Part shown: piece after piece, positions 1 through 64,000 of the stretch | How positions within the stretch are numbered: position 1 is the first letter of the stretch | How the letters are laid out: the number at the start of each line of letters is the position of its first letter | Program-made: the position numbers and the translations under genes | NCBI RefSeq assembly: GCF_030253575.1 | Contig: NC_080564.1 | Location: 28,422,561 to 28,486,560 of the forward strand | From: Rhododendron vialii | Lineage: Eukaryota; Streptophyta; Magnoliopsida; Ericales; Ericaceae | DNA: 64,000 bases | Direction: 5' to 3' | The notes under the pieces: model-generated | Database searches by the model: none | Seen by the model: the letters and a program-made list of their open reading frames with translations, nothing else | Told to the model about the DNA's origin: nothing

Positions 1-171
1 TTCTTTGTATCCCGCCGAACATCGTCGATCCACGTTCTGTGCCCGAGAATAAATACATATAGTTACTGAACTGACAAATTTATTCTCCTGTAAAATTGAA
101 ATCATCTACAAGAATAAAAATACATGTCAATTACAGAGATTACCAGCCCGGGACGGAGGGAGAGGCTTGGA

Positions 172-288
172 CTAAGCGGCGGTGGAGGGTTGCGCTCCCG
201 CCGGTGATTTCTTCGGTGCCGCTGCGATTTTCTGTTGCTGAGCAGCGATGAGCTGGCTCGATTCCCCTAGTTTTTGCTTTAACTCCAT
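172..288 (-). CDS. Possible small 38-residue protein or terminal exon
   Basis: A short minus-strand frame begins with MELKQKLGESSQLIAAQQQK and ends in an Ala/Pro/Ser/Lys-rich tail before TAG. Composition favours coding: the frame is GC-richer than its surroundings, while the flanking minus-strand DNA (289-420) looks like a pyrimidine-rich plant 5' leader and the DNA beyond the stop (50-170) is AT-rich with AATAAA-like words, as in a 3' UTR. The product would be a hydrophilic, helix-prone peptide with a basic, disordered C-terminus. I do not recognise the family and assign no function. It could be a complete microprotein or the last exon of a longer gene with an acceptor near 310. Nothing upstream within 300 bases helps decide. 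Confidence 0.3.
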   Translation of the reverse strand: MELKQKLGESSQLIAAQQQKIAAAPKKSPAGAQPSTAA

Positions 289-419
289 AATTTTATAGAT
301 CTTACAACATGTATAGCTTAGATAGAGAAAATAGATAGTTGAAGGCTGATGAGAATAGGGAGGGAGAAATGGAGGGGTCTGAAAATCGTAAGTCGGAGCT
401 GAAGAGTATGCGAGAATTT

Positions 420-594
420 TTTTTTTTTTTTGTGGGCAAGTTTTTCTGCTGTTAAAAACACTATTGGGTGTATTTGAGTGTGTGCGGCTACACTAGATTA
501 ACAAGTAGGTTGTGTGATTTTTTGCATAGAGATGTGAATTGTGCACAACATGAGTTTAGGGGGTGTGAATTTTTGCCCATGCAATTTTAAAAGT
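420..594. other. AT-rich spacer
   Basis: Poly-T run and AT-rich DNA between the small ORF and the palindromic minisatellite. I see no gene here. Confidence 0.5.
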
Positions 595-1985
595 ATTACC
601 GCTTCACATTTTCTTATACCAAAAGTATTGGGGGTGTGAATTTTTGGGATGAATTTTTGATGTGTAAATTTTTTTCTTGTATTTTTTCATACCTTTCAAA
701 TTTCACAATTTATATCTTATCTACACAATTCACACTCCAAATTACACAATTCACAGCCCTAATGAGCTTGCTACTTACAAAATCTGAAACGAGTTACTCT
801 AATTCCTAAATGTAAAATTCGACCCAAACCCAAGTACGGAACCAGGATATACCCAACTGAGATGAATCTAGATTAAAGCAAATACATTAAAGAAGAAAAT
901 AACATAATTCAATCAAGGTGGGTTTTTACTCGGATAATCCAGAAACTGAACCTGAGATTTAGAATCGGCGATGGGTTATGTGCAGAAAATAATAATAATT
1001 TTTGAGGGTGTGAATTCTGCATTTTTATGGGTGTGAATTGTTTTATTTTGGAGGGTGTGAATTATGCCTTTGAAGGGTGTAAATTATTTCATTTTGGGGT
1101 ATGAATTCTGTATTTTGGAGAGTGAGTTGTGTAGATTATGTATGAATTTTGCATTTAGGTATGTGAATTCTTTTATTTTAGAGGGTGTGAATTCTGCATC
1201 TAAGGGATGTGAATTCTCTCATTTCGGTGCATGAACTTTGTATTTTGGGAATTGAGTTATGATGTGTGAAAAGGTAGAATTCTCACTCACAATTTAACAA
1301 ATTTAAAGAATTCACACCTTCGAAAAAGAAGGAATTCACACTCACAATTTAACAATTCACACCTTTAGGCACTTTAATAGAGGTACCCCTAAGGTTTAAG
1401 CACTTTACACTCTCAAAAATTCACACCCGTTTACAGAATTCACAACCCTCAAAATTCACACTCATTTGCAGAATTCACCACCCCTTTGCAAGAATTCACA
1501 CATCCCAGAATTCACACGTCTTTGCATAATTTACACAATTTACAAAATTCACACCCATCTGCAAAATTCACACCCCTTCGGATGAATTCTTGGTGTGTGA
1601 ATTCAGCCTCGTACACCTCTGGTGGGTGTGAATTCTTGAACAAACAACCATTTTCACACATTTTGCAGAATTCACACCCCTATAATTTTACACCCTTCTT
1701 GTAGAATTTACATATTTGAAAAAGACAGAATTCACATTACCAAATTAAAAATTCATATTTTCGAAAAAAAGAATTCACATCACCTTATTCACACCCTCAT
1801 AATTTCCACCCAAATGCTAATGCACCAATGCTAACTCCGAGTATAATCAGTTTAATTCTTGGTGTGAGGTGTGAATTTGGCCCAAATACAAAATTCACAC
1901 CCTAAAAATTCACACATAAATAAATAATTCACACCTTTAAAAAAAAGACACAATTCACCCCAAACAAACAACCAGTGGTTCAGTT
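595..1985. repeat. Palindromically arranged 'gaattcacaccc' minisatellite
   Basis: About 1.4 kb of degenerate repeats of a 10-30 bp word. From about 600 to 1270 the word runs as ggtgtgaattttgca; from about 1290 to 1970 it runs in the opposite sense as attcacacccc. The block is therefore one large imperfect palindrome able to fold back on itself. Open frames inside it (for example 1486-1704) are by-products of the repeat and are not genes. Confidence 0.85.
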
Positions 1986-2227
1986 CACCTGTGAAATCTA
2001 AACAGCAAAATTTAACAAAGAAGGAGGTTCTCAGCAGTTTCGGATTTTCAGTGAGGAAACTAATATACCCCCATATATCCCAACATAAATAGATAAAAAT
2101 AGTAAAAGCTACACACGCAGCAATGGCCGAGCACCGCCATGACCAAGAGCAGCGCTACCAACAACAACAACAGCAGCAACACCGCGGCGGCTCCACTGAC
2201 CTCACCAAATCAAAAATCAAAACTCAC

Positions 2228-2560
2228 CCTATCCAAGCCAGGGTCGCCGCCTTGAACTAGGGCAGAAAATGGAAGACAAGTAAACTAGATCTTGTTTGAA
2301 CCTAAACCCCAATTTTCAGTACATCTGGTGAGACCAACACGTCCTTCAACAGTCCGTAAATTGACGGGAGAGGAATCGCTGAAAGGTCGAGTATAAAAAC
2401 CGATGATTTGTTGTTGCCGCCGCTGCCGGCGGGTTGGCAAGCGATTTGGAGGAGGAAGACGGTGGGGAACGTGGGCAGGTCGACACGGAGACTTCGCTGT
2501 AACTCCGACGACCTCACTGTATGATGAAGGACATAAAATCGTGCGGCTTTCAATTTGAGG
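2228..2560 (-). pseudogene. Fragment of a plant 3'-5' exonuclease (Mut7/EXD-like) gene
   Basis: On the minus strand the reading contains FPTVFLLQIAC, then VFILDLSAIPLPSIYGLL, then VLVSPDVLKIG, followed in another frame by FRFKQDLVYLSS and DPGLDRV. This order matches the DEDD-type 3'-5' exonuclease domain of plant Mut-7-like proteins (strand with LLQIA, VFLLDL, then KLGF..KQDL). The frame breaks by one base in a G-run near 2310 and again upstream near 2500, where a YSEVVGV segment sits in a different frame. A GTGAGT splice donor follows the DPGLDRV segment at 2222-2227. Neither the N-terminal part nor downstream exons are present, so this is a dead gene fragment, perhaps carried in by a transposon. 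The family call rests on remembered motif patterns only. Confidence 0.5.
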
Positions 2561-5267
2561 GGAGAAGATGAGAGCGGGGTATTTTGGACATATCACTTAA
2601 AACAGGGCTTATGCAGAATAAGTTTGACAAGAGGTGGGTTTGAATGGATAGGAGAAGACGAAATAGGGCCGGCCAGATAAATCCCCTAAAAAAATTACTA
2701 AAAATATTGGGCTAAAGTACAAAAACAGTGCCTATTGGGCCATTTAATCCGGGCTAAGTTTTTGTAAGAACCGGAATCCATTATTTTATAAGTTTTACTG
2801 TGTTGGGTCCTTAAATGGACAAAAATGTCCCCGATCTAATAGGATCGTTGCGCTCTCTCTCTCTCTCTCTCTCTTTGAAACAGATGAGGATGGACGGGTC
2901 TTTGGCTAATGCTCACCACATGGAACGTCAGAGGAAACTTACCTGGCTGCAACGTAGGAATTCAAGAGGCAACGTGGCTCTTGTTGAAGTTTTTTACCAC
3001 TCAGATATAATACGGAGTAATAGCGTAGGAACATTATTATGAGTGATGTGAACATAAAATGAGTGTAGGAATATAATACTAGTATTTCAAATGGAAACTT
3101 GGACACTTCAAGACTACTTTACGGTGATTTTTACTCCATTTTATTTTATTTTGAAGGTTCAGCAAAATGTCAAGCTTTTTTTTGGTTTTGAGAATTCCAG
3201 GTGTCCTATTTGGATCAATTTGATGCTCAGTTATTCACTCCATAATGTAACAACTTGCATTATTTTATGAGGAGTGATTTTGCCACTCAATTTTTTGTTA
3301 ATGTCAGTCTCTTTTGTGTTCTGATTAGATGATTTGTTTTGTGAGAGAATGAGAGTGACATTAACAAAAAGGAGAGTGGAAAAATCAATTCCCTACTTTA
3401 TTCTATGTTCTTTGTTGGGGTTGAGTTCTGTGGTTGGCAGCTTGCCATCTGCTGTCTCTCCCCTGTAGTTTTAGGTGGGTAGATGATTGTTGAGGTATGT
3501 GTGTGTCAACTAACATAGTTGGGATGCTAGGCCTTTGTTGTGATTCTTTTTTTTTTTTTTTTTCTTTTCCCTTTGCTCCCTTCAATTGCTGTAATCTTCT
3601 TTGATGATTAATGAAATCTTTTCTTTTGCCAATTGAAAAAATATTAAAAAGAGTGGAAAAAATTATAAAGAGTTTGGATTTGTACAGATAACCAAATCTG
3701 TTAATTTATTGCGATTATAAAGAGTATATATTTTGCATAGATATCCTTCTATGTTGGTCATTTGGGAACAATACAGAGTATAGAGTTTGACAGATAACCA
3801 CATATGTTGATTTTATTGCGAATATACATAGTGCATATTTTACTAAGATAACCATATCTTTTGTCATTTTATGATAATGAAAAGACTTGAACAGATAATT
3901 ATATTTGTTTTTATTTGTGTGTTTTGTATATCATATATATAACGTTATCTGTATGTGTTTATTTGTGTTATTAGAATGACAAAGTAACACATACTTGCAA
4001 GAATACTGAAAGATTCACATTTTGATGGAAATATACTTAAAATACTAATACATTTGGCACACACCTCCTAAATTATGGGGGAAAAAATTAGCATAAAACA
4101 ATAAGATTACACACACAACAATAGGAAGAAATAAAATTGCCACAAATAGCAATATCTCTGTTACTTTATTTTATAAAGAGGTAAAAAATAGATTTGGCAC
4201 TGATATCTTTTGTTTTTCTAGACTATACTGAGAATAAACTAGCGCATACTCCCTCCGTCCCATAAAGTTAGTAGAAGGTTATCTGTGTATTTATTTGAGT
4301 TATTAGGATGAGCAACACATATAAGATAATTTGTTTGTTTAGTGTCACACATATTATGTTGTTTGTATGTGTTTATTTGTGTGATAAAGTAACACAAATA
4401 ATAACACATATAATGTTATCTGTTTCTTTTGTGTTACACAACGTTATCTGCATGTGTTTATTCGTGTAACAAAATAACACGTGTAAAGTTATATGTTTGT
4501 TTTTGCATATGACAATTTTCCAAAAAATAAAAAAAAGAATTCTTATTGGCTTGTTAATTGATATTTTTGTTGTGTGCTAAAAGGTTTTGTTTGCAAGGTG
4601 AAATGTGTAAATTTAAGGAATATTAAAATGGTTAATGGGACCTGTATAGTAAGCTTTTTACAACCAAAAAAGATTTAAAAAAAGAAAAATTCTAAAATCA
4701 GTTCAATGGGCTGACAATAGTAAGTAAGTAAATGTTTATTAAATGGTGTAAAAGGTTCGCAAAAATATATGTTTTTCTTGTCTTTTAGTGTGTTTATCGT
4801 CAACCCATTGTGCTGACAATAGTAAGACCTTTTAAAAAAGAAAAAAAAAGAGAGCCAAAAATGATTTGATCTGCCATCAAATTGCAGTAGACGAAAAAAG
4901 AGGCTTGGTTCTTTAATTCTTCTGACATCCTCCCTCTTAAATGCCTTGAAATGGAAAGCAATGGAGGCTGATACAAAATCAGTCCACAATTGTTGTCATC
5001 ATCATCAAATAGAAGAGGAAAACCCTTGTTTTTGTTTTTTGATCCGAAAACCCCTTGTTTGTTGGATATATAAATATACTACCAGCTTCGAGTTTCAAAA
5101 AAGGGTTCTTCTACTATCAGCCCAGAGGGCTGACTATAGTATCATACACGCGCGCAACATTTTGTACTTTGCCGCGTGTCAAAATTTTGTACAGGCTCAC
5201 TGAACTCAAATCCTCGTCTTTCTGCCTTCTCTCTCTACTAAAGTCGTACCCCACTACCCCTTCTACT
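2561..5267. other. Intergenic DNA with simple and degenerate repeats
   Basis: No gene seen. It holds a (CT)n tract at 2853-2874, a poly-T tract near 3547-3563, and at 3660-4500 degenerate AT-rich repeats of phrases like cagataaccatatctgtt and gtgtttatttgtgttat. A lone Stowaway-like terminus (ctccctccgtccca) is at 4250-4263. Confidence 0.6.
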
Positions 5268-5600
5268 AAATAAGTTAATTGATTTATTTTTATTTTTTTA
5301 TTTAAATTTTTTTATATTTATTAGTTTTTCATCAATTTTTTAAGAATTATTGCATTGTCATGACGAGAGGAATCTAAAAAGTAAAAAATTATGATCGAAA
5401 TCTAATTTTTTTGAACAAAGATGAAAAAATTGGCTTATTGGCTTATTTTTTTCTTTATTCAAAAAAATTAAGTTTCGATCGTAATTTTTTACTTTTTAAA
5501 TTTCTTTCGTCATGACGAATCAATAATCTCTAAAAAATTGACGAAAAACTAATAAATACGAAAAAAATTGAATAAAGACAAAAAGTCATTCGGCTTATTT
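5268..5600. mobile_element. Foldback MITE, family 1 copy a
   Basis: Nearly the whole length is an inverted repeat: aaataag at the left matches cttattt at the right, and gacgagaggaatctaaaaag pairs with the mirrored ctttttaaatttctttcgtc about 130 bases on. Related copies lie at 5605-6075, 40260-40460 and 45072-45352, so this is a multi-copy, AT-rich palindromic MITE family. It has no coding capacity. Confidence 0.75.
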
Positions 5601-5604
5601 AACT

Positions 5605-6075
5605 GAACAGCCTTTGGCTAGACAAGTCAAGAGGTTTTTTTTTTTTATTAAAACAAATTGTATTTTTTAGTTTTGTATTAAATTTTTATGAATTATTTAT
5701 TCGTTTTGACGAGAGAAATAGAAAAAACCAAAAAATTGTGATCCAAACTCAAATTTTTTTGAATGCGTATTTTAGCCAAATATTTTTTTTGTTATCATAT
5801 CATTGATAAATTTTTTTTGCATTTGATAATTTTGAGTCAATTTTTTTTTTTTGTGAATTATTGCTTCGAAACCCATAACAAAAAATCCAATAAGCACCTT
5901 ATTTTCGTCTTTATTCAAAAAAATTGAAATTGAATTTTATTTCTTACTTTTTAGATTTCTCTCTTTATGACGAAGTAATAATCCATAAAAAATTGACGCA
6001 AAACTAACAAATGCGAAAAAAAAATTAAATAAAGACCAAAACAAATCCATTTTGGATTATTTGGCCAAAATAGGC
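5605..6075. mobile_element. Foldback MITE, family 1 copy b
   Basis: A second, longer and more diverged copy directly after copy a. It has the same paired words (gacgagag...aatagaaaa and ttagatttctctctttatgacg) and the same tail ctaacaaatgcgaaaa. The adjacency suggests tandem or nested insertion. Confidence 0.6.
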
Positions 6076-6357
6076 CTAAAGATTTTGAAATAGACCTACA
6101 AAATAATCTCCTTCTATTTTCTTAATTTATTAATTTTCAGATTTCTCTTGTCAAAACGAATCAATAATCTACAAGTATGTGCTCTATAGGATCTCAAATA
6201 AAGAGTAGATATTTAACTATAAATAGTATAAAAAATTAACATTATAATAAAAGTAGAAAATAGTTAAAATAGAAATTATTGGTATGGAGTTGAAGCAAGT
6301 AAAGTTAAATAAGTTTACTGTTGAATAGCAATTTTGGCTCGAAATATTGGTAGCTAG

Positions 6358-6591
6358 CTATACAGGGACCGGGAGACCCTGCCAAGCAGGGGTGCTCGGC
6401 AGGGGTGCCGAGCGCATCTCGACCGTCCAAAAGTATTTTGGACGGTTCGGATGCAAAGATACCGAATGAATTTAAAAAAAAAAGAAAAGAAAAAGGAAAA
6501 GATGTTTCGATCTAGGCCGTCGATTTTGACATGAACGGCCGGATTGACCACTCGACACCCGCTCGGCAAGGTCCCCGGGTCCGCTATACAG
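6358..6591. mobile_element. MITE with imperfect terminal inverted repeats
   Basis: The left end tatacagggaccgggagacc pairs imperfectly with the right end ggtccccgggtccgctata. Inside there is an inner hairpin, ccgtccaaaagtattttggacgg. A perfect (AG)n tract at 6602-6632 follows immediately. Non-coding. Confidence 0.55.
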
Positions 6592-6598
6592 GCTCTCA

Positions 6599-6633
<35 letters not shown>

Positions 6634-6635
<2 letters not shown>

Positions 6636-7357
6636 TATTTGAATTTTGTGAACCTGTATAAGATTTTGACACGTGGCATAAAGATGGGTCTTTCGTCCTT
6701 CAAGCTTGTCATTTTGCTTTATTCGTTGCAGTCATCTATACACAATCAAACATTGGAATTGACATCTCATGTCAGAAGACAAAAAGTTCGGCGCGTGTAC
6801 CACAAAATAATCAGCCCAAAGGGCTGACTTTAGATTTTGCCTTCAAAAAATACTACCAGCTTCGGTACATACTTCCTCCGACGTCCTTCGCGAACTTTCT
6901 TCCTCCATTGTCCATACTCCGTTGATATTCAGTAGAGAGATCGTGATGGAGATGCAGCACTCGTCGTGATCTCCGACACTCCTCTGCCCCATCTTTGATC
7001 CACACCCCAACCTCATCGTCCTCCCCAACCACGATACCCTCCTAGTCCCCGACACTAACGCCCATCATCGCCGTCCGCGCCACCCAACCGGCGGTGCGTC
7101 TCGTGCGGCGGATCCTACACCCCAGCTCTGTTTGAAATGGTTTTTCCCCCTTATTACGTGTTTTGTTTTTAAGAATGGGGGTATTTTGTGGAAAGCGGGT
7201 GACAAAAGTCCTTGCGCCAGTACATAAATTACAGCTGTCCTTATCGCATTATGGACTCCTGGCCAAAGCTCCCAATTTCCCACAAATTACTGAGAATTAG
7301 CAAAACTGATTTCCCATATTACTGAGAATTAGCAAAACTGAGAATTGAGGGGGAACA
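6634..7357. other. Intergenic region
   Basis: Unique-looking DNA with several short overlapping frames on both strands but no recognisable domain, splice pattern or start context. I support no gene here. Confidence 0.4.
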
Positions 7358-7571
7358 TCTCTATTATAAAACAGAAGGGTGTGGGAACAAGTTATTACAA
7401 CGGCTCAGATTTGTTTGATTTAAGGGTTGACATGTGCTTTCCAACTCTCTTAAGAAAATGCCCACAATCTTTCAAATATTTCACTAAAATGCCATCTCTT
7501 TTTTTACCCAGCTTCTGTTGTTGGCATGATAAAAAAAAAAAATTTCAACTCCTATCGTTTGGGTTCCCCCC

Positions 7572-7616
<45 letters not shown>

Positions 7617-8809
7617 TCCTATCTGGGTTCCCCCCCCCCTCTCCCTCTCCCTCTCCTATCAGCTACAAATTACGTCAGAAGTTAGGCCAATAAACATTCA
7701 TTTCGATTATAAAAAAAAAAGAAACATTTCTTTGGGATTTTTTATATATTCCAACGAAGCTGGTTGAAGAAAGTTGCGTGAAAAGCTGGGCCAAGAAAGC
7801 TAATGTAATGGGTCTAACAAAAAAATCATTTTTTGAAAGCCATGTGAAACATTCCTTCGGGATTTTTTTGGGAAAGTTTTTGGTGCCTGTTTCTTTCCAG
7901 GATGCAAGTAGTGTTTAAATTTCAATCTAACTGCTGTTCCGAGTGGAATTTGTGCATGTTCTAAATGTTTAAGAAATTTGGGTGATTTTTTTGGTGTGGG
8001 TGGGTAGGTGTGTTGTTAAATGTTACACATAATCGAGTTTTGTTATTTTGACTCCTCTTGACGTTCCGTTTTGAATGATAGTTTAATAGTATAGTCCGCG
8101 CTCAGGTCCATGTGTTTTTAGACCCTTCTTTTTCTCCCTTCCTTTTTCTATTATCATCGGGTTGCTCGTGTCTGCATGAGTAGAAATTGATGCAATTCTT
8201 GGCAGAAATTGAATTTCAAAATAGTAACTCTATGGGTACATAAATTTCAGCAAATTGAGCCAATTCCGATCGGGGTGGGTAATGCCGTAGGCACGGGCAA
8301 GCACTATGCCTCCGGTGATCGCTTACACTTAGGTATTTCAACCAAAGCTTGAGTTCTTTGTAGCTTTTTTCGATAGCCAGTTTTTTTCTTGCGGTCCGAA
8401 CTAATTTTTTTTTACTCTTTATATGGTTAGTTTATGGTGTTTGATAACTATTAGTGATTAAAGTTACATTGAAGTTTTTGATTTCTGGGTTCTAATATGT
8501 TCTTCTTTTTTTTTCTACAAATGAGTTTAATAGATGCGGTGGGGGATCAATAGTAGTACTATTTTAACTTTTTTACTTGGTATTTATTGGGATTCCATAA
8601 GCAAATTGATAGTTTTTTGTAACTAGCTTAAAAGTTTAATTGGGGGAGTACCGTAAGCATGTGTAATTCTCTTTCGTGCCACTAAGGAAAAGATTACATA
8701 CTACACACTAATAAATTGATTTAGTGTTTGAACCACTAGCTAGCAAGTGCCATAGGTACGTGCAATTCCAACCGGAGTGCGTAGTGCCGTAGGCAGTGGT
8801 AAACACTAG
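7358..8809 (+). mobile_element. Non-autonomous Helitron (1.45 kb)
   Basis: It starts TCTCTATTATAAAACAGAAG after an A and ends ...gtaaacaCTAG before a T, with a short GC-rich hairpin (gtgccgtaggca) just before the CTAG end, as expected for plant Helitrons. The 5' end is almost identical to the Helitron at 30180-30947. A second terminus-like motif (gccgtaggcacgggcaagcacta) lies inside at 8288-8311 and a third near 8750, so the 3' half looks built from repeated Helitron ends. Poly-C and (CT)n runs at 7567-7619 are inside. No Rep/helicase coding is present. Confidence 0.75.
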
Positions 8810-9401
8810 TCTAGAAAAAAAAGAAAAAGAAGAGCGAATTCGAAGACAAACGGTTTTGGGTAATGGACTTGGGCTGTACATCTTCGAGCTTATGCTGGGT
8901 CGTTTTGATGACTTGAACTGTTCACTTTGTAAATGTCGTCAGGAACTATAATCATAACAATTTTGAACATGTACAGTTTTGTTAAGGACCGAGGCACACT
9001 GGATCAAATCCATTTTAACCCGGTTTTCTCAAGAGAAATGTATTTTGAACGAATCTATAACAAAATGCGAAGAACATAATTTTTGGCAATAATTATAGTT
9101 TTCGATGAGGTCCACAACATTTCTAAGTAAACATAAAATGTACCTCGAGATTACGCAAAAAGTAAATTTGTACCTTTGATATCTTTTGAAGTGTTTGTAC
9201 CATGAATTTATCTTTTCGGAGTTGCATTTTCCGTGTACCTAGCATTACTTAGTCCACAAAGCTGTTCAAAACTTCAAATCATTAAAACGGACCAGCAGAA
9301 GCCTAAAAACGGGCAAACTGCATGCTAATAGGGATAACTGAACTGCATGCCGACCACCTAAGTCCTTGGAGTTAGCGTGAAATTATACAATAATCCGAGA
9401 C
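8810..9401. other. Intergenic spacer
   Basis: No gene, repeat or RNA recognised. Confidence 0.4.
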
Positions 9402-9673
9402 TACCGCTACATAATACTTCAGATTACTTTACAACCACATATTTCATGTGATGTATACCACTAACTCACTAAGTGTATAAACGCCACAGAAATATGTGAT
9501 TGTAAAGTGGTCCGAAGTACCATGTTGCAGTACTCCCTACCGCTACATAATACTTCAGATTACTTTACAACCACATATTTCATGTGATATATACCACTAA
9601 CTCACTAAGTGTATAAACGCCACAGAAATATGTGATTGTAAAGTGGTCCGAAGTACCATGTTGCAGTACTCCC
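9402..9673. repeat. Two tandem 136-bp units, each a small hairpin
   Basis: Unit 1 is 9402-9537 and unit 2 is 9538-9673, differing at about one base. Within each, cttcagattactttacaacc pairs with the mirrored ttgtaaagtggtccgaag, so each unit is a MITE-like foldback. The pair ends about 80 bases upstream of the TATA box of PB1 gene copy 1. The near-identity points to a recent tandem duplication. Confidence 0.9.
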
Positions 9674-9753
9674 AAAACAATTGAATAATTAGACGCCCTC
9701 CCTCGCCTTCCTCTAACTTTCTCTCTCCTAAGGCCACCCCACTTAGAAAGCTC

Positions 9754-9761
9754 TATATATA
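9754..9761 (+). promoter_or_regulatory. TATA box of PB1 gene copy 1
   Basis: TATATATA in the context agctctatatatacgcagctta, 62 bases before the start codon. The same block, with an upstream CT-rich 'Y patch', recurs before copy 2 (35863) and copy 3 (41779), so this core promoter is conserved among the three paralogues. Confidence 0.7.
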
Positions 9762-9823
9762 CGCAGCTTAATTAGACAATACTTAAGGTCCGCTTTCTCT
9801 CTCATCTACACTATATATATATT

Positions 9824-11106
9824 ATGACGCCAATATCTGTGAATTCAAACGACGACGACAACAACGCAAACAGCAACCAAAAGATCAAGTTCCTCTACAG
9901 CTACGGTGGCAAAATCCTCCCTCGTCCCACCGACGGCAAGCTCCTCTACGCCGGCGGCCTCACCAGAGTTCTCTCTGTTGATCGGTCCATCACATTCCCA
10001 GGTTCGTTCTCCAGTTCCTTTCAAGTTTCCTACTACAACGTTTGGACTGTCTGTTCCTGTCTGTCTGTCTTGGTTGCTTTGTTTCTCTAGCCAGAAAATT
10101 TGGACGGGTGGTGTGTAGCTGTGTAGGCATGTGTTCCCGAGGACGGACCAAGGAGCGAATTAATGAGCACGAATCGCCCCATATACACACGTTTCAAATT
10201 TTATTAAAATCGTAGTAGTTTTTTCTCTCTCAAAAGCTTAGAATTATATAGATTCATTCGCCCATCGTTATATTGTTCTGAAGAATTCAACACATGCACA
10301 ACCAATACTTTTTTGAAAAAATAATGTTAAACTTTATCAGTAAGTGTTTTTTTTTTTTTTTAAGAAAATATTATTTTGATTTTAAAATAGACACAAGATT
10401 GCATGATTATAGATCACCATATCATAGTAATTGAATATGTTGATTAAAAAAACAATAAAAAATATATATATATATATATATAACCATCTTTTTGGTACAA
10501 TTTTTGCAATTTATATTAGCAAATTACATTCATATTGCCTCTTATGTGTTAGAGATTTTTTCTTTTAAGGGTCACCCACCCAATCTTAAAATCCTACGTC
10601 CATCACTGTCCTTGTACTCTTGGTTTACTTGCTTGATGAAATCTTAATTTACAAATATCTATACACGCATGTGCGTTGTATGTTTATATCTCTCGATCGA
10701 ATTTCTGATGAATTGAAGAGAATTTTGGATTATTGTTTTTTTTTTTTTTTGGGGTAAGGAATTTTGGATTATTGTTACAGAGCTAATGGTGAGATTCTTA
10801 GAGCTATGCGGATCCTCGATGACTTTGAAGTGTAAATTGCCGACTGAAGACCTAGATGTGCTGGTTACAATCACCTGTGACGAGGAACTCGTTAACCTCT
10901 TTGAAGAATACAGTCGATTCTTGCTGTCTACAAATAAGGACCTGAAGATAACGGCTGTGTTGTTTCCCCTGAAATCTCTCCAAAAAATCTCTCCTCCTCC
11001 GTCCACCGCTTCCAGTCTCAATTTCTCCTCGGCCATACACCCGCCTCCTGTCACAGGATTTTGGTGTCGGAATTCCTCGCCGGCCTTTGGGTTTCCGGCG
11101 GTGTGA
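9824..11106 (+). CDS. PB1-domain protein, copy 1 (two exons, shortened C-terminus)
   Basis: Spliced CDS: exon 1 9824-10001, intron 10002-10780 (GTTCGT...TTACAG, phase 1), exon 2 10781-11106, giving 167 residues. A charged N-terminus (SNDDDNNANSN) precedes a PB1 domain at about residues 20-120: it opens with KIKFLYSYGGKILPRP, has ELMVRFLELCG after the intron and carries the acidic segment LPTEDLDVLVTITCDEEL. PB1 domains mediate protein-protein pairing; small plant PB1 proteins have no catalytic role known to me. Copies at 35973 and 41899 lack this intron. Relative to them, one base is missing near 11098 (ccggcggtg against ccggccggtg), so the frame stops at GFPAV and the last 35 or so residues are lost. 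Start chosen for the TATA box just upstream and the match to the paralogues. It may be functional or early in decay. Confidence 0.75.
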
Positions 11107-11797
11107 GGAAAGACGGTGGCAAAGTCCGTTACTAAGCAGTCTATAGCTCTTAAAGACGGATATGACTCGTTCAAATGAGTAGCTGGTGATGAATCTTATT
11201 GTACGTCCCGTGAAGTTACATGAAAGGACTAAGACATGAGAAGATCTCGATGCCATTTTGAGAGCGCAAGCATTAGGCAAGGAATGTACGAGCTTTTGGG
11301 GATTGAACGTTCCAATCTTGAAGTCTGGAAAAAAAAGGTCATTGCGTTTTCCTGGTTGAACAAGATTTCCTAATATGGTTATGTGAAATAGGTAAAAGAT
11401 ACGCATGGTGTCCCAAGATCACTGAATATTTACTCGGTGGTTGGCGGCATTAATTATCATTTGGGAGGCAGTTTTGCTATATATTGTGAATGAACCCACT
11501 TAATACAGTGATGTTTAATCTTGGTTTTATGAGTCTCGTTCTGTTTGTTTGGCTTCCTGGAAAGGTAAACATTTGCTAAAATAAAGTTGATCAGATAATG
11601 ACATTAACAAGAACGAAATACGTTTGTCAAGTAACAGCTGGTATGAGTCAATAAACTTCAAAACAAATGTATAATAGTCGATCAACCAAATTCTATAGTT
11701 ATTATCTACTCAACGAGCCAAAAAAGAGCACGGTTCTAATCATTTTTGAGCCTATTTTATATGAAGATCGAGCACGACAAAACCTCTCAGTCCCTTT
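11107..11797. other. 3' flank of PB1 copy 1
   Basis: Contains the diverged remainder of the PB1 C-terminal region (to about 11140) and likely 3' UTR. Frames on the opposite strand over 10659-11406 are antisense shadows of exon 2. Confidence 0.5.
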
Positions 11798-12739
11798 AAT
11801 TTGTCTTATTGCTTTTCATTTAAGCAAATTCCAATTTGTTTTTCCCCCAAAAAGACAGCTTCTTTTTGAAATATACTTGTTTTCACCGAATTTTTTAGTT
11901 TATAATTTTTTTAAACATATTTGATCCGTCTCGAGGGTAATTTAAATTCAATCCTAGGTTGGATTTTTTCCGTTTATATCTCCTAAATGAAATATTCCCA
12001 GAATCATATTTGTTTCATTTGCTTCCATTAAGATAAACAATCTGTCCAAGAGAGGGAATAAATAAGCTAAAATACATAACGATTCAGAAATATGAAGGAA
12101 AATAAATTTTGCACTCCACTTTCTTATAAATGCACACCAAAGTTTATTTTTTAGTGCTTGTGTTGTGTGAAATTTGAGGCACTAAATGATAAATTTTAGA
12201 GGTGCGTTCATAAAAAAGTGAAGTAGAAAATTCATTGCTCAACAATAAATAACGACGCCAACCCCTTTTGTTCGGGCTTCCCCTAGGAAATCTTTCCTCT
12301 ACAAGAGTGCAATATTAAACAGTGATTCGTCCCCCATTTAAACAATACTTTGGGCAAACCGATAGTAACTGCTTAACTTGACATATTTGTTTGGGCAAAG
12401 CCATGTAAGAGCATTCACACCGCTAGCATTTTTTGGCATAATTTCTTGTAATTTTTTTAAAAATGGCACAAAAAAGGACGAATTGGGTGCCACACCCATA
12501 GTGTGAAAATTCTCTAAAATTTGGCAAATGCCAATTGTTGTGTCATATTATGGCAAAATTTACGGCAAATTGCTATTTTAATTTTGAGATTAAGAGAGAG
12601 AGAGAACCAAAAGAAATAGCAAAATATGGGTGCAATACCCATGCCATTTTTTTGGCAAAAAGACACTATTCATTATCTATAAATGAGAATTGCAATGAAA
12701 AATGACATTCAGGAGTTTGAATGCCTTGACAAGAACCTA

Positions 12740-12885
12740 GGCCTGTCAATGGACCGGATTCGATCCGGATCCGATCCGAAAAATCCGATCCAGATCCGGA
12801 TCCGGATCCGATAACATCGATCCGATAATCCGATAATCCGGATCCGGTAATTCAATACGGATCCGGATCGGATTATCGCATATTT
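12740..12885. repeat. GATCCG-rich element
   Basis: Starts cctgtcaatggaccggattc and consists mainly of repeated gatccggatccgat words. It resembles the degenerate body of plant hAT-type MITEs that carry short GC-rich repeats. It is absent from the matching place in unit B (near 22610), so it is an insertion. Exact ends and target duplication are not resolved. Confidence 0.5.
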
Positions 12886-13048
12886 TATTTTATTTTTTCT
12901 TTTAAGAGTAATAATCCTTATTTTATTTTATTTTTTTTCAAGGCGTTCTGTGTCTGCTTATGCACACCTCAGACTAATTCTTTTAATCTCTTTCACAGTC
13001 TTTTCATACGCTTACGCATACGGGGTGAGATGGCTCCAAGAATTATTA

Positions 13049-13235
13049 CTCTCTCCGTCCCAATTTAAGAGTTCACTACGATTTTGCATGCCATTTTCAA
13101 TTGTTTATATTTCTCAGACAAAATCTATATTGCAAGATTCATATCGCATATTTTTAGCAATATACATTGAGAGATATAAACCATTGAAAATGACACGCAG
13201 ATCATTAGTAGAGACTTAAATTAGGATGAAGGAAG
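13049..13235. mobile_element. Stowaway (Tc1/mariner) MITE
   Basis: Begins ctctctccgtcccaattta, ends with the mirrored ttaggatgaaggaag, and is flanked by TA on both sides. Unit B (near 22790) has the empty site, reading from aattattg straight into acaa. Non-coding. Confidence 0.75.
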
Positions 13236-13959
13236 TAACAATTAAGAAGAATCAAACAGAAGATATTTGGTGAAAGCAAACTCTCAGGTTTCAGACCAGA
13301 CAACCGGGCCAACGCCATTTATCTTTTCACTTTCCCCATGTCTCTCTCCTAAATATTCATGAAATCCATGGACAATCTAATATTGTCTACTCCTATATAT
13401 AATAAGTAAAGATCCTCGAATTGGAGAACGACCCGTCAATACACGATACACCAGCCACGTTACAAACCACGGTTGCCGACACTATTCAACCACTTCTGAA
13501 AATAATATTTGTTATGTTTATCTTTTTAGATGGAGTTAATCAAAATGTTTTGAAAATATCTAACTTCGAGATATTTTTCAATCCGACATCACTTCAAGAT
13601 ATTTTTAATTTTATCTTTTGTTGAGTTTTTCATTAACTTTTTTTATGAATAAACAGTTTATCTCTAAGAAAGGAATCCTTATGTCCTGTCGTCTTTTCAA
13701 ATTGCATATTCTTTTTCGATTCACATTGTTGCTATGGGACAAAATATTTCTTACCATGTCCTTAAAAATATTTTTATTCAAACAATAATCTCTATGAAAA
13801 TTTGAATAGATTGGTATCGTTAACGATTATTGAAAAAAAGTGAATGTGCAGATTTTATGTTCCAGACTTTCAGTTTTGGATCACACCTTTTTCCTGCGAT
13901 AAATTCATTTCGAGCACGGTTTTTACCCATGATAGAATACTTTAAAAGCGTGACCAATA

Positions 13960-14280
13960 CTACAACAATTCGAACGGGAGCGTGAGTGAGGTCTTTTTTA
14001 GGTTTCAGTCTTTTATCTCGCCGCAAAAGCGAGATAGTTTATCTCACTCTTTTCCGTGCAAAGTCTTTTATTACGCCTCAAAAGTGAGGTTTTTTTTTAC
14101 TTTTATCTCGGCGTAAGAGTGAGGTCTTTTATTTCGTTCTTTCCGCGCTAAAGTGAGAAAACTGAGATAAAAAATATTAAGCACCACTTTTTACCTCAGC
14201 TTTCGACTGAAACTGAGAATAAAATATCACGCTTTCACTGAAACTGTGATATTTGTGAATCTCCTTAGTGTGACATTTAT
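13960..14280. repeat. gcgagat/gtgaggtctttta degenerate repeat block
   Basis: Short repeated phrases such as aaagtgaggtcttttatctcg in both orientations. The block is shared with unit B at 25500-25870, so it predates the duplication. No coding signal. Confidence 0.5.
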
Positions 14281-15237
14281 CTATTATTGTAGTAGTGCTT
14301 CTTTTTCTTTGTTGCTTTGAATCATTACATTTTCTCCTTCGGTACTCTCTTACGAGTAAACAGTTCCCTTTTTTTTTAAATTCAAGTGTTCAGGTCAGCT
14401 TATACGTACCAATTCCACTATCCACTGGCAGGAAGTCCATTAACCCGCACAAAGCTTCGGCCATATGGACTACTCAAATAATTGATAGCACCTAGAAGGT
14501 TTCGAACCTGAGAGCTTAAGAGGGAGCAAATGTCTAAGTCCCTTGCCAAACCGGATGCCGATAAAAAAAAAAAAAAAAAAAGAGTCACAACCGGATAGTT
14601 AAAGTAACACATTGAAAGAGGTGTAGAACTCCGGATCTCTCTCTCTTTTTTTTTTTTTTTTTTTTACACTTAAGTGTACATCTGATGACGTTGGGCCAAA
14701 AGCATTTCGACAATTATTGTCTACACTACGTTCACAAAACAATTTTAGAGAGGAACCTATTTGGGAGGAGAAAACCTTTTCATTTGTTGTTTTTGTCAGG
14801 GTGTTGATAGTAGTCCCACTTATGTGTTTGCAGTGAGCTGAGTTTTAAATAAAGGCTGTTACGTATTGTATCATTTGTTACGTAATGGAATTTTGGACCT
14901 CCGATATAGACCGGTACGAAACGATATATGGCCCTATCACCGATATCGTTATGTTTTCCAATACCGCAATTTGAAACCCTGATGGTGAGATGGAGATCGA
15001 TGAATTCATGTTAGGAAGAGCTAGAAGGGCCTGTTACCTTAGAGGGAATTATGTTTGTGGAGTACATCCATATTCTAATGGGTAATAAATCTTCGATTAT
15101 ACTATCATTATACCGTGTACAGACCAATGGGGGGCCGGGCTGTGGCCACCCAGGACTAGAGTTAAGGAAAACTACGTTGTTTCACACGTTAGCCGCAATA
15201 AATTGTAGTAAGAAATTAACACGCATTACCCCCACCC

Positions 15238-15246
15238 TTTAAATAC
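15238..15246 (+). promoter_or_regulatory. Possible TATA box of the GDSL gene
   Basis: tttaaatac in the context cccaccctttaaatacatctcc, about 136 bases before the start codon, followed by a pyrimidine-rich leader. Placed by position and composition only. Confidence 0.4.
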
Positions 15247-15381
15247 ATCTCCCCAACTATTCTATGTACCTATCTCTTCCTGAATTCGCTCCCAATACAT
15301 CTCACCACAGTATAACTATTTATACACCTACCTGTCTACAACACAATCGACCTGGTACGACTAATTTGACAAGGGGACTGG

Positions 15382-17106
15382 ATGGTGAAGAATACCATGT
15401 CTTTTCTCTTCACAGCTCTCTTCTTTCTCTTCGTGGAGTCACAAGCTCGTGGCATCCGTCGGGTTGCACCGGCCTTGTATGTTTTTGGGGACTCGGTCAT
15501 GGACCCTGGCAACAACATCTTCCTAAATACCTTTGTGAAAGTAAATTTCACGCCTTATGGCATTGATTTTCCTGGTGGACCTACGGGCAGATTCACCAAC
15601 GGCTACACTATTGCTGATTTTTGGTGTAAGTGCTCGCTCGTAATTTCTATACGGAAAAGTCATTGATTTATTTAAGGAAATTTGAATGGCATGCTGGTAT
15701 ATTGACTCCCCAATAAATGAAAGTAAATAGGCCATCTAATAGCATTTATATGTTGATATTGGTTCTAAAAACAATTTGTTTATGATTCTATGTTCTCATG
15801 AATTGCAGATAAATGGTCCAATAAGCGGTCTCACGAACCCATCCCGTTGCCATACTTGCATCCTCTCAGTAAGTTAAAGTCAAATACCAAAGGTTTCAAC
15901 TATGCATCTGGAACAGCCGGCATCCTCCATGATACTAGCCGTAGCATTGTAAGTAAACATTGCCTTGCCAACAAGAATCCTATTTTTCCAAAGCGAAATT
16001 GCCAAAAAAAATATTGAACTACTTGAGGCCACGATAGTTTTTAAAACAAAATTCTGGGTCTTTTAGTTCGAAATGATAAGACTGAAATCTAAGACATCTT
16101 TCTAGAAAAATGTGCATGATTCCTACAGTTTGTATGCCTAGGCAATTTTCCATTCTCTTATTATGTTCCATTTGCAGGGGGAGAACTTGCCACTGGGGCG
16201 ACAAGTCAAGTTATTTAAGGAGACTGCTGAGCAATACCTGCCATCTCTGGGAGCATACAATAACAGAACCAAGCTCTCAAATGCCTTGTCAAAGTCTATT
16301 TTTGTTGTTTGTATGGGCAGCAATGACTACATGAATTATCTACAACCCGGGTCCAACACAAGCAAATTGTACAATGCAGAGCAATTTGGGGAATTCCTTG
16401 TGAAAGAATTAGGAAACCATTTGCAGGTAACTCAATCTCACAGTGCTTTTGAAATAAACAAAATCCTTTGCATGGTTTGTATTTCTGACAGCCGATTTAC
16501 GTATTAATGTTTTGATGGTAATGTACTTTATGCAGGAATTGTACAATTTGGGAGCCAGGAAATTTGTGGTGTTTGAAGTCGCCCCACTTGGTTGCTTGCC
16601 GGATGTTCTTGACAAAACCAAACCGTCAACATTATGCGACGAGCACATAAATGGCTTGGTATCAGTTTTCAATACCAATCTAGGTGTAAAACTGAACAAA
16701 CTTAAGTCCGTGCTTAATGGCTCAACATTCGTCACTGCAAAATCTTATCGACTTATTCACGACATCATATACAATCCCCTTCATCATGGTGAGAAAAAAC
16801 TTAACTGTTATGTTCTCTTTTTAATCTTTGTTTGGTTGATTGAAATTATCTTCAAAATACTTATTAATTTTGGATCAATTTTGTCTAGGGTTTAGCGATG
16901 CAAGGCAGGCATGTTGTGCTTCTGGAGTCGATGGGAGTGGAGATTGCAAACCAGGAATTGTGCCTTGCCAAAGTAGGAAATCACATGTATTTTGGGATAG
17001 AGTGCACCCAACAGAGGCAATATACGAGCGCATTGCAAGTGAATGTTTCAATGGAAAAGGCCTTTGCACTCCCATGAATATTGTGCAACTTGCTGGGAAA
17101 CATTAA
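15382..17106 (+). CDS. GDSL-type esterase/lipase (SGNH hydrolase), five exons
   Basis: Exons 15382-15625, 15809-15948, 16178-16426, 16536-16788 and 16889-17106, all with GT-AG introns, encode 367 residues, the usual length for plant GDSL lipases. A hydrophobic signal peptide (about residues 1-22, [12 protein letters not shown]) predicts secretion. Block I is [12 protein letters not shown] with nucleophile Ser38; NYASGTAGI is block [10 protein letters not shown] with Asn177 is block [12 protein letters not shown] carries Asp332 and His335 of the catalytic triad. Paired cysteines (ACC...C...C) near 304-322 fit family disulphides. The enzyme should hydrolyse ester bonds of lipids or acylated sugars in the apoplast; the substrate cannot be read from the sequence. 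It is the intact member of a tandem duplication; the partner copy (31183-31346) is a remnant. Alternative: an acyltransferase-like GDSL such as cutin synthase. Confidence 0.93.
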
Positions 17107-18240
17107 GTGGACAAATACCAGAGTTCTAAGTCTATACGTACCAGAGAAAGGAATAGTCGAGGTGCGCATAAGCTGTCCTGGACACCCTTAACCTTTGAGC
17201 CAAAAAAAAGTTTGTACACACCCATGTGGTCGAATGGCATCCGGGTTGGCAGGATATATCACTCTATCTTCATCAACGATGCAGAATTTCCTGCACCTTT
17301 ACGACATTTTAGGCTTCTGCCATGTGCCATTGGATTTATGTCCATTGAAATGTAGTTTAGCGATACTTGTAAATAATGTTCTTCTATAGATCGATTGACA
17401 AAGAAATTGTACTTCTCTGAAATGATTTTTTTCTTTAGAGTATTTTGCAACCCTCTTTTCAAATGCAGAGATAAAGTTTGCTTGGTATAATGTTTACTCA
17501 AGTACCAACCGACATGGTGAAAGGGCAATGCTACACGACATGAGTACGTATTTTTGCGATATGTGCATCTAACGGTTTTTGACACACTGCGTTTGGATCT
17601 GTGCTCATAAATCTATGTACATAAACTTTCCCATGGCGAAAAGAGTCAAATTAACACCAAAATACACTTTGCCTGAAGAATATATTTGAGGAACTTTTAC
17701 AAAAAGAAAAATGTCCGTTTAGAGAATTACCAGATTGTGCCAAAGTGATCAACTGAAATAACCAAAAAAAAACAGGCCTGGGGATGGTGTCCCCTGCTAG
17801 CCCTCCGAAAGCGCTCTTCTCAGAACAAGTACTCATCATGTACACTAAACAGCCCTTCGATCTAGCTAATTGCGGGTAAGCGAATAGATGCTGAAAGACG
17901 ATGTCCATGTCCTTCTTTGGAGTAATTTTTTCAATGGTCTTTGGACACTGCCACATGATCTCCCAACACCCTATTCCACCGCAAATTCATGTGGGGTTTA
18001 TAAAGCTAGTGTTGGGCTCCACATGAATACCGAAAAGAGTGTTGGGGCACCAAGACCACCCAATGAATTTTCTCTACCTCGGGTTTGTTTTCTCAAAAAG
18101 AGTTCAGCAGTAGGATAAAAATTAAACCAGCAATGCAGCAAAGGAGAACTCCATGGTAGAGCACAAGAAGAAAAGAACTGAGCCATGCAATAAGACAAAA
18201 GGACTGGGAGTTCTCCTTTGCTGGAGTTCTCCAATTTTTA
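17107..18240. other. GDSL 3' flank, shared with unit B
   Basis: Includes the 3' UTR and downstream DNA repeated in unit B (31347-32710). No further gene seen; the frames at 17888-18234 are not supported by any domain. Confidence 0.5.
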
Positions 18241-18337
18241 AGCAAGATTTAGATTAAAAATCATTTTGTCTAATTACATTTCATTTAAGAAAATTTCCCA
18301 TTAGTTTTTTTTCCCCACAAAAGCCAGCTTCTTTTTA

Positions 18338-18340
<3 letters not shown>

Positions 18341-18387
<47 letters not shown>
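18341..18387. repeat. (AT)n microsatellite
   Basis: Perfect TA dinucleotide run of about 47 bases near the start of unit B. Confidence 0.95.
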
Positions 18388-18389
<2 letters not shown>

Positions 18390-18414
18390 TTGTTACCAAT
18401 TTTTTTAGTTTATA

Positions 18415-18439
18415 CTCCCTCCGTCTGGGACAGAGGGAG
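18415..18439. mobile_element. Minimal Stowaway remnant: two fused termini
   Basis: ctccctccgtc and its mirror gacagagggag abut with almost nothing between, flanked by TA on both sides. This is what remains when a Stowaway MITE loses its whole interior. It is absent from the unit A counterpart (near 11905). Confidence 0.6.
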
Positions 18440-18443
18440 TATT

Positions 18444-20269
18444 TATTTTGACATATTATGATTAATCCCGTTGAGTGCAATTTAAATTTTCTTTGAAATT
18501 CGGCACCGCTTAGGTTTGGATTAAAAAGTCAAGTGACTTTTTTTTCTCTATTCAAATTTTTTTGTATTTGTTCATTTTGCGATAAATTTTTTATCCCTTT
18601 TAGTTTGTCTCAACGAAAGAATCAAAAAAGTAAAAAGAAAAAGAGACAGTGATTGAAAACATTGTATACAAGTAGCTAGAAATGTTAAAAAAAAAAAAAG
18701 TGACACAGTGATATAGAAAGGAAATTTCGATTAATGGTCTAACGATAAGCGATGAACTTCATTCTTGGTACATTTAATCTAATTCATATTCTGTAAAAGA
18801 TAGACGGGTCCGATTGAAAAAAATGGCTTACACGGGGATCAATTGTTGTATTATTAGACATTAATTTGCATCTAGATACATTAAAAGTCTTTCGATTACG
18901 TAATTGTAGATATCCGATAATCTCTAATTTTGGCGACAATGTTGAATATCGTATAACTTAACATCCTAACAGTACTAATCGATCATTCTAAAAATACACT
19001 CACTAACGACATTTAAATTGCACATTCAATTTATATTTGATATGAAACCTAGTCCTATGTTGTAGTTGAATGTAAGGTAGCCATGCGACCGTGACACAAT
19101 AATGACGATCAATTCCGTTGAATTTTTTATGTATGTTGATTAAGTCACCTACATAAATTTTTGCCTCGATCTGGTTTAGGAAGCTCCATCATCGGCACGC
19201 AAATTTAATAATAGAATGATATTTTCCATCCAATTAGGTGTCTACCTATAAGCCATCAACTTCATTCTTAGTACGAATGATGTAATTGATATTATGTAAA
19301 AGATAGACGATTTCGATAAAATAAAATAAAAAACCTTACGTGAGGCTCAGATGGTGCATTTTTAGATTTTATTGTTGTATTGAAATTAAACGACTAGATT
19401 TGTCAAAGTATGAAACTACAAGGACTAATTATGTAATTCAACCTTAAAAAACAACATTCTTTAAAAAACAAAAATGAATGAAGGGTGCAAAACTTGAACC
19501 CCTGATCTTTTAGATAAATGTCCAAACTCCAACACTTTATCACTGTGGTACACAATTGAAAATTTGAAGGCTATTAATTATATAATACTTTCTTGAACGT
19601 AAATGCCCTATTTCTGGCTGAAAAATGGAGAAGGTAGTGGCCTCAAATGCCTTTGTCCTAGTGCTGGGTCTGCACTTGTAGATCATATTATGGCCTATGT
19701 CATTGGTGTAAATTAGTATGTTGACTATAATAATTTTTTTTAAAAAGAAAGTACAATGACAATAAATTTACAAAATTATTTAGATTGTACTTTCATAACC
19801 TAGTTCCAAGGACCACCATTAAATTTGGATTTGTATGTATAGGGTGAAGGTTTGGCACCGATCTGCTTGTCAAATATATAGTGCCAATTGTTAAGTGCAC
19901 TGCCCTGAATATCCGTATCTTGAGACAGTTGAATAATTATTTGTTTTAGTGACCTCTCATTTTTTCAAGAAAATTTGAAGCAATTTTGATTTTTTGAATT
20001 AAATTTTTTAGAGAAAGAACTTAATTTAGACTAATATTTTGAGAGGAAATTGTAGTTACATTTGAAAATTTAGTACTTACTTTTTGGTGAATTTCTTGAA
20101 TGAAAATTTTGAGCGAGAACTTTATTTTTAGTTTAAATTATTGAGGTATTGTATAGGGACAAATAAGAATTTGAAAAAATAGTGCGGAGGGAATCAAAAA
20201 TTAAGATAATATGGTGAAATTTTCAAATTCTGAAAAAATAATGTGGCGGGAATTAAAAATAATTGGTGG
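18444..20269. other. AT-rich unique DNA
   Basis: Low-complexity AT-rich sequence without a domain-bearing ORF. It has no counterpart in unit A, so it was inserted there or lost from A. Confidence 0.4.
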
Positions 20270-22180
20270 TATGGTATTTTGCTAATTGTAACTATCGTTT
20301 ACTGAACATTTCGATTTTTTATACAACATGTTGTGGGTATGAAAACGCTAACTTATGATGTTATCATAACAAATTTGGTTATATTACTAAATTTATGTTA
20401 TGGTATTTTGTTGAATATAACTATCGTCAACTGAACATTTCAATTGAATTTTTTTATACGATACGTTGTGGGTATGAAAACGTCAATTTACGGTGTTGTC
20501 ATAATAAATTTGGTTATATTACTCAATTTGTGGAATGGTATTTTGCTAATTATAACTATCGTTAACTGAACATACCAATTGAATTATTTTTATATGATAC
20601 GTTGTGGGTATGAAAACGTCAATTTATGGTGTTGTCATAACAAATTTGGTTATATTACTCAATTTGTGGAATGGTATTTTGCTAATTATAATTATCGTTA
20701 ACTGAACATACCGATTGAATTTTTTTTATACGACACGTTGTGAGTATGAAAACGTCAATTTATGGTGTTGTTATAATAAATTTGGTCATATTACTCAATT
20801 TGTAGAATGGTATTTTGCTAATTATAACTATCGTTAACTGAACATTCCAATTGAATTTTTTTTATATAACACGTTCTGGGTATGAAAACGTCAATTTATG
20901 CTCAATTTTTGGAAGGGTGACCCTAATGCCACAACAGGATTTGTTGGAGCCACGACTGTGCTTAGTTTCTGACACTTCTACCCTTCAATCAATTTTCTCT
21001 CGTCGTTTCATTATCCCTCTGAGGACATTATACCCACTTTCCCTTCAATTTCATTCTCTCTCCTCCCTCATCCTAGACCACAACAATTCCTGCAATCTCT
21101 CTCCCCTTCACTCACATCGGAATACTGCACTTCTCTATGCTATGTCCTCTTTTCTTCTTTCTTGAAAACTGAATTCACTGTTGTTCATCGATCAAGTTCA
21201 AATCCCCTTTGACTTGTATTTCCATCTTGCAATCGGACCGCCGCAAGACCCACTTTTCTGGATAAACCTAAACGTAAGCATCGTAATACAATGATTATTT
21301 AACAAAATCGAGCAGCAATTGGTTTTCTGTCGGAGAGCCGGGGGTAGATCTGATGCTCGCAAAATCGAGAAGCATTTTGTTTTGCCCATTTTTGTAGGAT
21401 AGTTGTGTGAGTTTTTAGAATGGACCTGAGTTGTATTGACTGAAGATTGAGCACTTTGTACTTTAATGGGACGGAGGTAGAGTGAAGGAATTGTTCAGGT
21501 TTGTAATACAACTTTGTCGTGGCTCCAGCAAATCCTATCGTGGCATTAGCATCACCCTTTTTTGGAATTGTATTTTGCTAATTATAACTATCGTTAACTG
21601 AACATACCAATTGAATTTTTTTTATACAACACGTTAAGAGTATGAAAACGTCAATTTATGGTGTTATTATAACAAATTTGGTTATACTACTGATTTTGTA
21701 GTATTTTAGACATGTTATTACGGAATATTTTAATTAATTTCCTTTGATACGACACAGTGTGGTAAAAAAACGTTAATTTATGGTATTGTTATAACAATTG
21801 TGGTTTATTTTATAATTTGTGGTATTTAAATATATTTTCTTTTGATATAACACATTGTGTTAAGAAAATGACAATTTAGGTGTTGTCATAATAATTGTAG
21901 TTATTTTATAAAATTTGTGGCATTTTACAAATATTTTTAGCTTAGGTATGACAATTGTTGATTCTGGTACGACATATTTTGATTTTGTTACGGAATATCA
22001 TACGAGTCAAAGAATTTTTGATACGACTCATCGTGGTAAGATAATGCCAATTTATGGTGTTGTTATAACATTTGTGGGTAGCATTATTTAATTTTTGATA
22101 TTGTACGCATATATCTGGTTAGGGTACAAGTATTATGGATTCCGATACGAATAATTATGGTTATATAATAACAATATTTT
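20270..22180. repeat. Tandem array with a period near 136 bp
   Basis: The phrase taactatcgttaactgaacat recurs at about 20287, 20416, 20551, 20687, 20823 and, after an insertion, 21583, followed each time by tatgaaaacgtcaatttatgg. Spacing of the actgaac word is 129, 135, 136 and 136. Monomers get more diverged after 21700 and fade out near 22180. This is a short local satellite. It has no coding role. Confidence 0.85.
20915..21557. mobile_element. MITE inserted in the 136-bp array
   Basis: Long terminal inverted repeats: gggtgaccctaatgccac at the left and the mirror gtggcattagcatcaccc at the right, extending inward to gagccacgac/gtcgtggctc. The flanking tttttggaa occurs on both sides (20906-20914 and 21559-21567), an 8-9 bp target duplication typical of hAT or Mutator. 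It interrupts one monomer of the array. No transposase is encoded. Confidence 0.8.
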
Positions 22181-23299
22181 TTAATTATGAATAACATGCT
22201 AATGACCTGTTTAACAAGTAAATTTTAAAGTACAAGTCGTAACTAGAGTCATAAATATGCATTAGAAAACCAAAAATCAACATAATGAAAATAATAAATT
22301 GTCATAATTTAGACATACGGTATACCCTGTATACCATAGCTTCTTCCTTTTTTTTAAATGGCACAAAGGACAAATTGGGTGCCACACCCACAATATCAAA
22401 ATTCTCTCAAATTTGACAAATGCCGATGATTGTTTTGTCATATTATGGCAAAATTTTCGGCAAATTGCTATTTTTGAGATTAAGAGAGAGAGAACCGAAA
22501 GAAATAGCAAAATATGGGTGCAATTCCTTTGCTATCTTTTTGACAAAAAGACATTATTCATTGTTTATAAATGAGAATGGCAATGAAAAAATGACATTCA
22601 TAAGTTTGGATGCCTTAAACAAATACGGACTAGTATTTTTGGGGCTAAATGAGAAACAGGTCAATTCTCTTGTCCCCTTTTTTTATGCAGGGTGTCCTGT
22701 GTCTGCTTGTGCACGCTTCGGACTAATTCTTTCAGTCTCTCTCTCAGTCTTTTCACATGCTTACACATACGGATAATTAAGGTGGCCCGAAAAATTATTG
22801 ACAAATAAGGAGAATCAAAATTGAGATATTTGGTGAAAGCAAACCCTCAAATTTCAGACCAAAACCACCGGGCAATGCTTATTACTGACAATTAAGGAAA
22901 GGGAATCAAACCTGAGATATTTGGTTCAAACCAAAACCACCTGGCAATCCATGGAATCCATGGACAATCGAATATTGTCTATAAATCATAAGTAAAGATC
23001 TTCGAATTGGAAGACGACCCGTACGTTAATTCACCAGCCACGCAACAAACCACGGTTGCCGACACTAACAATTGGTACTGATCAACAACTTTTGAAAAAT
23101 AATATACAGTATTTGGTAAGGTTTTTTTTTTAAGATGGAGTTAATGTAGATATTTTGAAAATAGATTTGTTATGATCTTAACTTCGAGATATTTTTCAAT
23201 CCGACATCACTTTCAAATCTTTTTAACTTTATTTTTTGTTGAGCTTTTTATTAACATTTTTTTTATTATGAAACAATTATCTCTAGAAAGGAATCCATA

Positions 23300-25254
23300 T
23301 GTAATACCCGTCCCGAATATTAGAGTATTTAATTCATCTTTTAATTGAATTATATGTTTTTGGGGTTGATTTGTTTATGACGGAAGTTCGAGGGCCTTGT
23401 ATGTGATTCATGGGTGGAGCATAAGTAAGTTCATGTTTCAATTGCATACAATAATTTTCCCATAGCCTTTATCAAATATCCTGGAGGATATTTTGGGGGA
23501 TATTTCTCCCCTATTCTCATCTTGCTTCCAACGTAGAGAGAGAGAGAGAGAGAAGAGGAAGAGGAAGAAGAAGAAGAAGGAAAAGAAGAGAGGAGAGCTT
23601 GAAGGTTCTTGGTTGTCTAGGTTGTTAATCATCTAGGTAATTTCATATTTTAATTGTTGAATTTCATGTTTGGGTAAGTCTAATTTCATGCTTAAATAGT
23701 TGGGTTCATGCTTTAATTAGATGATGCAAGTTAAGTTGGGTATGAGAAGAATACCTCTTGAATCTCGTGTTTTTATGTTTTAAGCTTCTTTGATTCATGG
23801 GGTTTGAGTTTCTTAAGTAGCTCTTTGATATACATGAGTTAAAGCATGATTTGGTGTAGTTTGAGGAGTTTTAGATGTGGTTTGAGTAGAGAAAAAGGTT
23901 GGGAATCGGAAGGAAGTCGTGCTGGATTTTCGCTGAAAAACCCAGTTGGTACCCGTACCACTTTTTGGTGGTACCTGTACCGGCAGATCAGTGCTGAAAC
24001 TTTTGGGTTGATTTTGGGTGGGTACCGGTACTGAGTTTTGTGGTACCCGTACCTCTCGGGTAACTTTTCAGCAATTGTTGGGGAATTTCGGACGATCATA
24101 TCTTTTTCATTCGGACTCCGTTTTGGGCAAATTATATATCAAAATTCGTGTACCGAAAGTGTACTTTCCATTGGTGGTGGTCTCAAGAGCTAGCTCAAGG
24201 CCAATAAGAAGTTATGGTTAAGATAAGACAAGTTGATCATAAGTTTTCAAACCGATTTCAAGAATTATTTTATATTTGAACTTTATGCTTGTTTCAAGAC
24301 ACTTCTAGGTGTTGACATGGACATATTTGTATTCGATAGTCATCGTTTAGCTTCTTGTTAGCTTTGTAACTTTGTGCTGAGTATTCGTGGAATTCGTAAT
24401 TAATATGAGTTAACTTGTGGCTAGGTAAAGAGCCGGTCTTTCAGGAGGTGCCGAAATCTTAGTTTGGCATACTTTGGTCGATACGAAGGTGAGTGTGTTT
24501 GATATGGTAATGTTCAATGAGATGTTACAAGGTGGTGATTGTATATCATGCTATTAGAGATTTAGCTAATGATATATGTTTATTGGGTGTTGATTGTAAC
24601 CGCTAAAGGGTTGTGGAGTGAGTCACACCATGTCGTGGGCCATGCCGTCTAATTAACGGTGAATGGAAATGTGGTGTGTGGGACACAATGCCTTGGTTAC
24701 ATGGGAATGTGGCAGACGTGCCATTGCATGTGTGATGTTTATACATGTGGTCATATAATTGAGTACTTGTGTTGAGTTTATGTGAATTACATTCAAGTGA
24801 GATATTCTTTCGGGTTGTGTGGTATTTTATTGAATGTATTTTATATCTCACACACTCTGGTTTTCCTTTTTGGATTGCCAGGTCACACGTGGCCGTAGAG
24901 TTGGTCCACTGTCAGTCGACGTTTTGGGGACACTTGTATTAGTATCGAGTGTTGGTATTTTTGGTCGAATTGGTTGTATTGGGTCAAACTCGTACTTTTG
25001 CTAAACTCATTTGTGACTAATGTTGTCAAGTACTCTTTGACTTCGAGTTTGTAAATATGTTGGGTGTCGTTCGTACAATGCAAGTTTGTAATTATCGTAG
25101 ACACCTTGTTTATTATTAATGTTAAGTCTTCCGCTGGGGTTTTACTCTATTTCTTATTTAGTTGTCGTACAGTTGTTTGTCTTTTGTGTGGAATGCCACG
25201 TGGCCGTGTCGGTTCGGGCCCACTTCGGGTGTCGTTCCGGGGCGGGGCGTGACA
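23300..25254. mobile_element. Solo LTR of a Ty3/gypsy-type element
   Basis: A 1955-bp insertion beginning TGTAATACCCGTCCCG and ending GGGGCGTGACA, flanked by the perfect 5-bp duplication ccata (23295-23299 and 25255-25259). Removing it restores the unit A sequence (13680-13700). TG...CA ends and a 5-bp duplication define an LTR; no primer site, gag or pol is present, so unequal recombination between the two LTRs probably left this solo copy. Terminal sequence and length suggest a Tekay/Del-like chromovirus, but that is inference. Open frames inside are not genes. Confidence 0.88.
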
Positions 25255-27124
25255 CCATATGTCCTGCAGTCTTTTCAAAATGCATATTCTTTTTTGATTC
25301 ACATTGTTGCTATAGGATAAGATATTTCTTACCATGTCTTTAAAAATATTTTTATTCAAACAATAACCTTTATGAAAAATTAGATTGGCATCGTTAACGA
25401 TTAATTTCTATTGAAAAAAATATTACTTCCAGTTTTCGATCACACCTTTTTTTTTGAGACAAATTCATTTCGATCACAGTTTTTACCCATGATAGAATAC
25501 TTTAAAAGCGTTACTAATACTACAACAATTCGAGCGGGAGCGCGAGTGGAGTCTTTTATCATGCCGCAAGATTGAGGTCTTTTGTAGGCTTCAGTCTTAA
25601 TTTAATTATCTCGTCACAATAGCGCGTGAGATCTTTTATCTCACTCTTTTCCGTCCAAAGTCTTTTATCATGCCGCAAAAGTGAGGTTTTTTTACTTTTA
25701 TCTCGACGCAAAAGTGAGGTCTTTTATCTCGCTCTTTTCCTCGCTAAAGTGAGATTAAAACTGAGATAATATTAAGCACCACTTTTTGTCTCAGCTTTTG
25801 ACTTAAAGTGAGATTAAAAACTTCGACTACATTAATTCTTTATCACGCTTTTACTGAAACTGTTTTTTTTGTAAACCTCCTCTCTTTTTTTTTGATTCAT
25901 TCCGGAAGTCATTTTAAGTACTTATTTTTTAAGAAGGCAATTTCAAGCTCAAAAATAATGTGTCTACACAAATAATTTTCCTAGCAATATGAATCTTGTT
26001 TGATAGGAGTAGATCTTATCGAGATCTTTTATACAGTGCAAAAAAAATAAAAAAATAATTTTTTATTTACATTATTTTTGATTTTAAAAATGTGAAATAA
26101 ATACTTATTTTTTAAGAAGGTGTTCTGGAATAGAGCGGTGTGATCTTTTTATATTATTGTACAGTAGTAACTATTCCTCAAGCAAGGCAGCCAATAAGTC
26201 ATCGAAGGGTTTGTTTGAATAATGGAATAGTTAACAGCTTCTTCTTCTTTGCTGTTTTGAATCGAAATTGGCGATTACATTTACTCCTCCGGTACTCTCT
26301 TACGAGTAAATAGTTCCTTTTTTTTTTTTACATTCAAGTGTCTAGGCCAACTTGTACGTACGCCGACTAATTTTAAGATTCAATTCCACTATCCACTGCA
26401 AAGCTTCAGCCATATGGACTGACTCAAAGAGTTAATAGCACCTAGAAGATTCCGAACTTGAGACCTCAAGAGAGAGCAAACTGTTGGGAAAATACCCGAT
26501 CTCACCCGCACAACGGAAGCGTAACGAAAAACAAAACACACAAAAGAGACACAAGATTACGTGGTTCTCCAAACTCGGATACGTCCACGGAGAGAGAATA
26601 ACTTCCACTAATATTGAATGAGTACAATGAGATACAAAATACCCTACTTTAGCTCTCAAGCTCTCGGTATTTTTATCTCCATCAAACTCAAACAATTTTC
26701 TCACTCACAATTTTCTCTCTACAGTAACTCACACATGCACAAAGAAAGTATTGACTTTTCTCTGTTGTTCACTGCCTTTTCCACACACACCTCACAAACG
26801 GCACAGTAGCCTCTATAAATAGGCATGACTTAAGGCTAGTATAAAAGTCTCTTGAACTGCCCAGAAGAAGAATCTGGAGCCCAACACAACAAATGCTCCA
26901 TGGGACTCGTTGGAATGCACCACCAAGAGCCAATTAACTCCACCGAACCATCTGCACATTCTATGCAAACTAATGCCATTCAATACACAACTAACCAGCA
27001 TTTTCTTTCTTTTCTTTTTCCAACAGCTTTTCCCACATAGCAAAAAACCCAAAAAACACCCCCTTTTTGCTCATGTGATATCGCACCCCCCACTCGGGCG
27101 CCTCGCACCCTCTCACCGAGGTGC

Positions 27125-28578
27125 CTAATCGAAAATATCGGAAACCAAATTTGGTGCGAAAGAGACCATCTTCCTTGTGCACGATTTTTCTTCAACTTGT
27201 TCCAAAATCAACAATTGAGGCACATCCTTCTCGACGTTGCTCTCCACAAATAAAGATTCATTTGCTTGCACCTTTACTCGCCACACTTGTGTAACCCGAC
27301 GCCCATAATTTTTGCTTGCTCGGTGTCCACCATTTGCATGCCACACTTCAACTTGACCTTGAAGCTTGTACAAATTGCCCGCCATTTTTCCTTGCAACGT
27401 CACTTTATCATTCTTGAAAACCTCAAGAACGTCATCCCTTGTCGCAAAACTACAACCCTTTGAATGTAACATTCCCAAAGAAATTAAATTTTTCCTTAGT
27501 CCCGGCACGTGTCAAACTCCGGTCAACCTCACAAATCTTCCATCGGCCATACGAAAACGTACCATTCCTATGCCAACAACCTTATTCACTGTGTTGTTTG
27601 CCATTCTAACAGTACTTCCATCAAAAGCCTCATACGAATAAAAATATTTTTTATTTGAACACATATGGAAAGAACAACCGGAATCCATAACCCAATCAAA
27701 ATTCTCTATACCTTCCGAAGTCACCGTGAGCAAATCACCTTCATTTTCGGCAAAGCTCTCAACAACCACCGCTTTGGATTTTTCCTTCTCTTCATCTATC
27801 TTCGCTTTGAGCTTTGGGCAAAACTTCAATATATGGCCTTCTTCGTTACAAAAATAGCATTTCCTTTTGTCAACGGCCCGCGACTCGCCACCTCGTGAGT
27901 GTGAACGCCCCCTTGGCTTGGACCCATTTTGCCTTTCGGTCGTCTGCCCTCTAGCTTGACTACCGGAAGATGCAACCATGGCACGATCCTCTGATATCCT
28001 CTCGCTCTCCTTCCTTCGCATTGACTCATGGGATAGGAGTGTAGCAATAACCTCATCAAGTCCGAGAGTGTCTTTCCCAAACAACAATGTAGTTTGGAGA
28101 TGCTCATACGATATCGGCAAGGAAACCAACAAAATGATCGCCTTATCTTCTTCCTAAATCTTTGCACCAATGGCTTCCAACTCATTATTAGCCGATTGAA
28201 CTCATCCAAGTGCTCATTAATATTTCCTCCCTCAGGCATACTTAACGCATACAATTGCTTCTTTAACGACAACCTATTCGTCAAAGACTTGGACTTGTAC
28301 CTTCTCTCCAATTTCGCCCAAAGTTCTGCCGGATCCGTTTCATTGATGACTTCTCGGAGAGTGTTATTCCCGAGATACAATTGGATGGTGCTATTTGCAA
28401 GCTCTCTCATCTCTTCCCATTTATCTTCCTTCATTTCTTCCGGCTTTTCGGATTTCGGCTTGAGTGCCTTCAGCAAACCTTCTCTCACCAAAATATTCCT
28501 CACCCTTTGTTGCCAAAGAGTAAAATCATTGTGCCCATTGAAAGGCTCAACCGCGAACCCGGTGCTTTTCTCCGCCAT
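27125..28578 (-). pseudogene. Copia gag-protease remnant, two frameshifts
   Basis: The Gag start (MAEKSTGFAVEPFNG) and the typical copia Gag body (DFTLWQQRVRNILV, NRLSLKKQLYALSM) run to about 28150, where the frame shifts. The next frame carries a CCHC zinc knuckle (CYFCNEEGHILKFCPKLK) and a protease-like active site (VMDSGCSFHM), then stops near 27512. A third frame has the pre-integrase motif GLRKNLISLGML and NLYKLQG before ending at 27125. The Gag would have formed virus-like particles around the RNA. The frameshifts and the missing integrase and reverse transcriptase make it non-functional. Confidence 0.88.
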
Positions 28579-28866
28579 ATTGTAGCTCTGATACCACTTT
28601 GTTGGGACAATACCCGATCTCACCCGCACAACGGAAGCGTAACGAAAAACAAAACACACAAAAGAGACACAAGATTACGTGGTTCCCCAAACTCGGATAC
28701 GTCAACGAGAGAGAATAACTTCCACTAATATTGAATGAGTACAATGAGATACAAAATACCCTACTCTAGCTCTCAAGCTCTCGGTATTTTTATCTCCCTC
28801 AAACTCAAACAATTTTCTCACTCACAATTTTCTCTCTAAGTAACTCACACATGCACAAAGAAAGAA

Positions 28867-29187
28867 GGATGATGCTATGGTGTCCCCGGTCATTTTGGGG
28901 ACACCGTAATTTTTGGCATAACTTTACCATTAGGAGCATAACTAAAATCAATTACAAGCATAACAGAACCCAAACAAGGCGTAACCAAGGAATATCCAAA
29001 AAACCAATCAATGCGTAACTAAACCCAACCAAGGCATAACAAATAAGTTATGTCTTGCTATGGTTTTGGTTATGCCTTGCTATGGTTTTGTTATGCTTGT
29101 AATGGGTTTTGGTTATACTCATAATGATTTTGTTATGCCAAAAGTTACGGTATCCCCAAAATGACCGGGGACACCGAAGTCATTCCC
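28867..29187. mobile_element. Mutator-like MITE nested in the copia 5' LTR
   Basis: A 321-bp element with long inverted ends: ggtgtccccggtcattttgg and its mirror ccaaaatgaccggggacacc, continuing into ttttggcataac/gttatgccaaaa. Flanks aagaaagaa (28858-28866) and aagaaagta (29188-29196) look like a 9-bp target duplication with one mismatch. The other LTR (near 26745) shows the empty site, so insertion came after the retroelement arrived. Confidence 0.85.
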
Positions 29188-29553
29188 AAGAAAGTATTGA
29201 CTTTTCTCTGTTGTTCACTGCCTTTTCCACACACACCTCACAAATGGCACAGTAGCCTCTATAAATAGGCATGACTTAAGGCTAGTATAAAAGTCTCTTG
29301 AACTGCCCAGAAGAAGAATCTGGAGCCCAACACAACAAATGCTCCATGGGACTTGTTGGAATGCACCACCAAGAGCCAATTAACTCCACCGAACCATCTG
29401 CACATTCTATGCAAACTAATGACATTCAATACACAACTAACCAGCATTTTCTTTCTTTTCTTTTTCCAACAGCTTTTCCCACATAGCAAAAAACCCAACA
29501 CAAACCTCTAAGTCCCTTGCAAAACCGGATGCCGATCAAGAAAAAAGAGAGTA

Positions 29554-29907
29554 TGTTGGGATTTGTCCCACATCGGTTAATTATCTCCTCAAGTACTAGT
29601 ATATGAGCCTGGGCAGCCTCTCCACTCTTTGCCAATTGGTTTGTAGTTGGATGCTTTAACATGGTATCAGAGCTAGAGTTTCGGAGGCTTTTCCCCTTTG
29701 TTTGTGCCATAGTTGCACTTTGTTTCATTGTGATCCGTGTGTTCCGGATCCTTTGTTAACCTCTCCACGTGCGAATCAGGGGTCGCACGTGCGGGGGAGT
29801 GTTGGGATTTGTCCCACATCAGTTAATTATCTCCTCCAGTACTAGTATATGAGCCTGGGCAGCCTCTCCACTCTTTGCCAATTGGTTTGGAGTTGGATGC
29901 TTTAACA
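29554..29907 (+). mobile_element. TRIM (miniature LTR retrotransposon)
   Basis: Two 108-bp LTRs, 29554-29661 and 29800-29907, differ at about three positions and run TGTTGGGATTTGTCCCACAT to ...ATGCTTTAACA. TGGTATCAGAGC (29662-29673) is the initiator-tRNA-Met primer site, and gcgggggagtg precedes the second LTR as polypurine tract. The perfect duplication gagta flanks it (29549-29553 and 29908-29912). The interior of 138 bp is non-coding. Few LTR differences mean a fairly recent insertion. Confidence 0.93.
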
Positions 29908-30179
29908 GAGTAACAACCGGATAATTAAAGTAACACATTGAAAGAGGAGTAGAACTCCTTATCTCTTCTTTTTTTTTTACACCTAAATGTACATCTTGGG
30001 CCAAAGGCATCTTGGCGATTACTGTCTACACTGCGTTCACAAAACATTTTAGAGAAGAACCAATTTGGGAAGAGCAAAAACCTTTTTGTTTGTTGTTTTT
30101 GTCAGGGTGTTGATAGTAGTCCCACTTATGTGTTTGTAGTGAGCAGAGTTTTAAATAAAGGCCGTTACGTATTATATCA

Positions 30180-30947
30180 TCTCTATTATAAAACAAAAGG
30201 GTGTGGGGACAAGTTGTTGCAACGGCTTAGATTTATTTGATCCGAGGGTTGAGATGCATTTTTTCATATTTTGTGAAAGTATCCACATTTGCCTATCATA
30301 TTACATAAATGCCATCTGTTGTCTAAGAGAAAAAAAGAATCGGAATGTGTGTGTGTGTGTGTGTGTGTGAAAACAAAGAAGGGGGGAAAGCAATTTTTCT
30401 TGCTTCCTTTCTACGAGGCCTTTCCTCCCCTACGGGTTGACTGTCTTTGGGGAAGGGGTTCTCCCCTTGGACTGCCGAGCACTGGGACTGTCCACTCCTC
30501 CTCGACAGTCAAACCCCTCGGGAGAAATCAAATCCGGAGAGGTATTTTTTGTTACTCACCATGTGTTTGTTAAAATGCTGTCTTCTATTTTGTATACATT
30601 TTCTCCAAAATCTGGAGATGTATTTTCTGTTGCCTACCATGTGTTTGTTAAATATTCTTTTCTGTTTTGTAGAGCTGTAGAGACTTTGTGGGGTTTTTTT
30701 TCCCTTTTTGAACGGCGTTTCTGCATAATTTCGTGAGTTGCTAATTTCTTCACTACACTGTTTGCGTATTCACTTCATATCTCAATAAAAAAAATAAAAG
30801 TCTTCGCCGTTCAAAAAAAGAGAGGTTAATTTCTAGCAATTTGTAACTATCTAAAAATTGAAATAATGTTTTGAACCACTATCAAGATTCAAAGGGTATT
30901 TCAATTTCAATCGGGGTGAGTAGTGTCGTAGGTACGGCAAGCACTAG
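30180..30947 (+). mobile_element. Non-autonomous Helitron (0.77 kb) with empty site
   Basis: Starts TCTCTATTATAAAACAAAAG and ends GGCAAGCACTAG, with a 3' hairpin (gtcgtaggtacggc), inserted between A and T without target duplication. Unit A (14873-14890, tatcatttgttacg) is the unoccupied site. It contains a (GT)n tract near 30346-30369. The ends match the larger Helitron at 7358-8809. No helicase coding. Confidence 0.88.
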
Positions 30948-31182
30948 TCTGTTACGTAATGGAATTTTGGACCTCTAATACCGTTATTTACTTATGTATC
31001 GGCTAAAACGGACTGATAGAATTAATACGATATATGACCATATCACCGATATCGTTACGTTTCTCAATATCGCGATTTACAACCCTGGCAGTGAGATGGA
31101 GATCAATTCATGTTGGAGGAGAAGGGCCTGTCATTGGGAATGAACTGATACATGTACTTTTTTTACTTGGGATAGAGTGCAG

Positions 31183-31346
31183 CCATGTTGTGCTTCGGGA
31201 GTCGATGGGAGTGGAGATTGCAAACCAGGATGCCTTGCCAAAGTAGGAAATCACATGTATTTTAAGATAGAATGCATCCAACAGAGGCAATATACGACCT
31301 TTGCACTCCCATGAATATTGTGCAACTTGCTGGATTAAAACATTAA
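31183..31346 (+). pseudogene. GDSL lipase remnant (last exon only)
   Basis: Matches exon 5 of the intact gene (16905-17106): the segments [15 protein letters not shown] and SRKSHVF can be followed, with the stop at 31344-31346. Exons 1-4 are gone through a deletion that joins DNA equal to about 15040 of unit A to exon 5. Two further losses, about 5 bases near 31230 and about 37 bases near 31294, break the frame, and the WDRVHP block is damaged (ttttgggatagagtg became ttttaagatagaatg). No product is expected. Confidence 0.9.
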
Positions 31347-31520
31347 GTGGACAAATACAAGAGTTCTAAGTTCATACATACCCTGGAGGGGAATAGTCAA
31401 GGTGCGGATAAATTGTTCCGGACACCCAGACTTTTGAAACAAAAAAAAAAGTTGATACATCCCCGTATGGTCGAATGGTATCGATCCGGGTTGGCAGGAT
31501 CACTCTATCTTCATCAACGA

Positions 31521-32089
31521 CAGGGCCGGCTTTGGGCTAAGGCCCAAGAGGCCGGCGCCTTAAGCCCCTCAAGAATGTGTAAAAATTAGAGTCTCCTATT
31601 ATTTTGGGTACCCATTTTATATGTTCAATTTTTTTGGGTATAGCAACACTAGAGGCCCATTTTAATACCCAAACCACCTATTTTACGCTTAAGAGACACA
31701 GGCCTAATGGTTGGGCCCAACCTGACTTGCTCAATCAAAGGAAACAAAAAAGGAAAAAGAAAATGCAGATCACGGGCGGCTGTCTTCATGTAGAGCCCCT
31801 TGGAAAATGATCCCATGTGGTGGATTCCTATATAAGTTTTATGCATAGTCTACCCTTAACAGCTCTAATCTCCTGAACACACAATAAAATGGAAGAAGAT
31901 GAATTAGAGATCAAAGAAGAGAAAACAAGATCAGAAATTAGTATTTGTATGAGTTTTTTCCTTGTCGAATACATGCATTTGGCTTTGAAAAAATCATTTA
32001 ACTACTTGTTATTTTATTGTCATAAATTTTATTAAGGGCATCATTGTCTACGTCCGTCTTAGGCCCCCAAAATCTCAGAGCCGGCCCTG
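31521..32089. mobile_element. hAT-type MITE
   Basis: Ends cagggccggctttggg and agagccggccctg, flanked by the perfect 8-bp duplication atcaacga (31513-31520 and 32090-32097). The empty site is in unit A at 17273-17280. 569 bp, non-coding. The cagggccgg terminus is typical of plant hAT families. Confidence 0.92.
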
Positions 32090-32713
32090 ATCAACGATGT
32101 AGAATTTGCTGCACCTATATGATATTTTTCGCTTCTGCCACGTGCCATTAGGGATACTTGTAAATAGTTTTTCTTCTATGGATTGACAAAGAAATTGTAC
32201 TTCTCTGAAATGATTTTTTTCTTTAGAGTATTTTGCAATCCTCTTTTCAAATGCAGAGATAAAAGTTTGCTTGCTATAATGTCTACTCAACCAACAAGCA
32301 TGGTCAAAGAGCAATGCTACATATTTTGTGAGGGCATATGTGCATTTAACGATTTCTTTGACACACCGCATTTGGATTTGCGCACACAAATCTATGTACA
32401 CAGACTTTCTCACGGCGAAAGGAGTCAAATTAACACCAAACCACGATTTGCCTGAAGAATCTATTTAAGGAACTTTTAAAAAGAAAAAATGCCCGTTTTG
32501 ACAATTACCAGATTGTGCTAAAGTGATCAACTGAAATAACCAAAAACAAAAAAAAGGACCTGGGGGATGGTGTCGCCTGCTAGCCCTCCAGAAAGCGCTC
32601 TTTGCAAAACAAGTAGGAGTACTCATCAATCATCATGTACACAGATGAGCCCTCCAATCGAAGTACTGCAGGTAAGCGAATAGATGCCGAAAGACAATGT
32701 CTATGTACTATCT

Positions 32714-33345
32714 TAGAGCATTCACACCAGTATTTTTAAATTTTGAATCAAATTAAAAAGTAAAAAGTCATTTTATTACTTTAGCTATTCATTTTTAAAA
32801 TGTTTACTATATTAGACTTTCTATATTAAAACTATCACATTTAAAAATATTATTTTTATATTTCAAAAAAAAAAAAAAGCAAACACCTGCCAACCCCAAA
32901 CCTACCATCTCTCTCTATCTCTACCAAAAACAAACACTTCTCTCTCTCTCTCTCTCTTTACCTTCTTAACCCAACCCAGCGAGGCAGCGACAGTGAAGGA
33001 AACAAAACCCCAATAACGCCGACCTCACCCTCTCGAAGGCTTCGACGGCGTCGATCACGGGCATGCCGTCAGTGAAGGAAACGGAGCCGGGTTCGGGCTG
33101 CTTAATTGGAGAAGGCCATGCCGTCGGTGAAGTTCATGCCGTCGATCAGGTAAAGCTAATAGAAAGGGCGGAGGAAGGAGGAAAATGAGGGACGCGAGTG
33201 AACATTTCCTTGTCAAGAGAAACGAGGAACTGTAGTTAATTACTTTACTTTCCGGTGAGTTGTGAACGAGGCTGATGCATACGCGAACGATTTTCTCGCT
33301 ACAATACTGACAAAAGCTGGTTTAACCAGCCTGATGTAGATGCTC
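32714..33345. mobile_element. Terminal-inverted-repeat element holding GC-rich non-transposon DNA
   Basis: Left end agagcattcacaccagtat and right end tgatgtagatgctct form imperfect inverted repeats; the same family terminus occurs at 12411 and 39332. The centre (about 32980-33180) is strikingly GC-rich, with an open segment starting MPSVKETEPGSGCLIG and running to a possible donor gtaaag at about 33150. This looks like captured host exon material, as in Pack-type elements, but the source gene is not recognised and no target duplication is clear. Confidence 0.45.
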
Positions 33346-34039
33346 TCAAAGCATCTCAAATTCAACAATCTTTATTCATTTATTTTGGAGGACGAAAATA
33401 TAATTTTATATTGAAAAAATGATTTTGAAGGGTTTTACTATTATTATTTACTCCAATTCACACATCTTTATTCTTCCATTTCTTTAACTGAAAAAAAAAA
33501 GAAAAAAAAAAAGAAAGATTTGAAGTTGAGGACCAAACTCAACCTCTCAAATTCAATATATTCTTTTTTTTGCCTCTATTCGTTCATAAATTTTTGATCC
33601 CTCCAATATGGAGGATCAAAACTAATCCTCCAAAATAGAGACAAATGTAAAAGATGGGTTAAATTAATTAATTCCTTTAAAATGAAAGAATAAAGAGAGA
33701 ATTGGAAATATAGAGTATGTATTGAAAATGCTTTTAGACGTTTTGTTTGGGCTTCCCTCGATCGGGAAATAGAAACAAAAAGGGCCGTTTTGATCAGTTT
33801 GGCCACGTATGGGTTGGGCTAACACCTACACACGGTTTGAGGCCATATATATCAAAGGGGGTCCACCTGAGCACCCACAAATGACCAAATCCTAACTCCT
33901 TCCAACTAGCCTAAAAGGAAGGACGAGGAAACGAATATCCGAATAAAGTATTGTGAGTTGGTCACGCATGGTACGGCGCTTCCTTCCTTCCACTGGTACT
34001 ACTCACTAGTACTACTCACTATATGAATGCCGTCTTCAT

Positions 34040-34409
34040 TAGAGCTGCAAACGAGTCGAGCCGAGCCGAGCCGAGTTTTAAAGTGTTTGAGCTCGGCTCA
34101 TCAAAAATTTAGTTGGCTCGAGCTCGGCTCGAGCTCGTGACGAGCTGCAGGACTCGAGCTCGAGCTCGGCTCGAGATGTATTTACGGAGCTCAAGCTTGA
34201 CTCGCTCGGCTCGTTTATGAAACAAATATATATAAATAAATATATATATATAATCGAGCTCGCGAGCCAATTCGAGCCGAGTTTCGACTAGCTCGAGCTC
34301 GGCTCGTTTATGAAACGAGCCCAGAACTCGAGCTCGAGCTCGTTCGTTTTTGTCTCGAACCGAGCCGAGCCGAGCCGCTCGCGAGCGGCTCGGATCGTTT
34401 GCAGCCCTA
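34040..34409. mobile_element. hAT-type MITE rich in gagctcgg words
   Basis: Begins tagagctgcaaacgagtcga, ends ggatcgtttgcagcccta, and is flanked by the perfect 8-bp duplication gtcttcat (34032-34039 and 34410-34417). Its body is repeats of gctcgagctcggctcg. Unit 2 has the unoccupied site (about 40938-40948), so insertion came after the tandem duplication. Confidence 0.93.
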
Positions 34410-35336
34410 GTCTTCATACCACCTTTCCCTCATGCCCCACTCCAAGTCGCAAGTATCCCCCATAAAATACTTAGGCTCCGTTTTAAAGATCTTCTTAAAA
34501 AATAAGTAGTTTATTTCATATTTTTAACTCAAAAATAATGTAAATAAAAAATAATTTTTCAATTTTTTTTTATACAGTATTAAAAATCTCAATGAGATCT
34601 ATCAAACAAGATCCATAGTGATAAAAAAATTATCTGCGTAAGAACATGATTTTTGAGTTTGAAATTACTTTCTTAAAAAATAAGTACTTATTTATCGTTC
34701 TGGAACGGAGCCTTAATTAAATTCATTATTGGGTTTTAATATTTGAGAAATACTACTAATTAAAGCTCCTTAAGTTTTTTTTTTATGAAGCTTTAACAAA
34801 TCAATGTTTAGTTGGAGTAAACTATGATGTTTAAAAAATCAAGTTACTTGAAATTCGCTTGATTAAAATTCGTTTGGGATTAGCTTGTGTCATAAACAAA
34901 AGACCAAACTTGATCATATTTTGCAAAATTGTTGGTTTTCAATCCTAAATTTTAAATAATCTATTGTTCAATTCATTTTGTTTAAATGCTCGTTTGCGTC
35001 TTAGTGAGAACGCGAATGTGAGCATGAAAAAATGTGATCGATGGTATTGGTTCTTCATGATTAGTCGATCTACGCGTAAACTGATTCAAATACCAAATTA
35101 TCAAAAAATGTGAGCCTGAAAGCATTCTTCAAAAATATCACAAACAAGCAGACATTGGAAGAGTTAGGAATTCAAAACTGAAATTGAGAGCGAATACATA
35201 GACTCGAGAGGTAATTGAGTGCTCTTTGAGTCATGAATCCTCCAGCATCCATCGATCACAACATACTTGGAATGCCACATAACCTTGCTCCAAAACCATA
35301 GTATATTTTTCCCATAGACCTCGTCACTCGAGAAAT

Positions 35337-35557
35337 TATTGGGTGCCGGTAGGGCACCACACACGTGATATCCTTTGGCGATCAAGACTGTTCAAACGTG
35401 TTTTAAACGGTCCATATTTTAGAGAGAGAAAAAGAGGGGAGAGAATGGTGTGATGAGAGGAGAGAGAGAGAGAATAATTCTGGATCATTTAAAATACGTT
35501 TGGACGGTCCGGATCGCCTATGAGTACCGTCATGAGGTAATTGCTCGGCACCCAATA
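35337..35557. mobile_element. MITE in the PB1 copy 2 promoter region
   Basis: Inverted ends tattgggtgccg and cggcacccaata enclose an inner pair (gttcaaacgtgttttaaacgg and the mirrored ttaaaatacgtttggac). Absent from the equivalent place in unit 2 (near 41715). Confidence 0.7.
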
Positions 35558-35558
35558 A

Positions 35559-35785
35559 AGGGTAATTTGCACTTACACCTCTTGTACTATCGCTGATTTG
35601 AAGGTACTCCACTTGTTCTTCAAATTTAAGCACTTACACCCCTTATATGTAAAAATATAGGGGTGTAAGTGCAAATTCCCCTTCTTTAACTTCAAAGTAC
35701 AGGGATGCAAGTGCTTAAATTTGAAATACATGGGGTGTATCGTCAAAACTGTGACAGTATAGGAGGTGTAAGTGCAAATTACCCT
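35559..35785. mobile_element. Foldback MITE next to the PB1 copy 2 core promoter
   Basis: Left agggtaatttgcacttacac pairs with right gtgtaagtgcaaattaccct, and inner parts also pair (caaatttaagcacttacacc and its mirror). It abuts the previous MITE and ends about 78 bases before the TATA box. Absent from unit 2. Confidence 0.85.
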
Positions 35786-35862
35786 AAAAACTTCTCCCCT
35801 CGCTCCTTCCTGCCTGCCTCCAACTTTCTCTCTCTCCGAGGGCCACCACAGTAAAAAGCTCC

Positions 35863-35869
35863 ATATATA
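35863..35869 (+). promoter_or_regulatory. TATA box of PB1 gene copy 2
   Basis: atatata in gctccatatatacgcagctt, the block conserved with copies 1 and 3, followed by a (CT)n leader. Confidence 0.7.
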
Positions 35870-35925
35870 CGCAGCTTACACATTCCAAATTTTCTTCAAG
35901 GTTCAACTTGAATCTCAAGTCTCCA

Positions 35926-35928
<3 letters not shown>

Positions 35929-35967
<39 letters not shown>
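35929..35967 (+). repeat. (CT)n in the 5' leader of PB1 copy 2
   Basis: Dinucleotide run ending six bases before the ATG at 35973. Copy 3 has a longer run at the same place (41849-41890) and copy 1 only a vestige, so tract length varies among paralogues. Pyrimidine tracts in leaders can affect expression; that is not shown here. Confidence 0.9.
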
Positions 35968-35968
<1 letters not shown>

Positions 35969-35972
35969 GATC

Positions 35973-36578
35973 ATGACTAGAATTTCGAACTCAACCGACA
36001 ACAAAGCAACCAGCACCCAAAAGATCAAGTTCCTCTACAGCTACGGCGGCAAGATCCTCCCCCGTCCCACCGACGGCAAGCTCCGATACGCCGGCGGCCA
36101 CACCAGAGTCCTCTCCACCGACCGCTCCATCACGTTCGCGGAGCTGATGGTGAGGTTCGTAGAGCTATGCGGATCCTCCATGACTTTGAAGTGCGAATTA
36201 CCTACCGAAGACCTAGACGTCTTGGTTACGATCACTTGTGACGAGGACCTCGTCACGATCGTTCGCGAATACGATCGGTTCTCGTCGTCTGCGCACAAAG
36301 AACTGAAGATTATGGCCGTGCTGTTCCCACGCGAATCTCTCAAAACAATCTCTCCTCCTCTGTCCACCGTTTCCAGCCTCGATTTCTCGGCAGCTATGTC
36401 GTCGTTTCTGGCGACCAGACTGCGGTGTCGGAATCCTTCGCCGGCGATGGGATTTCCGGCCGGTGTGAGGAAAGGCGGCAGCGGAGTCCGTTGTTATGAT
36501 CAACTAGCAAACACTAGGCATCCCTGCTTTGTACTTCGTACCGCATCAGAATTACCGGCGGTAATGGACTTCGACTGA
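35973..36578 (+). CDS. PB1-domain protein, copy 2 (intronless)
   Basis: 201 residues. Start MTRISNST was chosen because the open frame upstream runs only through the CT leader. The PB1 domain spans residues 17-118: KIKFLYSYGGKILPRP with the conserved basic residues, GGHTRVLSTDRSITFAEL, and the acidic LPTEDLDVLVTITCDEDL. The tail (119-201) is Ser/Pro-rich, then RLRCRNPSPAMGFPAGVRKG and ends AVMDFD. PB1 proteins pair acidic and basic faces with other PB1 partners; this one has no other domain, so it may be an adaptor or dominant partner. The intron of copy 1 is precisely absent. About 95 percent alike to copy 3 by eye, with a different last ten or so residues caused by indels. Confidence 0.9.
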   Translation: MTRISNSTDNKATSTQKIKFLYSYGGKILPRPTDGKLRYAGGHTRVLSTDRSITFAELMVRFVELCGSSMTLKCELPTEDLDVLVTITCDEDLVTIVREYDRFSSSAHKELKIMAVLFPRESLKTISPPLSTVSSLDFSAAMSSFLATRLRCRNPSPAMGFPAGVRKGGSGVRCYDQLANTRHPCFVLRTASELPAVMDFD

Positions 36579-38574
36579 TTATATAGATATACATACACAT
36601 ACATATCTGAGGACTAAAGACAGAAGAAGTCAGATATTTGTTTGTGTGGCTGGACTGTACATTGTAGTTTGAGGACAATTCTAAGCTGATTTTTTCGTTG
36701 TTGATTCAATTGAGTTCAACTATACTCTACTCGAAAGCCAGTTTTACCGATTCTTTGGTTTGTTCTCTCCCGATATACAGATATACCATTTGCCAAAGGC
36801 TTGTTCACTCCAATTTGTTGGTTCATCTCTGTTGAATTTTGCGGCCATACCATGATACCAATCTGATTGGGGACGAGACGATTTTCGCTGTTAGCGCTTC
36901 GTATAAACGCTGTTATCTGTGGGCTTCTTTATACGTGGTTACCTGTCTCCTTCCCTTTGCGTCGCTTGTCGTGTTGGTTAGCCCTAATCTTTAATTAATG
37001 CTATCATGGTTAATCCGTTACATGTCAAATTGTGCCCTTTACGCGTTCAGAGTTCAGGTGACCCGCTTTATTCTTTTTGGCACACGTTTGAGAAGCACTA
37101 TGCCAAAAAGGTTTACCTTTTTTTTTTCCAAGAATTTAGACTCTCCGAAAAGTGAGATTAATGATTAAGATTCATTTAGATGTGTAGAACCCACACATCC
37201 AAATGAATATGAACCATTGATCTCTTTTTTGGAAATTTTTTTCGGGAATCCTAGTATTGCTCGATTTTTTTTACCACAAAAGATTTTGTTTATTATCCAA
37301 GTCAATATGAACCATTGATTTCTCTTCAGGGAACAATTTCGGGAAAATTTTTCTGAAATCCTAGTATTGCTAGTTTTTTTTTTTTTTGCCCACAAAAGAT
37401 TTTGCTTATTATCTAATTAAGTTGGTTTTATTCCGTAATTTGCTTTGACAGGTTGCATGGGAAAATGCAAGGTTGGAAATGGGGATTATATTTGAAGTTC
37501 CTCAGCTTTTTGGACATCGATGGATTCTTTAGTTTTTTGGGAATTGGAAATCTTGTAGGGCGCTAGCTCTGCCCATAGGGGTTAAATGACGGTCGATTCA
37601 GCCGTTTATTTTGACACAATTGATTTGGTTTTAATTTGAACTCCTATTGATCTGGACTTTCTATTGATCGAATTAAAATTCATGTCATCCATTATCAAGA
37701 TGAACGTCCTGAATATGTTCTACAAGATCCCTCGGTCCTAGTTTTTGATTAGGAGGGGTTGCTCTTGGGGCATTGGTCCATAATCCACACTATTTAACCC
37801 AAAAGACATGAGCCATTTGTGCCTATTAATCTCCGATCTCAACTTGATTTTTTTACAAAAATAAAGTTCCTAATAAAACTCATAAAATGATCATTTCTCG
37901 TTTTTGAAGTGCTTACAAGTCTGTACTGCAGTATCGTGACATCATAACTACGCACATGCAATGAATTTGAGCTTCAAACTTCATTTGTTTTTTTTTATAA
38001 ATTCGGCATCGTTAGAATAATTAAATTAACACATTAGAAAAGGAGTTGAACTCCTATCTCCTAGAACTTAAGTGCATCCCTGATGCCGTTGAGCCAAAGT
38101 CCTCCATCTCTCCATTTCTATTTTTGCTTCAAACTTCAAATAGCTAGCAAAAGAACTACTTTAAGTGGTGGTTAGGGACAAACCCATATTGGAGAACTTC
38201 ATCATTTTTTGCTTTTCGTTCTTTAGTGGTAGTTAGGGACAAACCAATATTGTACAAAGTTACATTATTAAAGGGTTACAGAAATTGATGCACGCAGAAT
38301 TTGCAAATTAATCAATTATCTTGGACCCATGGCCGTAAAAACATTAATGTTAGGGGCAAAGGAAACTTACCCCGAAAATTCTCTAAAAAGAGCAACTAGT
38401 GGTTAAGATTTAGTTTGATGTATGAGATCCAATTATTATAGTGAATCTCAACCACTGATTGTTTTTTTTTTTTTCAGAGCAAATTTTCTTTGTAGCTCCT
38501 AAAGGTTTTATAGATACCAGCTTTCTTTTTCAGAGAGAGAACCCTATTCTTGCAACCATTGTCTCATATTTTTT
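36579..38574. other. 3' flank of PB1 copy 2
   Basis: Shared with 42490-44240 of unit 2. No gene recognised; 37165-37395 is an AT-rich chance frame. Confidence 0.5.
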
Positions 38575-38696
38575 GGGTGCTGCTAAATACAACTGCGAAT
38601 TTACTACATGTAGCCAATTCATAAAAAGAAATTTTTAGATTCTCTTTTATGAATTGGCTACATATGGTAAATTCGCAGTTGTATTTAGCTGGGCCC
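38575..38696. mobile_element. 122-bp palindromic MITE
   Basis: gggtgctgctaaatacaact pairs with agttgtatttagctgggccc, and tgtagccaattcataaaa with its mirror. Flanked by tatttttt on both sides (38567-38574, 38697-38704), an 8-bp duplication in low-complexity DNA. Missing from unit 2 (about 44250). Confidence 0.8.
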
Positions 38697-39556
38697 TATT
38701 TTTTTTCTCCAAAAGATGGACACATGACTTGTCCTGGTTGCTTGGCCACACTACGTCGCTTTGTTCCCCCAAAACTTAAAACATTTTCCTGGCAGGTTGG
38801 CCAGCTTTAAAGTTAGAAAGAGAGAGTGAAAAGAGATCGATCATAATCCCATTTTTTAAAACAAACCAATTTGGGATCCCCCACTGAGGTCCATTAATTA
38901 ATTAAGCATGTTCAGAACATTAATTCCATGAGCACGGGTGTTTGGGAATCTAGAGGAGCATAATTAAGCTGCGTTGGCTCCAAGGTTTGCGTGTAACCTA
39001 GTCATTGCCTTTATGGGTAATTTTCAATTCTTCTTCCCGTAAGCTTGTGTGCAATAGCTGTGGAAAGGAATTCTGCCGGCTCACGCCCAAAGCAAGTTTT
39101 ATACCTACTTTGCTTTGGGCCCCCACCGCTTCTCAAAACTAATGGGAAGGCCCATATTTTTATTATCTTAATCTATGGAGCTAATCTAATTTAAGACTAA
39201 AAGACAATTATACTTACGAGTCCAACTATGGCACACATATTATTTATTTATGTTTTTTTTATGGTACCCAAAAAATCACTTTATTGGTACGTATTCCACA
39301 TTGAGTTGTAATTATTTCATAAGAAGTGGTAAGAGCATTCGCACCAGACTCTTTAAATTTTGGACCAAATTACACATTAAAAAGTCACTTTATTACTTTA
39401 GCTACTCACTTTTAAAATGACTATTGCATCAGGCTCTCTATATTAAAGCTATTCCATTAAAATTATTATTTATTCTCACTCTCTTCTCAATTAAATATTT
39501 CTTGCCAAAGACCTTGTTTGGAGCAGAACAAATGTGCAAGAAATTGATGATTTTTC

Positions 39557-39822
39557 GGGGCCCATTACGAATTATACAAAGATGATTCAAACCACAAGTC
39601 ATTCTTCAAATGTATTTTTTATGGGTTCCTGAAAAAAATTAGCTCTAAGGGCTGTTTCAAAATTCGTAGGGTGTTTCAGAATTTGTAGGGTGTTCTCTAT
39701 GAATTCTGAAACAGCTTTTATCGATATCGAATTAAGCTAATACTTTTTGAGAACTCATAAAAAAATATTTTAAGAATGACTTGTGGTTTGGATCATCTTT
39801 GTAGAATCCGTAATGAGCCCCG
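39557..39822. mobile_element. Foldback MITE
   Basis: ggggcccattacgaattata...gattcaaaccacaagtcattc pairs with gaatgacttgtggtttggatc...gtaatgagcccc; an inner pair gctgtttcaaaattc/gaattctgaaacagc is also present. It lies inside a larger element beginning agagcattcgcaccag at 39332 and ending near 40064 (gtggatgctct). Confidence 0.75.
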
Positions 39823-41004
39823 CAAAAATTGCAAAATCAAACTTTCCTTTCATGTACCAAACAGGTCCTATTTCTGGGAGTGTGCCAGCTCAAGATAATA
39901 ATATAATAATGTATAACATTTGAATAGTTCCTCGTCTTGTTCAGCGTGGAACTGTAGCAATGTTAACTTGGAGTGAAGCAAAGGCAAGGCTGATGCATGC
40001 CTGTAAATGAAACTTTCCTCTCTTCTTTAGCTAAATGGGGCAAGTAGAGATTCTAATGTGGATGCTCTAAGTATTTTACGTTGAGTAGTTAGTATAGAAA
40101 TACTAGCCATTCAATGTGGAGAGAGAGATAATTAAAAAATTACGTTAGAGAAAGGTTTGAAAGGTTGGAGAGAAAATTGTGATTATTAGAAAAGATTTGG
40201 AGAGAGAGAGATTTGGAAGATTCGGAGAGAGAAAGAGTAGTTTAGGATTTATTTGAATTTGAGGATGGAAAGATAAGTTGTTTTTATTTAATCTTTTTGT
40301 ACTTTTTTTTTTGAATTATTGTTTCGTTGTGACGAGAGGAATCTAAAAAGTTAAAAAGTTAAAATTCAAATTCAAATTTTTTAATGACAAAAAAATTGGC
40401 ATATTAGTTTATTTTTGTCTTTATTCAAAAAATTTACGTTTTGATCATAATTTTTTACTCAATCTCTCCAATCCAATATACTTCATTTTTGCCTCAATAA
40501 TTCATAAATTTTTGATCCTCCATATATGAAGGATCAAAACCAATCTTCCAAAATGGAGACAAATATGGAAGATGAATTGAATTGATTAATTCCTCCAACA
40601 TGAAGGAATGGAAAGAGATTTGAAAATATAGAGTATGCATCAGATCCTCTTGTACGTTTTGTTTGGGCTTCCCCCGATCGGGAAATAGAAACAAAAGGGG
40701 CCGTTTTGATCAGTTTGGCCACGTATGGGTTGGGCTAACACCTCCACACGGTTTGAGGCCACGGGCCATATCAAGGGGGTCCACCTTAGCACCAACAAAT
40801 GACCAAATCCTAACTCCTTCCAACCAGCTAAAAGGAAGGACAAGAAACGAATATCCGAATAAAGTAACCAAGGAATTAATTGTGACTTGGTCACGCATGG
40901 CACGGCGGTTCCTTCCTGTCACTACTCACTATATGAATGCCATCTTCATACCGCCTTTCCCTCGTTATGCCCCACTCTTCAGAAATTTTTGGGTGTCGAA
41001 TGAG

Positions 41005-41572
41005 TATTACGTAGCCGTGCTTACGTGATGTCTGAGCAACGCATCCGGACTGTTCAAAATAGTGTTGGACGGTCCAAATTGAAATTCTATCATTCCTCTC
41101 ACCCGATTACTTTGTCTCATCTTTCTCTCTCTAAATTCAAGCCATCCAAAATCGGAATGGACAGTTGGGATGCATCGTTTGGACACCCCGTAATGCCCGC
41201 TCCGCATTATAAAATTTCTCCTCACTCCAAGTCGCAAGTATCCCAGATAAACAAAAATTACAATGATTGTTGGGTTTTAATTTGAGAAATATTTTCGCAC
41301 TCCACTTTTTTATTCACACGCGTTTTTCAAGACAGGGTTTTGAGAGAATTTGGGTGCTGATTGGGCGTCACGTGGTGCCCGAGCAATCCATTACAGTTTT
41401 GGATGGCTCGGATTTAAAGAGAAAAAAAGAAAGAACAGAGAGAGTGATGGGATAAGAGGAGAGAAAGTATTTTAATCCATATCGTCTAACACATTTTTTA
41501 ACGGATAGACTTTTTAAGCACCACATGGACACGGTTACGGGGTATTCACCCAACACCCAAAAATTTCTCGGA
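41005..41572. mobile_element. Two degenerate MITEs of the 'tttgggtgc' type
   Basis: About 41005-41208 (gggtgtcgaatgag to gtttggacaccc) and 41344-41572 (gaatttgggtgctg to caacacccaaaaattt). Both have inner ccgtccaaa/ggatggctcgg type pairing like the element at 35337. Ends are approximate. Confidence 0.45.
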
Positions 41573-41778
41573 TTTTCGAAGTATTACGTAGACTCGAGAG
41601 GCTGTATTGGGTATTGAGTGCTCTTCGAGTCATGGATCCTGTAGCATCCACCAATCTCAACATACTTGGAGTGCCACGTAACCTTGCGCGAATACCATAG
41701 TATATAATTTTTCCGCAGACCCCCTCGCTCCTTCCTCCAACTTTCTCTCTCTCCTAGGGCCACCAAACTAAAAAGCTC

Positions 41779-41786
41779 TATATATA
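41779..41786 (+). promoter_or_regulatory. TATA box of PB1 gene copy 3
   Basis: tatatata in aaagctctatatatacgcagctt. Unlike copy 2, no MITE lies within the upstream 140 bases. Confidence 0.7.
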
Positions 41787-41842
41787 CGCAGCTTCCACAT
41801 TCCAAAGATTCTTCAAGGTTCAACTTGACTCTCAAGTCTCCA

Positions 41843-41892
<50 letters not shown>

Positions 41893-41898
41893 CGGATC

Positions 41899-42489
41899 AT
41901 GACCAGAATTTCGAACTCAACCGACGACAAAGCAACCAGCACCCAAAAGATCAAGTTCCTCTACAGCTACGGCGGCAAGATCCTCCCCCGTCCCACCGAC
42001 GGCAAGCTCCGATACGCCGGCGGCCACACCAGAGTCCTCGCTGCCGACCGCTCCATCACCTTCGCGGAGCTGATGGTGAGGTTCGTAGAGCTATGCGGAT
42101 CCTCCATGACTTTGAAGTGCAAATTACCTACCGAAGACCTAGACGTCTTGGTTACGATCACCTGTGACGAGGACCTCGTCACGATCGTCCGCGAATACGA
42201 TCGGTTCTTGTCGTCTGCGCGCAAAGACCTGAAGATTACGGCCGTGCTGTTCCCACGCGAATCTCTCAAAACAATCTCTCCTCCTCCGTCCACCGTTTCC
42301 AGCCTCGATTTCTCTGCAGCTATGTCGTCGTTTCTGGCGACCGGACTGCGGTGTCGGAATCCTTCGCCGGCGATGGGATTTCCGGCCGGTGTGAGGAAAG
42401 GCGGCAGCGGATTCCGTTGTTATGATCAACTAGCAAACACTAGGCATCCCTGCTTTGTACCGCATCAGAATTACTGGCGGTGCCGGTAA
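41899..42489 (+). CDS. PB1-domain protein, copy 3 (intronless)
   Basis: 196 residues, MTRISNSTDD to YWRCR. PB1 domain at residues 17-118 with K19 and K27 in KIKFLYSYGGKIL, ITFAELMVRFVELCG and the acidic LPTEDLDVLVTITCDEDL; the tail is Ser/Pro-rich with RCRNPSPAMGFPAG. Role as for copy 2: a likely partner-binding adaptor through PB1, probably cytosolic or nuclear, with no signal or membrane segment. The 5' leader holds a (CT)n run (41849-41890). The C-terminus differs from copy 2 after HPCFV because of small indels near 42460, so one of the two ends is derived. The neighbouring paralogue, shared promoter and intact frame argue for function. Confidence 0.9.
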   Translation: MTRISNSTDDKATSTQKIKFLYSYGGKILPRPTDGKLRYAGGHTRVLAADRSITFAELMVRFVELCGSSMTLKCKLPTEDLDVLVTITCDEDLVTIVREYDRFLSSARKDLKITAVLFPRESLKTISPPPSTVSSLDFSAAMSSFLATGLRCRNPSPAMGFPAGVRKGGSGFRCYDQLANTRHPCFVPHQNYWRCR

Positions 42490-44482
42490 TTGACTTCGAC
42501 TGATTATATAGATATACATCCACATGTACCAAATATCTGAGGACTAAAGACAGAAGAAGTTGATATTTGTTTGTGTGGCTGGACTGTACATCGTAGTTTA
42601 AGCCGATTTTTCCGTTCTTGATTCAATTGAGTTCTACTATACTCGAAAGCCAGTTTTGCCAATTCGTTGGTTTGTTCTCTCCCAATATACAGATATACCA
42701 TTTGCCAAAGGTTTGTTCACTCCAATTTGTTGGTTCATCTCTGTTGGATTTTGCGGCCATATCATTGATAAATTTGATTGGGTACGAGACGATTTTGCTG
42801 TTAGCGCTTCATATAAACGCCGTTATCTGTGGGCTTCTTTATACGTGGTTATCTGTCTCTTTCCCTTGTGTTGCTCGGCCCTAATCTTTAATTCCATCAT
42901 GGTTAATCCGTTAGGTGTCTAATTAAAGCCATTTACGCGTTCAGAGTCCCAGTGACCAGCTTTATTCTTTTTGTCACACGTTTGAGAAGCAATATGCCAA
43001 AATGATTCTTTTTTTTTTTTTCAATAATTCTAGGCTCTTCAAAAGTGAGACTAATGATTAACATTCACTTGGATTTATAGAAACCACACATCCAAGTGAA
43101 TATGAACCATTGATTTTTCTTTCGGGAATCCTAGTATTGTTGGGTTTTTTTTTTTTACCACAAAAGATTTTCTTATCTTAATTATTATCTAATTGAGTTG
43201 ATTTTATTTTGTAATTTGCTTTGATAGGTTGCAAAAATGAAAGGTTGGAAATGGGCATTATATTTGAAGTACTTCCTTAGCTTTTTGGACATCGATGGAT
43301 TCCTAGTTTTTTGGGAATGGGAAATCTTGTAGGACACTCCACCCTACAGCCCTATATGGCTGATCTGGTTGTTCATTTCGGTATGATCAACTCAAATTTA
43401 ATCCAAATTCCTATTAGTTTGGACCGTCCATTGATCGAATTAAAGTATAAATCATCCACTACTGGGATGGATGGCCCGTATCTACCCTATATGACCTATT
43501 GGTCCTAGTTTTGTATAAGGAGAGGTTACTCTTGGGGCATTGGTCCATAATCAGTACTCCGTACTATTTAACCCAAAAGACATGAGTCTCGGATCTCAAC
43601 TTGAATTTCTATAAAAGTAAAGTTTCTAATAAAACTTATAAAATGATCATTTCTCGAAGGCTTCTTTCGGAGCACCTATCTATAGTGCAATATCATGACG
43701 TCATAACCATGCATTGCAATGAATTTGTGCTTCAAACTCTTAATCCTTTCTCCTAGCATTTAAATGCATTCTTGATGTCGTTGAGGCCGTTGAGCCAAAA
43801 ACCTCTCGCCATTTGTATTTTAGCTTCAAACTTTAAATAGCTAGCAAAAGAACTACTTTAGTGGTAGTTAGGGACAAACCCATATTGGAAAACTTCATCA
43901 TTTTTTGCTTTTCGTTCTTTGATTGTTCTGGTAGAAAGTTGCATTATTAAAGGGTTACAGATGTTGATGCACGCAGAATTTGCAAATTACATCATGATTC
44001 TCCTGGACCCCTGGCCATAAAAACATTAATGTTAGGGGCAAAGAAAATTTACCTTGAAAGTGTTCTGAAAAGTGCAACGAATGATTGAGATTCACTTTGA
44101 CGTGTGGGACCCAATCATCAAAGTGAATCTCAACCACTAATTGTTTTTTTCAAGATACTTTCGGGATAAATTTTCTTTGTCCCTCCCAAAGGCTTTATGG
44201 ATATATCTTTTTCAGAGAGGGAACCCTATTCTTGCCACCATGGTCTCATTATTATTTTTTCTCTCCAAAGAAAAACACATGACTTGCCCTTGTTGGTTGG
44301 CCAAGAGAGAGTGAAAAAAGATCGATCATGATCCATTTTTTAAACAAACCAATTTGGGATCCCCCACTGAGGTCCATTAATTAAGCATGTTCAGAACATT
44401 AATTCCATGCGCACAAGAGTTTGGGAATCTAGAGGAGCAGAATTAATTAAGGTGCGGTGGCTCCAAGGTTCGCAAGTAGTCT

Positions 44483-44670
44483 TATTTTTTTTCTTTTTTT
44501 TTCACAATGATTTACATCAGTGAAATTAGAAGAGTTAGTAGATTAGTCAACAGTGGGTTCAGAGGCTATCCATAGCCTTGAACCCCAAACGCGCCTCCGT
44601 GGGGCTCAAACCAAGGCCTCCACTGGAGAAGCCTATGCCGCACACCAACTAAGACAGCTGGGTTTGATAG
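44483..44670 (-). mobile_element. tRNA-derived SINE
   Basis: On the minus strand it starts near aacccagctgtcttagttgg, carries an A-box-like ttagttggtgtg and a B-box-like ggtttgagcccc about 35 bases on, and ends in an A-rich tail (T-rich here, 44483-44503). Flanked by an imperfect duplication (gttcgcaagtagtct 44468-44482, gttggcgagtagtct 44671-44685). The empty site is in unit 1 near 38985. A Pol III-type retroposon without protein. Confidence 0.7.
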
Positions 44671-45071
44671 GTTGGCGAGTAGTCTAGTCATTACCTTTGT
44701 GGGCAATTTTCCTAATTGCGACCGAATAGGAGACGTATGCATTTTATTTGAGAGATTTTTTTTCAACTATATGTGATTTTACAAAATTTTAAAACCAAAT
44801 TTTGAAAAATCTATGAAACTTAGATCTTGAAATGTTAAGACCTTAAAATTCTAGACCACGCAAAATCATGAAGAAAGGAAAAATACCCAAAGGCTTTATA
44901 CCTTCATAAAACATTCAGAGAGGGGAGCAGAGAATTGTTCCACCGCCACCCATTATGAACCCCACTATGCGTTTATTGTTATAATTAGAAAAGATAAGGA
45001 GAGAGAGATTTGGAAGATTAGGAGAGAGAAAGGGTAGTTTAGGATTTATTTGAATTTGAGGATGGAAAGAT

Positions 45072-45352
45072 AAGTTGTTCTTATTTAATTTTTTTTTTGG
45101 ATTATTGTTTCGTCATAATGAGAGGAATCTTAACAGTAAAAAGTTATAATCGAAATTCAATTTTTTTAATAATGACAAAAAAAATTGGCTTATTTTTGTC
45201 TTTATTCAAAAAATTTACGTTTTGATCGTAATTTTTTACTTTTTAGATTCTTCTCTTTATGAAGAAGCAATAATCCATAAAAAATTGATGAAAAATTAAC
45301 AAATGCGAAAAAAAATTTAATAATGACAAAAAAAATAAGCCATTTGACTTAT
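45072..45352. mobile_element. Foldback MITE, family 1 copy d
   Basis: Same paired words as at 5268 (taatgagaggaatcttaacagtaaaaa with tttttactttttagattcttctc) and same tail ctaacaaatgcgaaaa-like. A truncated partner is at 40260-40460. Confidence 0.65.
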
Positions 45353-45939
45353 TAGGCCGAACAAGTTAAAGTTTCTTTTCTTGCTCAAACTGATCATTGT
45401 CGCCTGTTGATTCATCTGGATTGTCAGCATCAAGGTTGTCTTCCCTCGTGGTCCAGTTTTTTTTTCCCCGGTTTGACCGGTTTTTGTTTAACCCGTAACA
45501 ATGAGCTAAGTCACATAAAGCGCGTGCAGGTGCGAGAGCGCAAAGGCAATCAATGCGCAGGGATATTAGCTCTTACTAATCTCAAATAAATTCCCTCAAT
45601 CACTAATCTCAAATTCCCTCGATCTAACCGATTGTTACCAGAACTAATTAAGCAAAAACGTATGAATTCTTGCGGAATGGTTTTTTATGACGAGGAACCC
45701 TTTTGTTGGGGGAAAGCCGAGGTCTGTATGCCACAAGGCGCAAAGTCTCAAGATGAAGAAGGAAGGCTTCGGTTCTATTTTAAATCATTCGTCTCATTCA
45801 ATGTAGCCAGTAGGTATGGATTTAGAGACTATTAATTGAGCCTCACATTACCAGTCATCGAGAAGAGACGATGACTGACCATTTAACATTTATGCATAAT
45901 TTTTGAGAAAGCGATTGGATTGTTGCGTTGTACTTACAG

Positions 45940-46116
45940 GACAGTCATGGGTTTGTGGAGGCCGGACAAGAAGTGAGTCCCGACCGGAAAGCCCAAATTG
46001 CAGAAGAGCGGCAGGAAGAAGATGGAAAGTCAGTTTCGCTTGAAGAGACAATGTGTCCTGTTTGGTTATTGAAGATGCCAACATGTCTAGGGTCTACTCC
46101 GTCGAACTTCCTGTAG
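45940..46116 (+). CDS. Exon-like open segment, unrecognised
   Basis: After a plausible acceptor (tgtacttacag, 45930-45939) the frame reads DSHGFVEAGQEVSPDRKA and continues charged and Glu/Gln-rich for about 40 residues before a Cys/Pro/Leu end at 46116. Composition is coding-like and differs from the surrounding AT-rich DNA. I find no family and no convincing partner exon (45632-45835 is another open segment, MNSCGMVFYDEEPF, of unknown status). It may be the relic of a gene broken by the rearrangements nearby. Confidence 0.2.
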   Translation, partial: DSHGFVEAGQEVSPDRKAQIAEERQEEDGKSVSLEETMCPVWLLKMPTCLGSTPSNFL

Positions 46117-46371
46117 ATTAAGCGATCGCTGCTTAATTTGTTCACCAATGGGTCTAGTCCTCTTGTTATAGATGCCAACTTTAGATGATACCTCTCATTT
46201 AGACATTTTTACCAGTATTGGTGTTGGATATCCTCTCTCTGCTTGCACTAGGAAGAGGAAGAGAGCATCGTTGATTCCGTGTCTTTCCTTGTTGACTGTG
46301 TAATGCGTGTACATATTTCCTCTTTTGTATGAGTAGAATTTTGTTTCAATTAATGTCTACCTAGGTGTGAT

Positions 46372-46880
46372 GAAATCACTGATGGAAATGGTGGAGGGAG
46401 GTGACTTGGAGTACGAAAGTGATGGGTAAGTGTGGGTGCTTGAGTTACGTCTCGATATATATGTAACAAATTTAACCGTCAGTTCTCAATTTTGGGAGGA
46501 AAAGTTAAACTTTAACATTTTACTTATTCGTCTTCTCGTTCATTGTAGCAGTAATGATTTATTCTCTTTCAATAGATAATGGAGAACAATACTAAGCACG
46601 ACCAAGTGCATGAGATGGCAGCTCTACTTGCTCCTCAGACCGAAAAGAGCCTCACATTTACTTGTGTGTGTATGTGTGCACGAGCGTGTGTATGTTTTGA
46701 GAAGAAGAGAATGCAATGGAACTGAAATATCTGTGGCCATTGTCCGTCCCTCTTGATATGCTTATGTACTTAGAGCTTCTTGTACTCCCATGAGATGGAA
46801 CTATGCAACATGAAGTAGTAAGGTAAATTACAAAAAAAAAAAAAAAATGTAGTACAGTGCAGTTGATGAGCATTGGAAAC
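46372..46880. repeat. Direct repeat partner of 52058-52440
   Basis: The phrases atgaaatcactgatggaaatg, ggaggtgacttggagtac and cttgagttacgtctcgatat recur at 52058-52150, and gtactcccatgagatgg...gaagtagtaaggtaaattac recurs at 52328-52370. It marks a duplicated block of unknown origin. Confidence 0.7.
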
Positions 46881-47989
46881 CAATAATGCTAACCACACAC
46901 AGACAATTGGAACAGATCTCACACAGCACGTTCACGTGGCAAAGAAATGGGTCCCCCTCCCCCACCCCTTCTCTCTCCTCTCGTTTTGTTCGGGAAAATT
47001 GAAATTTTTTGTATATTTTGATACTAGAGCCACAAACAATTTTGCTCCCAAATTTTCCCCAAAACCCATTTCTGCTCCACGCACCAGCAGGTCCAGCACC
47101 CACCGGCCACCGCCACCAACAACTGCCGATCATCCGAGACGCTTTCAACCGCCATCGACCATAAGTTTCAGCACCGTCTCAGCACCATCCACCGCAAGTG
47201 TCAGCCGGTCCGATGCCCATTCCCGGCCACACCACTTACAACGGTCCACGCCACCATAGCCGCCGTCCCTCCGTCGCATGCCTCTCGCCGTAACAAGGTA
47301 ATTTTTTACATCTTCTCGCTTTGGCAAAAAAAAAGAAAAGAAAAGAAAGGAACAATGACTGAACGTAACCCTTTTGATTTTGGAGATATTTTTCTAGTTC
47401 TCTTTTCCAGCCTTCATTTCTGAGGTTGGGTGAGGAAAACCCCAAATTAATTTGCCCTAATTTTTTTGAAATTACCCAAATCTGATTTAGTTAGATCGTG
47501 CTGGATTCCTGGAGGTTTCTTCGTAAATCTCATTGAAACCGAGGGTTCCACTTTTGATTTTGCTAAAAACTTTGATTTTTCACCCATTCATCGAATGTTA
47601 GCATCAGCACTTTGAATTTATTGTTGTCTCAATGTGATCTTTTTTTGTTTGACATGTTTTCTCGTTCTCTTTCCCACATACGGGTTGGGTGAGGAAATCC
47701 CCAGATTGATTTGCCCTAATCTTGTGGAGATCTCAAGAGTATAACAACCAAATCATTTTAAACTTGGACCGTAATACTTCATCATCTTTCCTTATGTGGA
47801 AACTTATAAGGATGGTGTATTAGCTACATCTTGAACTATACTCCGGTGGAATGAAGGAAAAGAATAGTGGAATTAACATAGGGACTTTTGTAGTGGGTAC
47901 TGAATTTCTTTCATTTGAAATGCATATAAACTTTTTTCATTGATGTTACATGGGTATGCTAACTTCATTTTTTCCTTCAGAAATTGGTC

Positions 47990-48110
47990 AGATGCAAGGA
48001 GATGGGCGAAGGCCGAAGAAGTGATGAAGTCCATAAAAACTATAATTCCAGCTATGGTATGGATTGGAAGTTTGGAACAAGATGAATCCTAAAATATAGA
48101 AGGGGCCTCA
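47990..48110 (+). other. Exon-like segment
   Basis: After tttccttcag (acceptor-like) there is an open piece in two frames, one reading RWAKAEEVMKSIK. It is too short to assign. Probably part of a decayed gene. Confidence 0.15.
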
Positions 48111-48759
48111 TTTAAATCGAACTATTGCTTGAGTTTTGTACTCCCATGAGGATTTTAAGAACTTGGATTTTGTGGTCAGTTTGATTGCAATGCTACACTA
48201 ATTCAGATTTATTGGAAATTTGCTTGTAATTTGATATTTGCTTTTGTGTGCATTAAGCAACCAATTGGAATTTATGTCAAGCAGAGATTTTTCTTATTTC
48301 CATCTGATGTGCAGACTCATGGTAGAGCTATGCCTAGCCATAAGCGCCTTGGTATTTAACATGGTTTTCTTTCAATGCCCAAAAACTTCCATTAGATCTT
48401 GGCTTGGTGAAGGCTGGAAAAAAATTACAAGTTGTGGGATTAAAATCTCGAAAAAATGAAAAGATAATTTGGATCTAAATGCCCCAAACCTTTGGCGAAT
48501 TCACATTTCTCTGAAAACTTGGAATTACAACCAAAACAAAAGACCAAATACTAAAACTCCAAATCACTTTGCAAGCCTTGGACAAAAGAAAACAGAAAAT
48601 CTCATTCAAAGGCATGACATATCTCAACGGAAACACGACAACACATTGTCCACTTTGTTTATAACACATTCATTACATAATTTACCTATTACAAAACACA
48701 TTCCAATTATACCGACTAAACACCATCCATCAATGACATACACTTATTACACTACATAG

Positions 48760-49062
48760 CTAACAAGCCATAAGCACATGATAAGGGCACAAAAAATATA
48801 ATACATGACCAACGAAGCATAAAATTGATTTCTTTGGTGGGCTTTTACTTTGCTCTGTCAACTTTAGTTTTCCCACTGCTAGTTTCAAATTTCCCCCAGC
48901 CAACTTCAATTCCTCAGCCCGCAATCTAGGTATCACCATCTTTGCACTTCTACAACTATATTCATCGTACCATTCAAAATATTTGCATGGTTTACCAACA
49001 TTCCACTGACAAACACAACTAGGAAGCGTTAGGAACTCGAACAGCAGTGTATAACAGTCCAA
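48760..49062 (-). pseudogene. GRF-type zinc-finger protein fragment
   Basis: The minus strand reads CVCQWNVGKPCKYFEWYDEY then CRSAKMVIPRL, matching the core of plant GRF zinc fingers (C...CxYFEWYDE..C.RA..VIP.L). A Leu/Lys-rich helix (EELKLAGGNLKLAVGKLKL) and a hydrophobic C-terminal segment (about 75-95, FVGHVLYFLCPYHVLMA) follow, the usual coiled-coil plus membrane-anchor end of these small proteins. The N-terminal half of the zinc finger (CxCG...GRRFYGC) is not found upstream, where 49019-49525 contains an imperfect tandem repeat of about 95 bp instead. Likely a truncated gene captured between inverted arms. Function of such proteins is poorly known. Confidence 0.5.
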
Positions 49063-50353
49063 TTGTTACTGTGAATGAATTTAAAAATTCCATTAGACAA
49101 ATAGGCACACCTATGGTGAAGCAAGAATAGCAGTGAGTTAATGAAGACTTAAACCGAGAATCCCGTGGTTCCTTAATGCTACAAAAACCCAAGATGCTAC
49201 CCAAACCTTCTCTGAACCCAAACTGCTTACGTAATGAAGAACTCCACTTTTGGTGGGCAAAGATTCCCCCAAAGGCCCTAACCAAACACTTCACGCCCAA
49301 ACTGCTTACATAATGAAGAACTCCACTGTTGGTGAACAAAGGTTCCCCCAAAGGCCCAAACCGACCTGAGCAAAATTGCATATTTGAAAACCCATCAAAC
49401 CACCTCCACTGCATACACATTCCTCTAGATCTGCCACAGGAACACAAAGACTTGGAAATTCTGCCATCAGATGAGCATAACCAAGCAAATATCAGAGCAT
49501 GAAGTGAAAAGTCACTGATCAACATCCCAATTAGTTAACCATTTGAACCACCTCATGAAACTAGACCCTACTAATCTCAAACAACCCTTAATGCCTTGAC
49601 AAAATTATCTTCTTGAAACCTTTTTCCTCCAATTTTATTTAGAGAAAAAAAAGAACGAAATATGGAGAAAAAAAAGCAGCAGCAAGAAAAATCAAGCCCT
49701 AAACGTAGATTAATTTGGGGATTTTGGAAAAATTAGGGCAAACTAATTTAGGACTTTCCTCACCCAACCTAAGAACATGTAGGCTGGAAAAGAGAACAAG
49801 AAAAACATGTCCAAAATAAAAAGGGTTACAATGTTCAATCCTTGTTCCATTTTTTTCCCCCAACTGAGAAGAAACAAAAAAAAATCACCTTGCGTAGGAG
49901 GGACGGCTGTAACGGTGGCGTGGCCGGGGATGGTCATCGGACCGGCTGTTGGTGGTGAAAACCAGAGACATCGTAGGGGAGGGGGCGAGAGGGAGAGTAA
50001 TAAAAAAGGTGAGGCCATTTACTGAAATTTTTGTGCGCCAATTGTTTAGAACGGAAGGTGAGAGAAAATGGTGTGGGTATCGGACCGGCTGAAACTGTCT
50101 GGCAGTTGTTGGTGGCGGTGGCCGGTGGGTGCTGGTGCGTGGAACAGAAATGGGTTTTGGGGAAAATTTGGGAGCAAAATTGTTGTGGCTCTTGAATCAA
50201 AATATACGAAAATTTTCAATTTTCCCGGACAAAACGAGAGGAGAGAGATGGGGTTGGGGAGGGGGGCCCTTTTCTTTGCCATGTGGATATGCTGTGCAAG
50301 ATCTGTTCCAATTGTCTGTGTGGTTAACATTACTGATTGGAAAATCAGAAATC

Positions 50354-50744
50354 CTATTGGTACCGACGGGTACCATAGGGAAAATGTACCGACGGCCGCC
50401 GGACGGCCGTCTCCGGCCACCGGACGGCCGATCCGAGCCGTCCAAAAATTTTAAAAAATAAAACCGAGTGGGCCTACGCGAGAATCAATGGCATCCGAGG
50501 TGTGTAGGGTACTTGATCCGAGCACCCATTTTTCGTGTATATTTGTATATACGTGTATATACACGAAAAAGGGGTGCTCGGATCAAGTACTCTACACACC
50601 TCGGATGCCATTGATTCTCGCGTGGGCCCACTCGGTTTTATTTTTTAAAATTTTTGGACGGCTCGGATCGGCCGTCCGGTGGCCGGAGACGGCCGTCCGG
50701 TGGCCGTCGGTACATTTTCCCTATGGTACCGTCGGTACCAATAG
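50354..50744. mobile_element. Foldback MITE, almost fully palindromic (391 bp)
   Basis: ctattggtaccgacgg at the left is mirrored by ccgtcggtaccaatag at the right, and pairing continues through ggccgtctccggccaccgg and gtgctcggatcaagtac to a centre around gtgtatatacacgaaaaa. Arms of about 185 bases are nearly perfect. TA may be the target duplication (50355-50356, 50742-50743) but the palindrome makes this ambiguous. Transcription would give one long hairpin RNA. Confidence 0.88.
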
Positions 50745-50849
50745 CACTACTCTTGGAAAATTGATTCATAGAATGGCTACTCATTTACAACATTTTTTTT
50801 TTTTTGTCACAATGATAACTGTTGTTATTTATACGTCAGGAACGATACA

Positions 50850-51305
50850 TCAGACGGGAGACCCGTCCCTCGAAAGGGGACCAAGTAACCACAACGGTGG
50901 GGATTCAGTCCAAAGACTATATCCCGAACCACTCAAACCCTTACTTGCCAACACATGAACAACCGAATTACCAGTCCTACGAACAAAAGAAAAGCCGCAG
51001 CATTGGAAATTTTTGCTTAAGGCTTGAATATCATGAATGATCATTTCCACCTCTTGATTGGTTGTAACCTGGCCATTGAGCATCTTCACCAGCAATTGAG
51101 CATCACTTTCCACGAAAATAGACCCCAAACCAAGTTGGAAGCCAAGATGAACACCTTGTCGAATTGCCAAAGCTTCAGCAACTAATGAACTTGCACACCA
51201 CTGTGAAAAACCCATAGAAGCAGCAACAAAAAGACCTCTATAATCTCTAACCACAATACCATAGCCTCCTTTCCCCATGTCTTTCTTACAAGCATTAACA
51301 AGCAC
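50850..51305 (-). pseudogene. RNase H domain of a LINE-like/RVT_3 protein
   Basis: The minus-strand frame has GGYGIVVRDYRGLFVAAS, then LVAEALAIRQGVHLGFQLGL, VESDAQLLVKML and VRRTGNSVVHVLA. This is the order of plant RNase H-type domains (G.G.V.RD..G; AEA.A...G...A...G; E.D...V; RN...H.LA), with Glu of AEA and Asp of ESD as two metal-binding residues. The first catalytic Asp strand is missing at the start, the frame is broken upstream near 51305, and the usual conserved RN-AH is altered (RTGNSVVH). Probably the tail of a non-LTR retrotransposon ORF2; a domesticated host RNase H-like gene is less likely. Confidence 0.7.
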
Positions 51306-51392
51306 TTAACAGGGCAAACAAAAAGCAAGAGGTAACCACCAAAAATCCACAATTAATAACCAGGAGGCTCCTACACACATCAACTCACACCC

Positions 51393-51677
51393 CTACTCTA
51401 TTTTTAGACCCCTATAGTTGGCCTCCATAACTAGGTTTTTCTTAGCCTTCTTCCCCTTTCCACACACCTTGACCTTCTTATCAAAACAAATAGATTCCAG
51501 AGCTTCAATCTCCTTCAAGTTATTCACTGCAATCACTCGGTGCTCCTTCAAATTCTGTCCAAGTTCTCCTAGATTATCTGCCTCTCTCTTGATCACAGAC
51601 TCCAAAACTAACATATATGTTCTAGCCTCAGTTAGCTTCGTCTTAGCTTGCACAATCTTTGTAGCAGCTACCTCCAA
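51393..51677 (-). pseudogene. Coiled-coil gene fragment, copy 1
   Basis: 94 residues: TKIVQAKTKLTEARTYMLVL, then IKREADNLGELGQNLKEH and NLKEIEALES, ending in a Lys-rich stretch. It is heptad-like with alternating charges, so a coiled coil. Related fragments lie at 52558-52805 and 52867-53000. The family is not recognised; it may belong to the same plant coiled-coil/zinc-finger family as the GRF fragment. There is no start context or neighbouring exon. Confidence 0.4.
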
Positions 51678-51689
51678 CTATAATTGAAT

Positions 51690-52057
51690 TTGAGATCAAA
51701 AATGAACATTCTAAGCAAAAATAAAAAAACCATGCGACTGGAAATTTTCAAATTTAGTCGCCTGTTTTTTCAATTTCTTTCACTTCCTCTTTGGCTATTT
51801 TCCTCCTCCTCTTGGCTTCCTTGACCTCTGATTCTGCGGTGGCTAGGGCACTGTTCAAGTATTTGAAGGCGCAACGACTTCAACCACCTCTTCCAAGTTA
51901 GATCATGCAACTTCACCTCTAACCCTCGAATTGGAGCTTCGGGCCATAAATGTAGTTGAATTTCAAATCCATCCATCATAGAGAAACAAACTGAAAAAAC
52001 ATAATAATAGAAATTAGAGACTGAAATCAAAGAGACTGTGTGGGAACTATCGTGTAG
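51690..52057 (-). other. Exon-like piece, unrecognised
   Basis: The minus strand reads MDGFEIQLHLWPEAPIRGLE and continues to RKR-rich and Glu-rich ends with a frame change near 51860. Coding-like but unassigned. Confidence 0.2.
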
Positions 52058-52440
52058 ATGAAATCACTGATGGAAATGTTCAAGGGAGGTCACTTGGAGT
52101 ACAAAGTGATGGGCAAGTGTGGTTGCTTGAGTTATGTCTCGATGTATATGTTACAAATTTAACTGTCAGTTCTCAATTTGTGGAGGGGAAGTTACCTGCA
52201 CACAACAAAAAATAAAAATTCCCCTTCCAAATGGAAAAGGGTAGATTGTAAATGAGGTTATGGCCCTACATATCCCATTTAGTGATCACTTCCGCGTAAT
52301 TCAAATTTATGTATTTAGAGCTCTTGTACTCCCAAAGATGGACATGAAGTAGTAAAGTAAATTACCCAAAAAAAAATCGGTAAAGTACAGTCAATGAACA
52401 CAGGAACATTGATTCATGCTAAACACTCACAGTAACAAGT
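52058..52440. repeat. Direct repeat partner of 46372-46880
   Basis: Same order of phrases as the 46.4-kb copy, with small deletions. The flanking 52440-52550 also matches 51300-51400 (agggcaaacaaaaagcaa...aggaggctc), linking it to the coiled-coil duplication. Confidence 0.65.
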
Positions 52441-52557
52441 ACTCAATAGGGCAAACAAAAAGCAAAGCAATATGTATCCGAAAACACTACACATTAAGGA
52501 GGCTCTAACTCTCTTATTTCACGTTCAGACCCTGCTCTCCACCCCTAGCTAACATCA

Positions 52558-53000
52558 ACCTCCTAATGTCCTCCCCTTCCAGCGAGGTCAAAACTCTCAA
52601 CCTCTTTCTTCAACCCAACAGAAACAGAAAAATTCAATTCCTCCATGTCATTGACTATGACAACTTGGCAGGTATGAAGTCTTTGCCCAAGCTTAACCTC
52701 CTTTTGCTCGACCTTTATCATTTTGTCAACTTCTTCACAACCTTATTTTTTGCCTTGGCCACAGCTACTACTTTGCTGAGCCTCATCTCAACAGATAAGG
52801 CTTAACAAAGTACGTCAACAAATGAATAGAGGATAAGGAAATATAGATAAATGGATTTGAGAGAACTCAGTGCAACTTTACCTTCTCTCCAAGCTGTCCT
52901 ACATTATCCTCAACTTCAGAAATCATGTACTCCAAATCTAAGACATCATTTCTGGCTGAAGTTAGCTTGCTCTTGGCCTTTAGAGCCTCTGCAGTATCTA
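52558..53000 (-). pseudogene. Coiled-coil gene fragments, copies 2 and 3
   Basis: Copy 3 (52867-53000) has MELDTAEALKAKSKLTSARN then DVLDLEYMISEVEDNVGQLG, clearly paralogous to copy 1 (LTEARTYMLVLESVIKREADNLGELG). Copy 2 (52558-52805) reads MRLSKVVAVAKAKNKVVKKL, a stop, then MIKVEQKEVKLGQRLH and NDMEELNFSVSVGLKKEVES. Stops and frame changes show they are decayed. Confidence 0.4.
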
Positions 53001-53852
53001 GCTCCATTTGTAGAGTAAACAATTGAATTTGAGACTGCAAGCACAAAGAACATTCTAAGCAAAAAAAAATTAAAAAAATCATGCAACTGAAAATTTTCAA
53101 ATCTCCAAGTACTTCTCCTTTCTAGTCACCTATTTTTCCAACTTCTTCACTTCCTCCTTATCGCATAACATTTGTTTTAAAAGAAAATATAAATGAGGCC
53201 CTCACCTATTTATGCACCAATCGAGAAGTCTAGAACACTCTCATGCTTTCCAACTATTCCAATATAGAATTATATAAAAATATCTATGCAAGTCTAGAAT
53301 TGTATACAATAATCCAGATTATTCTAAGAGATAGTTCTACAAAAGTTTCTAGAATCCTTCAGGATTCCACACTGCTCCAGAGAACTCAAAAAAGTTCTAG
53401 AAAAACCTCTTAAGTTTTGGTGGGATGCATGCTAGGTGTTTGCCAAAATGCCTAAGTGGTGATGTTCTCCCCCACGTATTGCGGTGATGCCCTCATCGTG
53501 GCATCTTCATGGAACCTCTAGATCCCCAATTGCCATAGTTTCTCATTCGGTTCCTAAGTCGTCTCGCACTCCAGTTGTCCCTTCCATTTCACCAAGTACT
53601 CATGACGAGGAGTGTAGCATTTCTTTGTAAAAATACAACCGGCCATAATGTACTCCACCTCCTTGTGGTGAGATGTAGTGATCTTTATTGGCGCTTGGCT
53701 TGACTCGCCTCTACTTGGATCCCCATTGTCTACGTGGTAAGACTTCAAGCAACTCACTCGGAACACCGATTGAATCTTGAGTCGGGGTGGCAACTCAATC
53801 TTGTAAGAAACCAATCTTGTAAGAAACCTTGCCTACCAGAAATGGTCCCTAG

Positions 53853-54209
53853 TGTTGGAAATAGTAATCCATAATTTTCTTATTAATTGGGGATGCATGT
53901 ATCTCAAGTAAGATACATGATAATGTTTAGTTTTATCACATTGGGAGATGTAAAGTCATCTAGGGAATAGTGATTCATCCTCTAGATTAATCCATGTAGT
54001 CCTATAAAAGGACGTTCTATGTTATTGTTTTAATAAAATGGTAATACAATCAGAAATACTATTAGAGTCATATTCTCTACAATCAAGCCCTCTTTGGTAA
54101 AGTTATAGTTATATAGGAGCTCTGTAGGGCTCCGCCCCTACATCTCCACAAACTTCTTTGTTTTCTTTTCTTTTATTATTTGCTTCCGCTGTCCCCAAAA
54201 ATTCCAACA
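53853..54209 (+). repeat. 5' LTR of the dsRNA-binding retroelement
   Basis: 357 bp, TG...CA ends. The putative Pol II TATA box (54003-54009) lies 23 bases before the polyadenylation-type AATAAA, a compact promoter/terminator layout. LTR differences from the 3' copy cluster near 54110-54190. Confidence 0.93.
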
Positions 54210-54441
54210 TGGTATCAGAGCGGGTTGCGTTCATTATCTGGGCATAATCAAGTGATTCCATTCCTACCCCCTATTACTTTTTGTGCTCAACCTCATAAAT
54301 GTTTTTTGCCTGCATCATCTGTATTTTGAAAATTTAAAAAAAAAATGTTCCCATGATCTAATGCAAAAAGTTTTTTAGAAAAATCAAAAATTTCATGGTA
54401 GCCAATTGCTACAAAGTTTTTAAAAAAAATGCCAAAAGGCA

Positions 54442-55029
54442 ATGAGCATGTTGGGAAGTCGATCTTTTTTTGCTTCTCCAAAAAGAAATTTGGGCTTGTC
54501 AAATGACACCCAAAAAATTAAAGGGAGCCAATCTCCCAACAACAAAAAATGGGCCGCAGCCAAATTGAAAAATTGTTTGAGTGTTCAACTATTTTGCAGG
54601 ATCATGGAGAACCAAAATACGACCGTCGTCGTCAAAATTTCATTCAAGAATCTCTTGAACGAGATTGTGGAAAAATTCCACATCGCACCACCAATGTGGA
54701 AAACCTACCAAACTGTAGGGAAAAAATTCTTGGCAAGTGTTGAGATTCGAGATAATGCTGTTGAAGGCGGTTCAATCATACTTCACAGCTCTCCTCACAC
54801 AAAGAAGATTGATGCAGAGCAAGAGGCGGCTAAAATTGCTATTGAGCACTTGAAGGATATGTTCAATTTTGAAGTTTATGATTTCAACCTTCATGACAAG
54901 GAAATGTATCGTCAACATCTCGAACAAGTTGACTTCGCGTTGGTCGAAGCACTTCAAGAAAACAAGGCTCTCAAGGATGAAATTGCAAAAATCCAGACAA
55001 AGGCAAAGGATGCGAAAATTATGAATTAA
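54442..55029 (+). CDS. dsRNA-binding-domain (DRBM-like) protein encoded by an LTR retroelement
   Basis: 195 residues from 54442, or 141 from the in-frame ATG at 54604 (MENQNTTVVV), which I favour because conservation starts there. Residues 67-139 fit the double-stranded-RNA-binding fold: helix 1 FKNLLNEIVEKFHI, PMWKTYQTVGKKFLASVEI (strands 1-2), GGSIILHSSPHTKK (strand 3 and the KK patch) and helix 2 AEQEAAKIAIEHLKDM. The KK before the second helix and the AEQ.AA..A...L pattern are the strongest marks, and the KK contacts the RNA backbone in known DRBMs. Residues 155-190 (VDFALVEALQENKALKDEIA) form a charged helix, perhaps a coiled coil. The ORF is open although nothing else in the element is coding. 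It resembles plant DRB-type proteins and was probably captured from a host gene. Activity unproven. Confidence 0.8.
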   Translation: MSMLGSRSFFASPKRNLGLSNDTQKIKGSQSPNNKKWAAAKLKNCLSVQLFCRIMENQNTTVVVKISFKNLLNEIVEKFHIAPPMWKTYQTVGKKFLASVEIRDNAVEGGSIILHSSPHTKKIDAEQEAAKIAIEHLKDMFNFEVYDFNLHDKEMYRQHLEQVDFALVEALQENKALKDEIAKIQTKAKDAKIMN

Positions 55030-55036
55030 GGGGGGG

Positions 55037-55390
55037 TGTTGGAAATAGTAATCCATAATTTTCTTATTAATTGGGGATGCATGTATCTCAAGTAAGATAC
55101 ATGATAATGTTTAGTTTTATCACATTGGGAGATGTAAAGTCATCTATGGACTAGTGATTCATCCTCTAGATTAATCCATGTAGTCCTATAAAAGGACGCT
55201 CTATGTTATTGTTTTAATAAAATGGTAATACAATCAGAAATACTATTAGAGTCATATTCTCTACAATCAAGCCCTCTTTGGTAAAGTTATAGTTCTGTAG
55301 GAGCTCTGTAGGGCTCCGCCCCTACATCTCCAAAAAGCATCTTTGTATTTCTTTTATTATTTGCTTCCGCTGCCCCCAAAAATTCCAACA
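55037..55390 (+). repeat. 3' LTR of the dsRNA-binding retroelement
   Basis: 354 bp, matching the 5' LTR apart from scattered substitutions and a small indel near 55335-55350. It follows the polypurine tract directly, seven bases after the ORF stop. Confidence 0.93.
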
Positions 55391-55679
55391 CCTAGCTCAT
55401 AGCAGCAGACAAGTCCTTTGTGATGGGGTCTAGTAGACTTGTGTTGTGACAAAATTAACTTCGCCATGATTAAGTCTTCAATGGTATACTCAACATGTCT
55501 CCGCTTCTCAAAATAAACATAAACTTCAGTTGGAAACTAATAGGTCTTCCTTCTTCCTTTGCAATGCGAGACTGTAAAAAAAAATCAATGTGAAAGTGAG
55601 AAGTACGCGAGAATTTTCAAATTAGACTGAAACGAATTGGTAATGAAATTCAGAAAACTATGAATCGAAGGTCTCTTTT

Positions 55680-56440
55680 ACATCTCCAGGCTCTTATTCT
55701 ATATGTATCATTTCTGCCTCAACCGGTATTACCTCACCAAGCTCTCACTCTCGTCTATTCTATAACGATGTTTTGACGGAATCTAGCAAACTCGATGATA
55801 GTCTTCCTGCATGAGATCCATGAGAACTCGGATTGGTTTGTTGAGATCAAGAGACATAACCACACGATTAACAGCATCTCTTTTTTCTCCTTGAGACCTC
55901 TTACCTTATTAGCAGCATCTCTTTCAATCCTAAATTCAAGCCTAACCACACGATTAACAACTTTTCCAACTGGATCAAGGCCTTGTTGAGTTTTTGCCTC
56001 TTTCTTCTCAACATGAGAAGAAGCCTCGATCATCCTTCGAAGGTGTGTCAAAGCTCGGTTGAGCAGAAGGGATCGAGCTTTGACGCACCTTCGAAGGATG
56101 ATCGAGGCGAAGAAAGAGGTAAAACTCAATGAGGCCTTGAATCAGTTAGAAAAGCTGCTAATCGTGTGGCTAAGCTTGAATTTAGGATTGAAAGAACTGT
56201 TGTTAACAAGGTCGGAGGTCCAAACTATGATTGCATCAAACATCGAGGAGTAGAATTTTCTTATGTCTCTTGATCTCAACAAACCAATCCGAGTTCTCAT
56301 GGATCTCATGCAGGAAGACTATCATCGAGTTTGCGAGATTCCGTCAAAACATCGTTATAGAATAGACGAGAGTGTGAGCTCGGTGAGGTAAGGTGGTTGG
56401 TTAGGTAGACATGATACGTATAGAATAAGAGCTCGGATGT
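55680..56440. repeat. Long near-palindrome with coding-like arms
   Basis: The left arm 55680-56057 is the reverse complement of the right arm 56074-56440, separated by a 16-base loop (56058-56073). Pairing is very good at 55736-55855 against 56268-56375 and next to the loop, and weaker in the middle, where the right arm has small deletions. Minus-strand reading of the left arm gives VEKKEAKTQQGLDPVG and NRVVRLEFRIERDAANKVRG, a charged helical protein of unknown family; the right arm encodes the same with frameshifts. It looks like an inverted duplication of one exon, as found in natural hairpin-RNA loci. Confidence 0.88.
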
Positions 56441-58343
56441 GTATGTTAGTGCTGGTCCGTTTTTGTTTTCTGTTTAGGGAGGCGTGTTCATTAAAAAAAA
56501 ATGATCATGTGCTTCGCGTTCCATTGACTTTTGATTTTAGGTTTACCAATTTCTCATCGCTATGCAATAATTAATGTTTTCTACAGTATGTTTGAGGAAT
56601 TTGAGGTCTCGTTTCGGATCAACTTCAAGAATCCTGTACAACTAACAATTAAGTTTCGGCCAGGATGGATGTTTTTTGGTCTTAATTAAGAAGATTAAGA
56701 CAAATTACGATACAGTGGAAACTGATGATCTTGTGGAAGGAAAAAACGTTAGAAGCCCCTCTTTGAGTCTAGACAATTTCATATTGGCAATTTTATTCCA
56801 AAGAAAATTTTTACTTATAGCCCAGGTGAGTCTTTGAGCAATTTCGCATTACAGAATCAAAGTTGAAGGCATTCTAAAGCATCATTGGCTTGTTAAACTT
56901 CTTGGAAGAGGTAAAACTCACGCGATACATATAGGAATCACTAAGAGTTTCTATCATTGTTAGTTATTTGGGTTGGGTCTAGCTTGCTGTATTGTTGACC
57001 ATAGCTAAAGCAATTTTAGACTACCTCTTGAACTTGACTTTTGACCCCAATCCCTCGTTCATTTGTTTGGAAAATTTTGTGTTGAGAATTTTTCCAAGGC
57101 AGTGAGAACATAATATTTTTCAGCGTGTTAACCATTCGAATGCTTTGTCGTCTGTTCCAATAGGGGCAGTACTTATTACTTAACTATCGTACTTTGACCG
57201 GAACATTCACCTTTTGAACACATTATTTGTTTGTTCAAACTCATGTTGGTAACTTGGTACACTAATTCCTAATGCATATCCTTGCCAAAAACTTTTGGAT
57301 TTTCTTTCCTAGCTCTAATAGACTTTCCTATGTTCAATATATCTTTGTGGTTTCCGAAGGTCAGGGGTGATCTTCGTTGTTCACCAAGATTGGGTCGATC
57401 TTTGTGGTTGCTACTGTGAGTGAAAACGAGAGACTATGGATCAGGGTAATTCGTATGCATTTAGTAGTTTGGCATGTAAATAGAAATGTGGAGATTTCGG
57501 TTGATTGGTTGGCTGGTGTAGTTAGTAGCTAGGAAAGAGGAATGCTTGAAAGACACGACGTGTTGGGAAGATTGCTGCTATTGACTTGGTAGAGTCTTTG
57601 GTATCAAGGGGTTTTGCAAGTATTTATATTACTAGGATTGGTTGAGCCCATGATTTTTTCCTGAGTTTGGGTTTGCTACGTGCAAAACTTTTCATTTGTT
57701 ATTGTAGTTTATTTCTTTTACATGTTTTGTTTGATTTTTTTACAATTCCTGTCAGTTTGTGAGCTGAAAATAGCAGATGGTAGTTCTAAGCTTATTCTGA
57801 TTGTTGAACTTCAGTTGGCAATTTCGTTCCAAAGTGAAAACATGAGCTTACCTTGTGTAGAAATTTTTTCACGTTTGACCCCTACCCCTCGTTGATTTGT
57901 TTGGAAAAAGCTTTCTGGACTATGTGTTAAATTTTTTTCGAAGGAAGTGAAAACATTATCTTTTTTTTGCGAGTGAACCATTCAAACACTTTGTCATCCG
58001 TTCCACCAGGGGCAGTTCTTAATTGTAGTACCTTGACCGAACGTTCACCAATGGAAAGCGCACCATTTGCATACATTTTTTGTTTGTTCAAACTCATGCG
58101 TTGGACATATTTAGATGTGTTTCAGTATGTGTTGGTAGAAACATTGGAATTTCAGGGATTCCAATAGTGTTTAGTTTCGGTCTCCCAGAAAAGGAAACAT
58201 AAACAAACGTTTTGGCCGTCCTGATGAAACGAAACCAAAATTTGTCTCTTGGTTAGAACTCCATCCCCCCCTCCTCCTCTCTATCTGTCGTAACGTTATA
58301 ATAAGTTCATGTTCTAATGGACCCCTTGTGTTAAAAATTGAAG
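56441..58343. repeat. Intergenic DNA with a duplicated block (57040-57250 and 57880-58100)
   Basis: Phrases cgttcatttgtttggaaaa, ccattcgaatgctttgtcgtc, aggggcagtacttatta and tttgtttgttcaaactcatg recur about 840 bases later with 10-20 percent differences by eye. It lies upstream of the MATE exons. I could not identify MATE transmembrane exons in it. Confidence 0.6.
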
Positions 58344-59019
58344 GTACCGCGAGAGGATGTGGGTGGCAGAAGATTGGTGCATTTGTGAATCTAGGAGCTT
58401 ATTACCTTATCGGCCTCCCTTCCGCAAACTTCCTAACTTTTGTCCTCCACTTCGGAGCAAAGGCAAGAAATTTATTTTCTTTTGCTTCGTTGTTCATGTA
58501 TTGTTTGTTGTTCTAGTCTTGGTGTCATTGGATCCACTTCTTTTGCAGGGCCTGTGGATGGGTATCATAAGTGGGAGTGCTTCACAAGCACTAGTTCTGT
58601 TGGTCCTTACCATTTACACATGCAGATTGGGAGCGTCAAGTGATTTATAACTCTGGATGTACAGACCAGTTTATGTGCCTTCGACTTATCGTTGGGGTTC
58701 AATCTCACCGTACACTAAGGTGGCGCCCATTAAAAGTGGGGACAATGTCTTGAATAGACAGGTTTCACTAGTGTATACTGGATAGGACCTAGGAGGTTTC
58801 ATACTTTAGATTTAGGAAATAGCAAACTCTTTGAAGAGAGCAAACCCCTAAGTTAGGCCAACCCATAGGTTAACTAAAGCAATCTTTCTAACTGACCCAC
58901 TATGAAGAGTTACATGGATCTGGTTTCCATTGACTGATCATGTCTTTGTTGTTTTTCAGGCAAGAAAGGCTAGGGATGGAGTTGCAAACAAGTTTATCCA
59001 ACGCTACTTTCTCAAGTGA
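58344..59019 (+). pseudogene. MATE/DETOXIFICATION transporter, 3' exons only
   Basis: Exon 58344-58462 encodes TARGCGWQKIGAFVNLGAYY followed by LIGLPSANFLTFVLHFGAK, the hallmark of the late transmembrane part of plant MATE (DTX) carriers. It is followed by a GC-AG intron (AAG|GCAAGA...TTGCAG, 58463-58548) and exon 58549 on with GLWMGIISGSASQALVLLVL. After TIYTC the frame runs to a stop at 58647 without a clear donor; a last exon ARKARDGVANKFIQRYFLK is at 58960-59019. MATE proteins export metabolites or toxins with 12 membrane segments; here only the last two or so remain. The upstream exons are not in the window, so this is a 5'-truncated gene. Confidence 0.8.
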
Positions 59020-59738
59020 AAGACCATTTGAAGCTTAATAATTTTGCATGCAATGATGCAAAGCAAAATCTCTAACTCGGTCTTCATAGGTTAACCAAAA
59101 AAGGCAGAGTTGCTTATTCGAATTTGGTTTCGAAAACTTATCGAGTTTCAAATATTGTAAAAAGCTTGGGTTGTTCATCTTTCAATCAAATATCAAATGA
59201 AATTCAGTTGAGCCAATCACAAGCCTTACTCGAGGTGCTCGAGTACTTGATTTTTCTTTCTTCTTCTTCTTTTTTACAGTACAAGCTTAGTGAGTTGAGC
59301 AATGCTAGGACCACAACTTTAAAATTGGAACCATTTAATGCATGCGGATCCCTATACATCGGACAGCTCCGAACGCAATTATGTCTGGAGCTGTGTCTCG
59401 AAGTTGTGTTCCTAGACTTTTTGTGGTCAATGATTAGTGAGTTTTACAGTTTGAAAATTGTGATCCTAATCTACTGGTAAGTAGTTTTTAACATTTTAAA
59501 AACAAAACAAGGAGATTCATACATTATGATCATCCCAAACATCCCAGAATAACATATAATATTTAAGGTTCAGTAAAACTGCAGACAAACCCATGTGCAG
59601 CACGTGGCTTCTCATTCTTTTTCCCATACCCAAGCCTCAATCCATTCAACCAACCGATTCAATGAACCAAACAAGACCCCCACAACCTCAAACCACCATC
59701 TCCTCCTTTTCCCCTTCAAATCTCCCCCTCACACTCAA
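59020..59738. other. Spacer between the MATE remnant and the membrane-protein gene
   Basis: No gene supported; the frame at 59124-59480 has no domain and poor composition. 59590-59738 is CA-rich and probably the 5' leader of the next gene. Confidence 0.4.
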
Positions 59739-60167
59739 ATGAGGTTCCTACATTTGAACCTGACCAGATCCAAAGCCAAAACATTCTTCTTCTCCCTCTT
59801 GATCTCCTCCTCCATCCTCATCTCCTACATCGGCCGGTCCACCGACTGGTCGTCTGTCGTCATAACATCCCTTGTACAGGTCGCCGGTGCTTTCTTCTTG
59901 GTTGCATTGGTAGTCGTGGCCGCACGCGCCACCGTGGTGGCTTGGATCACGGTGCTGGTGCTCCTGGCCTTCGCGGGGAACCGTCGCCGGGTACTTGTTG
60001 CTCAGGGGAGGAAAATCACCACTGAAGTTGCTATGTATTTGGTTAAGGTTGTGATCAAAGAAAGGTCTGGTGTGGCTGCCGTTGCTTGTGCCACTGTCAT
60101 AAGCTTAATGGCCATGAGGTTCCTCAGAAATGCATGGTATATTGGTCCTACAGTTATACTAGACTAG
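59739..60167 (+). CDS. Small conserved plant membrane protein of unknown function
   Basis: 142 residues from MRFLHLNLTRSKAKTFFF. The ATG at 59739 is preferred to the one at 59595 because the intervening 48 residues are His/Ser/Pro-rich, unlike a protein N-terminus of this kind, and read like a leader. Hydrophobic segments at about 17-34 (FFFSLLISSSILISYIG) and 38-80 (SSVVITSLVQVAGAFFLVAL and ATVVAWITVLVLLAFAG) are separated by short basic loops; NRRRVLVAQGRK follows, then a weaker segment at 110-128 (SGVAAVACATVISLMAM). So three to four membrane spans. GC content and codon use fit a real gene. I sense similarity to uncharacterised plant transmembrane proteins but can name none. Single exon. 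Confidence 0.72.
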   Translation: MRFLHLNLTRSKAKTFFFSLLISSSILISYIGRSTDWSSVVITSLVQVAGAFFLVALVVVAARATVVAWITVLVLLAFAGNRRRVLVAQGRKITTEVAMYLVKVVIKERSGVAAVACATVISLMAMRFLRNAWYIGPTVILD

Positions 60168-60634
60168 ATTGACAAATATAGAGATCTTTTTTTGTTAGTT
60201 ATTTTCCTTCTCATTTGCTGGGATTTTCCCTTCTTTTTTTTTTTTTGGGTGACTTTTTGGTCCCTCTCTGACTGTCTGTTTTGTGTGAACTGTGGACTAT
60301 GATGTACTTATATCAGGAAACATAATACTACCATTATTACTACCATTACTCTGGATTGTAAGATTTTGCAGCACATACGTACTTATAGTGTGGTGTTGTT
60401 GGTGCTGGATCTGGAGATCCTGTAGAGCGGCATGTTCTACGGGTTTAAAAATGAACTCTTTCAGGAAAAGTTTACTCTTTTTTGGAAGAGTTTGTTTTTA
60501 ATCCGAACTATTAATTATCGAGATGGATGATCCGGATGCACCCTGCAAATGCACTCCATATGGAGCTGCTTTGCAAGGTTTCCGATTCCGTTGATGTTGC
60601 CTGCTGGTAAAGGAAGGGATCCTCTCCAACGGAC

Positions 60635-60748
60635 CTGTCCAAGTCCTTTGTGGGCCCTCCTCAGGGTAATTCCAAAGTCGAAACCATTTATCTGTCCAAG
60701 TCCTTTGTGGGCCCTTCTCAAGGTAATTTCGAAGTCGAAATCGTTTAT
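60635..60748. repeat. Two tandem 57-bp repeats
   Basis: ctgtccaagtcctttgtggg begins at 60635 and again at 60692. The copies differ at about six positions. They lie in the 3' flank of the membrane-protein gene. Confidence 0.9.
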
Positions 60749-60960
60749 TTTTAAAACTCATTAAGACCATAAATCATTTCAAAAATATTCATTCATCGGA
60801 TAATGTATTTCAAAATATATTTATGATGCAAAATTGAGAAAATTAAAATTTGAAATACTGGGTCGGAACTTATTCTTTGCAACATAAACGCACTGAGAAC
60901 ATATCAATCATTGCGAACATGGTTTTCTAAGCGACTGCTGGTGAAATCTTCTTCCATTTA

Positions 60961-61175
60961 GACTCTGTTTGTTTCAACGGAAAATGTTTTATGCTTAAAA
61001 ATATTTTCCATGTAAAATGATTTTTACAAAAATAAAGTTTTCGTATGTGTTTTTCAATGTTTGGTTGGTAGTTGTAAATACTTTTTGAATACAATTATTT
61101 TTACTCCAATCGATTAATGGGAGGGTTTGGAGTAGTTTTTTAATCCATACTCTTCAGTAAAGGATATGGGTGTAC

Positions 61176-61245
<70 letters not shown>

Positions 61246-61530
61246 TTATCTCTGATTGGCTTCAGGTGAAGAAAGAGTGAAAGGATCGGAGAGAGGTAAT
61301 TCATGTAAGGGGGGAGAGGAACGAAATTGGAGAGAGAGGGAGAGGAGTTGTTAACTGCTGGGTTTCAGAGAGGAGATCAACGGAAACGGTAAAATGACTT
61401 ACGAAGGTTTTGCCGGTAAATCGTTTTACATCAATTGATGGAAAATATACTCATATTTTGTGCAACCAAATACTAAAAAATAGGTAAAAATATTTTATCC
61501 AAAAATATTTTACGTTCAAACAAACGAAAC
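60961..61530. mobile_element. MITE with a long (AG)n inside
   Basis: gactctgtttgtttcaacgg at the left is mirrored by acgttcaaacaaacgaaacc at the right, flanked by tta on both sides (60958-60960, 61531-61533), which fits PIF/Harbinger-type insertion. A (AG)n run of about 63 bases lies at 61180-61242. Non-coding. Confidence 0.7.
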
Positions 61531-61925
61531 CTTAGAATTTTTGGAATTGGTGTTCCTTATCCTTAAAAAGGCCCACATTTGACACTAACAAAATCCTTAA
61601 AAACGTCAAATGGGCCTTTTTTTTCCCCTCTATACCTAACTCTCTAACACAATTTTTGGGTCTCATTTTTAACATTTTTTTTAAGAGTCAACTGTGGATG
61701 CTAGAGGTTTTTAACCTTTAGCCTTTTGTTTTTAAGCCCAACAACGATGGGAAACCTTTTTCAGGAAGATGGCCCACATAGCCTGATGGATCTTCCATTC
61801 ACCAAATTGGAGTAGAAAACTGTCCAAAGTTTCAATTAAAATTGACAGCCACATCCAAGTTTTCATCAAAACATTTACAAAAAATCTATTTCGATTCCTG
61901 AAATAAAACAGGAAAATGACAACCC

Positions 61926-62014
61926 ATGACGTGTTTTGATAATTAATACCTGCCGAGAATATTTGTTAATACTGAAAATATCCTTAGCAGGTATTAATTA
62001 TCAAAACACGTCAT
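61926..62014. mobile_element. Small foldback with perfect 28-bp arms
   Basis: 61926-61953 (atgacgtgttttgataatta...) and 61987-62014 are exact reverse complements; pairing continues imperfectly outward to about 61913 and 62029. MITE-like, non-coding. Confidence 0.8.
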
Positions 62015-62945
62015 TGACTATCATTTTTCCAAATAAAATTGGATTTAGTAGAGCTCTCTTTGAGATCTTCAGGAATTATTAAGAGAAACGGTCATTTTGA
62101 CACTCCAATATTTTTAACGACCACATAATTATTTTTCACGACCTTACATGTGCTGACCAAGGGCGTTGGGACGGCATCACAAGGAGCACTCAATAATTTT
62201 TAGCTTCATGACTTTTATCTTGATCGTGTCTCTGTTCTCTTTCGTTTAACAAGTCCACAGATTTCCAATTTTAAATATCCAAAAATATCTAAAACCTAAC
62301 AGTCAAACTTATCTCGCTGAAGAAAAGGTTGAAGAAGCTTCGGCTAAGCTTCGAGGAGGCATAACATATGTTTGTGGGCTTTTTCCAAACCCACTTTGGT
62401 AATCAAATCTTTCCGTGCTTTAGAGTTCTTCTATTACATCCACCATACCAAAAATAAGTTAATTCGATGTTATCCATACATACATGATCGCAAGCATATC
62501 TATTATGAGATAATAAGGTTTTGACCAAAGATGTCCCTTTTATTTTTTTTATTCATGATAAATGTATTCAAAAAATATTGATCGATATTTGATCTTAGTG
62601 ATCAACATATTTTTTACATAGCCTATGTCCTCGACAATAACTATTAAAAATGAAGGTTGCAGGGTGGGACCCCCAAAAATGATATGCAATCTCTAAACGG
62701 AGAGGATTCGCTTTCTTTTTCTAATAATGATAATGATTGATTACGTAACATGTTTTTTTTTATATATTTATGTACTCAATATGACCCTCGAGAATTTGTT
62801 GAAAGAGATGTTTTTTCTTTAAAAGTTCCGTTACTATACTTCATACTCATATGTATTCAGCCTAATTATACAAGCGTTCGACTACATTTAGCATATATAT
62901 ACTTCTATACATCCCGCTAATAAAGAGTTAGAATTAATTCTAAGA

Positions 62946-63063
62946 AAATGATATTGGCATTCCAAAAATTGATGCAGGCACTCCAAAAAACAAAGAAAAG
63001 TGGTTTTGGAGTTACACTGATTTTGGAGTGCCTGCATCAATTTTGGGAGTGCCAATATCATTT
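62946..63063. mobile_element. 118-bp foldback MITE
   Basis: aaatgatattggcattccaa...gatgcaggcactccaaaa pairs with ttttggagtgcctgcatc...ggagtgccaatatcattt. Flanking duplication not clear. Confidence 0.8.
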
Positions 63064-63899
63064 CCCTAATTCTATGCTTCAACATAAAAAGATTTATTGA
63101 AGAGTTGGAATCAACGTTTTGAGTATCGTTTCATACTAGTCGGTATGTACATACCGTTTTAGCACAATATCGATACATTAAACTGGCCGGTATCGGTAGA
63201 TACCAGGTGACTATATATTGGACAATCTCAATTGTATTATATTTTCTTTTTCTTTTTTTCGTTTTTTAGGAGGTAATTCCATAATTAGTAGTTTTGTACT
63301 AGAAATTACAGTATATTTTTGTCTCATAATACACGATCTTCATAATTATTGATACCATCACTATTTTTACTATAGATATCTTCATAAATAATCAATGTTT
63401 TGAGCTATTTAAGCATACATATAAATATATTTTATTAATCGCGCAAAATCAGAAATGATAACCAAAATTACAACTATAACGATATTTATCGTACCAATAA
63501 AAAATGATAATGTTATCGATATAGTATTTAGAAACTTGGATGGAATTAATGCCGTAGTAAATTACTAGAGAAATAAATCCTACCAAAAGAAAAGACTTAT
63601 AATTTATATTTTTCCTATCCCAAAGAAATTAAAGACACAGTTTTCCATGCACAACTTTTCAAGTAAGAAACTATTAAAAATTAATTGCGGATCAAAAAAA
63701 AAAAACTATTAAAAATTAATTGAGGTTAGCTCAATTGATACTTATCCAAAGCAAAGATTGATTATTTATTTTCCCCTCAGAGTTTGTATTTGTTTTGATT
63801 TTTATTTTCTTGATGAGCTAAGTAATTATTATGGGTTATTCCTTTGATTCAAGGAAAATAATTTTTACACTCCATTTTTTATGCATATCTTCTTGTAGG
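63064..63899. other. AT-rich 3' end of the window
   Basis: No gene. 63110-63200 contains a cggtatcg-type repeat also seen near 14890 and 30970. A 15-20 bp word (actattaaaaattaattg) is repeated at about 63669 and 63704. Confidence 0.4.
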
Positions 63900-64000
63900 T
63901 AGGGTTGTAAACGAACCGAATCGAGTCGAATATTAGAATGTTCAGATTCGTTCATTATATTTTTTAGTGAACTCAAGCTCGAGCCGAACTCAAACTGAGC
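63900..64000. mobile_element. Left end of a hAT-type MITE, cut by the window edge
   Basis: tagggttgtaaacgaaccga matches the terminus style of the element at 34040 (tagagctgcaaacgagtcga), followed by ctcaagctcgagccga words. The right end is outside the window. Confidence 0.6.

Follow-up and report, generated by a model that had tools for sequence, protein, structure and literature searches.

A small Rhododendron LTR element lineage whose only gene encodes a protein with a predicted dsRNA-binding-domain fold

Why would a retroelement that carries only one gene keep that gene open for a protein of the dsRNA-binding-domain (dsRBD) type? The question is raised by a complete small LTR element at positions 53853-55390 of a 64,000-nt stretch of the Rhododendron vialii genome, which we call the window. 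RNA silencing is a main plant defence against transposons, and silencing suppressors are well known from plant viruses and, to our knowledge, hardly from retrotransposons. With nothing beyond LTRs and one dsRBD-type protein, such an element is a minimal case open to testing. Binding of dsRNA or of DCL/DRB partners by the protein would show that counter-defence occurs in retroelements as well, and RNA packaging would make the element a parasite that exploits the particles of other elements with a single protein. We tentatively propose, at slightly short of an even chance, that the window element is one copy of a small, old non-autonomous LTR lineage whose sole gene encodes a dsRBD-fold protein that interferes with Dicer/DRB.

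The preliminary description of the window reported an LTR pair, a primer site, a polypurine tract and a perfect CCTAG duplication, and we confirm all of these, which places the element among the LTR retrotransposons (class I). Reading on the plus strand, it begins with a 357-nt 5′ LTR (53853-54209) and ends with a 354-nt 3′ LTR (55037-55390), both with TGTTGG...CCAACA ends, and is flanked by the 5-bp target-site duplication CCTAG at 53848-53852 and 55391-55395. Directly 3′ of the 5′ LTR lies the primer binding site (PBS) TGGTATCAGAGC (54210-54221), which we take to be of the initiator tRNA-Met type, and directly 5′ of the 3′ LTR lies the polypurine tract (PPT) GGGGGGG (55030-55036). The AT-rich leader (54210-54603), in which copies differ by indels, is followed by the ORF (54604-55029). 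The two LTRs differ by 15 substitutions over 354 aligned sites (K2P 0.0436), giving an age of ~1.7 My at a plant rate of 1.3e-8 substitutions per site and year. The 827-nt internal region lacks the gag-pol ORFs of autonomous Copia and Gypsy elements, its longest ATG-ORF being that of the dsRBD-type protein. TRIMs, LARDs, TR-GAGs and retrozymes likewise have two LTRs, a PBS, a PPT and no pol, and we know of none of these classes that is defined by a dsRBD ORF. By definition TRIMs have no ORF and LTRs of only about 100-250 nt, and the window element differs from them in both LTR length and its conserved ORF. A retrozyme is also not indicated, as an Rfam search of 53700-55500 yielded no hammerhead match up to E 10; the same search yielded no match above any family's cut-off. 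Beside the insertion, at 53554-53814 on the minus strand, an ORF with an EYLVKWKG stretch resembles by eye a chromodomain remnant, so the insertion site may be an old Gypsy relic.

Mechanical translation yields a 195-aa ORF (54442-55029). We place the start of the conserved protein at the ATG at 54604, correcting its length to 141 aa, because the preceding 54 codons sit in the leader with its many indels between copies; the R. simsii gene models P0001 and P0004 differ across these same codons. Dinucleotide shuffles of the internal region contained an ATG-ORF of ≥195 codons in 1 of 2000 cases and of ≥141 codons in 28 of 2000, so the ORF length alone is only moderately surprising and the weight is carried by conservation instead. 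The protein is predicted to comprise a dsRBD fold with the alpha-beta-beta-beta-alpha order (~residues 11-88) and a long C-terminal helical tail (94-140). The first impression of a DRBM-like ORF was borne out by this predicted fold and by the proposed search with Pfam dsrm (PF00035), which matched the window ORF at 24.3 bits (E 4.8e-5), just above the cut-off of 23. Five of the ten aligned members, the window ORF included, have a dsrm match at E up to 1. P0009 scores 18.9 bits and P0010 15.2, both under the cut-off, and no match at E up to 1 was obtained for P0005 or for the full-length, 82% identical P0001.

The best fold matches are the dsRBDs of plant DRB7.2, DRB4 and DCL4, which have the same fold and differ in being host genes, with ~20-22% identity to the top-ranked ones. 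Sequence searches of solved structures with the ORF protein found nothing significant. Type A RNA-binding dsRBDs carry GPxH in loop 2 and KKxAK in helix 2; in the window family the loop-2 motif is absent and the helix-2 KK motif is shifted, P0009 has no helix-2 lysines, and a divergent relative described below (L014) retains GLDH and TKKGAEQ as counterparts. Some dsRBDs among the fold matches chiefly bind proteins. The likeness is one of fold rather than of proven function, and dsRNA binding is putative.

Searching the genome (532.6 Mb in 13 contigs) with the protein, we obtained 20 matches. At ten better-preserved loci on 8 contigs (L001-L010) LTR sequence flanks the leader and ORF on both sides, one LTR being incomplete in L005 and L008-L010; L011-L013 are additional, degraded copies. 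The genome thus holds at least ten copies, and the ORF is fully open with its ATG in four of the ten (L001-L004). L008 and L010 are both free of stops, but the former has lost the ATG and the latter shows a GTG and a two-codon deletion; the remaining four (L005, L006, L007 and L009) have one stop each. L005 and L007 share an identical CAG to TAG stop at codon 131; a shortened ORF may have been mobilised, or the change may have arisen twice in a CHG methylation context. Target-site duplications were scored in L001-L007, the outer 5′ LTR end of L008-L010 lying outside the compared stretch, and 5-bp duplications were seen at L001, L002, L004, L005 and L007, with none clear at L003 and L006. Several dispersed copies with duplications of their own indicate a mobile family, and LTR ages range from 0.11 My (L003) to ~6.2 My (L010, 194 sites). 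Named protein relatives come from R. simsii (P0001, P0004, P0005) and R. griersonianum (P0002); two public relatives, P0006 and P0007, appear by eye to be frame-shifted at one end. Searches of viral and prokaryote contig collections found no relatives.

A search with the LTR gave at least 47 matches (40 of 45 candidates scored). Among the 39 checked, 25 lie ≤1.5 kb from an ORF match. The other 14, which have none at that distance, are single LTRs or pieces, one inverted pair, a split-off piece of the L008 LTR, and the loci L032 and L040. Four ORF-less LTR loci (L033, L034, L035, L037) have 5-bp duplications. L032 and L040 each have a second LTR piece close by in the same orientation and no leader or ORF match, and could be remnants or tandem pieces. 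The inverted pair (L019 and L023, C5:10896564-10897295) consists of two family LTRs that enclose just the ORF end and PPT and are bordered by a CCATC duplication, and looks like an autointegration product.

We also observed a second, divergent family with the same anatomy as the window element. L014 (C2:33345740-33346168, minus strand) contains a 143-aa open ORF of the same layout that is 29% identical to the window ORF (33.2 bits; best of 2000 shuffles 13.0). This ORF lies between ~405-nt LTRs that start with TGTTGGA and end with CCAACA, together with the TGGTATCAGAGC site, the flanks GTTTA and GTGTA agree at 4 of 5 bases, and the LTR age is ~4.4 My (26 of 245 sites). The LTRs of L014 and the window element are homologous, with an alignment score of 97 against 55.5 for 500 shuffles (sd 7.4, maximum 87), and a segment GGAGCT...ACATCTCC is kept in both families. 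L076 is a degraded fragment of the L014 family. P0009, a 189-aa protein encoded on an unassigned contig, is 33% identical over domain plus helix. L014 was at one point considered as the host donor gene and was rejected after LTR-like repeats and a PBS were found around it. Its 5′ LTR is interrupted by a later insertion of ~3 kb, flanked by a 21-nt direct repeat (957-977 and 4003-4023 of the reverse complement) that resembles the long target duplication of a LINE-type insertion.

The conservation of the ORF indicates long-term purifying selection. By the Nei-Gojobori method, every comparison that involves L009 or L010 gives dN/dS of 0.28-0.47, and the young copies give 0.19-0.87 among themselves (one pair undefined). 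Under a pairwise codon model that includes kappa, omega was 0.39-0.56 against L010 (all p<0.05; 6 of 9 possible pairs computed) and 0.32-0.36 against L009 (all p<0.01; the four open copies); for the open copies compared with one another it was 0.38-1.14, and none of the six pairs was significant. An IQ-TREE tree test that used likelihoods only, with the null kappa taken from a grid whose edge (5) was hit in the two smaller sets, rejected omega=1 with ten copies (p 0.0013), was marginal when L010 was removed (p 0.06), and did not reject omega=1 for the eight young copies (p 0.44). As branches are shared between all these comparisons, they are not independent of one another. These eight copies have no gap intervals in the 423-nt CDS, 20 in the 389-nt leader and 10 in the 347-nt 3′ LTR, the LTR being the fairer comparison since A/T runs in the leader may inflate indels. 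Their mean pairwise difference is 0.043 in the CDS, 0.071 in the leader and 0.075 in the 3′ LTR, and first codon positions vary more than third positions (0.061 vs 0.044). A BLOSUM test on the protein relatives alone, in one version with the ends of P0006, P0007, P0009 and others trimmed, was weak and mixed. The preliminary description had ascribed the open ORF to selection or recency and suggested dN/dS across copies as a check. Selection, rather than recency alone, is supported over the long term, with omega below 1 against L009 and L010, and is not demonstrable within the eight youngest copies taken by themselves.

The lack of significance in young copies would suit a neutral capture of a host DRB fragment that is open by chance or youth, and gene capture by plant LTR elements is documented in passages of PMC7264820. 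A separate repeat in this genome indeed has such a captured piece: L094, L095 and L096 (C11:5875858, C5:19664745 and C1:32434874; at least three copies, 96-98% identical over 783 nt) bear a DRB-like dsRBD segment with stops that by eye is very like the host exon L080. This is the appearance of an unselected host-gene capture, and the window ORF is the opposite, open and far from the 17 host dsRBDs compared. Omega well below 1 against older copies, the ORF free of indels in the eight young copies and the ORF still open in a family at 29% identity all argue against neutrality; in simulations, a neutral ORF remained stop-free at the L014 protein distance in 1 of 2000 runs with kappa 2 and 6 of 2000 with kappa 4. 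A chance capture had been expected to show either no dsrm match or an ORF lacking or broken in all copies, and we find dsrm matched and copies that do not all lack or break the ORF. We therefore disfavour neutral capture as very unlikely.

The donor of the domain, which was to be sought among host DRB-type sequences, did not emerge. Protein searches of the genome at E<=1e-3 returned only members of the element lineage, and the dsrm profile gave 45 matches, none at element copies. Of these, 17 were compared with the element domains and the best reached 11.8 bits, so no donor could be picked out. The likeness to DRB7.2 is one of fold. Three of the dsrm matches repeat with identical scores exactly 44,600 bases apart on C3 (6708701-6713446 and 6753301-6758046), which suggests that either a host DRB-type gene has been duplicated or the assembly contains a duplicated stretch.

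Selection that is evident in deeper comparisons and not significant in young copies can also be explained if the ORF was an accessory gene selected in an autonomous ancestor and is still present in the small derivative as too little time has passed. Additional ORFs are known in plant LTR retrotransposons, as passages of PMC7264820 describe. Yet both far-apart families already have no gag-pol between their LTRs, and no gag-pol element with the window LTR was seen among the matches inspected, namely the 39 LTR matches and a subset of the matches to the LTR-end plus PBS pattern. That pattern gave at least 53 matches; we took 30 with ~1.5 kb on each side, and blastn identified nine as known copies. 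L057 has 52 nt of the LTR end in common with the element, along with part of the leader, whereas the other 20 share neither. No gag-pol-like ORF was apparent by eye in 7.7 kb at L057/L075. The gag-pol inspection took in 10 of the 53 pattern matches, those sharing LTR or leader sequence, so a partner may have been missed. We consider an inherited accessory gene unlikely.

Features of the putative transcript bear on how the protein could be made. The 5′ LTR has a TATA-like box CCTATAAAAGG at 54001, and between the presumed transcription start, set 30 nt after the box, and the ORF there are 12 AUGs. A donor-like site (TTTG/GTAAAG, GT at 54097) lies in the 5′ LTR and an acceptor-like site (CAG/GATC, AG at 54598-54599) adjoins the ATG at the leader end. 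A splice that joins 54096 to 54600 would take out the PBS together with all but one of these upstream AUGs (11 of 12). CAG/GATC directly precedes the start codon in 11 of 11 family members shown, with TAG/GGTGAGT in L014; all eight copies shown (L002 and L007 not among them) have the donor-like GTAAA in their 5′ LTR, where L014 has GTACTT, and GTAAA is lost from the 3′ LTRs of L008 and L010.

The RNA itself also appears to be structured. The LTR R/U5 plus leader RNA (54035-54640) folds more stably than 20 of 20 dinucleotide shuffles (z -3.6), and the 5′ LTR contains a hairpin-like segment GGAGCTCTGTAGGGCTCCGCCCCTACATCTCC. This bears on the main rival of a silencing role, RNA packaging. Here the dsRBD would bind structured parts of the element RNA such as the leader and the LTR hairpin, and oligomerisation through the helix would yield a minimal nucleocapsid or chaperone that brings the RNA into helper particles. 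The long C-terminal helix, the position of the ORF as the sole gene of a two-LTR element, and the LTR segment common to both families are consistent with this. In contrast, the hairpin pairs show no covariation above shuffles, the Pfam hits of the ORF include no gag, and single dsRBDs usually lack sequence specificity. We regard packaging as possible but doubtful.

Interference with Dicer/DRB, the reading we prefer, would work as follows. The LTR promoter would drive a single RNA, which unspliced would be the genome, copied in trans by the proteins of an unrelated gag-pol element, and which when spliced from the LTR donor-like site to the acceptor-like site would lose the PBS and be translated. 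The protein, which may dimerise through its helix, would act near its own RNA and interfere with Dicer/DRB processing of element dsRNA. It could do so by shielding that dsRNA or, in the manner of DRB7.2, by docking on DCL4/DRB4-type partners; this would favour its own copy and so retain the ORF. Together with DRB4, DRB7.2 reportedly sequesters the dsRNA precursors that DCL3 processes (passages of PMC8138440). For silencing and packaging alike, the benefit must fall mostly on the protein-making copy, because ORF-less copies, which among those inspected are the single LTRs, the inverted pair and the LTR clusters L032 and L040, would otherwise displace it. In its fullest form, LTRs plus one selected DRB7.2-like gene would block or divert Dicer/DRB processing of the element's own transcripts in cis, with a silencing suppressor as sole cargo, a spliced transcript and a lineage split to 29% protein identity; we hold this version to be possible and somewhat improbable. 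As the predicted fold suggests, the element may be a genomic parasite equipped with a protein of its own to handle or evade RNA silencing.

Parallels exist among larger elements. The Tekay 5′aORF of sunflower, maize and sorghum is likewise an extra conserved ORF in an LTR element, and passages of PMC11728184 report for the maize and sorghum models a weak Foldseek likeness to a DRBM protein (TM 0.35-0.37). Phalaenopsis elements with an AlkB RNA demethylase likewise keep an RNA-acting protein, but are Gypsy elements of about 25 kb (passages of PMC9289625). The VANC proteins of VANDAL transposons counter host silencing, the role proposed here, but are sequence-specific proteins of DNA transposons, whereas the window protein has an RNA-binding-type fold and its role is putative (PMC10398659). 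One screen, covering 121 angiosperm genomes, catalogued additional domains of elements that bear RT, and its section on non-canonical domains does not name the dsRBD; as it used reverse transcriptase as marker, elements like the window element would be missed (passages of PMC9289625). Screens with this bait have a blind spot for such elements. Among the matches listed in open-licence literature we found no non-autonomous LTR element with a dsRBD ORF, and a term search of a 2026 gene-capture review (PMC13317346) brought up no passage on dsRNA or DRB. Immediately 3′ of the element, the window contains a long foldback (55679-56443) with 131-nt arms (55729-55859 and 56261-56391) that are 98% complementary, plus further arms, and its transcript would form a long hairpin.
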